Assembly: GCF_030908245.1 (NCBI RefSeq) | Contig: NZ_JAVFJJ010000010.1 | Span: 1 to 64,000 of the forward strand | DNA length: 64,000 nucleotides | Source: Sinomonas sp. ASV322 | GTDB taxonomy: Bacteria > Actinomycetota > Actinomycetes > Actinomycetales > Micrococcaceae | Direction of reading: 5' to 3' | Shown: positions 1 through 64,000 of the stretch, in pieces | Numbering within the stretch: position 1 is the stretch's first letter | Layout of the letters: each line of letters opens with the position of its first letter | The notes under the pieces: generated by a model | Seen by the model: only the letters and a program-made list of their open reading frames with translations | What the model was told of the DNA's origin: nothing | The model's database searches: none | Made by a program: the position numbers and the translations under genes

Positions 1-78
1 GGTGACAGTTCTGCCTCAGGACATCGGTGACGGTTCCGGGGTTCTTGGTGGTGACACTTCTTTCGCTCTGATGGGCTG

Positions 79-1380
79 GTGAAGAAGAACTCCACTGTCG
101 ATCCTCGTATCCGTCTCGCGATCTCTCAGTGGCCGGAGAACGCGCCTCGGGGTGCGGTGACGACGTTCTGCGCCGAGCATGGGATCTCGCGGAAGACGTT
201 CTATGCGATCCGCGCCCGGGTCGCCGCGGACGGGCCGGCCGCGGCGCTGGAGCCCAGGTCGCGGCGCCCGAAGAACAGCCCGGCCAGGCTCTCGGACGAT
301 GTGAGGCAGCAGGCCATCGGGGTGCGGGCGGCGCTGGAGCGCTCCGGGCTGGACCACGGTCCGATCAGCGTGCACGAGAAGATGCGTTCCATGGGCCTGG
401 CATCGGTGCCCTCGCCGGCGTCGCTGGCACGCATGTTCCGCCAGGCAGGGGTCGCTCGGGCCGAGCCGAGGAAGAAGCCGCGGGCCGCGTTCCGCCGGTT
501 CGTGTATCCGGCGCCGAACGCGTGCTGGCAGCTGGACGCGACGGAGTACGTGCTCGCCGGCGGGCGCAAGTGCGTGATCTTCCAGCTCATCGACGACCAC
601 TCCCGCTACGCGGTCTCATCGCACGTGGCCCGGTCGGAGACGGCGGAGGCGGCCATCGCCGTGACAAGGAAGGGGATAGCCGCCCACGGGGTGCCGCAGC
701 GGCTCCTGACCGACAACGGCAGTGCGCTGAACCCGATCCGCCGGGGCGTGATCGGCCAGCTGGTCATCTATGTGACCTCCCTCGGAGTCGAGCCGATCAC
801 GGGCAGGCCCAACAAGCCCACCACCCAGGGCAAGAACGAACGCTTCCACCAGACCCTCTTCCGCTGGCTGGACAAGCAGCCCCTCGCCGAGACGATCGAC
901 CAGCTCCAGGAACAGGTCGACGCGTTCGACATCATCTACAACACCCAGCGCCCGCATCAGGGCCTGCCCGGCAGGATCACCCCCCTGCAGGCCTGGGAAG
1001 CGACCCCGAAGGCCGAACCGCCCAGGCCGAGGCCCGCACCGCCCGAGCCCACAGTCCCGGGACGCGGCGCCGCCGCGGCAACACGCATCCGCCCGGGAGT
1101 GGAAGGGACGGCCACCCGCGTCGTGCCCGCCAACGGCGGCATCACGATCCGCGGCGTGAAGTTCCAGATCGGCAGCGCCAGGACCGGACTCCAAGTCCAC
1201 ATCGTCTGGGATCCCGAAGGGATCGCGTTCTTCGACCACCAGGGCACGCTACTGATCGAGCACCTATGGCCGGCCAAAGGAATCACCTACGTCAGCAACG
1301 GCCGCCCCGTCGGCACAAGGCCCCGCACCGACGAAACTGTCACCGATGTCCTGACACACGAACCGTCACCGATGTCCTGA
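79..1380 (+). CDS. IS481-family transposase (DDE integrase core)
   Basis: A 433-residue transposase that cuts and joins the ends of the surrounding element. The N-terminal ~70 residues form a helix-turn-helix region. The integrase core follows: the first acidic residue is in WQLDATEY, the second in LLTDNGSA and the Glu in GKNERFHQTL, giving an intact DDE triad. The C-terminal ~130 residues are a Pro-rich linker followed by a small beta-rich domain. The start is GTG, with no convincing ribosome site. The last residues and the stop codon are encoded inside the right terminal repeats, so gene and end sequence have evolved together. No frameshift or internal stop is seen, so the element may be active. 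Confidence 0.93.
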   Translation: MKKNSTVDPRIRLAISQWPENAPRGAVTTFCAEHGISRKTFYAIRARVAADGPAAALEPRSRRPKNSPARLSDDVRQQAIGVRAALERSGLDHGPISVHEKMRSMGLASVPSPASLARMFRQAGVARAEPRKKPRAAFRRFVYPAPNACWQLDATEYVLAGGRKCVIFQLIDDHSRYAVSSHVARSETAEAAIAVTRKGIAAHGVPQRLLTDNGSALNPIRRGVIGQLVIYVTSLGVEPITGRPNKPTTQGKNERFHQTLFRWLDKQPLAETIDQLQEQVDAFDIIYNTQRPHQGLPGRITPLQAWEATPKAEPPRPRPAPPEPTVPGRGAAAATRIRPGVEGTATRVVPANGGITIRGVKFQIGSARTGLQVHIVWDPEGIAFFDHQGTLLIEHLWPAKGITYVSNGRPVGTRPRTDETVTDVLTHEPSPMS

Positions 1381-1409
1381 GGCAGAACCGTCACCCATGT
1401 CCTGAGACA
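1334..1409. repeat. Triple terminal repeats at the IS right end
   Basis: Three diverged direct copies of the transposase-recognition motif stand side by side (cores TCAGGACAT, reading inward on the minus strand). The middle copy pairs with bases 1-36 of the left end with one mismatch. The 3' codons of the transposase and its stop at 1380 lie within the array. Confidence 0.75.
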
Positions 1410-1583
1410 TCACAGGCGTACGACGACGGCGCACGCCCGGGATGCCGCAGGTCGCCGACGAGCGGGGGTTCTTGAGTTGGGGAAGCCGGTTCTGAAACTG
1501 GGGAGTCCGGTTCAGGTTCCGGGGAAATCGGCTGCGGCGGGAGGCGCGAGACCAGAGCGCGGGGCGCGGAACGCGGGGCCGGG

Positions 1584-2351
1584 CTAGAGGCGCGTCAGGG
1601 CCGGATACTTGGGGCTCAGGTGGTCGCCCGAGGAGCGACCGGTGAGCCGTCGCATGACCCAGGGCCCCGCGAATTCGCGCGCCCACACGACATTCTCGCG
1701 AAGCCGCTCGCGAACGCTCAGGACGGGAAGCTCGGGGGCCTCCGGGACCTCGGCCAGCCCGTCGTGTCCGAGGACGCCCAGCACGCGATTGGCCATCGTC
1801 GCGTGCCCGAGCGCGGACATGTGCATACGATCCTCGGCCCACATGCGCCAGTCCTGGAACTCGTGGAAGCGCCAGTAGTCCACGAGCGTCGCGCCGCGCC
1901 GCTCGGCGATCCACCGGACCTGCTCGTTGTAGACCGCGGTGCGCCCCCGCATCGCGCCGAAGATCTTCGACGAGCCCGCGTCGAAGCCCGTGAAGAGAAG
2001 GACCCGCGCACCGGCGTCCCGGAGGCGCGCGACGGCGGCGTCGTACTCCTCGAGCAGGGCGTCGATGTCGACGCGCGGGCGAAGGATGTCGTTCGCGCCG
2101 GCGTAGAGGGTCACGAGCGTTGGGCGGAGGGCGAGTGCCGGTTCGAGCTGCTCGGCCACGACCTGGCGCAGCTTCTTCCCGCGGATCGCGAGGTTGGCGT
2201 ACGCGAAACCGGGATCAGCGGCCTGGAGGCGCTCGGCCGCGCGATCGGCCCAGCCGCGCACGCCATTCGGGCGCGACGGGTCGGGATCGCCGACACCTTC
2301 CGTGAACGAGTCGCCCAACGCGACCCAGCGCGTGCTGAACTCGCCGCTCAT
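1584..2351 (-). CDS. SGNH/GDSL-family hydrolase
   Basis: A 255-residue SGNH hydrolase, a Ser-His esterase/lipase fold acting on ester bonds of lipids or acylated glycans; substrate unknown. Block I is VALGDSFTEG near residue 10 (nucleophile Ser in GDS), block III is YAGANDI near residue 85, and the catalytic Asp/His pair lies in DRMHMSALGH near residue 190. No signal peptide is visible, so it is probably cytoplasmic. The ATG at 2351 is chosen because conservation begins there; the open frame continues upstream only through low-complexity sequence of the overlapping MarR gene. ATG and the MarR stop share ATGA (2348-2351), so the two are probably translated together. A paralogue lies at 12991-13824. 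Confidence 0.9.
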   Translation of the reverse strand: MSGEFSTRWVALGDSFTEGVGDPDPSRPNGVRGWADRAAERLQAADPGFAYANLAIRGKKLRQVVAEQLEPALALRPTLVTLYAGANDILRPRVDIDALLEEYDAAVARLRDAGARVLLFTGFDAGSSKIFGAMRGRTAVYNEQVRWIAERRGATLVDYWRFHEFQDWRMWAEDRMHMSALGHATMANRVLGVLGHDGLAEVPEAPELPVLSVRERLRENVVWAREFAGPWVMRRLTGRSSGDHLSPKYPALTRL

Positions 2352-3037
2352 GCCGCGCCCCCGCCGTCGCCCGCTGCCTTTGCCCCGCCGCCGCGCGTTG
2401 CCTGCACCCCGCCGCCGCCCAATGGCCGCGCCCCGCCGTCGCCCAATGGCCGCGCCCCGCCGTCGCCCGCCGCCTGCACCCCGCCGTCGCGCCCGGGCGC
2501 CTCCGCACCTTGGCCAGGCGCGGCGCGATGCTTGGGGCACGGAAGGCCCGGATCGCGGGTCACGTCGCGGAAGATCCACGAGGCGTCGTCGAGCTGCGCG
2601 ACGATCTTCTCGGCGACATCGGCGAGGAGCCGGGTGTCGTTCTCGTCGAGCCCGTCGAACACGATCTCCCGCACGCGCTCGACGTGGTCGGGGGCCAGGT
2701 CGAGGATCGTCTCCCACCCGAGGTCGGTGAGGTGCGCGTTGGTGACTCGGGCGTCGTCGGGCGAGGGCTCGCGGTCGATCCAGCCGCGCCGCTCAAGCTT
2801 CGATACGACATGGGACAGCCTCGAGAGCGACGCGGAGGTCCGGGCGGCCAGCTCCTTCATCGGAAGGGACCTCCCGTCCGTCTCGCTCAGCATCGCGAGG
2901 ACGCTGTAGTCGAAGAGGGAAAGCCTCCCGAGGGAGGTCAGATGCGCGTCGAGCGCGGCTGGAAGGAGCGTCGTCACGCTCAGAAGGGCCAGCCAGGCCC
3001 GGCGCTCGTCGGCCGAGAGCCAGCGGGGTTCCGTCAC
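2348..3037 (-). CDS. MarR-family transcriptional regulator with repetitive C-terminal tail
   Basis: A 229-residue protein. Residues ~1-165 match the MarR winged-helix family: dimer helices, then the recognition region (MKELAARTSASLSRLSHVV) and the wing ending in SPDDAR. MarR proteins bind palindromic operators and respond to small phenolic or lipophilic ligands. The last ~65 residues are unusual, a Gly/Ala/Arg tail with repeats such as GDGGARPL made by short in-frame DNA repeats at about 2395-2480. The GTG at 3037 is chosen because the family fold begins just after it; an ORF extension exists upstream but is not conserved in character. It is divergent from the phosphoesterase gene, with 140 bp between the starts where its operator may lie. 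Confidence 0.85.
   Translation of the reverse strand: MTEPRWLSADERRAWLALLSVTTLLPAALDAHLTSLGRLSLFDYSVLAMLSETDGRSLPMKELAARTSASLSRLSHVVSKLERRGWIDREPSPDDARVTNAHLTDLGWETILDLAPDHVERVREIVFDGLDENDTRLLADVAEKIVAQLDDASWIFRDVTRDPGLPCPKHRAAPGQGAEAPGRDGGVQAAGDGGARPLGDGGARPLGGGGVQATRGGGAKAAGDGGGAA
2395..2490. repeat. In-frame short repeats in the MarR tail
   Basis: Imperfect 15- and 18-bp units built from CCGCCGTCGCCCAATGGCCG and relatives lie inside the 3' part of the MarR gene. The reading frame is kept and encodes GDGGARPL-type peptide repeats. Confidence 0.6.
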
Positions 3038-3177
3038 GGATATCAAGCATAGGACGCCGCCGAGTCGACTCTCGGATTGGAGGCGAAGGGGCCTCTTCGG
3101 CGCGCGCTGTTCCGCGCCGTCGCCCGCTCCTCTAGCCTGTGTCCCGGAGGCCCACACGATTCCGGGAAGGAACGCCA

Positions 3178-4500
3178 ATGACCGCAGGTCTCGCCGCAAT
3201 CGACCACATCGTCGTCCTCATGCTCGAGAACCGGTCCTTCGACCACATGCTCGGCTATCTCTACCATTCGTCCGGAAATGTCTCGCCGAGCGGTGCCCCG
3301 TTCGCGGGGCTCACCGGCACCGAGAGCTGTCCCGGGACCAACGGCCAGCCCGTGTCCGTCTACCCCATCACGCCGTCCACGACCGACGGCTACTTCATGC
3401 CCGGCGCGGACCCCGGCGAGGGCTTCCTGAAGACCAACAACCAGCTCTTCGGAACCCAGAGCCCGGCCGCGGGCGCCGTGCCGACCATGAAGGGCTTCGT
3501 CACCGACTACGCCCAGGCGATCAAGGACAACCAGGCGAAGGGCTGGTACGTCGTGCCCGGAACGGCCCCGAACTGGATCATGGGCTGCTATGCACCCGAA
3601 ACGCTGCCCGTCCTGAGCGCGCTCGCCCGCGGCTTCGCCGTGTGCGACCACTGGTTCGGCGCCGTGCCGACCCAGACCATGCCGAACCGGGCGTTCGCGT
3701 GCGCCGGGACGAGTCAGGGCCATCTGGACGACGTCACAAAGTCCTACACGGTTCCGAGCATCTTCGGTCTCCTCGGGAAGCACGGGGTGCCGTGGAAGAT
3801 CTACGGGTACGACAAGCAGCCCCTCACGAGGCTCAATTTCCCGGACACGCACAGCGCGCCGGCCGCGAACATCGGGCTCTTCGCCGACTTCAAGGCTGAC
3901 GCCGCCGCCGGCAAGCTCCCCGCGTACGCGTTCGTCGAGCCCAGCTGGAGCTCGACGGGGAACAGCCAGCACCCGAACTACAGTGTCGCGGCCGGCGAAC
4001 AGCTCCTCCTCGACACGTACCGGGCGCTCTCCTCGGGTCCGGGGTGGGCCAAGACCCTGCTCATCATCACGTACGACGAGCACGGCGGGTGCTACGACCA
4101 CGTCCCGCCGCCCTCCGGCGCGACCCCGCCCGACAACTCCGTGGGCGAGTTCGGCTTCGACTTCACACGCTTCGGGCCGCGCGTTCCGACCGTCCTCGTG
4201 AGCCCGCTCATCCCCGCGGGCAGCGTGTTCCGCGTTCCCGACACGAGCACGCCGCTCGACCACACGAGCATCCTGGCCACGGTCGAACATCGGTGGAACC
4301 TTCCGGCGCTCACGAAGAGGGACGCGGCCGCGCCCGACGTCGGCGGGGCCCTCAGCCTCGCGACTCCGCGGACCGACGATCCGCTCGCCGGCGTCACCGC
4401 CCCGACCGCGCCTCCGGTCCCCGCTCAGCTCCTCACGCAGCCCTCCCACCTCGCCGAGGTGCGCGACGAGCTCGCGGCGACGTTCGCGCCCCCGTCCTGA
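3178..4500 (+). CDS. Phospholipase C / acid phosphatase-like phosphoesterase (PF04185 type)
   Basis: A 440-residue member of the phosphoesterase family that includes bacterial non-haemolytic phospholipases C and AcpA acid phosphatases. The diagnostic metal-site motif is at the start (VLMLENRSFDHMLGY, residues ~14-28), followed by GCYAPETLPVL, ITYDEHGGCYDHVPPP near 300 and DHTSILATVEHRW near 360. It probably hydrolyses phosphodiester or phosphomonoester bonds of phospholipids. There is no signal peptide or Tat motif at this start, unlike many secreted relatives. The ATG at 3178 follows GGAAGGAACGCCA, a good ribosome site, which decides against the slightly longer upstream frame. It is divergent from the MarR gene; a repeat array lies downstream. 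Confidence 0.9.
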   Translation: MTAGLAAIDHIVVLMLENRSFDHMLGYLYHSSGNVSPSGAPFAGLTGTESCPGTNGQPVSVYPITPSTTDGYFMPGADPGEGFLKTNNQLFGTQSPAAGAVPTMKGFVTDYAQAIKDNQAKGWYVVPGTAPNWIMGCYAPETLPVLSALARGFAVCDHWFGAVPTQTMPNRAFACAGTSQGHLDDVTKSYTVPSIFGLLGKHGVPWKIYGYDKQPLTRLNFPDTHSAPAANIGLFADFKADAAAGKLPAYAFVEPSWSSTGNSQHPNYSVAAGEQLLLDTYRALSSGPGWAKTLLIITYDEHGGCYDHVPPPSGATPPDNSVGEFGFDFTRFGPRVPTVLVSPLIPAGSVFRVPDTSTPLDHTSILATVEHRWNLPALTKRDAAAPDVGGALSLATPRTDDPLAGVTAPTAPPVPAQLLTQPSHLAEVRDELAATFAPPS

Positions 4501-4593
4501 CGGCTCGCCGGCCGTTTTGGGCCCACGGCGAGGTACCCGGCCTGAGCACGCGAAGGCTGGGAGCCGGTGGGGAGGGCCACGTTCCGCGGGTGC

Positions 4594-4719
4594 ACACCCG
4601 CGGGACGTGACCCCCGGACGGCGTAACACCCGCGGGACGTGACCCCCGGACGGCGTAACACCCGCGGGACGTGACCCCCGGACGGCGTAACACCCGCGGG
4701 ACGTGACCCCCGGACGGCC
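4594..4719. repeat. Four tandem copies of a 32-bp unit
   Basis: Units start at 4594, 4626, 4658 and 4690 (the last lacks its final bases) and are identical where complete. Each contains the self-complementary CCCGCGGG followed by ACGTGACCCC and GGACGGCGTAAC. There are no spacers. The array lies between the phosphoesterase and gluQ and stops about 30 bp before the gluQ start. Confidence 0.9.
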
Positions 4720-4750
4720 AACGACGACGGCGCGTGGCTAACCTTGGGGC

Positions 4751-5656
4751 ATGACGTCCGCCGGCCGCTTCGCCCCCAGCCCCTCCGGCGAGCTGCACAT
4801 CGGGAATCTCCGCACGGCCCTGCTCGCATGGCTCTTCGCGAGATCGACCGGCCGGCGCTTCCTCCTCCGCGTCGAGGACCTCGACCGAGCCCGGGCGGGC
4901 GCCGAGGAAGTCCAGCTGCGCGATCTCGCGGCGATCGGGATCGACTGGGACGGCGACGTCGTGCGCCAGACCGAGCGCACCGAGCTCTACGCGGACGCCC
5001 TGCGCCGCCTCGCCGCGGACGGCCTCACCTATGAGTGCTTCTGCACGCGCCGCGAGATCCAGGAGGCGCCGAGCGCCCCGCACGCCCCCCAGGGCGCCTA
5101 CCCCCGCACGTGCCGCGACCTCACCGAGGCACAGCGCGCACGACGCCGGGCCGAGCGTCCCGCGGCGGTCCGGCTGCGCGCCGGGGTCAGCGAGTGGGCC
5201 GTCTCCGATGTGCTGCACGGGCGCTACGCGGGCCTCGTCGACGACTTCGTGCTCGAGCGCAACGACGGGGTGGTCGCGTACAACCTCGCCGTGGTCGTCG
5301 ACGACGCCGAGCAGGGCGTGGACCAGGTGGTCCGCGGCGACGACCTCCTGCCCTCGACCCCGCGGCAGGCCTATCTCGCGGGGCTCCTCGGGTGCCGCGT
5401 GCCTGAGTATGCGCACGTCCCGCTCGTGCTCAACGCGGCCGGCCGGCGGCTCGCGAAGCGCGATGGCGCCGTGACACTCGCGGCCCTCGTGAACGCTGGC
5501 GTGCGGCCAGAACGGGTGACCGAGCGGCTCCTCGAGTCCCTCGGACTCCCCGGCTCCCTTCCGGAGGCCCTCGCAGTGTTCGATCCGGCGGCTCTCCCCC
5601 GCGACCCCGTTCTTCTCCCGGAATTGTCGGGTTACGCAGGGTCAACGCGCCTTTGA
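4751..5656 (+). CDS. gluQ: Glutamyl-Q tRNA(Asp) synthetase
   Basis: A 301-residue paralogue of the catalytic half of glutamyl-tRNA synthetase. The family activates glutamate and attaches it to queuosine at the wobble position of tRNA(Asp), without the anticodon-binding domain. Visible evidence: FAPSPSGELHIGN (HIGH-type motif, residues 7-19), RVEDLDRAR, the zinc-site Cys residues ECFCTRRE with a following Tyr/Cys pair, GDDLLPSTPRQ, and a KMSKS-like LAKRDGAV near 235. The length equals the usual ~290-300. The ATG at 4751 begins right at the conserved Rossmann strand. The last codons run into a long inverted repeat that probably ends transcription from both sides. Confidence 0.95.
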   Translation: MTSAGRFAPSPSGELHIGNLRTALLAWLFARSTGRRFLLRVEDLDRARAGAEEVQLRDLAAIGIDWDGDVVRQTERTELYADALRRLAADGLTYECFCTRREIQEAPSAPHAPQGAYPRTCRDLTEAQRARRRAERPAAVRLRAGVSEWAVSDVLHGRYAGLVDDFVLERNDGVVAYNLAVVVDDAEQGVDQVVRGDDLLPSTPRQAYLAGLLGCRVPEYAHVPLVLNAAGRRLAKRDGAVTLAALVNAGVRPERVTERLLESLGLPGSLPEALAVFDPAALPRDPVLLPELSGYAGSTRL

Positions 5657-5676
5657 CCCTGCTCAACCCGACAATT
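5622..5676. terminator. Long hairpin overlapping the gluQ 3' end
   Basis: Arms 5622-5645 and 5653-5676 (24 bp each, beginning AATTGTCGGGTT) pair with only two mismatches around a 7-base loop CGCGCCT. The hairpin covers the gluQ stop codon and lies between convergent genes, so it may act as a bidirectional terminator. No T-run is present. Confidence 0.65.
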
Positions 5677-5693
5677 GCGCGCGGGCGGGGCCC

Positions 5694-6902
5694 CTACTGC
5701 ATCGTGAAGCGCCGGGCCGTCCACGCGCGCACGGCCTCCGCCCGGTAGAGTCCCGCGAACACGGCGTTCCGCGCCGCCATGACCGGCCCCGCGAGCGGCC
5801 TTCCCAAGGCCATGTTGAGTCCCGCGTGCCGGGCCGCCTCGGCCGCCGCCCGCCGTCGTTCGCCCTCGACCGCAGCCCACAGCTCGGGCCACGCGCCGTC
5901 GTTCTCCGCAGCCCGCGCGAGGAGCGGCGCGAAGGCCTCCGCGTCGAGCCAGCCGAGCGTCATGCCCTGGCCGCCGATCGGGCTCAGCTCGTGCGCGGCG
6001 TCGCCGACGAGCACCGTGCGCCCCCGAACCATCGTCTCGGCAAGGCGCTCACGCACGGTGAAGGCGCTCAGCATCGAGTTCGTCTCGGCATCGACGGATT
6101 CTCCCGTCCGCTCGGCGATGAGCCGCGCGAGGCCGCCCGCCGACGGGGCGGCCACGGGCGAATCCACATGTACGACCCACCGGCGCACGCCGCCCGGCAG
6201 CGGGAACGCCTCGACAATCCCGCCCGGCTCGAGGTGCAGGACGGCGGCGGCGCCGTCGTCGGTCGCGTCGGCGAAGTCGCCCATGAGGTACGCGTCCGGG
6301 TAGGCACGCTCGCGCACCGCGACCCCGAGAAAGGCCCGCATCGGCGAGTGCGCGCCGTCGGCCGCGACAACCCAGCGGCCCGCGAAGGCGAGCTCGCCGC
6401 CGTCGGCCCCGACCGCGCGGACGACGCAACCCGCATCCGTTCTTCCTTCCCCCGCCCTACCCGCCCCACCCGCCCCGCCCGCCCCGCCAGCCCCCACCGC
6501 GCGCGTGCCCCGCCGGAGGGCCGACGGCGCGAGCTCGGCAAGCCGCGTTTCGAGGGCCTCCTCCGTGCGCCACTGCGGGACGGCTAGCACGGGCGGGTCG
6601 AACGCGAGGCGCGCGACGTCTCGCCCGCGCGAGCGCGCGACACCGCCGGTGATCCGCACGCCGTCGGCCGCAAGCCCGTCCGCGACGCCCGCGGTCGCGA
6701 GGACGCGGAGGCCGGGCGGGTGGATGCCGATCGCGCGCGAGTGCTGCAGCCGTTCGGTGCGGGCTTCGAGGACGACGACGTCGACGCCCCGCTGCGCGAG
6801 CAGCACGCCGAGGCAGAGGCCCACGGGGCCGCCCCCGACGATCACGACGTCGTGCCGTTCCGCGCCGCGCCGTTCAGCGCCCCGCTCATCGGGCACGCGC
6901 AT
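5694..6902 (-). CDS. FAD-dependent monooxygenase (UbiH/PheA-TfdB type)
   Basis: A 402-residue flavoprotein aromatic hydroxylase. It has the FAD ADP-binding motif VVIVGGGPVGL near residue 20, a DG-type motif (WVVAADGAHSPMR, residues ~185-197) and the GD motif VGDAAHELSPIGGQG near 305, in the order of class A flavin monooxygenases. ATG 6902 overlaps the polyketide synthase stop as ATGA, so it almost certainly hydroxylates that enzyme's phenolic product, as the flavoprotein SrsC does after SrsA in Streptomyces (known for that pathway, inferred here). A run of GAGGAGGAG residues around 150, coded by a short DNA repeat at about 6455-6500, is an added linker. Confidence 0.88.
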   Translation of the reverse strand: MRVPDERGAERRGAERHDVVIVGGGPVGLCLGVLLAQRGVDVVVLEARTERLQHSRAIGIHPPGLRVLATAGVADGLAADGVRITGGVARSRGRDVARLAFDPPVLAVPQWRTEEALETRLAELAPSALRRGTRAVGAGGAGGAGGAGRAGEGRTDAGCVVRAVGADGGELAFAGRWVVAADGAHSPMRAFLGVAVRERAYPDAYLMGDFADATDDGAAAVLHLEPGGIVEAFPLPGGVRRWVVHVDSPVAAPSAGGLARLIAERTGESVDAETNSMLSAFTVRERLAETMVRGRTVLVGDAAHELSPIGGQGMTLGWLDAEAFAPLLARAAENDGAWPELWAAVEGERRRAAAEAARHAGLNMALGRPLAGPVMAARNAVFAGLYRAEAVRAWTARRFTMQ

Positions 6903-8071
6903 CAGGGATGCACGCGGGTCAAGAGCGCGGTTTCGACGGTCAGGCCCGGGCCGAACGCCATCGCGCACACGCGCTCGGTGCCCGGCCGCCCGCCGTCGGC
7001 CGCTGTTGTACCGGACGCGTCGCCCGAACGCGGCAGCCCGAGGATGCGCTCGAGGACGAACATGACCGTCGCGCTGCTCATGTTCCCGAACTCGCGCAGG
7101 GTCTCGCGTGCGGGGACGGCCTGGGTCTCGCTCAGGCCGAGCCGGCCGACGACCTTGTCCACGATGCTCCGGCCGCCCGGGTGGATGGCCCAATGCTCGA
7201 TCTCGGCGTGCGGCCGGCCGGACAGTGCGGGATCGCCCTCGAGGAGCGGCTCGAGCGCGCCAGTGATGTAGTCGTCGATGATGTGCGGGACGTACGTGCC
7301 GAGGACCATCTCGAAGCCTCGGTCGCCGATGTTCCACGCCATCGTCTCCTCGCCGACGGGCGTCAGCGTCGTCTCGAACGCGTCGAGGCTCAGGGCCGGG
7401 CGCGTGAGCGGGAGGTCCCTGGCCGTGACGACGGCGGCCGCGGCGCCGTCCGCGAAGAGGGACGCGCCGAGGATCGTGTCCGGGTCGTTCGAGCTGCGCA
7501 CGTGCAGCGTGCAGAGCTCAACAATGGCCACGAGCACGACGGCGTTCGGGTCCGCCTCGCAGAACGCCTTCGCGGCGCGGAGGGCCGGAAAGGCGGCGTA
7601 GCAGCCCATGAAGCCCAGGTGGAGTCGCTGGACAGACGGTTTGAGGCCGAGTTCCCGGACGATCCGGTAGTCGGGGCCCGGGTTGAAGAAGCCCGTACAC
7701 GAGACCGTGATGACGTGCGTGACGTCCTCGGGGCCGAGGCCGTCGGCCTTGTCGAGCGCGCGGCGTGCGGTCTCGGTGAAGAGCGGCGTGGCCTCGCGGA
7801 CGAAGAGGTCGTTGCGGGTCTTCGTGCTCGGGTTGAGAACCGCTCTGGTTGACGGATCGAAGAACTCCGGGTCGTGGTCGGGGCGGTCCCACGAGAATTC
7901 GGCGACGGCCGTGTGGCGCGTGTCGATCGCGGCCGCGTCGAAGCACGCGCGGACGAGGCGGGTTCCGAGCCGGGTGAGGCCTTCCTGCGCGGCGAAGACG
8001 TCGCGGGCCTCGGCCTGCTTGAGGACCGTCGCGGGGACTGCGGTTTCCAGGGACCTCATGAGGACCGTCAT
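6902..8071 (-). CDS. Type III polyketide synthase (chalcone/resorcinol synthase-like)
   Basis: A 389-residue homodimeric ketosynthase that extends an acyl-CoA starter with malonyl-CoA and cyclises the chain. The catalytic triad is complete: Cys157 in GFMGCYAAF, His297 in WAIHPGGRS and Asn330 in FGNMSSAT. It lacks the signs of a FabH-type enzyme and has the type III family length. ATG at 8071 is preferred; an in-frame ATG at 8059 is possible, and neither has a strong ribosome site. The stop is coupled to the monooxygenase start, giving a minimal two-gene pathway probably making an alkylresorcinol, pyrone or quinone-type lipid. No methyltransferase gene is next to it, unlike srsABC-type loci. 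Confidence 0.93.
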   Translation of the reverse strand: MTVLMRSLETAVPATVLKQAEARDVFAAQEGLTRLGTRLVRACFDAAAIDTRHTAVAEFSWDRPDHDPEFFDPSTRAVLNPSTKTRNDLFVREATPLFTETARRALDKADGLGPEDVTHVITVSCTGFFNPGPDYRIVRELGLKPSVQRLHLGFMGCYAAFPALRAAKAFCEADPNAVVLVAIVELCTLHVRSSNDPDTILGASLFADGAAAAVVTARDLPLTRPALSLDAFETTLTPVGEETMAWNIGDRGFEMVLGTYVPHIIDDYITGALEPLLEGDPALSGRPHAEIEHWAIHPGGRSIVDKVVGRLGLSETQAVPARETLREFGNMSSATVMFVLERILGLPRSGDASGTTAADGGRPGTERVCAMAFGPGLTVETALLTRVHP

Positions 8072-8163
8072 GGGCCATTCTCGCTGCCGACAGGGCCGCG
8101 GGGGCAAGGGGTGAACGGCGGATTGTCGAGTGGCCCAATGGTCTCCGACGGCTCCCGGGCACC

Positions 8164-8433
8164 CTATCGGTCGTCGGTCCTGCGCGATGGCGCGTGGTCC
8201 ATGCCCATGTAGACGCCGCCCTCGCGGAGCTCCTCGATCATCTGCTCGATGCGCTTCGCGCGTGTCTCCGGCCGTTGGGCGCGGCCGATCCACGCGAGAT
8301 AGTCGTTCTGCTGGTAGGCGGGGCGGGCGCGATAGTCGGCTTCGACGTCGGCCGCTTGGAGCTCGGCGAGGACGTCGGCGGGCATGGACTGGCGGTCGCG
8401 TTGGAGGTTGTCGAAGCTCACATCGTCGGTCAT
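8164..8433 (-). CDS. Small YdeI/OmpD-associated (OmdA) domain protein
   Basis: An 89-residue protein consisting almost only of the C-terminal segment typical of YdeI/OmdA-family proteins: LAELQAADVEADYRA, the YLAWIGRAQRPETRAKRI helix and an acidic helix after it. In longer family members this follows a DUF1905 barrel, which is missing here. The function of the family is poorly known (linked to peptide or bacteriocin tolerance). It stands 92 bp upstream of the polyketide synthase in the same direction and might share its transcript. ATG 8433 is the only sensible start. Confidence 0.75.
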   Translation of the reverse strand: MTDDVSFDNLQRDRQSMPADVLAELQAADVEADYRARPAYQQNDYLAWIGRAQRPETRAKRIEQMIEELREGGVYMGMDHAPSRRTDDR

Positions 8434-8501
8434 AGTTCGAGTGTGCACCCGCAGACGTGGTTGTTCGAGGACAGCGGGCGCCCTTCCCCGCAATGGTGCG
8501 G

Positions 8502-8599
8502 CGGACCCGCGGCACCGGTGCGGACCCGCGGCACCAGTGCGGACCCCCGGCACCAGTGCGGACCCGCGGCACCAGTGCGGCGGACCCGCGGCACCAGTG
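8502..8599. repeat. Five copies of a 19-bp unit
   Basis: The unit CGGACCCGCGGCACCAGTG repeats at 8502, 8521, 8540, 8559 and 8581, with single-base changes and a 3-bp insertion before the last copy. It fills most of the gap between the OmdA-like gene and the APP1-type gene and does not code for a supported protein. Confidence 0.9.
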
Positions 8600-8632
8600 C
8601 GGGGAAGCGGCACCGCTGGGCGCGGGGCCCGG

Positions 8633-9727
8633 TTACAGGACCCCGAACGCCTCGAGCTGTTCGGCGAGCGCCGCGCCGTCGGGCGCTGACGCCCACGGGA
8701 CGCCGGGAACGGGAGTCGGCCGCCCGTCGTGCATCGTGCCGCCCGAGAACACGGCTTCGCTGCCCGTGAGCTCACGGATCGCGACGGCCGCGACGCTGGC
8801 CGGATGCCGACGCGCGAACTCGGCGTAGATCGCCTCGTCGTGCTGGCCGTTGTCGCCGACGAGGAGCCACTTGACCTTCGGGAACTCGGAGGCGAGGCGC
8901 GCGAGGTTGCGGACCTTGTGCTCGCGGCCGCTGCGGAACCAGCTGTCCGGCGTCATGCCCCAGTCGGTGAGGAGCAGGGGGCCGGCGGGGTACAGGTTGC
9001 GGCCGAGGAACCGGGAGAGCGTCGGGGCGGCGTTCCAAGGGCCTGTCGAGAGATACATGACCGGGGCCTCGGGGTGCTGCGCGGCGAGTCTGTCGAGCAG
9101 CACCGACATACCGGGCGTTGGCGTTCGGGCGCGCTCGCTCAGCACGAACGTGTTCCACAGCGCGAGAAACGGGCGTGGGAGGGCAGTCACCATGACGGTG
9201 TCGTCGATGTCGGAGACGATGCCGAACGTCGTCGCGGGGTCGACCACGAGGACCTGGCCGACGGCGGGCACCGCGCCGTCCGCGCTCAAGCGCACGGAAT
9301 GCCAGCCCGGTTCGAGCGAGACGTCGACCATCGCGTCTACGACTCCGCCGAAATCCGCGTGCACAGTCTGCACGCTGCCGCCGATCTCGATCGTCACGAC
9401 CGAGTGCTCGATCGGGACGCTCGTGAAGGCGCGCCAGCCGCGCACGTTCTCCGTGCCGGTCCACCCCTGAGGAGCCCGCGACTCGGGCCATCCGGGCCGG
9501 CACCCGTCGCGACCGCGCCCGGGCTCCCGCGTCGTGTTGGCGCCGATCCTGTGGAGGCCCGGGGCGCCGTAGAGGACGCGCGCGAGGATCCGCACGCGCG
9601 ACGTCGTGCCGTATCCGCGATACGCGACGACCTCGGGAATGAACCCGAACCTGCGCGCCCACCCCATCTGGACGGCGTGCACGCGGTCGCCGACCCGATG
9701 GGCGGCCTTCAGGAGGGTTCCAGTCAT
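8633..9727 (-). CDS. APP1-type phosphatase domain protein (DUF2183)
   Basis: A 364-residue protein. The first ~150 residues are a beta-rich region of unknown role. Residues ~165-320 are the DUF2183/APP1 catalytic domain of the HAD superfamily: the DIDDTVMVT nucleophile motif, then STGPWNA, a conserved Lys region and VGDNGQHDEAIY as the acidic motif. In yeast, App1 is a Mg-dependent phosphatidate phosphatase; bacterial members are thought to act on lipid phosphates but are little studied. ATG 9727 is chosen; a GTG three codons upstream (9736) is equally possible, and no clear ribosome site separates them. No signal peptide or membrane segment. Confidence 0.85.
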   Translation of the reverse strand: MTGTLLKAAHRVGDRVHAVQMGWARRFGFIPEVVAYRGYGTTSRVRILARVLYGAPGLHRIGANTTREPGRGRDGCRPGWPESRAPQGWTGTENVRGWRAFTSVPIEHSVVTIEIGGSVQTVHADFGGVVDAMVDVSLEPGWHSVRLSADGAVPAVGQVLVVDPATTFGIVSDIDDTVMVTALPRPFLALWNTFVLSERARTPTPGMSVLLDRLAAQHPEAPVMYLSTGPWNAAPTLSRFLGRNLYPAGPLLLTDWGMTPDSWFRSGREHKVRNLARLASEFPKVKWLLVGDNGQHDEAIYAEFARRHPASVAAVAIRELTGSEAVFSGGTMHDGRPTPVPGVPWASAPDGAALAEQLEAFGVL

Positions 9728-10032
9728 GCGCAACACTTTGCCACGGGTTGGCGTGCGTCACAGAACTGGGGGCGACGCAAGAACGCTTCGTCCCGTCCAG
9801 TACGCGTACACGATGGAACGTGGTCCCGGCTGTACGGGTTTTCACTCAGGGACCGGCCACGGGAGCCCGAAGACATGCGGAATTCCGGGGATCTCTCGGG
9901 GCCTCTCGGGGGCGAGCCGCCGAAACCCGTACACGAACGGACCGCCTCGGGCCCGTCCCTTCCAGTACGCGTACAGGAAAGGACGGGTTGGAAGGACGGG
10001 GTTTGGGGGGCGCCGGATCGGGCAGCGCGGGC
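9728..10032. other. Non-coding gap with short dispersed repeats
   Basis: No supported gene is seen. CCAGTACGCGTACA occurs twice in direct orientation (about 9797-9810 and 9961-9974) with flanking CGTACACGA(T/A)GGAA-like and GGACGGG words, and TCTCGGGGCCTCTCGG stands between them. The embedded palindrome GTACGCGTAC could be a protein-binding site, but the gap is downstream of the GNAT-AAA gene and upstream of the APP1 gene (both minus strand), so promoter sequences for the latter are expected here. Confidence 0.45.
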
Positions 10033-11412
10033 TCAGACGCGCGCGAGCTGCTCGATGTCCTCGAGGAACGCCGCCGCGACCTCGTCACTCACGGTCGTCT
10101 TCGTCTCGGCGATGGCCTCGAGGTAATCCTCCGTGGTCGGCCCGCGCCTCGCGTTCCCCTCCGTGCCGGCCGCGTGCGCGCCCGGCCGAACGGCGCCGTC
10201 GTCGGCAGCGTCGCTGTCGCCCGCCGCCGAGGCGACCACGGCGGCGACCACGGCCGCGGGAGAGTAGACCGCCTTCTCGAGCGCGCGCTGCGACGCCGAG
10301 CGCGCGGCGAACTCGATGTCCGCCGGGGAGAAGCCCTCGGTGCGCTCGACGAGCCGCTCGACATCGACCGAGTCGACGACGGCCTCCGGGATGAACCGCT
10401 GCCACATCGCGCTGCGGGCCTCGGCGTCCGGCAGGCCGATCGGGATGACGTAGTCGAACCGTCCGTGCCGCAGGAACGCCGAGTCGAGCGCGCGGATGAA
10501 GTTCGTCGCGCACACGAGGAGCCGGCCGGACTGCTCGCGGAACGCGGGGATGATCTTGAGCAGCTCGTTCGTGACGCCCTGGTTGGGGCTCGGCGGGTCT
10601 CCGGCCCGGTGCGAGGCGATCTCCTCGACCTCGTCGAGGAACACGACAGCGTGCTCGAGCTCCGCGATCTCCGTGAACGTGCGCCGCAGCGCACCGGCGA
10701 GGCCCTCCGAATCCGACGCAAGGCGGGACGGGAACACCTCGACAAACGGCCACTCGAGGCGGGACGCGATGGCCTTCGCGAACGTCGTCTTTCCGGTGCC
10801 GGGAGGACCGAAAAGGACGACGGCGCGCGGCGGCACCACACCGAATTCGTCCGCAAGCTCGGCCTCCGCGAGCGGGAGCACGAGCCGCCGCTCGAGGAGC
10901 TGCTTCTCGCGCTGCATGCCCGCGACGTTCTCCCAGAGGTCGCGCGGGAGCACACGCCCGCCGAGCTGCGCGAGCGGGCCGAGCTCGGCGCGCTGCACCG
11001 GGATCTGCCGCTCGAAGAAGCGCAGGTTCTTGACGTCCTTGAAGCCGCGGGCGGTGAACGCGTCCACGCGGGTTTCGGTGTCCGGCATGAGCGCCGAGAG
11101 CTTCGTGAGGCCGAGCGGGGCCATGCGGCGCTCGATCGAGGCGAGGAGCGCCGTGCCGATCCCGCGGCTGCGCCACTCGGGGAGGATCGCGAGGAACACG
11201 ATCCAGCCCTGCTCGTGAGCCGCGCGCGCGACGGCGGCACCCACCACGTCCTCGCCGTGCACCGCGACCGTCGCGTAGTCCGCCTGGCAGCTCGCGAGGA
11301 CCTCCGAGAGCGAGTACACCGGCTCGATGCCCGACGCCGTCAGAGCGCTCCACAGGTTCAGCATGCCGTCGAGATCGGAGGGGTGGAAATCCCGGATGCG
11401 CCAGGTGGTCAT
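10033..11412 (-). CDS. GNAT acetyltransferase fused to an AAA ATPase
   Basis: A 459-residue two-domain protein. Residues ~1-135 are a GNAT N-acetyltransferase with the acetyl-CoA loop RSRGIGTALL (81-90). Residues ~155-455 are an AAA+ ATPase of the FtsH/Cdc48-like clade: Walker A GPPGTGKTT (202-210), Walker B VVFLDEVEE (256-264), a sensor-1 Asn in ATNF, an Arg-finger region HGRFDYVIPIG and a C-terminal helical lid (GFSPADIEFAARSA). The lid is broken by an Ala-rich insert followed by AAGDSDAADDGAVRPG. The fusion suggests ATP-driven handling of a target that is also acetylated; the target is unknown. ATG 11412 follows AAGGAGCACGCCC. Confidence 0.85.
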   Translation of the reverse strand: MTTWRIRDFHPSDLDGMLNLWSALTASGIEPVYSLSEVLASCQADYATVAVHGEDVVGAAVARAAHEQGWIVFLAILPEWRSRGIGTALLASIERRMAPLGLTKLSALMPDTETRVDAFTARGFKDVKNLRFFERQIPVQRAELGPLAQLGGRVLPRDLWENVAGMQREKQLLERRLVLPLAEAELADEFGVVPPRAVVLFGPPGTGKTTFAKAIASRLEWPFVEVFPSRLASDSEGLAGALRRTFTEIAELEHAVVFLDEVEEIASHRAGDPPSPNQGVTNELLKIIPAFREQSGRLLVCATNFIRALDSAFLRHGRFDYVIPIGLPDAEARSAMWQRFIPEAVVDSVDVERLVERTEGFSPADIEFAARSASQRALEKAVYSPAAVVAAVVASAAGDSDAADDGAVRPGAHAAGTEGNARRGPTTEDYLEAIAETKTTVSDEVAAAFLEDIEQLARV

Positions 11413-11732
11413 GGGCGTGCTCCTTCGCTGCGCTTACGGGGGCCGGGCCGGAGGGGCCCCGTGCCCCGAGTCTAGCCGCGGCCGGGTGGCGGCGGGGTTG
11501 CGAGGCGACGGGCCGACGACGACGCGCGGGAAGACGGCTTGTGGCCGAAAAGACGGCTTCAGCGCGTCCTCTCGGCCACAACGCGTCTCCCCTACCGCGA
11601 AGCGGGCCACCTCGAGGCCGCGAGCCGCTCGTCGCCCCCACCCCCGCAGCGCCCCACCCCCGCAGCGCCCTACGCCGCCTCGCCCCACTCCCGCAGCGCC
11701 CCACTCCCGCAGCGCCCCACCCCCGCAGCGCC
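11413..11732. other. Gap with inverted repeat and duplicated 3' end of the exporter gene
   Basis: No gene is supported. TTGTGGCCGA (11539-11548) pairs with 11572-11581 and AAGACGGCTT occurs twice between and beside the arms, a possible terminator or operator for the exporter/GNAT-AAA region. From about 11640 the sequence is a GC-rich array of CCCGCAGCGCCCC(A/T)C units. A 63-bp period repeats the last codons of the neighbouring exporter, including GEAA and its stop (stop copies at 11670-11672 and 11733-11735). Confidence 0.6.
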
Positions 11733-12932
11733 CTACGCCGCCTCGCCCCTCCGTGCCGCGACCGCCACGAGCAGCGTGGAGACGAGCGCCGCCGTCGTCA
11801 TGAGGACTGCCATCGGCACCGGCGTGCCGGCCCCGCCGATGCCCGAGAGCGGCGAGACGACGGCGCCGAACACGAACTGCGTGAAGCCGAGCCCCGCGGA
11901 GCCGCTCCCCGAGACGTGGCGGACGGCGTCGAGCGCGAGGGCGGCCGAGTTGCCCATGATGAAGCCGACGGTCGTGACCGAAAGCCAGATCGGCACCGCG
12001 AGGAGCCAGCGCGGCCCGGGCAGGAGGGCGACCACGAGCGTGAGGGCACAGAACGCGAGCAAGAGCGGCACCGCGACCCGCACCGTGCGCAGCGGGCCGA
12101 CCGTCCGGGCGAGCCGCGACGAGACGTAGCCCGACGTGATGAGCCCTACGGCATTGATGCCGAACGCGAGGCCGTAGCCGACAGCGCTGAATCCGAGAAC
12201 GTTCTGATACACGAACGAGGAGGCGGAGATGTACGTCATCATGACCGCGAACGTCGTGGCGAAGAGCGCCGCGAACAGGACATAGCGCGGCACGCGGGCC
12301 ACGTGGGCGAGGCCGCCGAGCGGACTCGCGCCGTCGCGCTCGTGGGCCGGGCGGGTCTCGCGGAACACGAGTGCGACCGACGCGATCATGACCGCGAAAA
12401 GCCCCGCGAGCGTCCACATGACGCCGCGCCACCCGACGGGGCCCTGGAGGAGCGCGCCGATCGACGGGGCGAGGATGGGCGCGATTCCGCCGACGGTCAT
12501 CATGAGGCTCATCGTGCGGGCGGTCTCCGGCCCGCGCGTGAGGTCGACGAGGATCGCGCGCGCGATGACGACGCCGGCCGCCCCGCCAAGGCCCTGCACG
12601 AGCCGCGCGGCGATGAGCACCTCGAGCGAGGGGGCGACGGCGGCGAGCGCCGACGCGGCGAGCGCGAGGGCCGTCCCGCACACGAGCGGGACGATGCGCC
12701 CGAAGCGGTCGGAGATCGCGCCGAAGCCGAGCTGGCCGAACGCCATGCCCACGAGGAACGCGGTGAGCGTGAGCTGGACCCCCGACGCCGAGGCCGCGAA
12801 GTCCTGCTGGACGCGCGGGAAGCCGGGGAGGTAGAGGTCGGTCGAGAGCGGCGCGGTCATGGCGAGCAGCGCGAGGACGAGGAGCCATGCCCCGCTCAGA
12901 CGACCAGAGCGGTTGAGGGCAGGGAGTGGCAT
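11733..12932 (-). CDS. Bcr/CflA-family multidrug exporter (MFS)
   Basis: A 399-residue twelve-helix major facilitator. The first helix carries MTAPLSTDLYLPGFP, the signature of Bcr/CflA drug/proton antiporters, and the loop 2-3 motif is GQLGFGAISDRFGR. It is expected to pump small drugs (bicyclomycin, chloramphenicol, sulfathiazole in characterised members) or cysteine out of the cell; the substrate here is unknown. ATG 12932 follows AAAGGAACGCC. The C-terminal ...RRGEAA and stop lie in a 63-bp tandem duplication, so the gene end has been copied downstream. Confidence 0.9.
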   Translation of the reverse strand: MPLPALNRSGRLSGAWLLVLALLAMTAPLSTDLYLPGFPRVQQDFAASASGVQLTLTAFLVGMAFGQLGFGAISDRFGRIVPLVCGTALALAASALAAVAPSLEVLIAARLVQGLGGAAGVVIARAILVDLTRGPETARTMSLMMTVGGIAPILAPSIGALLQGPVGWRGVMWTLAGLFAVMIASVALVFRETRPAHERDGASPLGGLAHVARVPRYVLFAALFATTFAVMMTYISASSFVYQNVLGFSAVGYGLAFGINAVGLITSGYVSSRLARTVGPLRTVRVAVPLLLAFCALTLVVALLPGPRWLLAVPIWLSVTTVGFIMGNSAALALDAVRHVSGSGSAGLGFTQFVFGAVVSPLSGIGGAGTPVPMAVLMTTAALVSTLLVAVAARRGEAA

Positions 12933-12990
12933 GGCGTTCCTTTCGTGAGCCCTGCCAGCCTACGCCCCGCCGAGCCGGGCCCTCCTCAGG

Positions 12991-13824
12991 CTAGGGCGTG
13001 TGCGCTTCGAGGACCTCGGGATGGTCGATCGCGTAGCGCCGGAGCCCTCCCTTTCGGGGCACCTTGACGGGCTCGGGCCAGCGGGGGCCGAGCGAGTCGC
13101 CGAGCGTCACGCCGCGCAGTTTGCGGCCGATGAGCGGGAGCACCCAGTCGTTGAGCCATTCGCGCTGGGCATCGATCCACTCGAGGGTGCTCCGGGGTGC
13201 GAGCGGCTCCCAGTCGAGGGGCTTGATCGGCGTCGGGATGCCCAGATGGTCGAGGACCTGGCGCGCGAGGAACTTGTGCCCTGCCGTCGACATGTGGAGG
13301 CGGTCGGCGTCCCACATGCGCTTGTCGTTGTATTCGTCGAAGCACCAGTAGTCCACGAGGACCGCACCGTGCTCGCGCGCGAGTTCCCGCACCCGCGCGT
13401 TGTACTGCCAGTTGCGACGACGCAGCGGCTCGAGCAGGGGCGCGACCTTGACGTCGTAGCCCGTGAAGAGCACGAGCGTCGCCCCGGTCTCGGCGAGTCG
13501 GTCCACGAGGCCCGTGTACTCCTCGAGCAGGTGGTCCATGTCGGTGCCGACGTCGAGGATGTCGTTCCCGCCCGCGTACAGCGTCACGAGCGTGGGTTCG
13601 AGGGCGAGCGCGGGTTCGAGCTGGTCGTCGATGATCTGCTGGAGGCGCTTCGAGCGGACCGCGAGATTGGCGTACTCCCAGCCCTTCTCGTGCTTCGCGA
13701 GCTTCTCCGCGACGCGATCGGCCCAGCCCCGCACCCCATTCGGGAGGCCCGGATGCGGATCCCCCACGCCCTCGGTGAAGGAGTCCCCGAGGGCGACGTA
13801 CCGCCGTCGAACGCTGTCACCCAC
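12991..13824 (-). CDS. SGNH/GDSL-family hydrolase (paralogue of 1584-2351)
   Basis: A 277-residue SGNH hydrolase sharing the opening block (YVALGDSFTEGVGDP, then GLPNGVRGWADRVAE) with the enzyme at 1584-2351. It has YAGGNDI as block III and DADRLHMSTAGH carrying the catalytic Asp/His. It is about 20 residues longer at the C-terminus, ending in a basic segment. No signal peptide. The substrate is unknown; acetyl-xylan, lysophospholipid or acyl-CoA type esters are all possible for the family. The start is GTG at 13824, the only start that retains the first strand. Confidence 0.9.
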   Translation of the reverse strand: MGDSVRRRYVALGDSFTEGVGDPHPGLPNGVRGWADRVAEKLAKHEKGWEYANLAVRSKRLQQIIDDQLEPALALEPTLVTLYAGGNDILDVGTDMDHLLEEYTGLVDRLAETGATLVLFTGYDVKVAPLLEPLRRRNWQYNARVRELAREHGAVLVDYWCFDEYNDKRMWDADRLHMSTAGHKFLARQVLDHLGIPTPIKPLDWEPLAPRSTLEWIDAQREWLNDWVLPLIGRKLRGVTLGDSLGPRWPEPVKVPRKGGLRRYAIDHPEVLEAHTP

Positions 13825-13922
13825 GGGGGCACTCTAAGAAGGGCTGGCCACGCCAGGGCAACACCCGGGCGACGCGCGGGTTAACTCGCGCGGCCACGCG
13901 TCGAGCGAGAGGTGGCCACGCA

Positions 13923-15284
13923 TCACTTGACGCAGGGGATGCCGCCGCCGAGGAGCGACGACGACCAGTCGCCGGCGTCGTACGTCCCGGTCGACGGCGG
14001 CGACGGCTGAGCGGGAGCGGGCGCCTGCTGCGCCGGGGCCTGCGCCGGGGCCTGCTGCGCCGGGGCCTTCTGCGAACCCTGCTGCGCGGGCGGCGCCGAC
14101 GTCTGCGGCGGGGCGGGCGCCGCGCTCGTCGTCGGCTGCGGGGCGAGGAGCTCGGCGACCTGGGCCTGAATCGCACCCTTGTCCACGATGTTGACCGACT
14201 CGCCCGTGTCCGACCAGCCGAACTCCACAATCGGCAGGGTCACGAACTTCGTGTGGTTGTCCGTGAGCTGCTTGGCCTTGAGTCCGAAATCGATGAGGTT
14301 GAGCGACTGGTCGACGGCCATCTTGTCCTTGAGCGCGCCGATGATCCCCTGGATCTTCCCGAGATCGGTGAACGTGCCCTTCTGCTTGAGCTGCGTCGCG
14401 AGGGACGCGATGAACGCCTGCTGGCGGCGCGCCCGGTCGAGGTCCGTGAGGAACACGCCCTTGCCCGAGGTGTCGCGGCGCTGACGCACGAAAGCCACGG
14501 CCTGCTGGGCATTGAGCTGCTGCTGCCCTGCCTTGAAGTCGGCACCGGAGAAGGTGTCCTTGGTGGCCTCCTGGAGGCACACCGTGATGGGGGCGACGGC
14601 CTTCGCGACCGAGAGGAACGCGGACATCGTCACCTCGACGAAGTGGTCCACCTTGACATTGAGGAAGTTCTCGACCGTCTTGATCTCGGCCTTGCGTCCG
14701 GCGTCGCGGGCCTGCTGGTAGACCTCGGCGTCGCTCTTGCTCCCCTGATTGGCCTTGAGGGTCCGCATGGCCTCGTCCATCGCGTAGCCGTAGGCCTGCT
14801 TGACCTTGCCTTCCGTGACGCCGTCGGGGTGGCCGACCAGCTCGACGTAGTCGTCGCGCGGGATCGAGATGATCGTCGCTGTGCTCCCGTCCTTCGGCAC
14901 ATGCAGGAGCATGAGGACGTTGCTGTTGTACCCGCCGTCGTCCGAGCCGCCGGAGTGCAGCGCGTCGTACTCCTCTTGGCTCAGCGCGTTGCCGTTCTCG
15001 TCGAGGCGGCTGTCGAGGCCCATGAGGAGGATGTTGACGTCCTGGTCGAGGCCCGCCCCGCCGTCGATCGCCTGCGAGCGCTTGATCCCGTTCTCGATCC
15101 CGAGATACGTCGTGAGCGCGAAGATTCCGGCGCCGAGCACGAGCACGACGACGAGCGCCATCGAGAGGACCGTGATCCTCCGCCGCCGGAACTTCCTCCG
15201 GCGGTCTTGGGCGATGAGCTGCCCGTACAGGTCGTGGAACGGCTCGTTGGGCGCGCTGGCCTCGCGATCGGTCGTGTGCCGCAT
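13923..15284 (-). CDS. LytR-CpsA-Psr (LCP) family cell-wall glycopolymer ligase
   Basis: A 453-residue membrane-anchored enzyme. Residues ~1-37 are cytoplasmic and very basic just before one transmembrane helix (about 38-60). The extracellular LCP domain follows: DVNILLMGLDSR, the Arg/Asp pyrophosphate-binding SIPRDDYVEL, and later FVRQRRDTSGKGVFLTDLDRARRQQAF with the conserved Arg residues. LCP proteins transfer lipid-linked glycopolymers to peptidoglycan. The C-terminal ~110 residues contain a Pro/Ala/Gln-rich extracellular tail ending in GGGIPCVK. ATG 15284 follows GAGGAG at good spacing. It follows a small membrane protein gene by 20 bp, probably in one operon. Confidence 0.92.
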   Translation of the reverse strand: MRHTTDREASAPNEPFHDLYGQLIAQDRRRKFRRRRITVLSMALVVVLVLGAGIFALTTYLGIENGIKRSQAIDGGAGLDQDVNILLMGLDSRLDENGNALSQEEYDALHSGGSDDGGYNSNVLMLLHVPKDGSTATIISIPRDDYVELVGHPDGVTEGKVKQAYGYAMDEAMRTLKANQGSKSDAEVYQQARDAGRKAEIKTVENFLNVKVDHFVEVTMSAFLSVAKAVAPITVCLQEATKDTFSGADFKAGQQQLNAQQAVAFVRQRRDTSGKGVFLTDLDRARRQQAFIASLATQLKQKGTFTDLGKIQGIIGALKDKMAVDQSLNLIDFGLKAKQLTDNHTKFVTLPIVEFGWSDTGESVNIVDKGAIQAQVAELLAPQPTTSAAPAPPQTSAPPAQQGSQKAPAQQAPAQAPAQQAPAPAQPSPPSTGTYDAGDWSSSLLGGGIPCVK

Positions 15285-15304
15285 GCGGCTCCTCGGGTCG
15301 GCGG

Positions 15305-15781
15305 TCAGGACGGACGCGCGCCGCACGCGACGCGCGGGCCCACAGTACGCGGGCCTACGATAGCTGGTGAGTCTCCGAATTCTCTGGACGCGCGCCGCGC
15401 GTCGCGTTGACTTCGCACGGCTCCCGGGAGCGAGCGAACGACGACGGCGATGCCCGCAAGTGCCGCAAGCGCACCCAACGCGGGGCGAACCGGGGCGAGG
15501 ACGAGCGCGAACGCGACGCCGAGGCCGGCAAGGAGCGCGACCACGGCGGCCTCCCCTGCGCACGCCGCGACGAGGCGAGCCGCGAGGTCCGTGACGCGGC
15601 GGGCGTCGGCCGCAGCGGTCGAGACCACGCGCACGTGCGCGAGGTGCAGTCCCTGGAGGTCGCGGAGCACGAGGACGCCCAGCACGAGAAGCACGAGCGC
15701 GATCGCGATCGGGGCGAGCACGACGACGGCGGGGCGGCGGCCGGCGACGGACGTGCGCACGAGAGCGGTGGCGAACAGCAT
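15305..15781 (-). CDS. Hypothetical membrane protein
   Basis: A 158-residue protein that I do not recognise. It has a hydrophobic segment near residues 17-40 (VVVLAPIAIALVLLVLGVLVL), an amphipathic stretch, then two hydrophobic stretches near 70-115 rich in Ala/Val/Leu, and a basic C-terminus. Three or so membrane helices are likely. It lies 20 bp upstream of the LCP gene in the same direction, so a role in the cell envelope is plausible. ATG 15781 has a modest CCGAGG-type ribosome site; the frame is open further upstream, but only in unlikely sequence. Confidence 0.6.
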   Translation of the reverse strand: MLFATALVRTSVAGRRPAVVVLAPIAIALVLLVLGVLVLRDLQGLHLAHVRVVSTAAADARRVTDLAARLVAACAGEAAVVALLAGLGVAFALVLAPVRPALGALAALAGIAVVVRSLPGAVRSQRDARRASREFGDSPAIVGPRTVGPRVACGARPS

Positions 15782-16093
15782 GACGGAAAACCTCGGTCGA
15801 ATCAGGCTTCGGCGCGAGAAGCGGGGCCCGTCGGACCCGCGGTAAACCTCTCCTCGTAAGACCTTCGGCACTTCGCGTCGTGACCCCGCTGTGACGGGGA
15901 GCCAATCGGAACCGCCCCTTAATCCGGAGCGATCTGTCCTGACCCTTGGCGTCTCTCGACGTTCCGGGTCGCTGGCCTGTTTCCGCGAAGGAGCCTCAGC
16001 TAACAAGTGGCGCCTTGCACCGTCCACCATAGCGTGGCCCGCGCCGGGCCTCCAACCCGACCGCGTGTGAGCTTGGTTACAGGGCCGACTCCC
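15782..16093. other. Gap between jetC and the membrane protein gene; no jetD
   Basis: No gene is supported in these 312 bp. The position immediately after jetC is where the fourth Wadjet gene (jetD) normally starts; here neither strand encodes a TOPRIM/DUF2220 protein. The gap should hold the jetC terminator and the promoter of the LCP operon (minus strand). Confidence 0.6.
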
Positions 16094-19000
16094 CTACACC
16101 GGCTCGCGCAGCACGATGTCGACGGGGTTGGCCTGCGAGACCGGCCCGCCTGGCTCCCCCTCCCGCCCGAGCCCCTCCAAAAGACCCGAACGGTTCGTGC
16201 GCTTGTCGCGGAGGATCTCCGTGACCGATCCCAGGTGCCGCGAGAGGTCGATGACGTTCTCGGGCGCCGCGAGCAGGAGCTGGAACCCGAACTCATGCAG
16301 GGCCGAGATGCCGGCCCCCGCGAACTCCTCGGACGCGAGGACGAAAGCCTCGTCCATCATGACCGTCCCGTAGGTCGTGAAGCCCTGCTCCGCGATCCCG
16401 AGCTGGTAGCTGAGCGCGGCCGCCATGATGAACGCCGTGAAGCGCTGCCGCTCGCCGCCGGACATGCTGCCGGTGTCCGCGTGGACGAAGACCTCGTCCC
16501 GTGGCATCCCGTCCGGGTTGGCGCCGGCGCGGTGCTCCTTGCACGAGATGAACACGTGCGTCCGCACGTCGAGCACCTCGGCGCGCCAGCGGCGGTCCTC
16601 GGGCGTCGACGAGCCGAGGCGCTTCACGAGCGTCTCGAGGGTCTTGTAGCGGGCGGCGAGGGCGTCGTCTCCAGCTGCGCCCGCGCCGTCGTCCTTCGCG
16701 TCCATACCGTGGCGCGCCTTGAGCGCCGAGACGATCGCGTCCTTGAACTGGCGCGCGGACGCGGGCACGGTCTGCTTGATGTCGAGCTCGAGGTAGCTGC
16801 CCTCGTGGAACCCGACGCCGCCGAGGATGCTGTTGAGCGGGAGGATGCGGGCGGAGATCGCGCGGCGCTCCTCGTCGAGGAGGTGCAGGAGCGTGCTGAA
16901 CGATTCGTGCGTGCGCTGCTGGAAGAAGCGCCGGAACTCGGCCTCCTGCGCGGGCAGGCCCTCGGAGACGATGTCGTGATAGCGGGCCTCGAACGCGCTG
17001 GCCGCGGCGACGGACACGCCGTGGTCCGCGGAGACGCCCGGGCCCCACTCGCGCTCGAACGATTCGAAGATCCGGGTGAGGCGTTCCGCGGCGGCCTGCC
17101 CTCGGCTCTCGGCCGCGTGGAGCTCCTCGAGGAGGCGCGTGCGCGCGGTGTTGGCCAGGTTGTCGAGCCCGTGGAGGTCGGCGAGGCCCGCGGCGCCGTC
17201 GAAGTAGGGGGCGAGGGCCTGGACGTCGTCGCCCGACGGCGGCGCCCCGGCGACGCGCGAGCGCCCGGCTTCGAGGAGCCTCGCCGCGGAGCTCGCGGCC
17301 GCATCGAGATGCCGGTGCTCGCTCTGGAGGACCGCGGCGGCCTCGGTCGAGGCCTGGTGCTCCTCGCGGGCCGCCTCGACCTTCGCGCGGAGCGGCTCGA
17401 GGTCGGCCTGCGCGGCCTGAGCGTCCTCAAGGCGCTGCTCGGCGCGGCGGAGCTCGTCCTCGGCGACCACGGCCGAGACCTCCTCCCACGCCCGCGCGTC
17501 CGAGGCGACGCGCCGGAGCGCCTCGAGGCGGCGGGCCATGCCCTGGTGCGAGTCCTCGCTCGCCTGGGCGGCCTCGGCGGCGCGCGCGAGGGCGGCCTCA
17601 AGCGCGGCGATGCGCGCGGCGAGGTCTTCGATCTTGACGGCATTGTCGAAGCCGAGCACCCAGTCCTGGCGGGATGCGAAGCGGTCGTCCTTCTCGACCG
17701 TCCCGCGGTGCCGCTTGACGACGCCGCCGAGGCTCAGGCCGCGGTCGAGCCCCGCGAGCTCGTCCGGATCCTCGACGCACGGGTATGCGAAGTCGACGGC
17801 GATGCGCTCGCGGACATACGTGCCCGCCCGGTTGCGCACTGCGAGCCCTGCGTTCTCGAGAATGTCGAGCTTCGTCAGGAGGTCGTCCTCGCGCACATCG
17901 GCGAGCGCGGCGGCGGCGCCGGGGACGGGCACCGAGAGGTCGACGGCGCGCAGCGCGCCGCGGATCGCGTGCTCGTCGAGGTAGCGGGTCACGGCGGCGA
18001 AGTGCTCGCCGGGCACAAGGAGCGTCGTCGCGAGCGAGCGGAGCGCGCGTTCGGCGGCGGGCCGCCAGCGCTCCTCGCCGTCCGCGAGATCGATGAGCTC
18101 GCCCGCGAACGGCATGTCCTCCTCCGCGACGCCCGTCGCCGCGGCGATCGCGGCCCGGTTTTCGACGGACGACGGCGGCAGGAGGCTCTTGCGCGCGGCC
18201 ATCGACTCGAGCTCGCGGCGGGACTCGGCGAGGTCGCGCTTGGCAGCCGCGTGCGCGTCGAAGGCCTCGAAGCGCGCCTCACGCAGGGCCGCGGAGTCGC
18301 CCTCGAGCGATTCGGTCGCCGCGGCGGCCTCTTGGTGGGCCCCCGCCCAGCCCTCGGCCGTCCACGGAAGCTGCAGCCCGGCGTCGTCCATTCCCTGCCG
18401 CGCCGCCGCCTCGACCTCGCGCCGCAGCCGCAGCCCGACGCGCGCGTTCTCGACGTGCTGTTCGAGCGTGCTGATCTGGTTCCCGCCCGCGTTGTTGTAC
18501 TCGGCTTCGAGCGCACGGAGCTGATTCGCGAGCGCGTCGCGGGTCTTGCGCTCGGCGGCGAGCTCGGCGGCCTTCGATTTCGCCGAATCGGCGGCGCGCG
18601 CCGCGATGCGCTCCTGGACCGTGACGGCGAACTGCTCGCGGACGCGCTCGAACGCCTCGCCCGTGAGGTCGCGGAGCCGGTTCGCCTCGAGGAGGGCCTT
18701 CGCATACTGCACGTTGAGTCCCGGAACGGGCGCGAGCTGGTCGCGCTGCTCGCGCACGTCCTCGAGCCGCTGCCGGATGGACATGAGGTTGCTGAACTCC
18801 TCGACCACCTGGTCCGAGGCCGCGAGTGTCTCGGGCGGATCGAGGACCTGGTCGCGGAAGAAGCTGTTGACGCTCCCGCCGAGCCCCTTGCCGGCCTGGA
18901 TTACGCGCAGGAGCGGGATGGCCTGGTCCGAGGAGATGCCGAGGAGGCGGCGGAAGCGCTCGGCGAAGTTCTTGTGGACGTCGAAGACCTGCGCGTGCGG

Positions 19001-19543
19001 GAAGATCCCCTCGAGCGTGCTCCGCGTGAACCGCCGGTCCGCGATGCCCTCGACCGCTCGCACGTCGAGCGGCACGGAGTCGATGAGGTAGAAGCGGCCG
19101 AGGCTCGACTCCGTCCCGTTCTTCGGGAGGTCGAACAGCGCGGTGAGCGTGCAGCGTGTGCCCGCGGCGTTGTCGTAGGTGAGGGCGACGGCGCTCCATG
19201 TCGCGCCGGGGCGCTGGAACGCGCTGGCCTGCGTCTCCCCGACCGCGACGTCGCCGACCTTGCCGCGCATGTACGTGAAGGTCGTGCGGCGGTCCTCGCT
19301 CTGGCCCGTGCGCGTCGCGGCGGCCTCGTTCGAGCGGGGGCGGGCGTCGAACACGCGCGCGATCGCGTCGAAGAGCGTCGACTTGCCGACGCCCGAGTTG
19401 CCCGTGAGGAGCGTCCCCGAGCGGTCGACGTGCATCGTGTGGGCGCCGTGGAAAGTGCCCCAGTTGACGATCTGGACCTGGCCCAGACGGAACTGGCCCG
19501 GGTTGACGTCGAGGCCGAGCGGGAGCATGGTCGCGACGCTCAT
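16094..19543 (-). CDS. jetC: JetC/MksB: SMC-like condensin ATPase of a Wadjet-type complex
   Basis: An 1149-residue SMC-like protein. It starts with an ATPase head half ([18 protein letters not shown], the typical opening of this family) and Walker [10 protein letters not shown] at 48-56. Long heptad-rich coiled coils run from about 280-480 and 640-870 around a central hinge region near 500-640. The C-terminal half-head has signature SGGERQ at 1028 and Walker B VMMDEAF at 1061. Together with JetA and JetB it should form a DNA-embracing, loop-extruding dimer. In complete Wadjet systems the complex hands circular plasmids to the JetD nuclease. The start overlaps the jetB stop as ATGA. The ATPase looks intact. 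No jetD follows. Confidence 0.92.
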
Positions 19544-20493
19544 ACGAGCTCCTCCTCGGTGCTGGCCGCCTCGTCAGTCTCGCCGAGGTCGGGCCCCCTG
19601 ACGCCGAGATCGGGGCTGCCGTCGCCGAGATCGGGCCCCCTGACGCCGAGATCGGGGCTGCCGTCGCCCTCATCCTCGCCCTCCCCGGCGAGGTCAAGCG
19701 CGGGCTGCGCGGCGCCGTCGTCCGCCTCGCCCGCCCTCGCGACATCCGCGTCCGCCGCCGCGACCGCCTCGAGGTGGCGCGCGATGTCCCCGACGTTCTC
19801 GAACGGCAGCGCGAGCGGGAGGGCGTTCGAGATGAGGAAGACGTCGTCGAGCGGCGTCGGGAGGAGCAGCCGGCGGGCCTGGAGCTTCTGGACGGCCCGG
19901 GCCACGGTGTCCGCGTCGCGGAGCGCATCCTGCTGGTCCGCGGGCTGGTAGTGGGCGACGACGTCGGAAAGCTCCTCAAGCGTGACCGTCGGTTCGGTGT
20001 GCGCGGTCGAGTGGCGGTCGAGGAGGAGCCGGAGGCGGAGGACGAGGATCGTCTCGACGCGGCTCAGGGTGCGCTGCTGGCGCAGGATCGTCGAGCGCGC
20101 GGCCGTGCCGAGAAGCTCTGGGTCGACGGGGCGGACGACGGCGATCTTCCGCTCGTGGTCGATGAGAAGGGACAGGAAGAGCTCGGACAGGCGCGAGCGC
20201 AACACGTCCTGGCTGTCGAGGAGTGCCGTCCACAGGCGCTCGTCGCGGCCGCCGTCGAGGTACGGGCCCTTGAGCAGGCGCACGAGGGTCTGGCGCACGC
20301 GGAGGGGAAGCGCGCCCGTGTCGCCGTCGTAGAGGGCGGCAGCGTTCGCAGGACGACGGCGGGACCCGACCTCGGCGGCAGGGGCCCCGACCTCGGCGAC
20401 AGGCGACCCGACCTCGGCGACAGGCGACCCGACCTCGGCGGCAGGCGCCCCGACCTGGGCGGCAGGCGCCCCGACCTCGGCGTGTTCGGTCAT
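19540..20493 (-). CDS. jetB: JetB/MksE: DUF4194 subunit of the condensin complex
   Basis: A 317-residue DUF4194-type protein. In Wadjet/MksBEF complexes this winged-helix subunit binds the JetC head and the JetA dimer. The conserved core is residues ~50-245 ([61 protein letters not shown]). Both ends are unusual. Residues 5-43 are five heptads such as EVGAPAA and EVGSPVA, and residues ~275-305 are four heptads such as GDGSPDL and GVRGPDL. Both are coded by tandem 21-bp DNA units and are absent from the family core. Overlaps of four bases with jetA and jetC point to one translationally coupled operon. Confidence 0.9.
19581..19664. repeat. Four 21-bp units in the jetB 3' region
   Basis: Units at 19581, 19602, 19623 and 19644 alternate between two versions, CGCCGAGATCGGGCCCCCTG-type and CGCCGAGATCGGGGCTGCCG-type. 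Each codes seven residues (GVRGPDL or GDGSPDL). The core CGCCGAGATCGGG is the same as in the array at 43811-43951. Confidence 0.9.
20373..20477. repeat. Five 21-bp units in the jetB 5' region
   Basis: Units start at 20373, 20394, 20415, 20436 and 20457, with core CGGCG(G/A)CAGGCG(A/C)CCCGACCT. They code heptads EVG(A/S)P(A/V)A immediately after the JetB start and keep the frame. Confidence 0.9.
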
Positions 20494-22256
20494 GCTGTTC
20501 CCCTCTCCGCGACGTCTGCGTTCTTAGCGGCCTCGCCATTCCTTGCGGCCTCGGCCGCCCTCGCCTCTCCCACCGGCACGTACGCGCGCCTCTCCGAGCC
20601 GTCGACCTGCTCGAAATCGAGCGCTTCCCAGCCCTCGCGGCCAACGTCGCCAGCGAACACGGCGCCGCGGTGCAAAAGCTCGCCCAGCAGCGCGCGGATC
20701 GTGTTGATGTGACGCTCCTCGGGCGGAAGCTCGCGCCACACGCTCGCGGCGGTCGCGCGCCCGCCGTCGGCGGCAAGGGCGACGTCGAAGGCCCGCCGGA
20801 GTGCCACCGCGTTCGCCTTGCCCGTTCGCGCCGAGCGGACGCGGTCCCCCTCGCGGAACGCGATGGGCTCCGCGAGCCGCGGCGGGGCGACGTATTCGTC
20901 GGGGTCGAAGAGCTTGACCATCGCGAGCGAGTCGAATTCCGCAGAGAAGAGCTCGGGCGCGGGCGCGAATGCGGCCTGCTCGCGCTGGTACGGGAGTTTG
21001 CGGACGGCGCGCTCGGCGTCGCGAATCGCGTCGCGCAGCCGCACGGACTGGCGGTAGTCGTCGCTCTGGACGTACGTGTTGAGGCTCTCGGAGAGCTTGC
21101 CGTAGATGCCCTGGATCTCGGAGTGCTGATCGCGGAGCTCGGCCACGAGGTGGCGCAGGGTCAGGCGTTCCTCGGCGTCGAGGCGGTCGGCGAAGTCGCG
21201 CGAGAGGACCTCGGCGATGGCCGAGCGGAAGCGGAGCTGCTGCTCGGGGTTCTCGAGGAACGCGGTGAAGGATCGGAACGTGCGGCCCTCGCTCGACTCG
21301 CGGAGCCGCTTGTCGGCCTCGAGCACCTGCGCCATCGTCGCGCCCTTGCTGAGCGACTCCTCGATGATCTGGTTGCGGAGCTGGCCCACGGATTCCTCGA
21401 TGCGGTCGCGCATGCGCTTGAAGTCCGCTGGAAGGCCGGCCGCGAGGTCGAGGATGTTCTCGGCGGACTCGACGGCGTCGTCGGATTCGAGGCCTGCGTC
21501 TAGTTCTCCGGCCTCGAGGCCGCGGATCATCTCGCGCCGTTCGCCAATCTCGGCCTCGAGCGCCTCGACGCGCGCACTCGTATCCGGATTGGTCTCCTGG
21601 GCAAGCTTCTCGACGTCGGCGAGGAGCGTCCCGAGGCGCGAGCCCGTGAGCGTCGAGCGGTCGGAGGAGAGCGAATCGAGGAAGGCCAGCACACGGGCGG
21701 CCGCCTCGGTGAGCTCATACACGATGCGCCCGCTCTGCGCACGGCGCGAGAGGAAGCGGCGGCGGGTCCAATCGTCCGCGACGAGGCGGCCCGTGAGCGT
21801 TCCCGCCGTGCTGGCGGTGTTGGACGCGGCGTCGCGGGCGCGGAGTTCCGCAAGGAAGTCGTCGAGCTCGTCGTGGAACGTCTCGAGCTCTACGTGCGGG
21901 CGGTTGCGGGTGAACGCGGTCTGCAGCGCCGCGATGACCCACGGCGCCGAACGAGTGAGGGCCCACGCGGGGCCTTTCGTGAGGACTTCGAGCTCGGCGA
22001 GCCGCGAGAGCATCGCGGAGGCCTGGCTGGGGGCCACGGCGCGGGCGCGGGCGGGGCCTATGCCTGCGGGGATCGTGCCTGCGGGGGCCGTGCCTGCGGG
22101 GGCCGTGCCTGCGGAGCCGCGGCCTATGCCTGCGGGGACGGGTCCTGTGCCTGCCAGTGACGACGGCGCCGACGCGTGCGCCGCGGCGGTGCGGGCACGG
22201 TTCGGGGCGGGTTCTGGCACGGCAGCCCAGTCTACCGGGCGGGCCGCGGCTCTCAT
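20490..22256 (-). CDS. jetA: JetA/MksF: DUF3375 kleisin-like subunit
   Basis: A DUF3375-type protein of 588 residues from this start. JetA is the kleisin subunit that bridges the JetC heads. Conserved parts begin at [19 protein letters not shown] and include [11 protein letters not shown], a long helical region with [21 protein letters not shown], and [24 protein letters not shown] 22256 has CGAGG just upstream. A GTG at 22313 and an ATG at 22013 are also possible, and the conserved domain starts only at the latter. Between 22256 and 22013 the protein is low-complexity, with pentads of the AGTAP type coded by 15-bp repeats. The stop overlaps the jetB start as ATGA. The family normally has about 450-500 residues. 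Confidence 0.85.
22060..22155. repeat. 15-bp repeats in the jetA 5' region
   Basis: Units related to GTGCCTGCGGGGGCC repeat about six times with changes. They code (minus strand) [10 protein letters not shown]-type pentads before the first conserved JetA residues. Confidence 0.75.
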
Positions 22257-22334
22257 GGCCTCGGGTACCCGGTTCCCGCCGAGCATCCACGACCGACGGC
22301 GTCGGGAAACCACCTTCTCGCACTGAGCAGTCCC

Positions 22335-22379
22335 CTTGTCACCCTCAAGTCCCCTTCAAGAGGACTTGAGGGCGACAAG
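22335..22379. terminator. Hairpin between the 84-aa gene and jetA
   Basis: Arms 22335-22352 and 22362-22379 (core CCCTCAAGTCC/GGACTTGAGGG) pair over 18 positions with one mismatch; the loop is 9 bases. It lies just after the stop of the small membrane protein gene on the minus strand and before jetA, so it may separate the two transcripts. No long T-run follows. Confidence 0.6.
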
Positions 22380-22405
22380 TGGACTTCGGACGGCGGGACC
22401 GCGCC

Positions 22406-22660
22406 TCACCACTTGAGCGAGTGGCGCGCCCGACCGCGCGGGACGATCGCGGTCCTCTCATGACGCTGAGCCGGCTCGGGGTTCCGCGCCGCCCGCAGAG
22501 GATCACCGAGGCCGCGCCGGATCCGGCGACCGACGACGACGGCACCCGACACGAGCAGGAGGGCAGCCACCGTCGCCACGACGAGCACCACGAATGCTAG
22601 CGAGCCGATGACGGCCGTGAAGAGCCACACGAGGACGTCAGCCAATCCGCTGATATTCAT
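22406..22660 (-). CDS. Small membrane protein, unknown function
   Basis: An 84-residue protein with one or two hydrophobic stretches (about residues 8-48: LVWLFTAVIGSLAFVVLVVA and the following ALLLVSGAVVV) and a basic, soluble C-terminus. It is not a family I can name. The start is well supported: ATG 22660 follows GAGGAGG at ideal distance, and the preceding ~200 bp are AT-rich as for a promoter. It ends 70 bp before the hairpin at 22335-22379. It is upstream of jetA on the same strand but probably transcribed separately. Confidence 0.6.
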   Translation of the reverse strand: MNISGLADVLVWLFTAVIGSLAFVVLVVATVAALLLVSGAVVVGRRIRRGLGDPLRAARNPEPAQRHERTAIVPRGRARHSLKW

Positions 22661-22933
22661 TCCGCCTCCTCGGGCCAATTCAGGATCCGCTCGCCGGCCT
22701 TCGCGGAAACCGGCGTCATCGTCCGCGGTGGGACGCTCGCATGCGAGAAATGCCGGACCGATCACCGCCACTCGGCGCGGCATCATCAGGGCCGTGGGGA
22801 CCAGGCCCCGCCAGCATGGGCAAATCAAGTGTTCAAACAACACCGACCTAAGCGTTAATTTACAGACTTTGTCAAGTAATCGGGTGACGAATTCGCCCTG
22901 CAATGTTGTTCGGCTTTCCGAACAAAAAGACCG

Positions 22934-22952
22934 TTAGTTCGGGCCGAACTAA
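22934..22952. promoter_or_regulatory. 19-bp palindrome
   Basis: TTAGTTCGG and CCGAACTAA form perfect 9-bp arms around one central G. It looks like a dimeric regulator operator between divergent genes; the regulator is not known. Confidence 0.5.
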
Positions 22953-23005
22953 ACGAACTATCGCCACCCCCGGAACCCCAACAAATTCGAGGCCTCAACC
23001 CATCA

Positions 23006-23029
23006 CACTATGGACAGATGTCCATAGTG
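23006..23029. promoter_or_regulatory. 24-bp palindromic operator of the MFS/TetR operon
   Basis: Perfect 11-bp arms CACTATGGACA and TGTCCATAGTG are separated by GA. It stands 74 bp before the MFS start. TATGGACA-N2-TGTCCATA-type sites are typical of TetR repressors, and a tetR gene is the third gene of the operon, so autoregulation is likely (inference). Confidence 0.7.
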
Positions 23030-23103
23030 CTGTGTACGTTTGACCATATCGTCGCCGCCCCCGCACCGACGACGCCCAGCTCCCACCGAACAGAAAAGGC
23101 CCC

Positions 23104-24327
23104 ATGACGCCCACCCCGCCCTCAACCTTCCGCCGCGCCCGTGCGGCGACGGTCGCCCTGTTCTTCATCGCGGGGCTGTCGCTTGCCGTGTGGGTCGTCA
23201 GCATCCCCGCCGTCGAACATCAGACCGGGGTCTCGCACGCCGTCCTCGGCGGCCTCCTGCTCTTGTTGGGCCTCGGATCCTTTATCGGCATGACTGCGGC
23301 CGGTCCGCTCGTCGACCGCTTCGGCAGCCGTCGCGCCGCCGTCATTGGCGCGACGCTCCTGGTCATCGGGGTCAATCTCGCTGGCCTCGCCGATGGGCCG
23401 CGGCTCCTGGGCGGCGCGCTGATCGTCCTGGGTCTGGGCGCGGGGGCGATCGACGTGGCCATGAACGATCAGGCCGTGATCGTCGAGCGTGCCTACGGCC
23501 GACCCATCATGTCCAGCTTCCACGCGTATTTCTCGGTCGGCGGCGGGGCGGGCGCGTTGCTCGGCGGCGGTATCCAAGCCCTGGGGCTTTCGGTGAACTG
23601 GTCACTCGGCATCGGGGCGATCGTGACTGCTCTCCCCGCCGCTATCGCATACCCCGCGCTCCTCGCCACGCGAGGCGGCTCCGAGACCGAGGCCCACACG
23701 ACCGCGGCCGATGCCTCCCCTGGCTCGGTCCGGCGGCGCACCGTGACGATCGTCATCCTCGCCTGCCTTGCCTTTCTCATGATGCTCTCCGAGGGCGCAG
23801 CGAGCGACTGGAGCGCGCTCCAGGCCGTCGAGCATCTCGGCCAGCCGTCCTCCGCGGCCTCCCTCGCGTACGGATCCTTCGCCGTCGCGATGACGGTGGG
23901 CCGCTTCTCCGCCGACGCCGTCGTGCACTGCTTCGGGCCAGTCAAGGTGGTCCGGGTCGGCTCGCTTCTTGCCGCGGCGGGCATGCTCGTCGTCGTCCTC
24001 TCCCCCACCTACCCACTCACCCTCGCCGGATGGTCCGCGTTCGGGATCGGGCTCTCGGGCATCGTGCCTCAGATCTTCACGGCGGCGGGCAGCCTCGGTG
24101 GCGCCAACCAGGGGATCCTGATCTCGCGCATCGTCGGGGCCGGCTACCTCGGCCTGCTCGCTGGCCCAGCGGTCATCGGCTGGGTTTCCCAGGGCGTCGG
24201 ACTCACCTTGGCACTCACGCTGCCTGTGGGCTGCTGCATCGCGGGCATCCTCCTGGCTGGGCGCGCGGCCCCAGCGGCCCAGGCGGCGGACAGGCCACTC
24301 GTCAACGTCACAGGAAAGGTGAACTGA
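23104..24327 (+). CDS. MFS transporter (YbjJ/fucose-permease-like)
   Basis: A 407-residue, twelve-helix major facilitator. Loop 2-3 reads AGPLVDRFGSRRA and helix 4 has GAIDVAMNDQAVIVE followed by HAYFSVGGGAGALLGGG, a pattern seen in the YbjJ-like group of putative sugar or drug transporters. The substrate is unknown. The start ATG follows AGAAAAGGCCCC. It is the first gene of a three-gene operon with an acetyltransferase (1-bp gap) and a TetR regulator, so a modified sugar or antibiotic is a reasonable guess for the cargo. Confidence 0.85.
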   Translation: MTPTPPSTFRRARAATVALFFIAGLSLAVWVVSIPAVEHQTGVSHAVLGGLLLLLGLGSFIGMTAAGPLVDRFGSRRAAVIGATLLVIGVNLAGLADGPRLLGGALIVLGLGAGAIDVAMNDQAVIVERAYGRPIMSSFHAYFSVGGGAGALLGGGIQALGLSVNWSLGIGAIVTALPAAIAYPALLATRGGSETEAHTTAADASPGSVRRRTVTIVILACLAFLMMLSEGAASDWSALQAVEHLGQPSSAASLAYGSFAVAMTVGRFSADAVVHCFGPVKVVRVGSLLAAAGMLVVVLSPTYPLTLAGWSAFGIGLSGIVPQIFTAAGSLGGANQGILISRIVGAGYLGLLAGPAVIGWVSQGVGLTLALTLPVGCCIAGILLAGRAAPAAQAADRPLVNVTGKVN

Positions 24328-24328
24328 C

Positions 24329-24919
24329 ATGACCGACTACTTCGAGGGCGACCCCCGCACCAACCGCGAGCGCATGCTCGCCGGAGACTTCTACATCTCC
24401 GATGATCCGGAGAGCGCCCGCCGCGCTCAGCGGGCCGTGCAGCTCGCCGACAGGTATCACCGGGCGGCGGTCGACGACGAAGCCGCCGCGCGTCCGATCC
24501 TCGCCGAACTCATCGGCTCGCTCGGCGAGGACGCGTTCGTCAAGCCGCCGCTCTACGTCGACTATGGCGAGCACATCGCGATCGGGGCGCGCACGTTCGT
24601 CAACTACAACCTCACGGCGCTCGACGTCGCCCCGATCACCATCGGCGAGGACTGCCAGCTCGGGCCCAACATCCAGCTGCTCACGCCGATCCACCCGATC
24701 GAGCCTCAACCCCGCAAGGACCGGCTCGAGGCCGCACGGCCCATCACGATCGGTGACAACGTGTGGCTTGGCGGCGGCGTCATCGTCTGCCCCGGGGTCA
24801 CCATCGGCGACAACAGCGTGATCGGCGCCGGAGCTGTGGTGACGAGAGACATCCCGGCCAACGTCGTCGCCGTCGGCAACCCCGCGCGCGTCATCCGTAC
24901 AATCGCAGTCGATGGCTGA
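24329..24919 (+). CDS. Sugar O-acetyltransferase (Maa/LacA/NodL family)
   Basis: A 196-residue left-handed beta-helix acetyltransferase using acetyl-CoA. The N-terminal Mac domain (MLAGDFYISDDPE) is followed by hexapeptide repeats such as ITIGEDCQLGPNI and ITIGDNVWLGGGVIVCPGVTIGDNSVIGAGAVVTRDI. The catalytic His is in TPIHPIEPQPR. Length and order match maltose/galactoside acetyltransferases. The end overlaps the TetR start by 8 bp. The partner transporter suggests acetylated sugars are exported for detoxification (inference). Confidence 0.92.
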   Translation: MTDYFEGDPRTNRERMLAGDFYISDDPESARRAQRAVQLADRYHRAAVDDEAAARPILAELIGSLGEDAFVKPPLYVDYGEHIAIGARTFVNYNLTALDVAPITIGEDCQLGPNIQLLTPIHPIEPQPRKDRLEAARPITIGDNVWLGGGVIVCPGVTIGDNSVIGAGAVVTRDIPANVVAVGNPARVIRTIAVDG

Positions 24920-25484
24920 TACCTCGTACCAACCCGCCCCGGCACGACGGGCGCGCCGCTCCGATCCCGACCGCCGCGAGCGGATCATCCAGGCGTGCCT
25001 CGAGGTGATCGCCGAAGCAGGCGTCGCCGGGACGACGCATCGCAAGGTCGCCACCGCGGCGGACGTGCCCCTCGGGTCGATGACCTACCACTTCGACGGA
25101 ATGGACGAGCTCCTCCGCGAGGCCTTCACCCAGTTCGCGGACACCGTGGCAGACGCTTTCGAGCGCCGGATGGCCGCCGTCGAAGGCCGCGAGGCAGCGA
25201 AGGCGGCCGTCGTCGCCATCATCACCGAGGACGTTTTCGGGACCCAGCGTGACCTCGTCCTCACGCACGAGCTCTACACGCTCGCCGCCCGGGACAGCGG
25301 GTTCCGCGATATTACGAATGCGTGGATGGCCCGGAGCCGGCGGGCTCTCGAGCAGCACTTCGATCCCGCCACCGCGCGCCTGCTCGACGCTCTCATCGAA
25401 GGCCTCACGATCCACCGGGCCCTCGACACCGAGCCACACGACCCCTCAACGGCCGTCGACGCCGTCGGCCGTATCACGGCCTGA
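24912..25484 (+). CDS. TetR/AcrR-family repressor
   Basis: A 190-residue regulator. The helix-turn-helix is at residues ~22-65 (RERIIQACLEVIAEAGVAGTTHRKVATAADVPLGSMTYHF), followed by an all-helical ligand domain. It begins inside the acetyltransferase gene and closes the operon. The 24-bp palindrome ahead of the first gene is its likely operator. Ligand unknown. Confidence 0.9.
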   Translation: MADTSYQPAPARRARRSDPDRRERIIQACLEVIAEAGVAGTTHRKVATAADVPLGSMTYHFDGMDELLREAFTQFADTVADAFERRMAAVEGREAAKAAVVAIITEDVFGTQRDLVLTHELYTLAARDSGFRDITNAWMARSRRALEQHFDPATARLLDALIEGLTIHRALDTEPHDPSTAVDAVGRITA

Positions 25485-25547
25485 TTCCGGATTCGGCCGT
25501 CGGGGTCCGGCCGCTTTCCCCCGCAACTACGCGGCTCCCCCGCATTG

Positions 25548-25567
25548 ACGCGCCGGGCCCGGCGCGT
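25548..25567. terminator. 20-bp GC palindrome after tetR
   Basis: ACGCGCCGGG joined directly to CCCGGCGCGT. It is close downstream of the TetR gene and followed by a second copy of GGGCCCGGCGCG. A terminator role is possible but unproven because there is no loop and no T-run. Confidence 0.4.
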
Positions 25568-25605
25568 AGATGCGGGCCCGGCGCGCACTTGCGGTCCACA
25601 AACGG

Positions 25606-25643
25606 CTCTGGCGCGGCCGCCCAGAGAGGCGGCCGCGCCAGAG
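25606..25643. terminator. Perfect 16-bp stem hairpin between convergent operons
   Basis: Arms 25606-25621 (CTCTGGCGCGGCCGCC) and 25628-25643 are exact complements around a CAGAGA loop. It lies 19 bp after the stop of the substrate-binding protein gene and also downstream of the tetR operon, so it can serve both directions. Confidence 0.8.
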
Positions 25644-25662
25644 GCGTATCAGGCGGCAGAGG

Positions 25663-27312
25663 CTACTGCGCCCCGCCGAGGTGTGCGGCCCACGGGTAGT
25701 AGACGTACGCGAACGCCGCCGGCGCGCCCGTGATCTTCTTGTTCATCCACACGGTGCTGTCGAGCTTGATGCCCGGAACCATCGGAAGCAGCTCGTCGTG
25801 GAGCTTCGTCTCGATGTCGGAGACGAGCTGGGCCCGCTTGTCCACGTCCGCCGTCGCGACGGCCTTCGCATACAGGTCGTCAACGCCGTTGTAGTTGTAC
25901 TGGTTGAACAGGCCGCCCGAGACGGCCGTGGTCACGAGCCAGTCAAGCGGGTTCGGGATGTTCGGCCAGAACTGCGTGTAGAGGATGTCGACGCCAGCGC
26001 GAGTCTTCTCGTCGTAGAGGTAGTTCGTGTAGCCCGTCTGCGGGACGACCTTGAGCTCGAAGTTGAGCCCGATGCGACCGGCCGCGTCCTTGATCGCGAG
26101 GCCGAACTGCTGGGTCTCGGCGGCGTCGGGGACGACCATGGTGATCTTCTTGGCCTTCACGTCGGCCGGGAGGCCGTCGACGATCTTCTTCGCGTCGTCA
26201 TATTTGGCCGATGCGGGATCCGGAAGAGACTTCTCGAGCGACTCGAGCGGGGTCTTCGCGAACCCGTAGACGGTGGACGGCGTCTGGAGCTTGATGGGCT
26301 GGCCCGTCCCCGCGAACGTCTGCTTCGCGACGCCGTTCCAGTCGATCGCCTCCTGGAGCGCCTTGCGGACCTGCGCGTTGCTGCCCGCGCCCTGCGGGTC
26401 AGCCCACACCATCGTCATGTTGAACGACGCCGGGCCCTCGCTGAACGTGCCCGCGGGGCTGTTCTTGAGCTGGGCAACGCTCGCCGTCGGAACGTTGAAC
26501 GTCCCGTCGATCTGGCCCGCGAGAAGGCCCGACGTGATGGCGGCGCCGTCGGTCACGAAAGTGAAGTCGATCTTCTTGGTCTTGGGCTTGAGGTCCTGGT
26601 TCCAGTACGTGTCATTCCGCGTGACGGAGATCGACTGGCCCTGGGTCCATTTGTCGAACTTGAACGGGCCGGTGCACATGAGGCCCGTGGCGGGCGAGCC
26701 GAAGTCCGCGGCGTGGGCCTCGAAGAACTTCTTCTGGACGACGACGCCCGCGAAGCTCGCGAACTCGTCGTTGATGAGGTAGTCCGGCGCCTTGAGGGTC
26801 ACCGTGACCTGGTTGGCGCCCGTGGCGGCGACGCTGTCGACGTTCCCGAACAGGTAGTTGTAGAGGCTCGTCTTGTCGGTGAGGTTGTGCTGGAGGCTGA
26901 AGACGACGTCGTCCGCCGTCATGGGCGCGCCGTCCCAGAACTTGACGTCCGAGCGGAGGTCGTAGACCCAGTGCAGCGGATCCGGGGTCGAGACCTTCGA
27001 GGCGAGGTTCGGCTTGATCTGGCCGTCGGGGGTCTGGAGGAGGAGGTTCTCGCACAGGTTGGCGTTGATCATGTTCGGCGTGTAGTCGGCCGACTTGAAC
27101 GGGTCGATCGTCTGCGGCTCGCCCTCGAAGACGTTCCACGTGATCTTATCGACCTCGGACTTCGCCGCCGGGGTCATGATGGTCGAGCCTGAGGCGGCTG
27201 CGGTGTCTTTGGGCTTGGCCTGGGCGCCGCCGGAGCACCCGCTGACGAGGGCGGTGACGAGCAGGCCGGCAGCGGCGACGGCCGCGCGAGACCGGACGCG
27301 GTTCTGGTTCAT
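25663..27312 (-). CDS. Oligopeptide-type ABC transporter substrate-binding lipoprotein
   Basis: A 549-residue family-5 solute-binding protein (DppA/OppA type). A lipoprotein signal with lipobox LVSGC (Cys26) anchors it to the outer face of the membrane. The mature part has the family pattern: EPQTIDPFKSADY, LHWVYDLRSDVKFWDGAPMTADDVVFSL, later ALQEAIDWNGVAKQTF and the C-terminal lobe. It delivers peptides or similar cargo to the membrane subunits encoded upstream. ATG 27312 is taken for the signal peptide; the ribosome site is weak. It is the last gene of the operon, 109 bp after the second ATPase, and that gap is mostly an 18-bp tandem repeat. Confidence 0.93.
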   Translation of the reverse strand: MNQNRVRSRAAVAAAGLLVTALVSGCSGGAQAKPKDTAAASGSTIMTPAAKSEVDKITWNVFEGEPQTIDPFKSADYTPNMINANLCENLLLQTPDGQIKPNLASKVSTPDPLHWVYDLRSDVKFWDGAPMTADDVVFSLQHNLTDKTSLYNYLFGNVDSVAATGANQVTVTLKAPDYLINDEFASFAGVVVQKKFFEAHAADFGSPATGLMCTGPFKFDKWTQGQSISVTRNDTYWNQDLKPKTKKIDFTFVTDGAAITSGLLAGQIDGTFNVPTASVAQLKNSPAGTFSEGPASFNMTMVWADPQGAGSNAQVRKALQEAIDWNGVAKQTFAGTGQPIKLQTPSTVYGFAKTPLESLEKSLPDPASAKYDDAKKIVDGLPADVKAKKITMVVPDAAETQQFGLAIKDAAGRIGLNFELKVVPQTGYTNYLYDEKTRAGVDILYTQFWPNIPNPLDWLVTTAVSGGLFNQYNYNGVDDLYAKAVATADVDKRAQLVSDIETKLHDELLPMVPGIKLDSTVWMNKKITGAPAAFAYVYYPWAAHLGGAQ

Positions 27313-27334
27313 GGGTGTGTTCTTTCTTGGGTGG

Positions 27335-27406
27335 TGGGTACGGGTGATGGGGTGGGTACGGGTGATGGGGTGGGTACGGGTGGTGGGGTGGGTTCGGGAG
27401 GCGGGG
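27335..27406. repeat. Four 18-bp units ahead of the binding-protein gene
   Basis: The unit TGGGTACGGGTGATGGGG begins at 27335, 27353, 27371 and 27389, with the last two diverged. It fills the intergenic leader between the ATPase gene and the binding-protein gene, so it will be in the mRNA 5' region of the latter. Confidence 0.88.
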
Positions 27407-27421
27407 TGGGAGAGGAGTGCA

Positions 27422-28297
27422 TCAGGACGTGACGAGGGCGTCCGCTCCGGGCCGCCACCCCGCATGGGGGACGCTGTCGCGCAGGAGCCGCGTGTAGGGG
27501 TCCTGAGGGCTGTCGAGCACGTCGGCGGTCTGCCCCTGCTCGACCACCCGGCCGTGCCGCATGACGATGGCCGTGTCCGTGATCTGCCGGATCACGGCGA
27601 GATCGTGGCTGATGAAGACGTAGCTGACTCCACGCTGTTCGCGGATGTCCGCCAGAAGGTTGAGGATCTGGGCTTGGATCGAGACGTCGAGGGCGGAGAC
27701 GGCCTCGTCGAGGATGAGGATCTTCGGCTCAGCCGCGAGCGCCCGTGCGATCGCGACGCGCTGCCGCTGGCCGCCCGAGAGCTCGCGCGGGAGGGCCCGG
27801 AGCTGCCGGTCGTGGAGGCCCACGAGCTCACCGAGCTCGCGCACCCGCGCGTCGAGCGCCGAGCCGGAGAGCCCGAAGTGGAGCCGCACGACCTCGCCGA
27901 GGCAGTCCCCGATCTTCTGCCTGCGATCGAGGGACGTGTACGGGTCCTGGAAGACGATCTGGATGAGCCGCCCGCGCGCTCGCAGGTCCCTGATCCGGCG
28001 CGCGGGCCGCGTGTGGTCCGCGCCATCGAGCACGATGCGGCCCGCCGTCGGCTGTTCAAGGCCGATGAGCATGCGCGCCGTCGTCGTCTTGCCCGAGCCG
28101 GATTCGCCCACGATGCCGAGCGATCCACCGGCCGCGAGCTCGAAGGAGACGCCGTCGACGGCGACGGCCTCCTTCCGCCCGCGGCCGAACGTCTTGCGCA
28201 GGCCGTCGACGGCGAGGATGGGCACCCCGCCTGGCGCCGCCGTCGTGCGTTCGCTGTCTGTGCGCGCGTCCGCGCGCCTGCCCGCTGTGCTGCTCAT
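27422..28297 (-). CDS. ABC transporter ATPase, DppF/OppF type
   Basis: A 291-residue nucleotide-binding subunit. Walker A is GESGSGKTTTA (residues ~60-70), the Q-loop FQDPYTSLDRRQ has the pattern typical of OppF/DppF, the signature is ELSGGQRQR, Walker B is ILILDEAVSALDVS and the switch His is in FISHD. The C-terminus (PQDPYTRLLRDSVPHAGWRP) fits the family. The start overlaps the preceding ATPase gene as ATGA and has GAGGAGG upstream. Confidence 0.95.
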   Translation of the reverse strand: MSSTAGRRADARTDSERTTAAPGGVPILAVDGLRKTFGRGRKEAVAVDGVSFELAAGGSLGIVGESGSGKTTTARMLIGLEQPTAGRIVLDGADHTRPARRIRDLRARGRLIQIVFQDPYTSLDRRQKIGDCLGEVVRLHFGLSGSALDARVRELGELVGLHDRQLRALPRELSGGQRQRVAIARALAAEPKILILDEAVSALDVSIQAQILNLLADIREQRGVSYVFISHDLAVIRQITDTAIVMRHGRVVEQGQTADVLDSPQDPYTRLLRDSVPHAGWRPGADALVTS

Positions 28298-29310
28298 CGC
28301 ACAACCTCCTCGTGAGACACGACCGCCGGCACGAGCAGCTGCCCGCGCAGCTCTTCCGCGCGGCGGCAGCGGCTGTACTCGCCGTCGCCCACACGCTCGA
28401 ACGCGGGCAGGGCGGCCCGGCACGCGTCCTCGGCGAACCGGCAGCGGGGCGCGAACGCGCACCCGTCCGGGGTCTCGAAGGCCGACGTCGGGTGGCCGGG
28501 GATCGCGGGAAGCCGCGGTACGCGCCGCTCGATTTCGGGTCGCGCCTGCATGAGTGCGGCGCTGTAGGGGTGGAGCGGGTCCGTGTGGAGGCGCGACGAC
28601 GCCTGGTGTTCGACCATAGCCCCCGCGTACATGACGACGGTCTCGTCGCACACGGCGGCCGCGAGCTCGAGATCGTGCGTGATGAAGAGCATCGCCATCC
28701 CGTATTCGCGCTGGAGCCGCGCGAGGATCGCCATGACCTCGCTCTGGGTGGTGACGTCGAGCGCCGTCGTCGGCTCGTCGGCGAGGATGAGCCGCGGCTT
28801 CACGGCGAGGCTCGCGGCGATCATGACGCGCTGGAGGAGCCCGCCCGAAAGCTCGTGCGGGTACTGCCTGAGCCGCCGCTCGCCGTCGTGAATCCCCACT
28901 TCTGCGAGGAGTTCGACGGCGCGGCGCTCCGCCTCGCGCCTCGGCACGCGGCCGTTGACGCGCATCGCCTCGGTGAGGAAGTCGCCGATGCGGCGCACAG
29001 GGTTCGTGTGGGCGCGCGGGTCCTGGAAGATCATCGAGACGTCGCGCGAGCGGAACTTCCGCAGCGCGTCGCCGCGAAGATCGAGGACGGACGCGCCGTC
29101 GAACGTGATCGAACCCGAGGTACGCGCCCCGGGAGGGAGAAGCTGGGCGATGCTGCGCACAGTCATCGACTTCCCGGACCCGGACTCGCCGACGAGCCCG
29201 AGCGTCTGCCCGGCGTCGAGGCTGAAGGACACGTCTTGGAGGACGGTGCGGTATTCGCCGGCGACCGGGAGCTCGACGCTCAGGCCGTCGACTTCGAGCA
29301 GGGCGCTCAT
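28294..29310 (-). CDS. ABC transporter ATPase, DppD/OppD type
   Basis: A 338-residue nucleotide-binding subunit. Walker A is GESGSGKSMTVRS, signature ELSGGLLQRVMIA, Walker B ILADEPTTALDVT, switch His in FITHD. The C-terminal extension has the Cys pattern CAFAPRCRFAEDAC...SRC of OppD/DppD proteins, in which four cysteines hold an iron-sulphur cluster. It pairs with the next ATPase to drive import. Both ends overlap neighbours by ATGA. Confidence 0.95.
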   Translation of the reverse strand: MSALLEVDGLSVELPVAGEYRTVLQDVSFSLDAGQTLGLVGESGSGKSMTVRSIAQLLPPGARTSGSITFDGASVLDLRGDALRKFRSRDVSMIFQDPRAHTNPVRRIGDFLTEAMRVNGRVPRREAERRAVELLAEVGIHDGERRLRQYPHELSGGLLQRVMIAASLAVKPRLILADEPTTALDVTTQSEVMAILARLQREYGMAMLFITHDLELAAAVCDETVVMYAGAMVEHQASSRLHTDPLHPYSAALMQARPEIERRVPRLPAIPGHPTSAFETPDGCAFAPRCRFAEDACRAALPAFERVGDGEYSRCRRAEELRGQLLVPAVVSHEEVVR

Positions 29311-30173
29311 GCGCGGGCCTCCGATCGCTTGACGAGCTCGTCGCCGAGGCTGTTCGCCGCCGCGACGGTGATGACGATGAGCAGGCTCGCCCACAGGGCC
29401 TCCTGCGGTTCGAGCTGCTGGATGCCGGCCATGCCGGTGCCGACCATGGCGCCCCAGTCGGCCGTGGGAGCCTGCACGCCGAGTCCGATGAACGAGAGGG
29501 CTGCGAGGTCGATGAGCGCGAAGCCGAACGAGAGCGTCGCGTTCGCAAAGATGAGCCCCGCGATGTTCGGCAGGATGTGCCGCAGGCTGATCGCCGTTCC
29601 GCGCAGTCCCTGGACGCGCAGCGCCGCGATGTACGGGAGCGAGCGCTCACGCAGAGCCGCGCCGCGCACGATCCGCGCGATGTACGGCGTGTAGGAGATC
29701 GAGAGCGCGATGATCGCCGCCTGGAGGCCCGTTCCGAAGATCGACGTCGCGAGAATCGCGAGGAGCAGCCCGGGGAAAGCGAACACGGCGTCGACAACAC
29801 GGGCGACGGCGGTGTCGAACCAGCCGCCGACCCACACCGCGGCGAGCGCGAGGCCCGTGCCGAGGAGGGTCGAGACGACGACAACGAGGAGCGGTCCCAC
29901 GAGAGACGTCCGGGCGCCCGAGAGGAGGCGCGAGAACAGGTCGCGGCCGCTCGCGTCCTGGCCGAGCGGGTGACCCGCGCTCGGGTCCGCGAACGCGTTC
30001 CCGAGGTCGACGGCGTTGGGGTCGACGGTGACGAGCAGCGGGCCGAAGACCGCGAGCAGGGCGACGACGGCGAGCACCACGGCGGCGACCCAGCCGAGCA
30101 CGCTCAGGTGCTTGCCCCGAGGGCGTCGGCGCGTGCGCCGGCGGGCCTCGGCGACGACGGCAAGGGCGGTCAT
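29307..30173 (-). CDS. ABC transporter permease, DppC/OppC type
   Basis: A 288-residue inner-membrane permease with about six helices. The N-terminal OppC-type helix comes after a basic stretch, then the motif GHPLGQDASGRDLFSRLLSGARTSL typical of DppC/OppC. The EAA loop is YIAALRVQGLRGTAISLRHILPN. It forms the channel with the DppB-like protein. ATG 30173 overlaps the preceding stop by ATGA. Confidence 0.94.
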   Translation of the reverse strand: MTALAVVAEARRRTRRRPRGKHLSVLGWVAAVVLAVVALLAVFGPLLVTVDPNAVDLGNAFADPSAGHPLGQDASGRDLFSRLLSGARTSLVGPLLVVVVSTLLGTGLALAAVWVGGWFDTAVARVVDAVFAFPGLLLAILATSIFGTGLQAAIIALSISYTPYIARIVRGAALRERSLPYIAALRVQGLRGTAISLRHILPNIAGLIFANATLSFGFALIDLAALSFIGLGVQAPTADWGAMVGTGMAGIQQLEPQEALWASLLIVITVAAANSLGDELVKRSEARA

Positions 30174-31150
30174 GACTTTCCTCCCCCGACCGAGACGCGC
30201 GGGTCGAGGACCGAGTACGCGAGGTCGATGACGGTATTGAGAACGATGAAGGCCGCGACATAGACGAGGCAGATCGCCTGGACGACCGGGAAGTCCTTCT
30301 GCTGGACGGAGCTCACGAGGAGGCTCCCGAGGCCGTTGAGCTGGAACACCTGCTCGACGACGACCGTGCCCGAGATCATCCCCGCGAGCGTGAGGCCGAG
30401 GACCGTGAGCACGGGCAGGGACGCGTTGCGGAGCACGTGGCGCCGTACGACGACGCCGTACGGGAAGCCGCGGCTGATCGCCGTCTGCACGTGGTCCGCC
30501 GTGATCTCCTGACGGATCGCGGCCTGCGAGAGCCGCGCGACGAAAGCGATCGAGGCGAGCGCGAGCGCGAACGCCGGCAGGATGAGGTGATACAGCATGT
30601 CGACAGGGCCCTCGCCCACGCCGAACACGGGGAACCAGCCGAGCTCGACGGCGAACACGAGCGTGAGCACGACGGCGGCGACGAACGTCGGGACGGCCAT
30701 GGCCGCCGTCGACACCCCCATGAGCGCGCTCGACGCGATGCCGGGCTTGAGGCCCGAGAAGATGCCGATCCCGAGGCCGATGAGCGCGACGAGGAGGGCG
30801 CTCAGGGCGATGAGGGCGACCGTCGTGCCGATGCGCTGGCCCAGGAGGGAGCCCACCGAGTCCTTGTAGAGGATCGAGCGGCCGAAATCGCCCTGCAGGA
30901 TGCCGCCGAGCCAGCGGACGTACTGCAGGAGGAACGGCTCGTCGAAGTGGTACTGCTCGTTGATCTGCGCGATCGCGTCGGGCGTCATCGACCGGCCGTG
31001 GGTGAGGAACGTGATGGGCGAGCCCGGCGCGAGGTACAGGGCGCCGAACACGACGAAGCTCGACGCGAGCAGGGTCACGAGCAGCCCGCCGATGCGCCCG
31101 CCGAGGAAGCGGAGCGTGTGCAGGGCGGCCTTCGGGCTGGCCGCGCTCAT
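30170..31150 (-). CDS. ABC transporter permease, DppB/OppB type
   Basis: A 326-residue permease. It opens with the family's helix and APGSPITF motif, then the conserved helices, the EAA loop (TAISRGFPYGVVVRRHVLRNASLPVL) and the C-terminal FQLNGLGSLLVSSVQQKDFPVVQAI segment. It is the first transport gene after the amidohydrolase and overlaps it by ATGA, tying the hydrolase to import. Confidence 0.94.
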   Translation of the reverse strand: MSAASPKAALHTLRFLGGRIGGLLVTLLASSFVVFGALYLAPGSPITFLTHGRSMTPDAIAQINEQYHFDEPFLLQYVRWLGGILQGDFGRSILYKDSVGSLLGQRIGTTVALIALSALLVALIGLGIGIFSGLKPGIASSALMGVSTAAMAVPTFVAAVVLTLVFAVELGWFPVFGVGEGPVDMLYHLILPAFALALASIAFVARLSQAAIRQEITADHVQTAISRGFPYGVVVRRHVLRNASLPVLTVLGLTLAGMISGTVVVEQVFQLNGLGSLLVSSVQQKDFPVVQAICLVYVAAFIVLNTVIDLAYSVLDPRVSVGGGKS

Positions 31151-32826
31151 CGGGTCGCCCCGGCGGGGTCTGGGCTTTGCGCGGCCGCCGCCGTGTGGGC
31201 CGCCGCCGTGTGGACCTCGCGTCCGCCGACGACCGTCCGCACGATCGCGGCGTCGAGCAGTTCCTCGGCAGGGCCGTCGAAGACATTGCGGTCGACGACG
31301 ACGAAGTCCGCGAAGAGCCCCGCCGCAAGCCGGCCGATGTGGTTCTCCGCGCGGCTCGACCACGCTGCGTCGCGCGTTGCGTGGGTGATGGCATCGCCGA
31401 GCGGGAGCGCGTAGTGCGCAATGTTCGGCTCAAGCGACGGGTCGAAGGCCGAGCGGCGCGTCGAGGCCACGAACATGTTGGGCAGGGGCGCGTAGGGCGA
31501 CGTCGGGGAGTCCGTGCCGAACGCGAGCGCCGCGCCCGCGTCCGTCATCTCAGGCCACGGGAAGCCCCGCTCGATGCGCTCGTCGCCGAGCTTGGCGCGC
31601 CAGTTCGCCTGGATCGCGGGGTCCGCATGGACGGGCTGCATGCTCGCGGTGATGCCGAGCGCGGCGAGGCGGGCGATGTCGGCCTCTTCGACCACCTCGA
31701 GGTGCTCGATGCGGTGCCTCCGTTCCTTGGGGCCGTTCGCGGCGACGGCGCGTTCGACGGCGGAGATCGCGATCCGCACGGCTTCGTCGCCGATCGCATG
31801 CATCGCCACCTGGAGGCCCGCGGCGTCCGCGGCGGCGACGACGGGGGCAAGGGATTCAAGGTCCCAGATCGGGTCCGCGAGCGAGCCGTCCGCGTACGGG
31901 CGGCCGAGCGCGGCGGTGCAGCCGTCCACCGTGCCGTCCACCATGACCTTGATCCCGACGACGCGGAGCCACGGCGAATCGTGGCGGGCCGCGAGCTCGG
32001 CGGCGCGGGCGACCTGGGCGAGGTTCTCGGCCGGGTCCTCCGAGCGGTAGACGCGGTAGTGGGCCGAGATGCGGGCCGTGAGCGTCCCGGCCTCCTCGGC
32101 GCGGACCATCGCGGCGAGGTCGGCCTCGTCGAGCCCCATGTCGGTCGCCGCCGTGACGCCCGTCGCGCGGTAGCCCGCGAGCGCCGCCGCGAGGAAACGG
32201 TCGCGCTCGTCGTCACTTGCACCGCCGTCGAGCGCGGGCCACACGAGCTGCTGCATCGCCGTCTCGTCGATGTAGCCCGTGGGGTCGCCCGCCTCGTCGC
32301 GGGCGATCGCACCGCCCGCGGGCGCCACGGTGTCGCGGTCGATGCCGAGCTCAGCGAGCGACGCGGTGTTGAGCCAGATCGAGTGGTAGTCGTAGGTCTG
32401 GACATACACGGGACGGTCCGAGACCACCTCGTCGAGCATGTGGCGCGTCGGTGCGCCGCCCGGGACAGTGCCCGGGAGCCAGCCCTGCGCGCGGACGCGG
32501 GTGGCTTCGGGGTTCTCGGCCGCCCAGCGCGCGAGGCGGCGCTGAATCTCGGCAAGGTCGTGGGCGCCCCAGAGGTCGGCCTGGCCCGCAGCCTCGCCGG
32601 TGCCGACGATGTGTGCGTGGGCGTCGACGAAGCCAGGCAGCACGAGCCGGCCGCCGAGGTCCTCCTCGATCACCTCGGCGCCAGCGGCGAGGCCGCCCGC
32701 GATCCGGCGCGCCGTCGGCTCGTCCCCCACGTACACGATCCGGTCCCCGTCGACGACGAGGGCCTCTGCCCACTCGGGCTGGTCGGCGGTGAAGAACCGC
32801 GCATTGACATACAAGGTGGAAGCCAC
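31147..32826 (-). CDS. YtcJ-type metal-dependent amidohydrolase
   Basis: A 559-residue amidohydrolase family 3 enzyme. A small beta sandwich (about 1-55 plus the C-terminus) surrounds a TIM barrel with the metal motif FVDAHAHIVG (about 62-71). Other conserved blocks are VKVMVDGTVDG (the Lys region), the metal His in VAMHAIGDEAV, RHRIEHLEVV, and the Asp in FGTDSP. Family members hydrolyse C-N bonds of cyclic or acyl-amino substrates. Being first in an operon with a peptide-type importer and coupled to it, it probably degrades the imported compound. GTG 32826 is chosen; AAGG lies 12 bp before it. An operator-like site is 24 bp upstream. Confidence 0.9.
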   Translation of the reverse strand: MASTLYVNARFFTADQPEWAEALVVDGDRIVYVGDEPTARRIAGGLAAGAEVIEEDLGGRLVLPGFVDAHAHIVGTGEAAGQADLWGAHDLAEIQRRLARWAAENPEATRVRAQGWLPGTVPGGAPTRHMLDEVVSDRPVYVQTYDYHSIWLNTASLAELGIDRDTVAPAGGAIARDEAGDPTGYIDETAMQQLVWPALDGGASDDERDRFLAAALAGYRATGVTAATDMGLDEADLAAMVRAEEAGTLTARISAHYRVYRSEDPAENLAQVARAAELAARHDSPWLRVVGIKVMVDGTVDGCTAALGRPYADGSLADPIWDLESLAPVVAAADAAGLQVAMHAIGDEAVRIAISAVERAVAANGPKERRHRIEHLEVVEEADIARLAALGITASMQPVHADPAIQANWRAKLGDERIERGFPWPEMTDAGAALAFGTDSPTSPYAPLPNMFVASTRRSAFDPSLEPNIAHYALPLGDAITHATRDAAWSSRAENHIGRLAAGLFADFVVVDRNVFDGPAEELLDAAIVRTVVGGREVHTAAAHTAAAAQSPDPAGATR

Positions 32827-32849
32827 TGTGGGGTCTGCCTTACTGCAAG

Positions 32850-32868
32850 AAATGAATGACGTTCGTTT
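32850..32868. promoter_or_regulatory. Operator-like site before the amidohydrolase/importer operon
   Basis: AAATGAA, five bases (TGACG), TTCGTTT. The two halves are complementary except for one position. Spacing and half-sites equal those of the palindrome before the nearby TetR gene (34024-34046), suggesting the same repressor binds both. Confidence 0.65.
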
Positions 32869-32992
32869 ATTAGAACAGTGGCGCAGGTCACGGTCAAGAG
32901 GTTCAGGCTTCCTGCCACTCTGTTGCGTGGCCAGATCCCGCCCACCCGTGGCCAGATCCCGCCCAACCCATAGCCGGTCGCCGGGGCGGGAC

Positions 32993-33212
32993 GTGGCCAA
33001 GCGTCGGGCGAGAGGTGGCCAAGCGCCGGGCGGGACGTGGCCAAGCGTCGGGCGAGAGGTGGCCAAGCGCCGGGTGAGAGGTGGCCACTCGTCAGGCGAG
33101 AGGCGGCCAAGCGCCGGGTGAGAGGCGTCCGCTCGTCAGGCGAGAGGCGGCCAAGCGCCGGGTGAGAGGCGTCCGCTCGTCAGGCGAGAGGTGGCCACTC
33201 GTCAGGGGTGGC
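32993..33212. repeat. About ten 22-bp tandem units
   Basis: Units of the form GTGGCCAAGCGTCGGGCGAG start every 22 bp from 32993 (33015, 33037, 33059 and so on). The second half alternates between GCGTCCGCTCGTCAGGCGAG and GCGGCCAAGCGCCGGGTGAG versions. Two GTGGCCAGATCCCGCCCA copies precede it (about 32928-32970). The array lies between the amidohydrolase promoter and the end of the TetR gene and codes for nothing supported. The same family returns at 46910-47050. Confidence 0.9.
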
Positions 33213-33257
33213 ACCCGAACGGCGGTACGCCCGCGCCCCGTGAGGCCGGGCGCTGGC

Positions 33258-33992
33258 CTAGTGTCGTGCCGCCTGGGCGGCCGCGAGGGTCGCGCGAAGC
33301 CCCGCGACGATGGCGTTGAGGCCGAGGGCGAAGGCGTCGTCGGCGGCGCTCCGGCCGCTTCCTCGGCGGGCCGAAACTGCGTCGGCGAACGTCGGCGCGA
33401 GATCGCGGCGGTCGCCCACATTGAAGATCCACTCGGGAGCGGAGACATCCATGGCCGAACCCAGCACGAACGACTCGACCGCGACGATGGTGTCAATGAC
33501 CATGTCTTCGGGCCAGCCCCCGCCGCGCAAGCCCTCGGCCACCCGCTCATACATCGCGAGGGTATGCGGCGCGCCGGTGATCGGAAGGACTGCGATGACC
33601 GGAATGAGGGGCGAGTGCTGGGCGAATGCGTCGCGGTAGGAGTGAGCCCATCGCATGAGCGCGAGATCCCACGGATCGCGGCCGAAGCCCGCGACGTCGA
33701 TCGTCTCGTTGACGTCGTCCTGGACCCAGTTGAGCACCTCGTCCTTTGACGCCACATGGTTGTAGAGCGCCGAGGGCGCGGTCTTGAGCTCGCGCGCGAG
33801 GGCCGCCATCGTGAGTCCGTCGTAGCCTGACCGTGCGATGACGGCGAGCGCGGCCGCGGTGATGCCCTCGCGCGAGAGCACTGGACGCGACGGCCTTCCG
33901 CGGCGCCGCGGCGCAGGCGCACCCGGCGCATCGGCCGGCGGGTCTGCCTTCACGGGCGTCGCAGGCGTCGCAACGGTGGGGACGGGCTCCAT
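33258..33992 (-). CDS. TetR-family repressor of the amidohydrolase/importer operon
   Basis: A 244-residue TetR protein. A Pro/Ala-rich lead (~35 residues) precedes the DNA-binding domain (LSREGITAAALAVIARSGYDGLTMAALARELKTAPSALYNHVASKDEVL, ~40-90) and a TetR_C-like ligand domain. The start is ATG 33992; a GTG two codons earlier is possible. A perfect palindrome 32 bp upstream is its probable own operator, and a near copy stands before the operon 400 bp away, so local repression relieved by the imported compound is likely (inference). Confidence 0.87.
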   Translation of the reverse strand: MEPVPTVATPATPVKADPPADAPGAPAPRRRGRPSRPVLSREGITAAALAVIARSGYDGLTMAALARELKTAPSALYNHVASKDEVLNWVQDDVNETIDVAGFGRDPWDLALMRWAHSYRDAFAQHSPLIPVIAVLPITGAPHTLAMYERVAEGLRGGGWPEDMVIDTIVAVESFVLGSAMDVSAPEWIFNVGDRRDLAPTFADAVSARRGSGRSAADDAFALGLNAIVAGLRATLAAAQAARH

Positions 33993-34023
33993 GGTCACGA
34001 AGTCTAAGGTACCGAATGCCCAA

Positions 34024-34046
34024 ACAAATGAACTAAATTCATTTGT
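34024..34046. promoter_or_regulatory. Palindromic operator upstream of the TetR gene
   Basis: Perfect 9-bp arms ACAAATGAA and TTCATTTGT with the 5-bp centre CTAAA, in an AT-rich patch immediately upstream of the TetR start. Arm sequence and spacing recur at 32850-32868. Confidence 0.75.
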
Positions 34047-34109
34047 GAAAGCCTTGGCCACATGCCGAACGATCCCCCTGCGCCGCATAGCCGAAGCCAG
34101 CGGTGGGCG

Positions 34110-34187
34110 CATGACCGTCCCTGAGCGACCAGACCGTCCCTCGCGCCGCGGTTTTGGGGACGGTTGTGCAGCTAAGAGACGGTCATG
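34110..34187. promoter_or_regulatory. Nested inverted repeats upstream of telA
   Basis: CATGACCGTC (34110-34119) is complementary to 34178-34187. Between them GACCGTCCC recurs at about 34132 and its complement GGGGACGGT at about 34157, giving a nested structure. It lies about 130 bp ahead of telA and may be a regulatory or RNA structure. Confidence 0.45.
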
Positions 34188-34313
34188 TCGCGACCCCCGC
34201 GGGGAACCTCTCTGCCCCGTCCCCCGTTGCCCAGTTAGCGTGTGTCAAACGTCGCGAACTCTGCTGCCACGGGAGAGAGTTGAATCCAGGGCAGCGAAGA
34301 ATGGAGACCACAG

Positions 34314-35513
34314 ATGAGCACCCCTCTGACCCCTCCGGACCCCACCGAAGACGCGCTCGTGCTCGAGGCCCCGGACGCAACCCCCGTGATCCGGGAGGAA
34401 GACGCGCCCGGGATGGTCCCTGTCGCGGCCGACCGGCAGTCCGAGATTGCCGCCCAGGCGAAGGCGTGGGTGGCGGAGGTCGCGGCCATGGACTCGCGCA
34501 GCCCCGAATTCGCGCGCAAGGTCGAGGGCCTCCACCGCGTCGGCGGGCGCGAGATCATCGCGTCGTCGGACGCGTCGGGCCGGCTCCTCGATCGCGCGTC
34601 GACGTCGATCCGCGGCGCGAAGAAGACCGGCGACACGGCGCAGACCTACGTCGCGTCGACCCTGGGCGAGCTCCGCTCGACCGTGGAGAGCCTCACTCCC
34701 AACCGCGCCGACCTCGGGACGAGCCGCAAGATCCTCGGCTTCGTTCCCGGCGGCAACAAGGTCGCCAAGTACTTCCAGCGCTACGAATCCGCCCAGACGC
34801 AGCTCGACCGCATCATCAAGGCCCTCATGGCCGGCCAGGATGAGCTCCTCCGCGACAACGCGGCGCTCGCGCAGGAGAAGGGGAACCTGTGGGAGGTCAT
34901 GCAGCAGCTCTCCGAGTACGCCGTGTTCGCGCAGGAGCTCGACGGCGCGACCGCCGCCAAGATCACCGAGGTCCGCGCCGCGGGGCAGACGGAGCATGCT
35001 CAGCAGCTCGAGGCGGACGTGCTCTTCCCGATTCGGCAGCGCCGGCAGGACATCCTCACGCAGCTCGCCGTCTCGGTGCAGGGCTATCTCGCGATCGACG
35101 TCATCCGGAAGAACAACAACGAGCTCATCAAAGGCGTCGACCGGGCCCGTGCGACGACGGTCTCCGCCCTCCGCACGGCCGTCATCACGGCGCAGGCCCT
35201 CTCCAACCAGAAGCTCGTCCTCGACCAGATCGACGCGATCAACACGACGACCAACGCGATGATCCTCAAGACGTCTGAGATGCTCAAGGACCAGACGAGC
35301 CGGATCCACCAGCAGGCCACGAGCTCGGGCGTCTCGGTCGAGACCCTCGAGCGGGCATTCGCGAACATCTACCAGACGATGGACGCGATCGACGCGTTCC
35401 GCTCGCAGGCGGCCCGCTCGATGGAAAGCACCGTGCACGCACTCGAGGAGGGGCTAGAGAAGGCCCGCCCGCATATCGAGCGGGTCCGCCGCCAGGAGGG
35501 CAACGCCGGCTAA
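34314..35513 (+). CDS. telA: TelA/KlaA-family toxic anion resistance protein
   Basis: A 399-residue, almost entirely alpha-helical TelA (PF05816) protein: FVPGGNKVAKYFQRYESAQTQLDRIIKALMAGQDELLRDNAAL, then ADVLFPIRQRRQDILTQLAVSVQGYLAIDVIRKNN and a long coiled-coil end. The family is linked to tellurite and colicin/bacteriocin tolerance and travels with XpaC and TerD, as it does here; the biochemical activity is unknown. The N-terminal ~45 residues are acidic and probably disordered. ATG 34314 is preceded by a weak GGAGACCAC site. It begins a plus-strand locus continuing at 37018. Confidence 0.9.
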   Translation: MSTPLTPPDPTEDALVLEAPDATPVIREEDAPGMVPVAADRQSEIAAQAKAWVAEVAAMDSRSPEFARKVEGLHRVGGREIIASSDASGRLLDRASTSIRGAKKTGDTAQTYVASTLGELRSTVESLTPNRADLGTSRKILGFVPGGNKVAKYFQRYESAQTQLDRIIKALMAGQDELLRDNAALAQEKGNLWEVMQQLSEYAVFAQELDGATAAKITEVRAAGQTEHAQQLEADVLFPIRQRRQDILTQLAVSVQGYLAIDVIRKNNNELIKGVDRARATTVSALRTAVITAQALSNQKLVLDQIDAINTTTNAMILKTSEMLKDQTSRIHQQATSSGVSVETLERAFANIYQTMDAIDAFRSQAARSMESTVHALEEGLEKARPHIERVRRQEGNAG

Positions 35514-35592
35514 CGGACGACGGCGGCACCAAGGGACGACGGCGGCGCGCACCTCACGCTGCGGGCACCACTGGGCGGGGCGCCCGGGTGCC

Positions 35593-36897
35593 TTAGTCGG
35601 CCCAGTCTTCCTCGTCGAAATCTTCTCCGTCGGGAGCCTCGAACGCGTCGTAGACGGCGTCGAGCGCCGCGGCGTGGACGTCGGCGAAGCCCTTCCGCAG
35701 ATCCACGATGCCCAAGGCGGCGAGTTCCCTGAGCTCGTCAAGGAGGAGTACGGAGACTACCTCGAGCGCGGCAGGATCGGCACCGTCTGGTGCATCGGCC
35801 GCCAGGCTCTCGACGGCCGCGAGCTCAAGCGGATCGTCGACGGCTGCGCGCTGGAGGATCGCTGCGAGCCCGCCGCCGACCGACTCGCCCTGAGGCCCCT
35901 CGCCCGCGCTCTCGCACGTCGCGATGACGAACTCGGTCGCGAGGAACTGGGCCTCGAGACGCCCGAAGACGTCGCCGGTCCCGAGCCGGGCCGCGTCCTC
36001 GCCGGGGCGCGCCGTCGCGCCCTGGCCAACCCCGCCGTCGCCCGCACCAGCCCCGCCAACCCCGCCGTCGCCCGCACCAGCCCCGCCAACCCCGCCGTCG
36101 CCCGCACCAGCCCCGGCGCCGTCGCCCGCACCAGCCGCGCCAGCCCCTCCGTCGCCCGCACCAGCCCCGCCAGCCCCGCCGTCGATCTCAAGGATCTCCG
36201 CGTTGACCATGGCGCGCCACAGGCGCGAGAGGCGCCGGCGGGCGTCGGCGGAGTCCGAGCCGACGAGCGCGGCCATGGCGATGAATTCCGCCCCAACGAG
36301 TTCACCGTCGGCGTCCACCGCTCGGCCATCGCCGACAAAGTTGAGCACGGCGAGGGCGTGCCGCACGAGCGGCGATGCGGTCGCGAACTCGAGCGCCTCC
36401 TCCTCGGTCGGCTCGCGCCGGGGCGCGCCGAGCTCGCCCGGCGCGGCGTCGACGATCCCGCCCACGGCCTCGGCCTCTGCGTCGAGCAGCTCGGTGAGCG
36501 CCTCGAGCTCGGCGGCGGTGCCCTCCCATCGCTCGGTCTCCTCGAGGAAGGTGACCCAGTCGATGAGGGTCCCGATGAGGTAGCGGAGCTGATCGACGTC
36601 GTCGGTGTCGAGGAGCGCGTCGAGCGCGTCGGGGACGCCCTGCGGATCGATGCGGAGGCCGGCGCTGGGCCGATCGTCGGCGTCGAGGAACACGTAGAAG
36701 ATCTTGACGATCGCGAGCTGGCCGACGGAGAACGCCTTGACCTCGAGCTCCTCCTCGGCGCCGAGCTCCCCGGCGGCCCACGCGCTGTAGTCGACGGCAA
36801 CGGCGTCGATGAGCTTCTCGATCCGGCGGCGGCGCCGTTCGACAGGTCCGGTCGCGCGGTTCTTGTTCTTGGGCTTGCGGGTGCGGCTCTTGGGCAT
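35593..36897 (-). CDS. Hypothetical acidic protein with Gly-rich repeats
   Basis: A 434-residue protein I cannot assign. It starts with a very basic segment (KSRTRKPKNKNR), then an acidic helical region (~25-245) with AIVKIFYVFLDADDRPSAGLRID. A Gly/Ala/Asp repeat (about 255-310, AGAGDGGVGG units) is coded by a 30-bp DNA repeat, followed by a second acidic region. It sits between telA and the xpaC-like gene on the opposite strand and may belong to that locus. ATG 36897 is the only start that keeps the basic lead. Confidence 0.6.
   Translation of the reverse strand: MPKSRTRKPKNKNRATGPVERRRRRIEKLIDAVAVDYSAWAAGELGAEEELEVKAFSVGQLAIVKIFYVFLDADDRPSAGLRIDPQGVPDALDALLDTDDVDQLRYLIGTLIDWVTFLEETERWEGTAAELEALTELLDAEAEAVGGIVDAAPGELGAPRREPTEEEALEFATASPLVRHALAVLNFVGDGRAVDADGELVGAEFIAMAALVGSDSADARRRLSRLWRAMVNAEILEIDGGAGGAGAGDGGAGAAGAGDGAGAGAGDGGVGGAGAGDGGVGGAGAGDGGVGQGATARPGEDAARLGTGDVFGRLEAQFLATEFVIATCESAGEGPQGESVGGGLAAILQRAAVDDPLELAAVESLAADAPDGADPAALEVVSVLLLDELRELAALGIVDLRKGFADVHAAALDAVYDAFEAPDGEDFDEEDWAD
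36027..36180. repeat. 30-bp in-frame repeats coding a Gly-rich linker
   Basis: Three near-perfect 30-bp units starting 36027, 36057 and 36087 (core CCCCGCCGTCGCCCGCACCA) and two or three shortened copies up to 36180. On the minus strand they code GGAGAGDGGV repeats. Confidence 0.88.
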
Positions 36898-37017
36898 GAG
36901 ACGAGAGTACGCCGCGGGGATCACCCGCGCGGAACGCTCCGCGGGCGACGCGCGAGGACGTCCTGCGTCGTACCGGTCTCCCCGATGGCTGTCGCCTGTA
37001 CCCGCTAAGGTGAATCC

Positions 37018-37563
37018 ATGGTGTCGAAGTTCTTCGGCTCGCTCTTCGGCGGCGGGCGGGAACCCGAGCGCATCCCCGACGACGAGCTCCCCCGCACGCA
37101 GGCCGAGGAGCTCGAGCAGACGCGCGCCGCGCTCGCCGAGCTGCGCAGTTCGATCCGCCGCGCCGGCTCTCTGCTCCCGACCCTCGCGTCGTCCAACATG
37201 CGCCAGATCGACGACGTCCTGCGCCTCCTCATCGACTACGTCGCCGAGCATGGCGCCTCGACCGAGCAGCGCGTGCTCCTCCACTCGATCACAGCCGACT
37301 ACCTCCCCACCTCCCTGCGCGTGTACCGTGCGCTGCCTCCCGAGACGCAGGTGGACGAGAGCCCAGAGACCGAAAAGCTCCTCGAACAGCTCGACATCCT
37401 CCACGCGACCGCGCTCGACCTCGACCACCAGGTCCGCACGGGCGCGATCGCCGAGCTGAGCGCGCACGGGCGATTCCTGCGGGACAAGTTCGACGTCGAC
37501 GGTGTGCGCATTGCCCGAGGGCGGAAGCCCCGCGACGAGCAGCGAAGGGAGCATGGCGAATGA
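37018..37563 (+). CDS. XpaC-like helical protein of the tellurite locus
   Basis: A 181-residue protein, mostly coiled coil: EELEQTRAALAELRSSIRRA, then SITADYLPTSLRVYRALP and EKLLEQLDILHATALDLDHQV. The YLPTSLRVY element and arrangement resemble the XpaC (5-bromo-4-chloroindolyl phosphate hydrolysis) proteins that accompany TelA; the match is by eye. ATG 37018. The end overlaps terD by ATGA, so the two are co-translated. Function unknown, possibly a TelA partner at the membrane. Confidence 0.6.
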   Translation: MVSKFFGSLFGGGREPERIPDDELPRTQAEELEQTRAALAELRSSIRRAGSLLPTLASSNMRQIDDVLRLLIDYVAEHGASTEQRVLLHSITADYLPTSLRVYRALPPETQVDESPETEKLLEQLDILHATALDLDHQVRTGAIAELSAHGRFLRDKFDVDGVRIARGRKPRDEQRREHGE

Positions 37564-38123
37564 CGTCGCTCGTCCCCGGGACGACCGTCGAGGTGAGCGC
37601 CGGGCCCCGAGGCCTCGGCGGCGTGCTGGTCAGCATGGGCTGGTCCCTCGAGCCGGGCCCGGGCCCCCAGGCCGAGCCCGTGCCGCTCGCGATCGTGTGC
37701 GGCGAGAATGGCAAGGCCCTGAGCCCCGAGCACGTCGTGTTCTTCAACCAGCCGACGACGGCGTCCCCCGGCATAGCGTTCTCCCCCGCCGAGCCGGGGC
37801 GCGCCGAGGCCGGTCAGTTCGAGGCGGACTTCACGCGGATTCCCGAGGACGTCGCCAGCATCGCGTTCGTCACGTACATCGACCCGGAGGTCCGCGGACC
37901 TGGGACGTTCGCACCGCTCCGCGACGCACACGTCCGCATCGCACGGCCTGACGGCGACGAGATCGCCCGCTTCGAAGCCGCGCCGGCGGAGGCCGAGAAG
38001 ACTCAGGCGATGCTCTTCGGCGAACTCTTCCGCCACGGGGACGCTTGGGCGTTCCGCGCCCTCGGCCGCGCCTACGAGAACGGCCTCGCCGGCGTGAGCC
38101 GCGACTTCGGGCTGGACGTCTGA
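37560..38123 (+). CDS. terD: TerD-family calcium-binding stress protein
   Basis: A 187-residue TerD domain protein. It has the beta-sandwich order with VEVSAGPRGLGGVLVSMGWSLE, ENGKALSPEHVVFFNQPTTASPG, DFTRIPEDVASIAFVTYIDP and ARFEAAPAEAEKTQAMLFGELFRHGDAWAFRALGRAYENGL. TerD proteins bind Ca2+ and take part in tellurite, oxidative and phage stress responses. The acidic loop normally seen as DDLTG(E) is less clear here. The stop codon overlaps the following gene by one base. Confidence 0.88.
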   Translation: MTSLVPGTTVEVSAGPRGLGGVLVSMGWSLEPGPGPQAEPVPLAIVCGENGKALSPEHVVFFNQPTTASPGIAFSPAEPGRAEAGQFEADFTRIPEDVASIAFVTYIDPEVRGPGTFAPLRDAHVRIARPDGDEIARFEAAPAEAEKTQAMLFGELFRHGDAWAFRALGRAYENGLAGVSRDFGLDV

Positions 38124-38728
38124 TGGCCGAACAGCACCCCGCTCCCTCGCGCCGTCCTGCGCGGGACGACGGCCTCACGCTCGGCCGGCCCGACCCGGCC
38201 AGCGCCCCCACGGCGCCGCCCGAGTCCCTCCTCTACCGGGCCCCCGAGCTCGGCTCGGTCGCGCAGCTCTCGGCGCGCGCCGCCGTCGTCCGCCTCAATC
38301 CGCGCCAGTCCGCCATCGGCTCGCTCTTCGTGACGGGCTCTCGCGGCGCGGCCTGGGAAGACGTCTCGCGCGTGACGGGAGCGCAGAGCGTGCACCGCGA
38401 GCAGATCGGCACAGCGGTGCAGACGGCGGGCGGGCGGCCGCTCGTCGGATACGTCAACCGGGACGCCGTCGTCGTGCTGCGGCACGTCCGGCTCCTCCGG
38501 CGCGCCTTGTTCATCGCGGGCCAGGGGCCGCTCACGGTCCAGGCCTTCGACGGCTCGGCCGTCGCCGTCGCCGGGTCCCTCGGCGACGGCCGGCGCACCG
38601 TCCTCACGCTCCTGCGCATCGGCTCGGTGCTCGAACTGCGCGCCGAGTCCGTGCCTCGCGAATGGGACGACGGCCAGATCTGGCGCGAGTTCGGCTTCTC
38701 GATGACGATCGGCCTCGGGCGGCGCTAA
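38123..38728 (+). CDS. Hypothetical protein of the tellurite locus
   Basis: A 201-residue soluble protein that I do not recognise. After a Pro/Arg-rich lead of ~45 residues it is predicted beta-rich, with short hydrophobic strands such as RALFIAGQGPLTVQAF and GSVLELRAESVP. Co-directional with and overlapping the terD stop (TGATG), it should be expressed with terD. It may be a distant TerD/TerA-like partner, but that is only suggested by position. Confidence 0.55.
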   Translation: MAEQHPAPSRRPARDDGLTLGRPDPASAPTAPPESLLYRAPELGSVAQLSARAAVVRLNPRQSAIGSLFVTGSRGAAWEDVSRVTGAQSVHREQIGTAVQTAGGRPLVGYVNRDAVVVLRHVRLLRRALFIAGQGPLTVQAFDGSAVAVAGSLGDGRRTVLTLLRIGSVLELRAESVPREWDDGQIWREFGFSMTIGLGRR

Positions 38729-38755
38729 GTCGGAATAACGGACCAGTATTCCGAC
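38729..38755. terminator. Hairpin after the tellurite operon
   Basis: GTCGGAATA (38729-38737) pairs with TATTCCGAC (38747-38755) around a 9-base loop. CGGAATAACGG occurs again at about 38772. It begins right after the preceding stop codon. Confidence 0.55.
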
Positions 38756-38921
38756 CTAGAACACGTACCTCGGAATAACGGGTAGAGCTCGAATACTTCA
38801 GGGTAAGGATCACGGCGCGCACGCGGGGCCTTTGGGCCGAGTCCCCTCCTCGGCGTCAGCAACGCCACAATTCGCGGGCGATCGGGCGCAATTCAGCGTC
38901 TATAGGGCTGCGAGTTGTGGC

Positions 38922-39947
38922 TCACGCGACCGGCACCGCGCCCCACTCCTCCGCGAGCAGCGAGAAGCTGCGCTCGCGCAGCGCGGGATCGTGCGCGTAG
39001 CCGGTGAGGATCACCTCGTCCACGCCGTACGAGGCCGCGAAGGTCCGGAGGAATTCGGCGGCCTCGGACGGCGTGCCCACGGCGGAGACCCTGAGCGCCG
39101 AGGCGGCCATCTGCTCCTCATGCGGCGCCCAGTCCATCTCGCGGACCGGCGGACGGATGGGCCCGCGCTGGCCGCGGCGGATCGCGAGGAACATCTGCTG
39201 ATGCGACGTGAAGAGGAACTCGGCCTCCTCGCGCGTCGGCGCGACCATGAGGTTCGCGCCGGCCATGACGTGCGGCTCGGGGATCTGGGCCGTCGGCGCG
39301 GAGGGGTTGAACGCCTGGCGGTACGTCCAGATGGCGTCGCTCAGCTGGAACGGGGCGAAGTGGCTCGCGGCGGCGAACGGGAGGCCGAGCTGGCCGGCAA
39401 TGGCCGCGCCCGCCGTCGAACTTCCGAGGACCCACAGCGGCACGTTCGTGCCGCGGGCGACGGCGGCGTGCACACCGAAGGAGAGCTGGGAGGACTCTGC
39501 GTCGTCCTCCTGCTCCCCGAAGTACCACGCGAGGAGGCGGATGCTGCGCGCGAAGTGCTGTTCGTCGTCGTCCCTCGCCCCGCGCCGCAGGACCGCCGCG
39601 GTCCGCGGGTCGGTGCCGGGCGCGCGCCCGAGCCCGAGGTCGATGCGCGGCCCGTAGAGATTCGCGAGGGTCCCGAACGCCTCCGCGACGGCGAGCGGGG
39701 AATGATTCGGGAGCATGATCCCGCCCGAGCCGACGCGGAGGGTCGACGTGTTCGCGGCGGCGTTCGCGATGAGAAGGGCCGTCGCGTTCGAGGCGAGCGC
39801 CTCGGTGTTGTGGTGCTCCGCGTACCAGAGCCGGGCATAGCCGGCCTCCTCCGCGAGGCGCGCGAGGCGCGTTGCACTCGCGAAGGCATCGGACGCGGTG
39901 GAGCCCTGGACGATCGGGACGAGGTCAAGAAGCGAGAGCACGGTCAC
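38922..39947 (-). CDS. LLM-class flavin-dependent oxidoreductase (luciferase-like)
   Basis: A 341-residue TIM-barrel protein of the bacterial-luciferase-like group using FMNH2 or F420. Features are LSLLDLVPIVQGSTASDA, YARLWYAEHHNTEALASNATALLIANAA, LRVGSGGIMLPNHSPLAVAE, RIDLGLGRAPGTDP and VWVLGSSTAGAAIAGQLGLPFAAASHF-type blocks, which define the MsnO8 subgroup. Substrate unknown. GTG 39947 with GGGAGG upstream is preferred over longer starts. It separates the telA/terD genes from the ParA-like genes but reads in the opposite direction to terD. Confidence 0.9.
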   Translation of the reverse strand: MTVLSLLDLVPIVQGSTASDAFASATRLARLAEEAGYARLWYAEHHNTEALASNATALLIANAAANTSTLRVGSGGIMLPNHSPLAVAEAFGTLANLYGPRIDLGLGRAPGTDPRTAAVLRRGARDDDEQHFARSIRLLAWYFGEQEDDAESSQLSFGVHAAVARGTNVPLWVLGSSTAGAAIAGQLGLPFAAASHFAPFQLSDAIWTYRQAFNPSAPTAQIPEPHVMAGANLMVAPTREEAEFLFTSHQQMFLAIRRGQRGPIRPPVREMDWAPHEEQMAASALRVSAVGTPSEAAEFLRTFAASYGVDEVILTGYAHDPALRERSFSLLAEEWGAVPVA

Positions 39948-40181
39948 GTGGGCGGCAACCTCCCGCCGGGGCGGCTTGTTCCCACGCAGCACCTCGTGTG
40001 GCCCGCCTCACGGCCTGCCCAACGCGGAAGTGGACGTTCGATAACGTCTCCATTGCTTTTCCACAACATCACGGCGATGCGGTTGAAGTGCCCTGTGGGA
40101 AGTGCGGAAGAATGAACGAGTCCCGGAAAACCTCGCAGCTCCGGGCATTCTTCTCGACAGTCTCTGGGGATGGGAGATGGC

Positions 40182-40661
40182 GTGGACGACGGACTTCTCG
40201 TGACGAACCTCGTGTATTTCGGCACGCTGGTGATTGGCGGCGTCATGCTCGCCATCCTTGCTTTCGCGCTCCTCGGCACGATGTTCGTGGCCGGGATCGC
40301 GCAGGTCGGCGCGCTCCTGGTCAAGCTCGGCGTCAAGGTCGGCGCTGAGCTCTTCGTCTACCGTCCCGAGGAGCAGACGACGACGGCGCCGGACCGTATG
40401 GAGGATCACGTGCGCAACGCCGTGGTCGCCAAGGCGGATGCGATCCTGGCCGAGGCCCGCACCGGGCAGCTCCGCGCCACCCAGACGGCCGCGGCCGAGG
40501 CCTCGGACGAAGCGGTTCTCGAGGATTCGCGCCGCGCCGAGGAGCCCCCGGCAGGCCTGAAGCCCTCCAAGGCCGCCTCCGAGAAGCCGAGCCTCAAGCT
40601 CGCGTACTCCGACCGCACCGGCCCCTTCACGTCGCCTGAGCCGCTCGTCAAGGCTGGCTGA
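40182..40661 (+). CDS. Small membrane protein with acidic tail, unknown
   Basis: A 159-residue protein with one long hydrophobic stretch (about 7-45: LVYFGTLVIGGVMLAILAFALLGTMFVAGIAQVG) and a charged C-terminal half with Ala/Glu-rich helix and Ser/Pro tail. No family recognised. GTG 40182 has GGGAGA five bases before it; an ATG at 40170 in frame is an alternative without a ribosome site. A strong terminator follows, so it is a separate transcription unit. Confidence 0.6.
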   Translation: MDDGLLVTNLVYFGTLVIGGVMLAILAFALLGTMFVAGIAQVGALLVKLGVKVGAELFVYRPEEQTTTAPDRMEDHVRNAVVAKADAILAEARTGQLRATQTAAAEASDEAVLEDSRRAEEPPAGLKPSKAASEKPSLKLAYSDRTGPFTSPEPLVKAG

Positions 40662-40681
40662 TCCGCGCCAAGCCCCCGTCG

Positions 40682-40726
40682 AGGGCCCCGATCCCACCGT
40701 TCGCAGGCGGTCCGGATCGGGGCCCT
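40682..40726 (+). terminator. Intrinsic terminator
   Basis: Perfect 13-bp stem AGGGCCCCGATCC (40682-40694) with 40714-40726, 19-base loop, followed by TCTGT. It lies 20 bp after the small membrane protein gene. Confidence 0.8.
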
Positions 40727-40790
40727 TCTGTATGGCGGCCCACCCCAAGGCAAGTCCGGCGACAAGGGGACTTCCCGGGCGCCGCTGCGC

Positions 40791-42188
40791 TCAGAGGCCG
40801 TCCACGATCGCGGCCGTGGCCTCGAGGTACGCCTCCTGGGTGGACGGCGAAAGGTTCTCGAAGATGATGTCGGCGCCGTCGTCGAGGGCCTCGTCGTACG
40901 GGGCGATGACGATCTGGCGCACGTAGTGGCCGAAGTGCTCGCGGATGCGGTTGAGCCGCTCCTCGTTGGCCGCGACGCGGGTCTTGCGGTTCTTCGAGGG
41001 GACGGGCGGCTGCGTCACGAGGAGGACGCCGCGCGCGAGCTTGTCCGCAAAGCCCATCTCGACGAGCGTGTCCACGGTCGCCGCGAGGGTCTTTGACGAG
41101 TCCTCCTTGTTCATCGCGACGAGCACGATCTCGTCCGCGATCTCCACGGCCGCCTGCCAGGTTCCGGCCGTCGACGCGTTGCCCGTGTCGACGAGCGCGA
41201 GGTGGTAGAACTGCCGGAGCACCGAATGGAGCTGCACGAACGCGGCACCGTCGATGACTTCTTTGTCTCCCGCCTGGTTCTGCGACGCGAGCACGTGGAA
41301 CTTGTTCTCGCCCTGGGGCCGCACGTAGTTCACGAGCTCGTGGGCATTCGACGGGCTCGCGAAGCGCTCGACGTTCGCGAGGAGATCGATGGCCGTGTGG
41401 TCGTGGCTCGCGGCCATCGCACGGTCGCCGAGCGTGCCCTTGTTCTCGTTGTTGTCCCACGCGAGCACGTTGCCGCCCCGCACGCGGCCGAGGGTCGCCG
41501 CCGCGAGGTAGCAGCTCGTGGTCTTCGACGCGCCGCCCTTGAGGTTCACGAACACGACCGTCTTGTGTCCGGCGAGCCCGCGCTGCGCTGACGCCCGCCA
41601 TTCGCGGCGCTCGACCTCGTGCGCACCGGGAGAGAGGCGCAGCGCCCCGCCCGAGAGGCCGTTGACGGCCCCCTGCCAGCCCTCCTGCGCGGGGCTCTGC
41701 GAGGCGGACGGGCGCGACGCCGCGAAGTCCGCGGCCGTCGGCCGGCGGCGCCGCAGCGGGGGCTCGGCGCCGTCGAACGCGGCGTGGGCAGAGCCCGGCC
41801 GGGCTTCCCCCTCCGCGGGAGCGAACGACGACGGCGGGGCGGCAGGCCGCGCGGGTTCCGCCGCGGCGCCTCCCGGGCGAGCGGCCTGCGCGGGCGTGCC
41901 AACGTGTGCGGGCGCGGCCATGGGCGCCGGTTCGGCGGCTGCCGCGGCGTGAGCACCGTCGACCTCGGCCTCCCCGCTCGCGAACACGAGCATGCGCTGT
42001 TCGCCGGCGGGATCCGAGATGACGAGCTGAACGGGGGAATCGATCGCGGCGGCCGTCGCGGCGGCCGTCTCCTGAACCGACTGGCGGGCCGCCTCAAGGT
42101 CTGCGTAGCTCGTGTTCCACGTCCGGCCGTTGGATCCGGTGATCTGTGCCTCCCCATTTGCGGACAATCGGGCGTTGATCTGAGTCAT
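40791..42188 (-). CDS. ParA/MinD-like ATPase with long N-terminal region
   Basis: A 465-residue protein. Residues ~1-80 form a small beta-rich domain (MTQINARLSANGEAQITGSNGRTW). Residues ~85-205 are Ala/Pro-rich and probably disordered. The C-terminal ~255 residues are a deviant Walker P-loop ATPase: VVFVNLKGGASKTTSCYLAA, then a DNNENKGTLGDR signature, LALVDTGNAS as Walker B and a MinD-like end. Such proteins organise plasmids, chromosomes or large membrane complexes. Its position beside telA/terD genes and a helical-repeat protein suggests a role in a membrane stress complex rather than replicon partition, and no parB or centromere-like array was seen. ATG 42188 follows GGAGAGAGAAG. Confidence 0.85.
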   Translation of the reverse strand: MTQINARLSANGEAQITGSNGRTWNTSYADLEAARQSVQETAAATAAAIDSPVQLVISDPAGEQRMLVFASGEAEVDGAHAAAAAEPAPMAAPAHVGTPAQAARPGGAAAEPARPAAPPSSFAPAEGEARPGSAHAAFDGAEPPLRRRRPTAADFAASRPSASQSPAQEGWQGAVNGLSGGALRLSPGAHEVERREWRASAQRGLAGHKTVVFVNLKGGASKTTSCYLAAATLGRVRGGNVLAWDNNENKGTLGDRAMAASHDHTAIDLLANVERFASPSNAHELVNYVRPQGENKFHVLASQNQAGDKEVIDGAAFVQLHSVLRQFYHLALVDTGNASTAGTWQAAVEIADEIVLVAMNKEDSSKTLAATVDTLVEMGFADKLARGVLLVTQPPVPSKNRKTRVAANEERLNRIREHFGHYVRQIVIAPYDEALDDGADIIFENLSPSTQEAYLEATAAIVDGL

Positions 42189-42343
42189 CGGTACTTCTCT
42201 CTCCCCATCATTGCCACGCTGGCCGTCACGGCCATGCTGGATCTGTGCCCACATCGTGGGACGACCCAACCGAGCCCGGATTGTTGCAGATTTCCAGGGC
42301 AGGCGCATGTCACGCGGGCCGGCGAAAGGGCTGATCCGAGGAT

Positions 42344-43270
42344 CTACTCGGGGCGTTCCCCCGTGAGCCGCTCGAAGTCGCGCAGCCAGAGCTCCTTGAC
42401 TTCGGCATCCTTCGTGCGCTTGGCGCGGGGGCGAGCGGCGCCGTCGTCGTCCTTGCCGAGCGACGGGCGACGCCCCATGCCCAGGGCGAGCAGCGCCCGC
42501 TCGGTCATGGCGGTGTGGCGCAGCGCAAGGGACGTCCGACGGCGGCGCATCACCTCGCGCACGGCGTCCTGGGCTTCCGTGCGACGCCCGAGAACGCGGA
42601 GGGCTCGGGCGCGGAGGATGAGGAGGGTGGCGGCGAGGTCGTCGCGGTTGGTCAGGCCGTCGGTCCAGGCGACGACGTCCGCGTGGCGGCTCAGGATCTC
42701 GGCGAGGCGGCACGCGGCGAGCGACGCCGGAAGCGACGGCGGAAGCGGCGAGAGCGCCGCGAGCGCGTCGTGCGGATGCCCAATCTCGCGGAGGCTGTGG
42801 GCGAGCGCGAGGCACACGGCCTCCTCGCTGAACACCACGTCGACGTTCACGCCCTCCGCCACTTCGACCCACTGCTGCCAGCCCGCGAGGTAGTCCGCCG
42901 CGAACTGTGCCGCCGCGTGCTCGTTCGCGCCGGCGAGGCCGCGCTGGAGAAGCTCGGCGGCCTGGGCGTGCTGATGCGAGCGGTACGCGATGAGTCCCGC
43001 CATGACGTAGCAGAGCCCCGACCAGCCGGGGTGCGATCGGGCGAGGACGATGAGGCGCTCTGGCTCCCCTGCCCGGAAGACGGCGTCGAACACGGCCCGC
43101 TCGACCTTCCCGGGGAAGCGGCGGAGCCGTGGCGTGGCGCCAGCACGGCCGAACCGGCCGAGGATCCCGTGGACAGGCGTCGACACCCGCACGCCGCGGA
43201 AGGGCGTGAGGTCGCGCGGGTCGTGGAAGGCGCGCTGGCGGTCCACCTCGCCGGAAGCCATGGCCTCCAT
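42344..43270 (-). CDS. Tetratricopeptide-like helical repeat protein
   Basis: A 308-residue protein made of helix pairs resembling TPRs (GLCYVMAGLIAYRSHQHAQAAELLQRGLAG; LRARALRVLGRRTEAQDAVREVMRRRR), with a basic C-terminal tail. No catalytic motif. Such repeats mediate protein-protein contacts. It lies upstream of the ParA-like gene in the same direction with a 155-bp gap. Start ATG 43270; ATG 43261 with GGAGG close by is also possible. Confidence 0.7.
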   Translation of the reverse strand: MEAMASGEVDRQRAFHDPRDLTPFRGVRVSTPVHGILGRFGRAGATPRLRRFPGKVERAVFDAVFRAGEPERLIVLARSHPGWSGLCYVMAGLIAYRSHQHAQAAELLQRGLAGANEHAAAQFAADYLAGWQQWVEVAEGVNVDVVFSEEAVCLALAHSLREIGHPHDALAALSPLPPSLPASLAACRLAEILSRHADVVAWTDGLTNRDDLAATLLILRARALRVLGRRTEAQDAVREVMRRRRTSLALRHTAMTERALLALGMGRRPSLGKDDDGAARPRAKRTKDAEVKELWLRDFERLTGERPE

Positions 43271-43284
43271 GCTAGCGATCCCGG

Positions 43285-43788
43285 TCACCGGTTCGAGAAG
43301 TAAAGCCACGCCCCGACGACCCACACCGTGACCGCGACGGCGGCGCAGGCGAACTCGACAAGGCGTCCGAGCCCGACGGCCTTGAGCGCAGCGAACGACG
43401 ACGACGAGGCCGCCCGCAGATCGCGCGTCCTCGCCCATTCGCTCCCGAGCAGCCCGACGACGAAGCCGACGATCGGCCCCACGACCGGCGCGACGAAGAG
43501 GCCGACGATCGCGGCCACCGCGGCGATCACGACCGATCCGCTCGGGACGCCGCGGGCCGCGAGCTTGCGCCCCGTGAGAACGTACGAGGCCGCCATTCCC
43601 GCGGCGAAGAACGTCGTCCCGATCGCGAACACGATCCAGCCGCCCGCCCCCGAGCCGCCGAACAGCGCCCACTCGAGAAGCGCGAGGATGCCGAGCACGC
43701 TCCCGGGCAGCACCGGGACGATCGTGCCGGCGACCGCGACCGCGAGGGCGAGGCCGGTCAGCAGGGCGGCGAGGGCAGGTCCATCCAC
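43285..43788 (-). CDS. DUF456 family membrane protein
   Basis: A 167-residue membrane protein with about five helices matching DUF456: the opening LTGLALAVAVAGTIVPVLPG, then AIVGLFVAPVVGPIVGFVVGLLGSEWARTRD with the conserved Gly/Pro pattern. Function unknown. GTG 43788 is chosen because the family sequence starts there; the longer open frame runs through a 21-bp tandem repeat that would add DLGVRGP-like heptads. It is 14 bp upstream of the helical-repeat gene, so they are probably one operon with the ParA-like gene. Confidence 0.8.
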   Translation of the reverse strand: MDGPALAALLTGLALAVAVAGTIVPVLPGSVLGILALLEWALFGGSGAGGWIVFAIGTTFFAAGMAASYVLTGRKLAARGVPSGSVVIAAVAAIVGLFVAPVVGPIVGFVVGLLGSEWARTRDLRAASSSSFAALKAVGLGRLVEFACAAVAVTVWVVGAWLYFSNR

Positions 43789-43810
43789 GGCACCCCAGCC
43801 TAGCCCCCTA

Positions 43811-43951
43811 ACCCCGAGGTCGGGCCCCCCGACACCGAGATCAGGCCCCCCGACACCGAGATCAGGCCCCCTGACACCGAGATCAGGCCCCCCCGACGCC
43901 GAGATCGGGCCCCCCGACGCCGAAGTCAGGCCCCCCCGACGCCGGGACCGG
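43811..43951. repeat. About six 21/22-bp units related to the jetB array
   Basis: Units of the form GACACCGAGATCAGGCCCCC recur from about 43811 to 43951, some with one extra C. The core (C)GCCGAGATCGGGCCCC matches the units in the jetB 3' region. Here the array is intergenic, just upstream of the DUF456 start; because extra C residues break the 21-bp period it is not one clean reading frame. Confidence 0.9.
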
Positions 43952-43960
43952 GGCAAAGAC

Positions 43961-43996
43961 GCGGACGACGGCGGGTGCGCACCCGCCGTCGTCCGC
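43961..43996. terminator. Perfect 36-bp palindrome
   Basis: The 18-bp arm GCGGACGACGGCGGGTGC is followed directly by its exact complement (43979-43996). It lies 16 bp after the malic enzyme stop, so it may terminate that gene. It contains the recurrent word GACGACGGC. Confidence 0.75.
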
Positions 43997-44012
43997 ATTC
44001 CGACGCTGCCCG

Positions 44013-45218
<1,206 letters not shown>

Positions 45219-45580
45219 GGCACTGGTCTCCTGGATCGAGCCGTCGGCGCAACGGCCGACGGCGGCACGCACGCGGGCGGGCGCGTCACCCTGAGCTTCG
45301 TCGGGCAGGGAGCGGCACGACCGCGTGATCGGCAAAGGGTCCGGGGATCTGCGCCGGATGCGGCGCTTCCGGGAGGCCGGCCGGGCGGGGATGTCTGCTC
45401 GGCTTGTGGCCCGGGAATGAGGTACTTCCATCCTGCGGGACGAGACGGAGTTTCCGCAACACGGAAGTGGCGAGGCTCACGCCCACGCCGCCATCGTCGT
45501 CGGGCATCGACACAACGCCAGCGGGCCGGGTGCGCCCCCCTAGCAGCACCCGGCCCGCTCGAAACCCGACGGGAAATCCC

Positions 45581-46765
45581 TTACGGGCGGAAGAGCTCCT
45601 CGAATGTGCCGGACGTGGTCGGCGAGCACGTGTTGGCGAGGCAGCCGAGGTGCCACAGGTGCTGGATCGTCGACAGCAGCGTGTAGTGGTCGGAGAGCTG
45701 GCCCGTGGCCTTGTGCGGGCCTTCCGCCGAGTTGATGACGATGAGCGGGGCGTGGCCGCCGCCCAAGACCGCGGTGCCCGGGCCGTTCGGCGTGCTGAAG
45801 CCGACGGGGCTGCCAGGGCCGCCCGACGAGCCCGAGTAGTCGTTCTCGTCCCACGCGAGCACGATGCTCGAGTTCGTGGTCTTCCACGTGGTCGAGTTCA
45901 TGATCTCCTCGACGGTCTTCTTGACGTAGGCGTCGCCGAGCTGGATCGCGCCGTGGTCGAGGCCCGAGTCCGGGTAGCCGCACTGCGGGAGGCCGATGAG
46001 CGCGGCGCCGGACGGCGAGACGCCGTGCATGTCGTGGCACTGGTTCGGGCTGATCCACGTGAAGCTGGGGACGTTGCCCGTCGCAAGGTCGTGGCTGAAG
46101 TTGCCCTCGGCCGGGACGATGTTCTGCAGGCGCGGGTTGCCGGGCGAGTTGATCCGCGAGAAGTACATGAACGGGTTGTGCTTCTGGGCGTAGAGCTTGA
46201 CCGTCGTGCCGTTGATGACTGGGGCGTACACGGCCTGAGAACCAGCGGCCGGGAGGTTCTCCATGTAGGCCTTCCACGTGCGGCCGCTCTCCTCGAGCTG
46301 GTCGACGATCGTCCGGCCGGAGAACATGTGCGGCGTGGAGGCGGCCTTCGCGAACTGGGCCGGCGTGAGGAAGGCGTTGAGCGCGGTGTCCTCGGAAGTC
46401 GTCGTGAACTCCTCGGGGTCACACGTGACGGTTGCGCCGGCCTTGCAGTCATCGAAGATGCCCTGGGAGTCGCCGGAGATCGCGGCGAGGTAGTTCGGCA
46501 TGCTCGGGTGCGTCACGCCGTGGTAGTTGTCCGCGACGTTGTAGCGCTCGGCGAGCGACGAGATGTACGGAGCGTCGGCCGTGTTGCCGATCACCTGCTC
46601 GTAGCCGTGGTTCTCCATCATGATTACGAACACGTGGTCCGGACCGCTCTGCGCATTCTGGGGAGCGGCGTCCGCGGCCGTGACGGCAACGGTACCGGTC
46701 AGCGCGGCAGCAGCGGCGAGGGCCACGACCGCGCTCATCGCGCGACGATTGAGCACACTACGCAT
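45581..46765 (-). CDS. Secreted phosphoesterase/acid phosphatase (PF04185)
   Basis: A 394-residue secreted member of the same superfamily as the gene at 3178-4500 but only distantly alike. Residues 1-35 are a signal peptide (basic MRSVLNRR, hydrophobic VVALAAAAALTGTVAV, cleavage after ADA). The metal motif MMENHGYEQVIG follows, then THPSMPNYLAAISGDSQG, WISPNQCHDMHG, IVLAWDENDYSGSSGGPG and an end with DHYTLLSTIQHLWHLGCL. It likely releases phosphate from extracellular esters. ATG 46765 follows GAAAGGAACCCC. Confidence 0.9.
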   Translation of the reverse strand: MRSVLNRRAMSAVVALAAAAALTGTVAVTAADAAPQNAQSGPDHVFVIMMENHGYEQVIGNTADAPYISSLAERYNVADNYHGVTHPSMPNYLAAISGDSQGIFDDCKAGATVTCDPEEFTTTSEDTALNAFLTPAQFAKAASTPHMFSGRTIVDQLEESGRTWKAYMENLPAAGSQAVYAPVINGTTVKLYAQKHNPFMYFSRINSPGNPRLQNIVPAEGNFSHDLATGNVPSFTWISPNQCHDMHGVSPSGAALIGLPQCGYPDSGLDHGAIQLGDAYVKKTVEEIMNSTTWKTTNSSIVLAWDENDYSGSSGGPGSPVGFSTPNGPGTAVLGGGHAPLIVINSAEGPHKATGQLSDHYTLLSTIQHLWHLGCLANTCSPTTSGTFEELFRP

Positions 46766-46909
46766 GGGGTTCCTTTCAGATTCACTCCTAGGGGGCGGAG
46801 TGCCGAAAGTCTTAACTACCGGCCGACGACGACGCACGGCTGGAGAGCGCGTGGCGCGAAGGCGTCGGGAAGGTTAACCGCAGACGAAAATGGGCATGCG
46901 TCAGGGGGG
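46766..46909. promoter_or_regulatory. Promoter-side gap of the secreted phosphoesterase
   Basis: No gene. It holds the 5' region of the phosphoesterase gene, including CGACGACGACGC and CTTAACTACC and GTTAACC words, before the 22-bp array begins. No clear operator. Confidence 0.35.
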
Positions 46910-47050
46910 GTGGCGGCGCGTCAGGCGGGAGGTGGCGGCGCGTCAGGCGGGAGGTGGCGGCGCGTCAGGCGGGAGGTGGCCGCGCGTCAGGCGGGAGGTG
47001 GCCGCGCGTCAGGCGGGAGGTGGCTGCGCGTCAGGCGGGAGGTCAGGCGG
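46910..47050. repeat. Six 22-bp tandem units
   Basis: GTGGCGGCGCGTCAGGCGGG plus AG repeats at 46910, 46932, 46954, 46976, 46998 and 47020 with few changes, then a broken unit. It belongs to the same family as 32993-33212. GTGGCCAG(A/G)AT relics follow at about 47080-47110, as they precede the other array. Confidence 0.92.
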
Positions 47051-47133
47051 GAAGTGACTACGTGTCGGGCGAGGTGTAACGAGTGGCCAGATGTTGCCCA
47101 ACGCGTGGCCAGGATCCCGCGAGCGGGACTCGC

Positions 47134-47712
47134 TCAGGCGAGCCGCGCCGTCGTCGTCGGTTCGAGGAGAGCGCACGCGTCCTTGAGCTGCTGCTCGGCC
47201 TCGTACGGAAGGAGCCGGCCCGTACGGATCGCGGCGACCAGGCCCGAGACCATGAGCACGATGCTCTTGCCGCGCGCGGCGCCCCCGGCGAGGCGACCGA
47301 GGACGGACCACGAGAGCTCGTCGACCTCGCCGATGAGCCGCCCGAGCTCGTGGTCGGCCGGCACGACGAGCTCGTCGAGGCAGCTGTTGACCGCCGGCTG
47401 CGAGAGGCGCATCTGCAGGAGCTCGACCGCGGCGCCCGCGAGCTGCCTTGGCCGCGCCTCACGACTCGCGGAGGACCGCGAGCGCTTCGCCGTGCGCTCG
47501 CGGAGCTCTATGAGCTGGCGGCGGTGGAGGGCGAGCAGAAGGTGCGCGGCCGAAGGGAAGTACCGATAGGCCGTGCTGACGGAAACAGCAGCGCGCTCGG
47601 CGACCGCCGAAACCTCAACCTCGGGGTACTCAAGCCGAGCGAACTCGGCCGCGGCGTCAAGCATCATGCCGTAACGCTCGGCCAGACGAGGGGTCGTGGG
47701 CGCAGCCTCCAT
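47134..47712 (-). CDS. TetR-family regulator
   Basis: A 192-residue TetR-like protein. The DNA-binding helices are at ~10-55 (RYGMMLDAAAEFARLEYPEVEVSAVAERAAVSVSTAYRYFPSAAHLL), with a helical ligand domain. ATG 47712 chosen; the frame stays open upstream, but the added residues look non-coding. It has no obvious target other than the convergent or adjacent transport genes. Ligand unknown. Confidence 0.82.
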   Translation of the reverse strand: MEAAPTTPRLAERYGMMLDAAAEFARLEYPEVEVSAVAERAAVSVSTAYRYFPSAAHLLLALHRRQLIELRERTAKRSRSSASREARPRQLAGAAVELLQMRLSQPAVNSCLDELVVPADHELGRLIGEVDELSWSVLGRLAGGAARGKSIVLMVSGLVAAIRTGRLLPYEAEQQLKDACALLEPTTTARLA

Positions 47713-47976
47713 GGACACCAGGTCATTGGGCAGTTGGAGCACGGCGCAGCAGCTTTCTTCTGGCGATGTGGCTGTACGTGGTACCCCCGAAGCCGACGGC
47801 GGCGAGGGGTGCAGACTCGTCGAAGGGCAACGCGGCGGGGTGCCCCCAACTATACGCCAGAGGCCGATTCGCCCGGGCCCCGAGGGCACTTTCGCGCCAC
47901 CCTAGACGCATTCGCGCGCACGGCTAGGCGGCAGCTGGCCACGCCCACGGGCCGCGCAGCGGGCTGGGCGCGCGGG

Positions 47977-49257
47977 CTAGGCCACCGAGCGGATGCGCGT
48001 CACGAAGACCGCCCCGAGGAGGCCGACGACGGCGGCCGCGACATAGAGCGTGACGTAGCCTCCCCAGAACACGACGATGGGGGCCGCGATGCTTGGCGCG
48101 ATCACCTGCGGGAGCGAGTTCGCGACGTTGATCACGCCGAGATCCTTGCCGCGCGCGGCCGCCTGCGGGAGGACCTGGGTGATGAGCGCCAGGTCGACCG
48201 CGAGATACGTTCCGTAGCCGACCCCGAGGATGCACGCGCCAGCGATAGCCCCAGGCCAGACCGGGAAGAAGCCGATCGTGAGGGACGCCGCCGCCACAAT
48301 GACCGAAGAGATGATCACTAGCGGCTTGCGCTTGCCCATCCGGTCCGAAAGCTTCCCTCCGATAATGCTCGTGACGATCGTGATCACCGCGTACAGCCCC
48401 GTGAGGATCAAAAAGCCCGTCGCAGGCTCGATGCCCTCCTTTTCCTTGAGGTGTACGGCGTCGCCGAGAAAGAACAGGAGATAGAGGATCACCATGTGGT
48501 TCCCCAGCATCAAGAGGAAGCGCGTGAACCACGCCCAGGCGAAGTCGGGGTAGCGGAGCGGGTTGACCCAGAACGATGCGAGGAAGGAACCGAGCGAAAA
48601 GCGCTCGATCGCCGCGCGTGGCAGAGGATCGTCGACCCCTTTCGCGAGATAGAGCACCACGCCCACGAGGAGCGCGGCGGCACAGAGGACGTAGCCGAGC
48701 GCGAAGTTGCCGGAGACGACTGCGCCAATCACAGCTCCGAGGAGGATCCCGACGGTCACTCCCATCGAAGCAAGCCCGCCCACAGTGCCACGCTGTTCAA
48801 CCGGAGCACGATCCGGGATAGCGGCCGTGATGGCGGCGTATGCGCCGTTGGCCCCGAGTTGCACGAAGCACCACAGTACGGTCGCCACAGCGACGTTGGG
48901 GGCACCCGCAAGCCCGAGAAGCGCACCAGCCGCGAGGACCGCGCCGATGAGCACCCACGGACGACGGCGGCCGAACCGGCTCCATGTGCGGTCCGAGAAC
49001 GCGCCGAAGAGCGGATTCGCGAACAGCGCGACGATGGCGCCGACCCCCGTGACGAAAGCGAGGATCGCTTCCTTCTTGCCCGGGTCGAACGCCTGCGCTT
49101 GCTGCGCGATCAGCACTTGGATGGGTCCGAAGAACGCCGCATTGATCCCGACGTTGACGAGCACGAGGCCCGTGATCCACAGCCCGCCGACCCGGCGGAC
49201 GGGCTCGGCGAGCGCCGAGCCGGGAACGTTGTTCTGGTGCGAGGCCTCAGTGGTCAT
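47977..49257 (-). CDS. MFS transporter (GPH/SLC45-like)
   Basis: A 426-residue, twelve-helix transporter. GAIVALFANPLFGAFSDRTWSRFGRRRPWVLIG between helices 2 and 3 and the central GGKLSDRMGKRKPLV repeat are typical of SLC45-like sugar/proton MFS proteins; the central loop after helix 6 is long (KGVDDPLPRAAIERFSLGSF). The substrate is probably a sugar or glycoside. ATG 49257 follows CGGGAGCC. It is divergent from the CynX-like gene, 151 bp apart. Confidence 0.85.
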   Translation of the reverse strand: MTTEASHQNNVPGSALAEPVRRVGGLWITGLVLVNVGINAAFFGPIQVLIAQQAQAFDPGKKEAILAFVTGVGAIVALFANPLFGAFSDRTWSRFGRRRPWVLIGAVLAAGALLGLAGAPNVAVATVLWCFVQLGANGAYAAITAAIPDRAPVEQRGTVGGLASMGVTVGILLGAVIGAVVSGNFALGYVLCAAALLVGVVLYLAKGVDDPLPRAAIERFSLGSFLASFWVNPLRYPDFAWAWFTRFLLMLGNHMVILYLLFFLGDAVHLKEKEGIEPATGFLILTGLYAVITIVTSIIGGKLSDRMGKRKPLVIISSVIVAAASLTIGFFPVWPGAIAGACILGVGYGTYLAVDLALITQVLPQAAARGKDLGVINVANSLPQVIAPSIAAPIVVFWGGYVTLYVAAAVVGLLGAVFVTRIRSVA

Positions 49258-49384
49258 GAACGGCTCCCGGCTTGTCGTGGTCTCCGCCCGTCGTGTTCCG
49301 GCGCGGGTCCGGGTGACGGTCGATCTCAGCGTAGTCCGCGTTGGGCCGTTTGGGATTTGAGACTCGGGCGTCGAGACGGTATGG

Positions 49385-49400
49385 TTTTGGTATACCAAAA
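49385..49400. promoter_or_regulatory. 16-bp palindrome overlapping the translation-start region
   Basis: TTTTGGTATACCAAAA, perfectly self-complementary, ends at the first bases of the AAAAGGAG ribosome site of the CynX-like gene (start 49409). TGGTATACCA is the kind of site bound by FadR/FCD-type GntR regulators, and such a gene lies at 51002. Confidence 0.7.
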
Positions 49401-49408
49401 GGAGTCGC

Positions 49409-50926
49409 ATGAGCATCCGCGCCGAGCTGCCCACACAAGCCCCCGCCAAGGGCCCCGCCCGCGGGCGCGTGCCCTGGGCGGCCGCCGTGAGCGCCCTGCT
49501 CGTCTCGCTCAATCTCCGCCCCGCCGTCACAAGCGTCGCCGCGGCGTTCCCCGCCCTCGCGAGCGTCTTCGGCCCGGCCTACGCTCCCGGCTCACCATGG
49601 CTCGCGGCCCTCGGCTCGGCCCCGATCCTCGCCTTTGGCCTGTCGGCGCCGTTGGGCCCGTGGCTCGCCCGCCGCTGGGGTCTCGCCCCAGCTCTGACGA
49701 CGTCGATGCTCGCCCTCGCGGCCGCACTCGCCCTCCGCGTCGCGAGCCCCGCACTGCTCTTGCCCGGAACCGTCATCGCGGGGTGCGCGATCATGGTCGG
49801 AAGCGTCCTCGTGCCGCAGCTCGTCAAGGCGAACGGCGGGGCCACGTGGCTCGCCGGGATCACGACGATGGGCATGGGAAGCGGCGCCGCCATCGGCGCC
49901 GCGCTCCTCACCCCGACCGCCACGTGGTGGGGCCTCCCGGGAGCGCTCGGCGCGTGGGCGCTCCCCGCCATCGCGGCCGGCGCCGTCGCGTGGGCCACCC
50001 TCCGGCCCCGGCAGACGTCAGCTCCCGGCGGAGCCCCCGACGGCGACGCGGCCCCTCCGCTGGAGACAGCGGCCCGCGTCCCCCGCGGTGCGCACGACGG
50101 CGGGGCCAGCGTCGCGCGGGACGGCGCCTCGCCGTCGTCGGCCGCTGCGCCCTTGCCGGCCCGCGGCCAGGACGCGATCGCATGCGCGGAGGCGGCGTCG
50201 TCGTCGGCCGCTGCGCCCTTGCGGGCCCGCGGCCAGGACGCGATCGCATGCGCGGAGGCGCCGCCGTCGTCCGCCGCAACGCGCGCCCCGCACCCGGGTG
50301 CGATCGCGCGCACGACCGTCGCGCCGTCGTCATCCGTTGGGGCCCCGCCCCGCGGCCGCCTGCTCCGCAACCGCACGGCCCTCGCGATCACGGCGTACTT
50401 CGGGGTCCAGGCGCTGCTCTATTTCGCGGTGACCTCGTGGCTTCCGACGTACCTCGCGGACCGCGGCGCGAACGCCGAAGCGGCGTCGGGACTGCTCGCA
50501 TGGTTCAGCGTCGCGGGGCTGCCCGCGAGCTTCGTCGTGCCGATGATTGTGGGGCGGCGGCGTGGGGCGCGGATCGTCGGGCCGGGGATCGGACTCGCGA
50601 TCGGGGCATGCCTCGTGTGGGTCCTTGCGGGGCCGCTGTCGATCATGCCGATCGCGATCGCCGCACTTGGTTTTTCCCAGGCGAGCACGCTCGCGTTCGC
50701 GTTCACCCTCATCGTGATCCGCTCGCACGACGCCGCGACCGCCGGCCGCCTCTCCGCCCTCGCGCAGGGGGCGGGCTTCGCGCTCGCGTCGATCGGACCG
50801 TTCGCGGCCGGCTGGGCCCACGGAGCGACGGGCGGCTGGGTCGCGCCGTTCGCTGGGATGGCGGTGGCCGCCGTCGTGCTCGCGGGCCTCGGGGCACTCG
50901 CGGTGCGCGGGCCCGAAGTGCGGTAG
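49409..50926 (+). CDS. CynX/NimT-family MFS exporter with expanded central loop
   Basis: A 505-residue transporter. LLVSLNLRPAVTSVAAAFPAL in helix 1 is diagnostic of the CynX/NimT group (cyanate, 2-nitroimidazole, amino-acid-like exporters). The two six-helix halves are normal, but the central cytoplasmic loop is about 110 residues (about 200-310) and repetitive: two 22-residue copies with AAAPLRARGQDAIACAEA are coded by 66-bp DNA repeats, flanked by DGGASVARDGASPSS-like sequence. AAAAGGAG gives a strong ribosome site for ATG 49409. A GntR gene and an NCS1 permease follow. Confidence 0.88.
   Translation: MSIRAELPTQAPAKGPARGRVPWAAAVSALLVSLNLRPAVTSVAAAFPALASVFGPAYAPGSPWLAALGSAPILAFGLSAPLGPWLARRWGLAPALTTSMLALAAALALRVASPALLLPGTVIAGCAIMVGSVLVPQLVKANGGATWLAGITTMGMGSGAAIGAALLTPTATWWGLPGALGAWALPAIAAGAVAWATLRPRQTSAPGGAPDGDAAPPLETAARVPRGAHDGGASVARDGASPSSAAAPLPARGQDAIACAEAASSSAAAPLRARGQDAIACAEAPPSSAATRAPHPGAIARTTVAPSSSVGAPPRGRLLRNRTALAITAYFGVQALLYFAVTSWLPTYLADRGANAEAASGLLAWFSVAGLPASFVVPMIVGRRRGARIVGPGIGLAIGACLVWVLAGPLSIMPIAIAALGFSQASTLAFAFTLIVIRSHDAATAGRLSALAQGAGFALASIGPFAAGWAHGATGGWVAPFAGMAVAAVVLAGLGALAVRGPEVR
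50135..50270. repeat. Two 66-bp in-frame repeats
   Basis: Near-identical copies beginning CGTCGTCGGCCGCTGCGCCC and ending CGATCGCATGCGCGGAGGCG lie in the loop of the CynX-like gene; a third, decayed copy follows. Confidence 0.88.
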
Positions 50927-51001
50927 CGGGCAAGCTCCGACGTCGTCCGATAGTGCGCGCCAGCCAAGCTCTGCGGGCACCCCGAACGATATCCTCTCCC
51001 C

Positions 51002-51676
51002 ATGGAGACCCCGCTGCAGGCCCTTGCCCCGGACGAGGCGTTCGCAAGCCACGTCTACCAGCTCATCCTCGAAGACATCGTGGCGGGTCGCCTCGCCCCC
51101 GGCCAGCGTCTTCGCGAGCGGGAGCTCTCCGACCAGCACAGCGTCTCACGCATCCCCGTGCGCGAGGCGCTGCACCGGCTTGAGCAGGACGGCTTCATCG
51201 TCACCGCGCCGCGCCGAGGGGCGGTCGTCAGGAGCCTGACGCTCACCGACGTCGACGAGGTCTTCGACCTCCGGGTCATGCTCGAATCCTTCGCAGCGCG
51301 CCGCGCTGCCGAGCGCGTCGCAGCAGGGGCCGACGGCGGCCGGCTCACCGAGCTCCTCGAGCTCGCCAAGGCGGCGGCGGACGCGGGCGACATCGAACGG
51401 GCGTCCGACCTCAACAGCGAGTTCCACGCCGAGATCGTCAACGTCTCGGGCCATCGACTGCTCGCGCGCTCGCTCCGGCCACTCCAGGGCCTCGTGCGCT
51501 GGATCTTCGGCCTCGGCGTGAGCCGCCCTATGGAGCTCAACACGATCGAGCATGAGGAGATCCGCGAGGCGATCCTCGCGGGCCGTGCCCAGCTCGCGGA
51601 AACCCTCGCCGCCGCCCACGTCGAGCTGGGCCGTCAGCCGGTGCTCGACGGCCTTGCCGGGCGGCTCCCGAAATAG
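51002..51676 (+). CDS. GntR-family regulator, FCD (FadR-like) type
   Basis: A 224-residue regulator. The winged helix is at ~15-80 ([46 protein letters not shown]) followed by the FCD effector domain ([46 protein letters not shown]) with the metal-binding His positions. It lies just upstream of the NCS1 permease, the usual place for a regulator of nucleobase or hydantoin use. Palindromes at 49385 and 51705 share ATACCA and are candidate targets. Confidence 0.9.
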
Positions 51677-51704
51677 CGGCCCCTCGGCACCTTGACCCCC
51701 GATT

Positions 51705-51732
51705 AATTACGGCATACCATTTTTTCGTAATT
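51705..51732. promoter_or_regulatory. Inverted repeat in the NCS1 permease promoter
   Basis: AATTACG and CGTAATT enclose GCATACCATTTTTT, an unusually AT-rich stretch 50 bp before the permease start. The ATACCA half-site matches the palindrome at 49385. Confidence 0.55.
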
Positions 51733-51781
51733 CAATAGGGATGTTTCCCTCGGGAAATTCTTTGGGACAGGAGCGCTGACA

Positions 51782-53242
51782 ATGTCCCCTGCAATCCCTA
51801 CGGGCACAAGCCCGCGGCTGCACAACGAAGACCTCGCACCTGCGGAACACCGCAAATGGGGCTTCTATTCGCTATTCGCCATGTGGATGTCAGACATCCA
51901 CTCGCTCGGCGGCTACACCTTCGCGGCAGGCCTCTTCGCCTTGGGGCTGGGCGCGTGGCAGGTCTTCCTGGCGCTCGCGCTGGGAATCATCATCGTCTTC
52001 CTCCTCATGAACCTTTCGGGATTCGCAGGGCAGAAGATGGGCGTGCCATATCCCGTGCTCGCGAGGATCTCGTTCGGAACATTCGGCGCGAACCTTCCCG
52101 CCTTGATCCGAGCCCTTGTGGCAATTGCATGGTACGGAATTCAGACATGGCTCGCGTCACGCGCCGTGATCGTCATCGCCCTCCAAGTCTGGCCTGATCT
52201 GAAGGGGCTCACGGGAAACAACTTCCTCGGCGAATCGACGCTGGGATGGCTCGCGTTCCTGCTCGTGTGGGCGCTCCAGCTCCTGCTCCTCCGCAACGGA
52301 ATGGACACCATCCGGAGGTTCCAGGACTGGGCCGGTCCTGCGGTGTGGGTCGTGATGGCGCTTCTCGTCGTGTACATCCTGATCAACGCCGGGTGGAGCA
52401 TCTCGCTCGACCTTCCCGGTGGAACCGCCACGTGGGGCGTCGCCCAGGCGTTCCTCGCCGCCGTCTCGCTCACCGTCACCTATTTCTCCACCCTGCTGCT
52501 CAATTTCTGCGACTTCTCGCGCTTCGCACCGACCCGCAGGGCAGTCGGCACCGCGAACGTGTGGGGACTCCCGGTGAACTTCATCGCGTTCTCCGTGGTG
52601 TCGGTCGTCGTCACCGCGGGGACGTTCAAGGTGTACGGCCAGTACATCTACGATCCGGTGGACGTCGTGGGCCGCATCAACAGCATCTGGGCCCTCCTGC
52701 TCGGCGCCGTGACGTTCGCGGTCGCAACCCTCGGCATCAACGTCGTCGCGAACTTCGTCTCGCCGGCCTACGACCTCGCCAACGTCTGGCCGTCGAAGAT
52801 CGACTTCCGGCGTGGTGGGCTGATCGCCGCCGTCGTCGCCCTCGTCATCACGCCGTGGAACCTGTTCAACTCCCCCGTGGTGATCAACCTCTTCCTCGGA
52901 GGCCTCGGCGCGCTGCTCGGTCCGCTCTTCGGCATCATCATGACCGACTACTACGTGCTCCGGCGCCAGCACGTCGTCGTCCATGACCTGTTCCGCGAGC
53001 AAGGCTTCTACACCTACTCGGGCGGGTGGAACCCCAAGGCGATCCTCTCGTTCGTCGTCTCTGCCGCGCCTGCGGTGGTCATCGCCCTCGTTCCCGCGTT
53101 CGCAGCCGCGGCGGCGTTCTCGTGGTTCATCGGGGCGGCCATCGCCGCCGTCGTGCACTACCTGATCTCCCGCGACGACCCGCGGATCGCCGAGTCGGTG
53201 CGTGCCGCGATGGCTGAGGAGGCTGGCGCGCCGGCGGCGTAA
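51782..53242 (+). CDS. NCS1-family nucleobase/allantoin permease
   Basis: A 486-residue NCS1 permease with twelve helices. NEDLAPAEHRKWGFYSLFAMWMSDIHSLGGYTFAAGLFALGLG is the family opening; the substrate-site Trp/Gln region (WYGIQTWLASRAV) and the SFSRF-like CDFSRFAPTRRAVG follow, then GIIMTDYYVLRRQ. It imports cytosine, purines, allantoin, hydantoin or a vitamin-like ring compound with H+ or Na+. ATG 51782 has ACAGGAGCGCTGAC upstream. Regulation by the adjacent GntR protein is likely. Confidence 0.93.
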   Translation: MSPAIPTGTSPRLHNEDLAPAEHRKWGFYSLFAMWMSDIHSLGGYTFAAGLFALGLGAWQVFLALALGIIIVFLLMNLSGFAGQKMGVPYPVLARISFGTFGANLPALIRALVAIAWYGIQTWLASRAVIVIALQVWPDLKGLTGNNFLGESTLGWLAFLLVWALQLLLLRNGMDTIRRFQDWAGPAVWVVMALLVVYILINAGWSISLDLPGGTATWGVAQAFLAAVSLTVTYFSTLLLNFCDFSRFAPTRRAVGTANVWGLPVNFIAFSVVSVVVTAGTFKVYGQYIYDPVDVVGRINSIWALLLGAVTFAVATLGINVVANFVSPAYDLANVWPSKIDFRRGGLIAAVVALVITPWNLFNSPVVINLFLGGLGALLGPLFGIIMTDYYVLRRQHVVVHDLFREQGFYTYSGGWNPKAILSFVVSAAPAVVIALVPAFAAAAAFSWFIGAAIAAVVHYLISRDDPRIAESVRAAMAEEAGAPAA

Positions 53243-53386
53243 GCACGGACGGTGTAGGCACAAGCGGCCGGGCCACAAGCGGCGGGGCCGGGACCCACGC
53301 GCGGGACGCCCGCCCCCGCCGGGAGACCCTGGGGGCGAATCCGAGCGGCGCCTTATTTTGTCGGTGGCCGGTGGGATGGTTGGTCC

Positions 53387-55084
53387 ATGGGGGAAATGAT
53401 GGGGGAAGGCCCAGCGGACGACGGCGCCGGGTCGCTCGCGCGCGGCCCGGAGACGGCGGCGGGGCGGGAGGCGGCGCCAGTTCCCGAGTTGCCAGCACCC
53501 GAGCCGCACGCGCCCGGGCCGCCGGAGGTGCCGCAGTGGGAGGCGGCACCCGCACCCGAAGAACCAGCGCCCGAGGCGCCCGCACCCGATGGACCGGGCG
53601 TGCCGGGGCCCGAGGGGCCGGCTTCTGAAGAGCCCGGGCGTACTGCGCTGTCCCGGGCCGCGGCGGAGTTCGAGGCCCGGGCCGAGTTCGCCGGCAGGCT
53701 GGTCGACATGATCCGGCTGCTCGAGGCCCAGGAGTCCCGGATCCACGCGCTGCGGGCGTTCGTGGTCTCAGAGCTGCACGGGCACTTCCGCCGCGGCGCC
53801 AAGGACGCCCTCGAGGCCGCCGACACCGTACCGATCACCGCATCCGAGGTCGCCGCGGCCCTGAACGTCTCCGCGCGCACCGGCCGTGCCATCGTCGAGG
53901 AGGCCCTCGTATTGGCCGACCGGGACCTCGCCCCCGTGCTCGAAGCCCTGGGCGAGGGCCGCCTGGACCGGCGCCGGGCCAGGGCCGTGATGGAACACGC
54001 ATGCGTGCTCCCGCCCGGCCAGGGCGCGCGGTTCAGCGCCGCCGCGGTCGCGATCGCCTGCCCCGCGGACCCGCACCGGGCCCCGAGCCCGGGAACGTTC
54101 TCCCGCCGGCTCCGCCGGCTGGCCGAGGACTACCACGACGAGCCCCTCGCCGCCCGCAGGGAGCGCGCGGCCGCGTTCCGCCGCGTCGACCTCGAACCCG
54201 CCCAGGACGGCATGTGCTGGATCACCGCCCACCTGCCCGTCGAGGTCGGCTCCGCGATCGACACCCGGCTCGAGGCCATCGCCCGCTCCCTCCAAACCCC
54301 GACCGAGCCCCGCGGCATCGCCCAGCTGCGCGCCGACGCCTTCGCCGACCTCCTCCTCGACAGCACTGCTCCTAGCAACCCCGCGCCCGACAGCGCCACG
54401 CCCGAAACCAACACCTCCGCCACCGCAACGCCCGGCGGCATCGGGGCCTGTGACGCCCTCGGCGAGAGCCCAGTGGGCAGACCCCCTTCCTCCAGGCCCT
54501 GGGGCGGCCTGCGCGGGATCCGCGCCGAGCTCGTCGTGACCGTCCCGGCCCGGACCCTCACCGGAGAGTCCGAAGCACCCGGGGAGATCCTCGGCTACGG
54601 CCCCCTCGACGCTCCCGCCGCTCGGCTCCTCGCCGCCGAAGCCGCGACGTGGACCACCATGTACGTCGACCCCGGCACCGGCGCCCCGCTCGCCCTCGGA
54701 CGCCGCCGCTACACCCCCTCCCTGGCGATCCGCCGGTTCCTCGGCGCCCGCGACCGGGCATGCAGGTTCCCCGGCTGCGACAAGCCCGCCCCCGCCACCG
54801 AAGCCGACCACACCACCGAATGGCAGCACGGCGGAAGCACCGATACCGCCAACCTCGCCCTCCTCTGCCGCGAACACCACCGCCTCAAAACCCTCGGACA
54901 CTGGAAAGTCCAACAACTTCCCAACCACCAGCACCAAGTCGCCAACCACCAGCACAAGAGCCAACCAACAGAAGCCGGAAGCCCACATCCCGCCCCGCCC
55001 CAGGGCGGAATCCTCGAATGGACCTCCCCCATCGGACGCCGACACCTCACCTACCCCGAAGCCGACCCATCCCCACCCTTCTGA
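53387..55084 (+). CDS. DUF222/HNH endonuclease-domain protein (REP13E12-like)
   Basis: A 565-residue member of the actinobacterial DUF222-HNH family. Residues ~1-85 are a Pro/Glu/Ala-rich lead. DUF222 covers ~90-400 (FAGRLVDMIRLLEAQESRIHALRAFVVSEL; AAALNVSARTGRAIVEEALVL; GEGRLDRRRARAVMEH). The HNH motif is at ~455-505: CRFPGCDKPAPATEADHTTEWQHGG, LALLCREHHRLK. A short His/Gln-rich repeat (NHQHQVANHQH) follows. These genes are multicopy and mobile-like in actinobacteria. Codons lean to C-ending ACC/CTC more than in the neighbours, which fits recent acquisition. Confidence 0.9.
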   Translation: MGEMMGEGPADDGAGSLARGPETAAGREAAPVPELPAPEPHAPGPPEVPQWEAAPAPEEPAPEAPAPDGPGVPGPEGPASEEPGRTALSRAAAEFEARAEFAGRLVDMIRLLEAQESRIHALRAFVVSELHGHFRRGAKDALEAADTVPITASEVAAALNVSARTGRAIVEEALVLADRDLAPVLEALGEGRLDRRRARAVMEHACVLPPGQGARFSAAAVAIACPADPHRAPSPGTFSRRLRRLAEDYHDEPLAARRERAAAFRRVDLEPAQDGMCWITAHLPVEVGSAIDTRLEAIARSLQTPTEPRGIAQLRADAFADLLLDSTAPSNPAPDSATPETNTSATATPGGIGACDALGESPVGRPPSSRPWGGLRGIRAELVVTVPARTLTGESEAPGEILGYGPLDAPAARLLAAEAATWTTMYVDPGTGAPLALGRRRYTPSLAIRRFLGARDRACRFPGCDKPAPATEADHTTEWQHGGSTDTANLALLCREHHRLKTLGHWKVQQLPNHQHQVANHQHKSQPTEAGSPHPAPPQGGILEWTSPIGRRHLTYPEADPSPPF

Positions 55085-55158
55085 CGGCCCAGAGGGCTGG
55101 CGTCTCCTATCCACCCGAATTCAGTGTCCGAAATATGAGACAAAAATGCTCACATTCT

Positions 55159-55170
55159 GGACCATGGTCC
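55159..55170. promoter_or_regulatory. 12-bp palindrome upstream of an MFS gene
   Basis: GGACCATGGTCC lies in a relatively AT-rich stretch (about 55120-55165) 69 bp before the MFS start. It may be an operator; no regulator is adjacent. Confidence 0.35.
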
Positions 55171-55238
55171 ACGATGTCCTCGGAGGTCCGTGCATTGGAG
55201 GACCGCGCAAAGGGAGAAACGGGGTGGGCGGGAGAAAC

Positions 55239-56471
55239 ATGACAACGCGACACACGAAGAACGATCCTGCACCCGCGACGGCACAGCGTGTTCCGACACC
55301 ACCGAAGGCGTGGCTCATGCTCGCCCTCGGCGTCGGCGCACAAACCTCGGGCACGGCCTTCGTGAGCGCGCCGGCGTTCCTCATCCCGGAACTGCACACG
55401 CAACTCGGAATCCCCCTCGCCCAGGCCGGCCTGCTCGCGACCGCGCCCACGATCGGGATGGTGTTCACGCTCATCGCCTGGGGCGCCCTCGCGGACCGGA
55501 TCGGCGAACGCTGGGTGATCTCCGGGGGACTCGCGCTCACGACGCTCGCCGCGCTGGGCGCCGTCGTCATTCCCGGGTATGTATCTCTCGGGGTCTTCGG
55601 CCTCCTCGGGGGCGCCGCCGCGGCGAGCACGAATGTGGCGAGCGGCCGCGTGGTCGTGGGGTGGTTCCCGCGCGATCGCCGCGGGCTCGCGATGGGGATC
55701 CGGCAGATGGCCCAGCCGTTCGGGGTCACGATCGCGGCCATGACCGTGCCCACCACGGCCGCGGCATACGGACCGGCCGCCGCGATGATCCTGCCGACAG
55801 CACTCTGCGGCGTCATCGCAGTCCTCAGCGCGCGCTGGATCGAGAATCCCCCGCGCTCGGCGCCGTCGTCGGGCCCGGCTGCCGACGAGGCGACGAACCC
55901 CTACCGGAGCGGCTCGTTCCTGTGGCGGATCCATGCGGTGTCGGTCTTGCTCGTCGTGCCGCAGTTCACGCTCTCGACGTTCGGCCTCGTGTGGCTCATG
56001 GCCGACGCCGGAATGGACAGCGTTGCGGCGGGAGCGGTCGTGGGCGGGGCGCAGGTCGTGGGCGCCCTGGGCCGGATCGTGGTCGGGGGTTGGAGCGACC
56101 GGCTCGGCAGCCGGGTGAGGCTTCTCCGCTGGGTGGCCGCGGCGGCGGCGGCGACCATGGTGCTCGCCGCCGTCACGGACATCGCGTCGATTCGGGCGGC
56201 GGCGGCCGTGGCGTTCGTGGTCGCATCGATTGTGAGCGTCGCGGACAACGGGCTCGCCTTCACGTCGGTCGCCGAAGCCGCGGGCCCACGCTGGTCGGGC
56301 GCGGCGCTCGGCGCCCAGAACACGGGGCAGTTCTTGGCGGCGTCGGGGGTCGGACCCGCAGTGGGCGCACTCATCGCGACGGTCGGCTACCCGCTCGCCT
56401 TCTGCCTCGTCGCGATCGCGCCGCTTGCGGCCGTGCCGCTCGTGCCAGCGCGGGACATCCACGCGGAATAG
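55239..56471 (+). CDS. MFS transporter (OPA/NNP-like)
   Basis: A 410-residue transporter with twelve helices: AWLMLALGVGAQTSGTAFVSAPAFLIPEL, loop 2-3 AWGALADRIGERWVISGG and helix 5 FPRDRRGLAMGIRQMAQPFGVTIAAM, the G-R-Q pattern common in oxalate/formate- and nitrate/sugar-phosphate-like MFS groups. Substrate unknown. ATG 55239 with GGAGAAAC upstream is preferred over the longer frame. A hairpin follows. Confidence 0.85.
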   Translation: MTTRHTKNDPAPATAQRVPTPPKAWLMLALGVGAQTSGTAFVSAPAFLIPELHTQLGIPLAQAGLLATAPTIGMVFTLIAWGALADRIGERWVISGGLALTTLAALGAVVIPGYVSLGVFGLLGGAAAASTNVASGRVVVGWFPRDRRGLAMGIRQMAQPFGVTIAAMTVPTTAAAYGPAAAMILPTALCGVIAVLSARWIENPPRSAPSSGPAADEATNPYRSGSFLWRIHAVSVLLVVPQFTLSTFGLVWLMADAGMDSVAAGAVVGGAQVVGALGRIVVGGWSDRLGSRVRLLRWVAAAAAATMVLAAVTDIASIRAAAAVAFVVASIVSVADNGLAFTSVAEAAGPRWSGAALGAQNTGQFLAASGVGPAVGALIATVGYPLAFCLVAIAPLAAVPLVPARDIHAE

Positions 56472-56484
56472 GCAGAACCACCGG

Positions 56485-56515
56485 GGGCCGCCGCACCCAC
56501 CAGGCGCGGCGGCCC
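56485..56515. terminator. Bidirectional hairpin between convergent genes
   Basis: GGGCCGCCGC (56485-56494) pairs with GCGGCGGCCC (56506-56515), 11-base loop. It lies between the MFS stop and the DUF305 stop. Confidence 0.7.
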
Positions 56516-56529
56516 ACGGCACAACCGCG

Positions 56530-57189
56530 CTACATCCCCGCGAGGAGGCCCTTCATGTCCGCGATCTCCTTCGTCTGGGAGGAGACGATGGACCCTGCCA
56601 TCGCGACTGCGCCCTCATATCGCCCCGAGGCCTTCTCGGTCTGGGCCATCTGCACAGCCCCCTCGTGGTGCGCGATCATCTGGGCGAGGAACAGCTTCGA
56701 GGCCGTTGCAGCATCGGCCGACTTGAGCTCAGCCAGATCGGCATCCGTCATCATTCCCTCCATCGAGTGGCCAGAGCTGCTCGGCATCGAAAGCGGCTGA
56801 CCCCACCCGGTGAGCCATCCCTTGAGCGTCGCGATCTCGGGGGCCTGCGCGCCCTTGATCTGCTGGGCCAGCGCGGAGACCCGCGAGTCGAGGCCGGGCT
56901 TGGCCAGGACGAGATCGCTCATCTCGACAGCCTGCTCGTGATGGGGAATCATCATCTGCGCGAACATCGAGTCGGCCGAATTGAAAGCACCCGTGGGCGC
57001 CGCGGACGTCGAGCCCGTCGGCATCGAGTGGCCCGCGTGGGCATCGGAGCCCGACGTAGGCTTCCCGTCAGAGGCGGACGCCCCGCATCCCGCGAGCGCG
57101 AGGCCGACGACGGCGAGCCCGCCAACGAGGGCAAGCCGCCCGCGGGCGCGGAACTGGTGCGGCGAGGTGCTGGAAGAGGTCGTGGTCAT
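56530..57189 (-). CDS. DUF305 copper-locus lipoprotein
   Basis: A 219-residue lipoprotein. The signal ends in a lipobox LALAGC (Cys ~35). The extracellular part has two DUF305 ferritin-like halves: FAQMMIPHHEQAVEMSDLVL and FLAQMIAHHEGAVQMAQTEK, each with the metal-binding M-(X)n-HH motif. A His/Met-containing lead (DAHAGHSMPTG) precedes it. DUF305 proteins are regularly encoded with copper ATPases and are thought to bind copper outside the membrane. ATG 57189 follows GGAGAAACC. Third gene after the P-type ATPase. Confidence 0.88.
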   Translation of the reverse strand: MTTTSSSTSPHQFRARGRLALVGGLAVVGLALAGCGASASDGKPTSGSDAHAGHSMPTGSTSAAPTGAFNSADSMFAQMMIPHHEQAVEMSDLVLAKPGLDSRVSALAQQIKGAQAPEIATLKGWLTGWGQPLSMPSSSGHSMEGMMTDADLAELKSADAATASKLFLAQMIAHHEGAVQMAQTEKASGRYEGAVAMAGSIVSSQTKEIADMKGLLAGM

Positions 57190-57281
57190 GGTTTCTCCTG
57201 TCGAATCAGCATGAATTCCGTGGAAGCGCACGAAAGCGCGGCACCCGGCCGGACGGCGGGGTGCTCGGGGCCTGATTCGGC

Positions 57282-57833
57282 CTACGTTCTGCTGATCGAG
57301 AGGGCGTCGAGGCTCGGCGCGCGCAGCGCCGTGAGGACCGTGGGCTGCCTGTCGAGCCCGCCCACCGGCCGCGCATCGGACCGGGAGAGGACGACGACGG
57401 CGGGCGGCACCGGCGCGGGAACCCCCGGCGCCGGCGTGCAATCGGTCGCGTGCCCAACCCCAGACGGCGGACATCCCGCGTGGCACGCCGCGCGCTCACC
57501 GGGTTGTGAAGCGCTAAGCCGGGCGCCGCCCGCGGAATCCACGCTGCGCTCCATGCCGCGGTCCATGTGCTCCCCCGAGGCGAGCCCCGCACCGGCGACG
57601 CCGCGCACGTGCGCATGCCCCGCCGTCGTCCGCTCGACGCTCGAGGCGCCCGAAGCGGGAGCCGACGAGTCCGCGACGACACCCTCGGCATGCGCCGCCG
57701 CGTGCGCCTCATGGGCCGCAAGGACGTGCATGCCCAAGAAGCCCGCCGTCACGAACAGGACGACAAGCGCGAGAACGGCAGCCCGAACCGGGGCGAAGCG
57801 CAACGGCACGCTCCCCATCCTGCTATCCGACAC
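57282..57833 (-). CDS. DUF6153-like membrane-anchored His-rich protein
   Basis: A 183-residue protein with one N-terminal membrane helix (about 18-40: AVLALVVLFVTAGFLGMHVLA), then His/Ala/Met-containing sequence (HEAHAAAHAEGV, TTAGHAHVRG, GEHMDRGMERS) and a Cys pair (CHAGC). It resembles DUF6153 proteins of actinobacterial copper loci and probably binds or passes on copper outside the cell (inference). GTG 57833 overlaps the ATPase end by 11 bp; ATG 57818 is an alternative. Confidence 0.7.
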   Translation of the reverse strand: MSDSRMGSVPLRFAPVRAAVLALVVLFVTAGFLGMHVLAAHEAHAAAHAEGVVADSSAPASGASSVERTTAGHAHVRGVAGAGLASGEHMDRGMERSVDSAGGARLSASQPGERAACHAGCPPSGVGHATDCTPAPGVPAPVPPAVVVLSRSDARPVGGLDRQPTVLTALRAPSLDALSISRT

Positions 57834-59715
57834 GCGCGGGGTCCACTTCGCGTCGGCGCAGGAGTTGGGCGTTGAGCGCGACGACGATCGTGGACAGCGA
57901 CATGAGCACGGCCCCCGCGGCCGGCGAGAGCGCGATCCCCGCGAACGCGAGCACGCCCGCCGCGAGCGGGACGGCGAGGACGTTGTACCCCGTGGCCCAT
58001 GCGAGGTTCTCCCACATCTTGCGGTAGCTCGCGCGCGAGAGCTCGATGACGGAAACGACTGAGCGCGGGTCGTTCCCCGCGAGCACGACGCCGGCGGACT
58101 CGATCGCGACGTCGGTCCCGGCGCCGATCGCGATCCCGACGTCGGCGCGGGCGAGCGCGGGTGCGTCGTTGACGCCGTCGCCGACCATGGCGACCTTGAG
58201 GCCGCGCCGCTGGAGTTCGGCGACCTTCTGCCCCTTGTCCTGCGGGAGGACTTCGGCGAAGACCTCGTCGATCCCGAGGTCGGCGGCGACGGCGTCCGCC
58301 ACCTGCCGCGCGTCGCCCGTGATCATGACGACGCGCACCCCGCGATCCTGCAGCGCCCGCACCGCCGCGCGGGATTCGTCGCGCACGGCGTCCTCGAGCG
58401 CGAGCGCACCGACAACCTGCCCCTCGCGGATCACGTGCAGGATGGACGCCCCGCGCGCCTTCCAGCGCTCGACGTCGTCGGCGAGCTCGGCAGGCGTGCC
58501 GAGGCCTTCGCGCGCGAGGAGGGCGGGGCCACCCACCTTGACGAGGGCGCCGTCGACCGTTGCCTCGACGCCATGGCCGGGACGGGCCGCGAAGCCCATC
58601 GCACGCGGGGCGGCGATCCCTCGCTGGACGGCTGCTCGCACGACGGCGCGCGCGACGGGATGCTCGCTCTCGGCCTCGGCCGCCGCCGCGAGAGAAAGCA
58701 GCTCGGCGTCGCCCATGGCGACGGCGGCGAGGCCGACGACGTCCGGCTCGCCCCGCGTGAGGGTCCCGGTCTTGTCGAACACGACCGCGTCGACCGTGCG
58801 GAGGCGTTCGAGGGCGAGTCGATCCTTGACGAGGACGCCGCCCTTCGCGGCGCGCTCGGTCGAGATCGCGATGACGAGCGGAATCGCAAGGCCGAGCGCA
58901 TGAGGGCAGGCGATGACGAGCACGGTCACGGTGCGCGTGACGGCGTCGTCGAGGCTTCCGAGAAGAGCCCATGCGAGGAAGGTCACGACGCCCGCCGCGG
59001 TCGCGAAGTAGAAGAGGAAGGCCGCCGCGCGGTCGGCGAGCGCCTGCGCCCGGCTCGAGGAGGCCTGCGCCTCCGCGACCATCCGCTGGATGCCGGCAAG
59101 CGCCGTCGACTCCCCCACGGCCTCGACCCGCACGCGAATGCTCGTGTCGGTCACGACCGTCCCCGCAACGACCGTCTCGCCCGGTCCGCGGCTCACAGCC
59201 CGCGACTCGCCCGTGATCATGGACTCGTCGACGTCAGCGGTTCCAGCCTCGATCCGGCCGTCCGCGGGAAGCCGCCCGCCCGCGCGGACGAGCACGAGGT
59301 CGCCCCGCACGAGACTCGCGGCCGGGACCGTCTCCGTCCCGGCGTCGACGATGCGCTCCGCCTCGTCAGGGAGGAGCGCCGCGAGGGCCTCGAGCGCGCC
59401 CCGCGTCGCCCCGAGGGCACGCATCTCGAGCCAGTGGCCCAGGAGCATGATCGTGACGAGGAGCGCGAGCTCCCACCAGAAGTCGAGGTCGAAGCCGCCG
59501 ATATGCAGGGTCGTGGCCCACGATGCACCAAATGCGACCGTGATCGCCATCGCGATGAGAAGCATCATGCCCGGCTGGCGCTCGCGAAGCTCGCGCACGG
59601 CACCGGCGAGGAACGGCCGGCCCCCATACAGGAAGACCACCGTGCCGAGAACGGGCGGGATCCACGCGCTGCCTGGGAATTCGGGGGGCATCGCGCCGAA
59701 CAGGTGCCAGAACAT
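57823..59715 (-). CDS. copB: CopB-type P1B ATPase (CPH motif), main reading frame
   Basis: 630 residues of a heavy-metal P-type ATPase: the actuator TGE (168-170), the metal-binding helix with CPH (270-272, IACPHALGLA), the phosphorylation site DKTGTLT (Asp314), a nucleotide domain with HP region and GDGVNDAPALA. CPH rather than CPC marks the CopB subgroup, exporters of copper or silver. The frame begins at MFWHLFG, in the middle of the first membrane helix; the preceding His-rich N-terminus and first half of that helix lie in another frame (see next entry). The functional protein therefore requires a frameshift or the sequence carries a one-base error. Downstream genes encode copper-binding proteins. 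Confidence 0.9.
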   Translation of the reverse strand: MFWHLFGAMPPEFPGSAWIPPVLGTVVFLYGGRPFLAGAVRELRERQPGMMLLIAMAITVAFGASWATTLHIGGFDLDFWWELALLVTIMLLGHWLEMRALGATRGALEALAALLPDEAERIVDAGTETVPAASLVRGDLVLVRAGGRLPADGRIEAGTADVDESMITGESRAVSRGPGETVVAGTVVTDTSIRVRVEAVGESTALAGIQRMVAEAQASSSRAQALADRAAAFLFYFATAAGVVTFLAWALLGSLDDAVTRTVTVLVIACPHALGLAIPLVIAISTERAAKGGVLVKDRLALERLRTVDAVVFDKTGTLTRGEPDVVGLAAVAMGDAELLSLAAAAEAESEHPVARAVVRAAVQRGIAAPRAMGFAARPGHGVEATVDGALVKVGGPALLAREGLGTPAELADDVERWKARGASILHVIREGQVVGALALEDAVRDESRAAVRALQDRGVRVVMITGDARQVADAVAADLGIDEVFAEVLPQDKGQKVAELQRRGLKVAMVGDGVNDAPALARADVGIAIGAGTDVAIESAGVVLAGNDPRSVVSVIELSRASYRKMWENLAWATGYNVLAVPLAAGVLAFAGIALSPAAGAVLMSLSTIVVALNAQLLRRREVDPARVG

Positions 59716-59966
59716 GGGCTGAAGAGAACGACGACGACCGTGAGCGCGAGCGTGAGCCAGAACCTGTCGCGGAACATCGCGACGCTGTGGCCCGCGTGGT
59801 GGCCGCGCGAGTGGACCGCGTGTGAGTCGGCGTGGCCTGGGCTAATTGGCGCTGCGTGGTCGCGCGCTGCGTGGTCGTGCGCGGCGTCGTGATGCGCTGC
59901 GTCGTGGTGCATTGCGTCGTCGCGTACTGCGCCGTCGTGCACGTGGTGGGAGCTGTGATCGGTCAT
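59565..59966 (-). pseudogene. copB: Frameshifted His-rich N-terminus of the CopB ATPase
   Basis: From ATG 59966 the frame codes a His/Asp/Ala-rich metal-binding lead (HHDAAHHDAAHDHAARDHAA) and then FRDRFWLTLALTVVVVLFSP, the first half of the first ATPase membrane helix. At about 59715-59717 the sense of the protein continues in the other frame (MFWHLFG), so one base appears to be missing in the run AGCCCATG. Read on, the original frame gives unrelated Cys/Ser/Arg-rich residues to 59565. The His-rich part is itself repetitive DNA (about 59845-59935). Confidence 0.8.
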
Positions 59967-60060
59967 GGCCAGCGCCGTCCTTCCGGTGAGCGGATGGTTG
60001 CGCTGTGGTCGATCGACGGTAGCGGCGAGGCCCGGACCGTCTACATCGCTGACAGCGCCT

Positions 60061-60089
60061 CCGAATATACCCCTAGGGGGTATATTCGG
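60061..60089. promoter_or_regulatory. CsoR-like copper operator
   Basis: Perfect 13-bp arms CCGAATATACCCC and GGGGTATATTCGG around TAG. The core TATACCCC-N3-GGGGTATA is the hallmark of operators of the Cu(I)-sensing repressor CsoR. It stands 95 bp ahead of the ATPase N-terminal start, so the copper operon should be derepressed by Cu(I). The csoR gene is not in this window. Confidence 0.85.
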
Positions 60090-60242
60090 CAAGCCTTGAC
60101 GCCGCCGTCCGGGGCCGAGCTCCCGCTCCTGACCGGTTGTCTCTTCCCGATCACTCGGGAATCGGCGCGTCGCGGCGCGCCACGGGGTCCGGCCCCGAAG
60201 AAACGGGCCGGAGCGCGGCAGCTCCCATGAAATGCTGGGCAC

Positions 60243-60533
60243 ATGGTTCTGGAACACGCGATCCTGCCCGTCCGCCCCGGGAGCGAGACCGAGTTCGAAG
60301 CGGCCTTCCGAACGGCGCGACCGCTGATCAGCGCGCAGCCCGGGTTCCGCAGCCTTTCGCTGTCGCGGTCGGTCGAATCCCCCAACCTCTACCTGCTCCT
60401 CGTCGAGTGGGACTCGGTCGAAGCACACACCGAAGGCTTCCGGCGGTCGGATGAGTACGAGAGCTGGAAGGCGCTGCTCCATCACTTCTACGACCCGTTC
60501 CCGAACGTCGAGCACTTCACGACGGTCGACTAG
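60243..60533 (+). CDS. Antibiotic biosynthesis monooxygenase (ABM) domain protein
   Basis: A 96-residue single-domain ferredoxin-like fold: [71 protein letters not shown]. The family includes cofactor-free quinone-forming monooxygenases and many proteins of unknown role. It is divergent from the copper ATPase, on the other side of the CsoR-like site. ATG 60243. Followed by the YnfA-like gene after 13 bp, probably one transcript. Confidence 0.88.
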
Positions 60534-60546
60534 GGGTCGAGGGGGA

Positions 60547-60882
60547 ATGACCGTCATCCGCTCCATCGCGCTCTTCGCGCTCGCCGCGGTCCTCGAGATC
60601 GGCGGCGCATGGCTCGTGTGGCAGGGGGTCCGCGAACATCGCGGCTGGGTGTGGATCGGTGCGGGCGCGATTGCCCTCGGCCTGTACGGCTTCGTCGCGA
60701 CCTTCCAGCCGGATGCGCACTTCGGCCGCGTTCTCGCCGCGTATGGCGGGGTCTTCGTGGTCGGGTCGATCGCGTGGGGCATGGCCTTCGACGGCTTCCG
60801 GCCCGACCGCTGGGACATCGTCGGCGCCCTCATCTGCCTCGCGGGCATGGCCGTCATCATGTACGCCCCGCGGGGCCAGTAG
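60547..60882 (+). CDS. YnfA/UPF0060 family small membrane protein
   Basis: A 111-residue protein with four membrane helices and the strong UPF0060 pattern: [18 protein letters not shown], then [61 protein letters not shown]. Distantly related to small multidrug resistance proteins; the function is not established. ATG 60547 after AGGGGGA. Co-directional with the ABM gene. Confidence 0.93.
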
Positions 60883-61187
60883 GCGGACACCGCCCGGCCC
60901 GCCAGAGGTCTGCTGACTCGGCCGGCGTGCCGCCCACGAGAGGACCACTCTCAGTACTCGAGTACCGATGCGGTACGGCATCCGAAAAGCCGGGTATCGA
61001 CTACTGATGTCCCCCCGCCAGCTCGGCAGCTGTACTGGTTGACATGAACTCCGGTCCGCGGCCGGAACGTCAGGCGGCCGGACTGCTGGGCAACCCGGCC
61101 GCCGAATCTCCCGTGCGATGGCGTCGCTGGGTGGCGCTCCCGCGCGGTCCCCACCACACGGAACCAACGGACTCGGAGAAATAGGGG
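60883..61187. promoter_or_regulatory. Control region of the secreted peptidase
   Basis: No gene is supported. GTACTCGAGTAC (60954-60965) is a perfect 12-bp palindrome, followed by GAGTACCGATGCGGTACGGC with further TAC/GTA words, in the region where the peptidase promoter is expected. A ribosome site CGGAGAAATAGGGG precedes the ATG at 61188. Confidence 0.5.
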
Positions 61188-62471
61188 ATGTTCGCCATCA
61201 AGAAGACCTGGTCTATTGCCGCCGCGGCCTTGCTGCTCGGCGGCGCCGTCACGGCCGGGATGTCGCCGGCATCAGCAAATCCCGGAGCTGTGCGCGGTCT
61301 CAGGAACACCGTCAGAGTGTGTTCGCTTCCGATCGCCGGGCAGGCCGCATGCGGTGCGCGCAAGGTCGTCGACCCCTCAGGGAACGCGACACCGACGCTG
61401 AGTGCCCCACCGTCGTCCGGCCTTACGCCGGCACAGCTCCGCGACGCCTACAAGCTCGAGGGAACCTCCTCTGGGGGTCGGACCGTCGCCATCGTCGACG
61501 CGTACGGCTACCCGAACCTCGCGACCGACCTCGCGACATACCGGCAGCAGTTCGGCCTCCCAGCATGCACCGTGGCGAGCGGCTGCCTTCGCATCCTCAA
61601 CCAGACCGGCGGTACGACGCTGCCCGCGTACAACCTCGGCTGGGCCCAGGAACAGGCGCTCGACGTCGACGCGGTCTCTGCGGCCTGTCCCGACTGCAAG
61701 ATCGTGGTGATTGAGGCCAACTCCAGCTACTTCAGCGACCTCGGAACGGGAGTCCAGACGGCGGGGAAGACCGCCGGCGTCGTGGCGATCTCCAATAGCT
61801 ACAGCGGCTCCGATGCTTCGGACGCGTACTACGGCAAGTACTACAACGTCCCCGGCATCGCCGTGACGGCGAGCGCGGGCGACAATGGCTATCAGGGCGC
61901 CGCGTATCCCGCCTCCTCGAGCTACGTGACCGCCGTCGGCGGGACCTCGCTCGCCAAGGCGTCCACCGCGCGCGGCTGGAGCGAGACCGTGTGGATCGGC
62001 ACCGGCTCGGGCTGCTCGGCGTACAACGCCGCCCTCCCCGCAGCCGCCAACTACAGCACTGGATGCGCCAAGCGGGCCATGAACGACGTCGCCGCCGTCT
62101 CGGACCCGAACAACGGCGGCCTCGCCGTCTACTACCCGATTTCGGGCACCACCTCGACGTGGGGCCAGTTCGGCGGCACGAGCGAGGCCGCTCCGATCAT
62201 CGCCTCGGTGTACGCCTTGGCTGGAAGCACTGGGGCCTCGGCCAACGGCGTCTCCGCGAACAGCATCCCCTACGCCCACCCCAGCGCATTCTTCGACGTC
62301 ACCTCGGGCAGCAACGGCTCCTGCACGACGACGAAATGGTGCACCGCGGGCACTGGATGGGACGGTCCCACGGGGCTCGGCACCCCGAACGGCGCAGGCG
62401 GGTTCGCCAACACGGGCCAGGGAGGATCCGGGAGCGGAAGTTCGATTCTCTCGCTGCTCTCGCTGCTCTGA
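61188..62471 (+). CDS. Secreted S53-family (sedolisin) serine-carboxyl peptidase
   Basis: A 427-residue exported peptidase. The signal peptide covers ~1-30 (KKTWSIAAAALLLGGAVTAG, cleavage near ASA). A ~45-residue linker leads to the catalytic domain at GLTPAQLRDAYKL. The S53 residues are all present: Glu155 and Asp159 (EQALD, four apart), oxyanion Asp232 (TASAGDNG) and Ser332 (GGTSEAAP). The usual ~180-residue pro-kumamolisin activation domain is missing. The C-terminus has a Ca-site-like region with DVTSGSNGSC and GWDGPTGLGTPNG, then a Gly/Ser tail ending SILSLLSLL. Acid-active extracellular proteolysis is expected. Confidence 0.9.
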   Translation: MFAIKKTWSIAAAALLLGGAVTAGMSPASANPGAVRGLRNTVRVCSLPIAGQAACGARKVVDPSGNATPTLSAPPSSGLTPAQLRDAYKLEGTSSGGRTVAIVDAYGYPNLATDLATYRQQFGLPACTVASGCLRILNQTGGTTLPAYNLGWAQEQALDVDAVSAACPDCKIVVIEANSSYFSDLGTGVQTAGKTAGVVAISNSYSGSDASDAYYGKYYNVPGIAVTASAGDNGYQGAAYPASSSYVTAVGGTSLAKASTARGWSETVWIGTGSGCSAYNAALPAAANYSTGCAKRAMNDVAAVSDPNNGGLAVYYPISGTTSTWGQFGGTSEAAPIIASVYALAGSTGASANGVSANSIPYAHPSAFFDVTSGSNGSCTTTKWCTAGTGWDGPTGLGTPNGAGGFANTGQGGSGSGSSILSLLSLL

Positions 62472-62648
62472 CGTGTGCGAGGTGCTCACGCTCGGCGCCG
62501 GGCTCGTCGTCTCGGGCCACGGCACGTACGTCGCGAGCAAGGCGGCGGCCGCAAGCGGGGCTCGGGACTAGGGGCGCCCTGGCAGGGCCTCCTTCACGGG
62601 CGCGGCCATGCGTAGCGTGGACTGCAGACCCGATGAAAGGACGTCAGC

Positions 62649-63620
62649 ATGGAGTACACCCGCCTCGGCGATTCCGGGCTCAAGGTCAGCCGGATCGCGT
62701 TGGGCTGCATGAGCTTCGGAGACACGTCGCGCGGCTTCAACGAGTGGGCGCTCGACGACGACGCGGCCGAGCCGATCTTCCGTCAGGCGATCGAGCTCGG
62801 CATCACGTTCTGGGACACCGCGAACGTCTATGGCTTCGGCACGTCGGAGGAGATCGTCGGCCGGGCCATCCGGAAGTACACGCGCCGCGAGGACGTCGTC
62901 CTGGCAACCAAGGTCTTCTTCCCGATGCACCGCGGCCCCGGGGGTTCGGGACTCTCCCGGAAGGCGATCATGGAGCAGATTGACGCGTCGCTGCGACGCA
63001 TCGGCACTGACTACGTTGACCTCTACCAGATCCACCGCTTCGATCCCGAGACGCCGATCGAGGAAACCATGGAAGCTCTGCACGACGTCGTCAAGGCCGG
63101 GAAGGTGCGCTACCTCGGCTCTTCGTCCATGTGGGCTTGGCAGTTCGCCACGATGCAGTTCACGGCAGAACTCAATGGCTGGACCCCGTTCGTCTCGATG
63201 CAGAATCAGTACAGCCTCGTGCAGCGCGAAGAGGAGCGCGAGATGTTCCCGCTCCTCGAGGACCAGGGCGTGAGCAGCGTCCCGTGGGCTCCCCTCGCCA
63301 AGGGGCGGCTCGCTCGCCCGTGGGATGAGCAGGGGACGACGCGTTCGACGACGGACCCGCTCCAGAGCCGCTATTCGGACGAAGGCAATCGTCCCATCGT
63401 CGACGCGGTCCAGCGGATCGCGGAGGAGCGGGCCGTGCCTATGGCGCAAGTGGCCCTGGCCTGGGTGCTGCGGAACCCGACCGTGGCCGCGCCGATCGTC
63501 GGCGCGACCAAGCCGCACCACCTCCCGGACGCCGCGGCCGCCGTCGGCCTCGACCTCACGGACGAGGAGGCGAGGCTGCTCGAGGAGCCTTACACCCTCC
63601 GCGAGCCGACCGGGTTCTGA
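62649..63620 (+). CDS. Aldo/keto reductase
   Basis: A 323-residue NADPH-dependent reductase with the (beta/alpha)8 fold. The catalytic tetrad is visible: Asp/Tyr in FWDTANVYGFG, Lys in LATKVF and His in YQIHRFD. It belongs to the YajO/Tas-like group (MSFGDTSRGFNEWALDDDAAEPIF; APLAKGRLARPW; cofactor loop TKPHHLPDA). It reduces carbonyls; substrate unknown. ATG 62649 follows AAAGGACGTCAGC. Confidence 0.93.
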   Translation: MEYTRLGDSGLKVSRIALGCMSFGDTSRGFNEWALDDDAAEPIFRQAIELGITFWDTANVYGFGTSEEIVGRAIRKYTRREDVVLATKVFFPMHRGPGGSGLSRKAIMEQIDASLRRIGTDYVDLYQIHRFDPETPIEETMEALHDVVKAGKVRYLGSSSMWAWQFATMQFTAELNGWTPFVSMQNQYSLVQREEEREMFPLLEDQGVSSVPWAPLAKGRLARPWDEQGTTRSTTDPLQSRYSDEGNRPIVDAVQRIAEERAVPMAQVALAWVLRNPTVAAPIVGATKPHHLPDAAAAVGLDLTDEEARLLEEPYTLREPTGF

Positions 63621-63624
63621 CCGC

Positions 63625-64000
63625 ATGCGCTTGCCCCGCCTCCTCGTCCCGTCCGCCGCCCTCCTCTGGGGTCTGCAGTTCGCGTTCCTCAATCCCGCCC
63701 TCGCCCTCCTCCTCGTGGCGCTGTTCCACGCGAGCGACGCCGAAGTCGGCCTCGCGCTCGCCCTCTACAACGCGAGCGGCTTCGTCGCGTCCCTCGTGAT
63801 GCCCGCGTACGCTGACCGCACGCACGACTACCTCCGGCCCATGCTCGTGTGCAGCACCCTCGCCCTCGTGGTCGCCGCGCTCCTGCTCGTCGCGTCGTCG
63901 CTGCCGCTCGCCGTCGTCCTCCTCGTTGCCCTCGGCGGGCCCGCGAGCGTCGGCTCGTCGCTCCTGTTCGCCCACCTCAGGGCGAACGAGACCCCGCTCG
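63625..64000 (+). CDS. MFS transporter, SetA-like, partial at window end
   Basis: The first 125 residues of a major facilitator: two helices around LLWGLQFAFLNPALALLLVALFHASDAEVGLALALYNASGFVASLVMPAYADRTHDYLRPM, then a third and fourth. The loop 2-3 AYADRTHD replaces the usual DRxGRR. It resembles sugar efflux (SetA) transporters. ATG 63625 is 5 bp after the aldo/keto reductase stop, so both are in one operon. The 3' end lies beyond the window. Confidence 0.8.
   Translation, partial: MRLPRLLVPSAALLWGLQFAFLNPALALLLVALFHASDAEVGLALALYNASGFVASLVMPAYADRTHDYLRPMLVCSTLALVVAALLLVASSLPLAVVLLVALGGPASVGSSLLFAHLRANETPL

Follow-up and report, generated by a model that had tools for sequence, protein, structure and literature searches.

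A jetABC operon without the JetD nuclease gene in Sinomonas and a clade of related Micrococcaceae

Wadjet is understood as a sensor combined with a cutter. What, then, does the sensor do when the cutter is gone? The question is raised by an operon of Sinomonas sp. ASV322 in the 64,000-nucleotide stretch that we analyzed (the window), where jetA, jetB, and jetC are found and jetD, which encodes the nuclease, is not. A conserved, cutter-free lineage allows the lone role of the sensor to be addressed, and it also raises the possibility that SMC complexes of plasmid defense can become chromosome condensins. Loci with only JetABC have been tabulated before; in the literature that we searched, we found no discussion of this lineage or of its repeated nuclease loss.

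Operon structure and the search for jetD

All three genes lie on the minus strand. The first, jetA (20490..22256), encodes an MksF/MukF-like kleisin of the DUF3375 family, which matches PADLOC JetA1 over residues 78-562 (E 5e-219) and Pfam DUF3375. It is followed by jetB (19540..20493), encoding an MksE/MukE-like KITE protein of the DUF4194 family (PADLOC JetB1, E 3e-116; Pfam DUF4194), and by jetC (16094..19543), encoding an MksB/MukB-like SMC ATPase (PADLOC JetC1, E=0; Pfam AAA_29 and SbcC_Walker_B). On reading the sequence, the three frames are open and both the jetA/jetB and jetB/jetC junctions are ATGA overlaps. A motif comparison over 98 JetC proteins shows that the product of jetC retains its Walker A and Walker B residues and those of the signature motif. 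The initial annotation of an intact, ATGA-coupled operon is thus upheld by the sequence itself, by the type I Wadjet profiles of PADLOC, and by Pfam. JetA1, JetB1, and JetC1 in a single operon are components of type I Wadjet, and SMC ATPase, kleisin, and KITE genes that occur together with intact catalytic motifs are likewise those of an MksBEF condensin. Coexistence with Smc is typical of MksBEF without being obligatory, and the genome does encode a separate Smc (TIGR02168, 895.6 bits, contig C28).

The annotated ATG of jetA at 22256 may be too far upstream, with the true start possibly downstream, because the JetA domain starts near residue 78 and the leader is repetitive. Within jetB, Tandem Repeats Finder and a pattern scan located two 21-bp tandem arrays on the minus strand: 5.7 copies (20363..20482) encoding an AEVG-type repeat at the JetB N terminus, and 4.2 copies (19580..19668) at the C terminus. 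The repeat core of the second array is that of the first in opposite orientation.

The remaining component of type I Wadjet, a JetD nuclease with DUF3322 and a DUF2220 TOPRIM domain, was found neither in the genome nor in the window. Genome-wide searches with JetD_C (PF09983, DUF2220) and with DUF3322 (PF11795) returned no match, and the C. glutamicum control was positive for each, which bears out the earlier report of a missing jetD. A JetD profile built here had no match in the window. This profile recovers JetD in 18/18 JetD-positive loci of at least 15 kb (8 supplied the profile and 10 were independent), and it detects JetD in a P. aeruginosa plasmid locus as well. The place expected for jetD, downstream of jetC, is occupied by a gene for an LCP-family glycopolymer transferase (13923..15659, minus strand, start approximate; Pfam LytR_cpsA_psr), which is not a nuclease and belongs to the synteny of the genus, where the gene caller placed it in 10 of 14 loci. 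Since PF11855 gives a single JetA, with 10 of 15 first-look candidates scored, we saw no second jetABC in this genome, and hence no further copy beside a jetD.

A JetD-less clade and its history

The same operon occurs in 13 of 14 genus-mates, with jetD adjoining it in none; its absence from the remaining one (G012) means that it is not essential. In a JetA tree of 80 out of 91 rows, from which 11 duplicate rows for loci already represented had been removed, the 41 JetD-less loci of the family form one clade with support of 100/100. In each of the 41, the three frames are long and open, JetC keeps the lysine of Walker A, the DE of Walker B, and the SGG of the signature, and no jetD adjoins the operon. 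Judged by eye, nine of the ten genera with at least two rows are monophyletic within the clade, suggesting that descent of the JetD-less operon was mainly vertical. In two relatives the operon sits on a very large replicon that is recorded as a plasmid, a point against a chromosomal target. We also considered named relatives, the best 80 of 393 found, which partly repeat the 41 clade genomes (at least seven shared). The JetD profile matched 0/80 of these, and in 75 the sequence continues for 3 kb or more past jetC. Three long open frames were present in 79; in the exception (L181), jetA is cut short by the end of a 6.9-kb contig. Paenarthrobacter aurescens TC1 and several Pseudarthrobacter strains are carriers of the JetD-less operon. 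The absence of jetD is neither a loss private to one strain nor decay. Neither of the refuting cases raised in the initial annotation, a second jetABC copy with jetD in this genome or relatives with jetD right after jetC, was borne out.

The Sinomonas assembly is a draft of 33 contigs, 97.87% complete, and a jetD could in principle reside in the unassembled 2% or act in trans from another locus; three genus-mates do have jetD adjoining a further jetABC. Against this, JetD_C has no match at all in 28 of the 41 clade genomes, six of them assembled into a single contig (G002, G004, G033, G059, G075, and G084), and we regard a hidden jetD as very improbable. In the other 13, a JetD_C match exists somewhere (two of these matches being weak or without a second jetA), which would allow JetD to act in trans. 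The suggestion in the initial annotation that a nuclease is recruited from elsewhere therefore fails for JetD in most relatives, though the complex may conceivably recruit a nuclease of a different kind.

The motor is under purifying selection. Relative to five near genus-mates, dN/dS is 0.125-0.147 for jetA, jetB, and jetC (about 0.13), similar to the 0.11-0.14 of three neighboring genes, with the LCP gene higher at 0.31; relative to eight farther genus-mates, for which synonymous sites are near saturation, pN/pS is 0.37-0.40. These values bear on the idea of a degraded defense locus, that is, a Wadjet remnant in decay that has persisted by chance. Without JetD the locus does fail the four-gene definition of PADLOC, as given in an extract of PMC9252829. 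Yet the frames are open in the entire clade and in all but one of the named loci, dN/dS is low, and 165 JetD-less loci contain no clear JetD trace. Present data refute this explanation, to which we assign next to no probability. The trace search did return three short matches (L094, L226, and L229), two inside jetC and a third that begins in jetC and overshoots it by about 80 bp. We do not count these matches as remnants, because they stem from open frame that the JetD rows take in ahead of the start of jetD, read over the end of jetC. That frame accounts only in part for the tail of the L229 match.

Across the class, a neighboring jetD was missing at 35 of 60 near-full-length jetA loci, a count made by hand from coordinates with partial JetA matches excluded, in a sample where at most four first-look JetA candidates per genome were scored, so that second copies may have escaped the count. 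The seven well-supported groups of the JetD tree (19 loci) all recur in the JetC tree of the same loci, and for this reason jetD looks to have been ancestral and then lost. A single clade of all JetD-less loci was rejected (AU p 1.9e-54) with 31 rows drawn from a larger JetC tree, itself made from 75 of 181 JetC rows by a quick method with no bootstrap. Taken with the recurring groups, this rejection suggests that the motor was probably retained through repeated losses of the nuclease. Gains of JetD instead of losses are formally possible since the root of the tree is not fixed. The three-frame check was passed by 28 of 30 loci. It failed in L230, whose record ends inside jetC, and in L247, which was left out of the larger tree for its short open frame; alignment A1 likewise excludes L066, because a stop fell within its coordinates.

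Docking signatures and substitute partners

If JetABC had given up a nuclease partner, its own residues might record the change. We compared columns conserved in JetD-positive proteins and altered in the JetD-less clade, using 50, 49, and 19 JetD-positive rows for JetA, JetB, and JetC, respectively. The candidate docking columns in JetA were rejected, as they follow ancestry in a mixed clade and not the presence of JetD: JetD-positive L253 has the same JetA letters as its JetD-less sisters, and JetD-less L222 and L225 have JetD-positive letters at two columns. Thus, judged by the JetA columns that were followed up, nothing in JetABC shows surrender of the nuclease. The IFDR motif at the JetB N terminus, a JetD contact, is also unrecognizable in most of the JetD-positive actinobacterial JetB proteins viewed, and its absence here consequently says nothing.

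Nor was there a replacement fourth gene after jetC common to all JetD-less loci, among the window and 60 fetched loci or among 40 class-wide, with genes called by a simple GC3 rule that misses some. Post-jetC genes common to two genera were those of clusters 20, 21, and 24 (opposite strand) and 30 (same strand). A Pfam scan of 20 same-strand genes adjoining jetC identified, in the Micrococcaceae clade, a multicopper oxidase, a metallo-beta-lactamase-fold protein, an epimerase, MFS, an RlmN-like methyltransferase, a sigma factor, a histidine kinase, and two genes without a family. Those outside the clade were mostly unrelated and included an SbcD-like phosphoesterase (L231) and a PIF1-like helicase (L236; same cluster in L237). 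The upstream genes scanned were leuS (L095), an aldo-keto reductase, DUF1206, an acyl-CoA oxidase, a deacetylase, and, in one subclade, TM0106.

This last gene is a candidate for an unrelated nuclease that might pair with JetABC. TM0106 is a RecB-like nuclease/helicase family (TIGR03491); in G088 (L084) about 30 bp separate its end from jetA, which follows on the same strand, as against 151 bp on the ERGS1:01 plasmid, and in 10 genomes of five genera the match and jetA are no more than about 11 kb apart. By hand counts that take G000-G088 as the family, it is present in 30/41 genomes with the operon versus 10/48 without (Fisher p 8e-7, ignoring shared ancestry and genome size). Our Sinomonas genome has one as well, though on another contig (C32) than jetABC. 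Furthermore, TM0106 is missing from 11 of the 41 operon genomes, six of them Sinomonas, and its linkage is confined to one subclade, as part of a wider block common to some genera (clusters 16, 20, 21, and 22). Such a pairing seems improbable to us.

Possible roles of the motor without its nuclease

A motor kept without its nuclease probably has a job of its own. Of the three options in the initial annotation, a chromosome or plasmid condensin fits best, its function being argued by analogy. The operon encodes a complete MukBEF/MksBEF-type SMC complex of JetC ATPase, JetA kleisin, and JetB KITE, descended from type I Wadjet (JetABCD) through an ancestor that presumably had JetD. The Micrococcaceae lineage probably lost JetD once, early, retaining the motor under purifying selection. 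JetABC would then act without cutting, using ATP hydrolysis to load on DNA and to loop or bridge it, as a condensin additional to Smc. We hold this stand-alone, MksBEF-type condensin at about an even chance, with the chromosome (its organization or segregation) as the most likely target and extrachromosomal DNA as a close alternative. The analogy is with P. aeruginosa MksBEF, a kleisin, KITE, and SMC set of the MukBEF superfamily that coexists with Smc and has a role in chromosome layout and segregation in the parts of PMC7485682 available to us. The likeness is one of description. The word MksG is absent from the main text of that article, as available. A point against a chromosomal role comes from C. 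glutamicum MksBEFG: likewise actinobacterial and including the nuclease, it acts on plasmids and does not fold the chromosome (PMC7083940, in extract).

Alternatively, JetABC could control plasmids without a nuclease, sensing small circles by loop extrusion and then compacting, silencing, or mis-partitioning them. This is possible, if doubtful. The operon is kin to plasmid-restricting JetABCD on trees and its ATPase motifs are intact; no JetD-linked change was seen in the JetABC columns, so DNA recognition may be unchanged. A precedent may exist in Smc5/6, a KITE-type SMC complex that in a model restricts extrachromosomal DNA by compaction in eukaryotes, although it is distant and serves as an analogy only. 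However, suppression of plasmid transformation in B. subtilis needs all four genes, the JetD/MksG nuclease included (both points from PMC10586767, a review available in part).

The stand-alone condensin that we favor shares with type I Wadjet, MksBEFG, and EptABCD the JetA1, JetB1, and JetC1 profiles, gene order, overlaps, and tree kinship, and differs in lacking their JetD/MksG nuclease. More broadly, actinomycetes may have repeatedly dropped the Wadjet nuclease and kept the loop-extruding motor to regulate circular or chromosomal DNA without cutting it. The JetD-less form would then be the commoner JetABC in the class, and unchecked Wadjet counts would overstate plasmid restriction. We put this forward tentatively, as a generalization somewhat more likely to need revision than to stand. 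JetABC-only matches should be checked for jetD before being counted as plasmid defense. Their gene set is that of the PADLOC category 'Wadjet other' (JetABC without JetD), which, in the extract of PMC9252829, is a catch-all for incomplete or Muk-like sets with no lineage or function attached. Paenarthrobacter lasiusi S21 is listed with both such a 'Wadjet other' locus and a complete type I system (PMC11719660, Table 6, from the part available).

The JetABC operon and its missing nuclease gene

The central finding of our analysis is a conserved MksBEF-type lineage without the JetD nuclease. In Sinomonas sp. ASV322, jetA (22256-20490), jetB (20493-19540), and jetC (19543-16094) are contiguous on the minus strand, and reading of the sequence confirmed the initial annotation in this respect, including an ATGA overlap at both junctions. 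The encoded proteins matched the JetA1, JetB1, and JetC1 profiles, with Pfam domains DUF3375, DUF4194, and both halves of an SMC-type ATPase. The reported lack of a JetD gene held for the entire draft genome, where neither the C-terminal (PF09983, JetD_C) nor the N-terminal (PF11795, DUF3322) domain of JetD had a match; both searches were positive in the C. glutamicum control. A single JetA was detected in this genome (10 of 15 first-look candidates were scored), and canonical Smc is encoded on a different contig. Among the best 80 of 393 relatives, the closest named ones by JetC were Sinomonas albida and S. gamaensis (87% identity).

We reject the earlier suggestion of a degraded defense locus on the basis of open frames, conserved motifs, and dN/dS. 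Three long open frames were found at all 41 loci of the JetD-less Micrococcaceae clade. The same holds for 79 of the 80 named loci, which come from Arthrobacter, Pseudarthrobacter, Paenarthrobacter, Sinomonas, and other Micrococcaceae; the sole exception, L181, lies on a 6.9-kb contig at whose end jetA begins. In 41/41, JetC retains the lysine of Walker A, the DE of Walker B, and the SGG of the signature motif. Against five near genus-mates, dN/dS (Nei-Gojobori) was 0.125 for jetA, 0.147 for jetB, and 0.134 for jetC, and among neighboring genes it was 0.31 for the LCP-family glycopolymer transferase gene (LCP; four genomes) and 0.11, 0.14, and 0.11 for the other three. For eight farther genus-mates only pN/pS was usable, with values of 0.37-0.40 for jetABC and 0.22-0.45 for the neighbors.

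Distribution and probable loss of JetD

The possibility that JetD was lost from this strain alone was likewise discarded, because the same JetD-less operon is present in 13 of 14 other genomes of the genus, being absent from genome G012. A JetD_C match occurs in 4 of these 14; in G003, G005, and G011 it adjoins an additional, divergent jetABC. A lone JetD (82.8 bits) was seen in G009 (C1:2063153-2063677), where the sole JetA found is the JetD-less one. Across the 148 genomes searched, our own included, JetA was detected in 75 and JetD_C in 38.

We fetched 60 loci for gene-order comparison. The order jetABC, LCP, GDSL, MFS, GNAT-AAA recurs in the genus, flanks vary between genera, and gene comparison across genera found no gene 3' of jetC common to all JetD-less loci. 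At JetD-positive loci, the JetD match adjoins jetC. In a JetA tree of 80 rows, the 41 JetD-less loci, including that of the window, form one clade (support 100/100). By eye, 9 of the 10 genera with at least two rows in it are monophyletic (the exception is genus g7), which fits mainly vertical inheritance. JetD_C had no match anywhere in 28 of the 41 clade genomes, 6 of them single-contig assemblies. A JetD profile built in this analysis matched none of the 80 named loci, which are the best 80 of 393 relatives and include at least seven genomes already searched; at least 3 kb past jetC was available in 75. Two JetD-less operons (L219 and L218) lie on 1.35 Mb and 754 kb replicons recorded as Arthrobacter plasmids.

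In a class-wide sample of 345 genomes, JetA matched in 62 and JetD_C in 35, and a hand count gave no JetD_C nearby at 35 of 60 near-full-length JetA loci. The JetD profile, which recovers JetD in 18/18 JetD-positive loci of at least 15 kb (8 being its source) and in the P. aeruginosa outgroup, had no match at any of these 35 (30 newly fetched, five already present); loci L230 and L101 end before jetC finishes, and JetD_C had no match in either genome. A JetC tree of 75 rows, built by a quick method, requires JetD presence to change seven times, with starred branches forcing six of these changes, and a single clade of all JetD-less rows was rejected (AU p 1.9e-54; 31 rows). Because all seven starred groups in a JetD tree of 19 JetD-positive loci reappear in the JetC tree, with some unstarred forks differing, JetD seems from these sequences to have been inherited with JetC and lost several times rather than gained. 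Repeated loss across the class is probable on a tree whose root is not fixed and in which L252 and L102 occupy long branches.

Several loci differ in arrangement. In family f8 (L095-L097), JetD-less jetABC lies directly 3' of a leucine tRNA ligase gene (called by profile scan for L095 and by gene cluster for L096 and L097). In family f11 (L099-L102), whose genomes had no JetD_C match, kilobases with other genes part jetA from jetB, and in L102 also jetC. L050 has jetA, jetB, and a JetD match; the jetC frame between them spans just 117 aa, which is likely a jetC deletion or assembly fault.

Possible roles without a nuclease

The most likely reading, and one the initial annotation had offered, is that JetABC works as a condensin: an SMC ATPase, kleisin, and KITE under selection would act alongside Smc without a cutter. 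The chromosome as its target is proposed by analogy. MksBEF of P. aeruginosa, also a kleisin/KITE/SMC complex, organizes the chromosome spatially and guides segregation (PMC7485682), whereas C. glutamicum MksBEFG, which unlike our operon includes a nuclease, acts on plasmids with no effect on chromosome folding, a contrast made by the authors themselves (PMC7083940); the nuclease is its executing part (PMC10123090). By this comparison, absence of the nuclease points to a chromosome role. Control of plasmids without cutting is a close rival. Comparison of alignment columns found no residue change in JetA marking a lost JetD contact.

As a third option, JetABC may partner another nuclease, for which a TM0106-family RecB-like nuclease/helicase is the candidate. 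Such a gene lies immediately 5' of JetD-less jetA, in the same direction, in L084 (6157-9828, minus strand; gap about 30 bp) and L218 (2059-5679; gap 151 bp), and others are near jetA in further loci. However, the TM0106-family gene of our own genome is on another contig, and six operon-bearing Sinomonas have none. Same-strand genes adjoining jetC were mixed; among the 20 scanned, an SbcD-like phosphoesterase and a PIF1-like helicase each occurred once, neither of them within the Micrococcaceae clade. The phosphoesterase gene (L231:11601-12920) immediately follows JetD-less jetC at this single locus, and a 1001-aa frame comes next.

In print, a table credits Paenarthrobacter lasiusi S21 with one "Wadjet: JetA, JetB, JetC" and one complete type I system, with no comment on the difference in the portions of text consulted (PMC11719660). 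PADLOC requires all four genes for Wadjet and files remaining sets as "other" (PMC9252829), and a census places Wadjet in 42% of Actinobacteria, a figure that may include JetD-less sets (PMC10482375). Our literature searches found neither the phrase "without JetD" nor work linking MksBEF with Arthrobacter.

Repeats in jetB and jetA

A 21-bp repeat with the near-palindromic core GCCGAGRTCGGG forms in-frame tandem arrays at 20363-20482 and 19580-19668, one at each end of jetB and oppositely oriented. When the genome was searched with a longer core, 17 exact matches were found, of which 6 fall within the jetB arrays, and a reversed control had 0; some matches outside jetB are also in 21-bp register. 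Arrays at the jetB ends occur in 5 of 13 other Sinomonas loci as well (L053, L054, L055, L058, and L060). In jetA, a 15-bp repeat and related repeats (22051-22154) encode the N-terminal leader of the annotated protein, and the true start may lie downstream of the annotated one.
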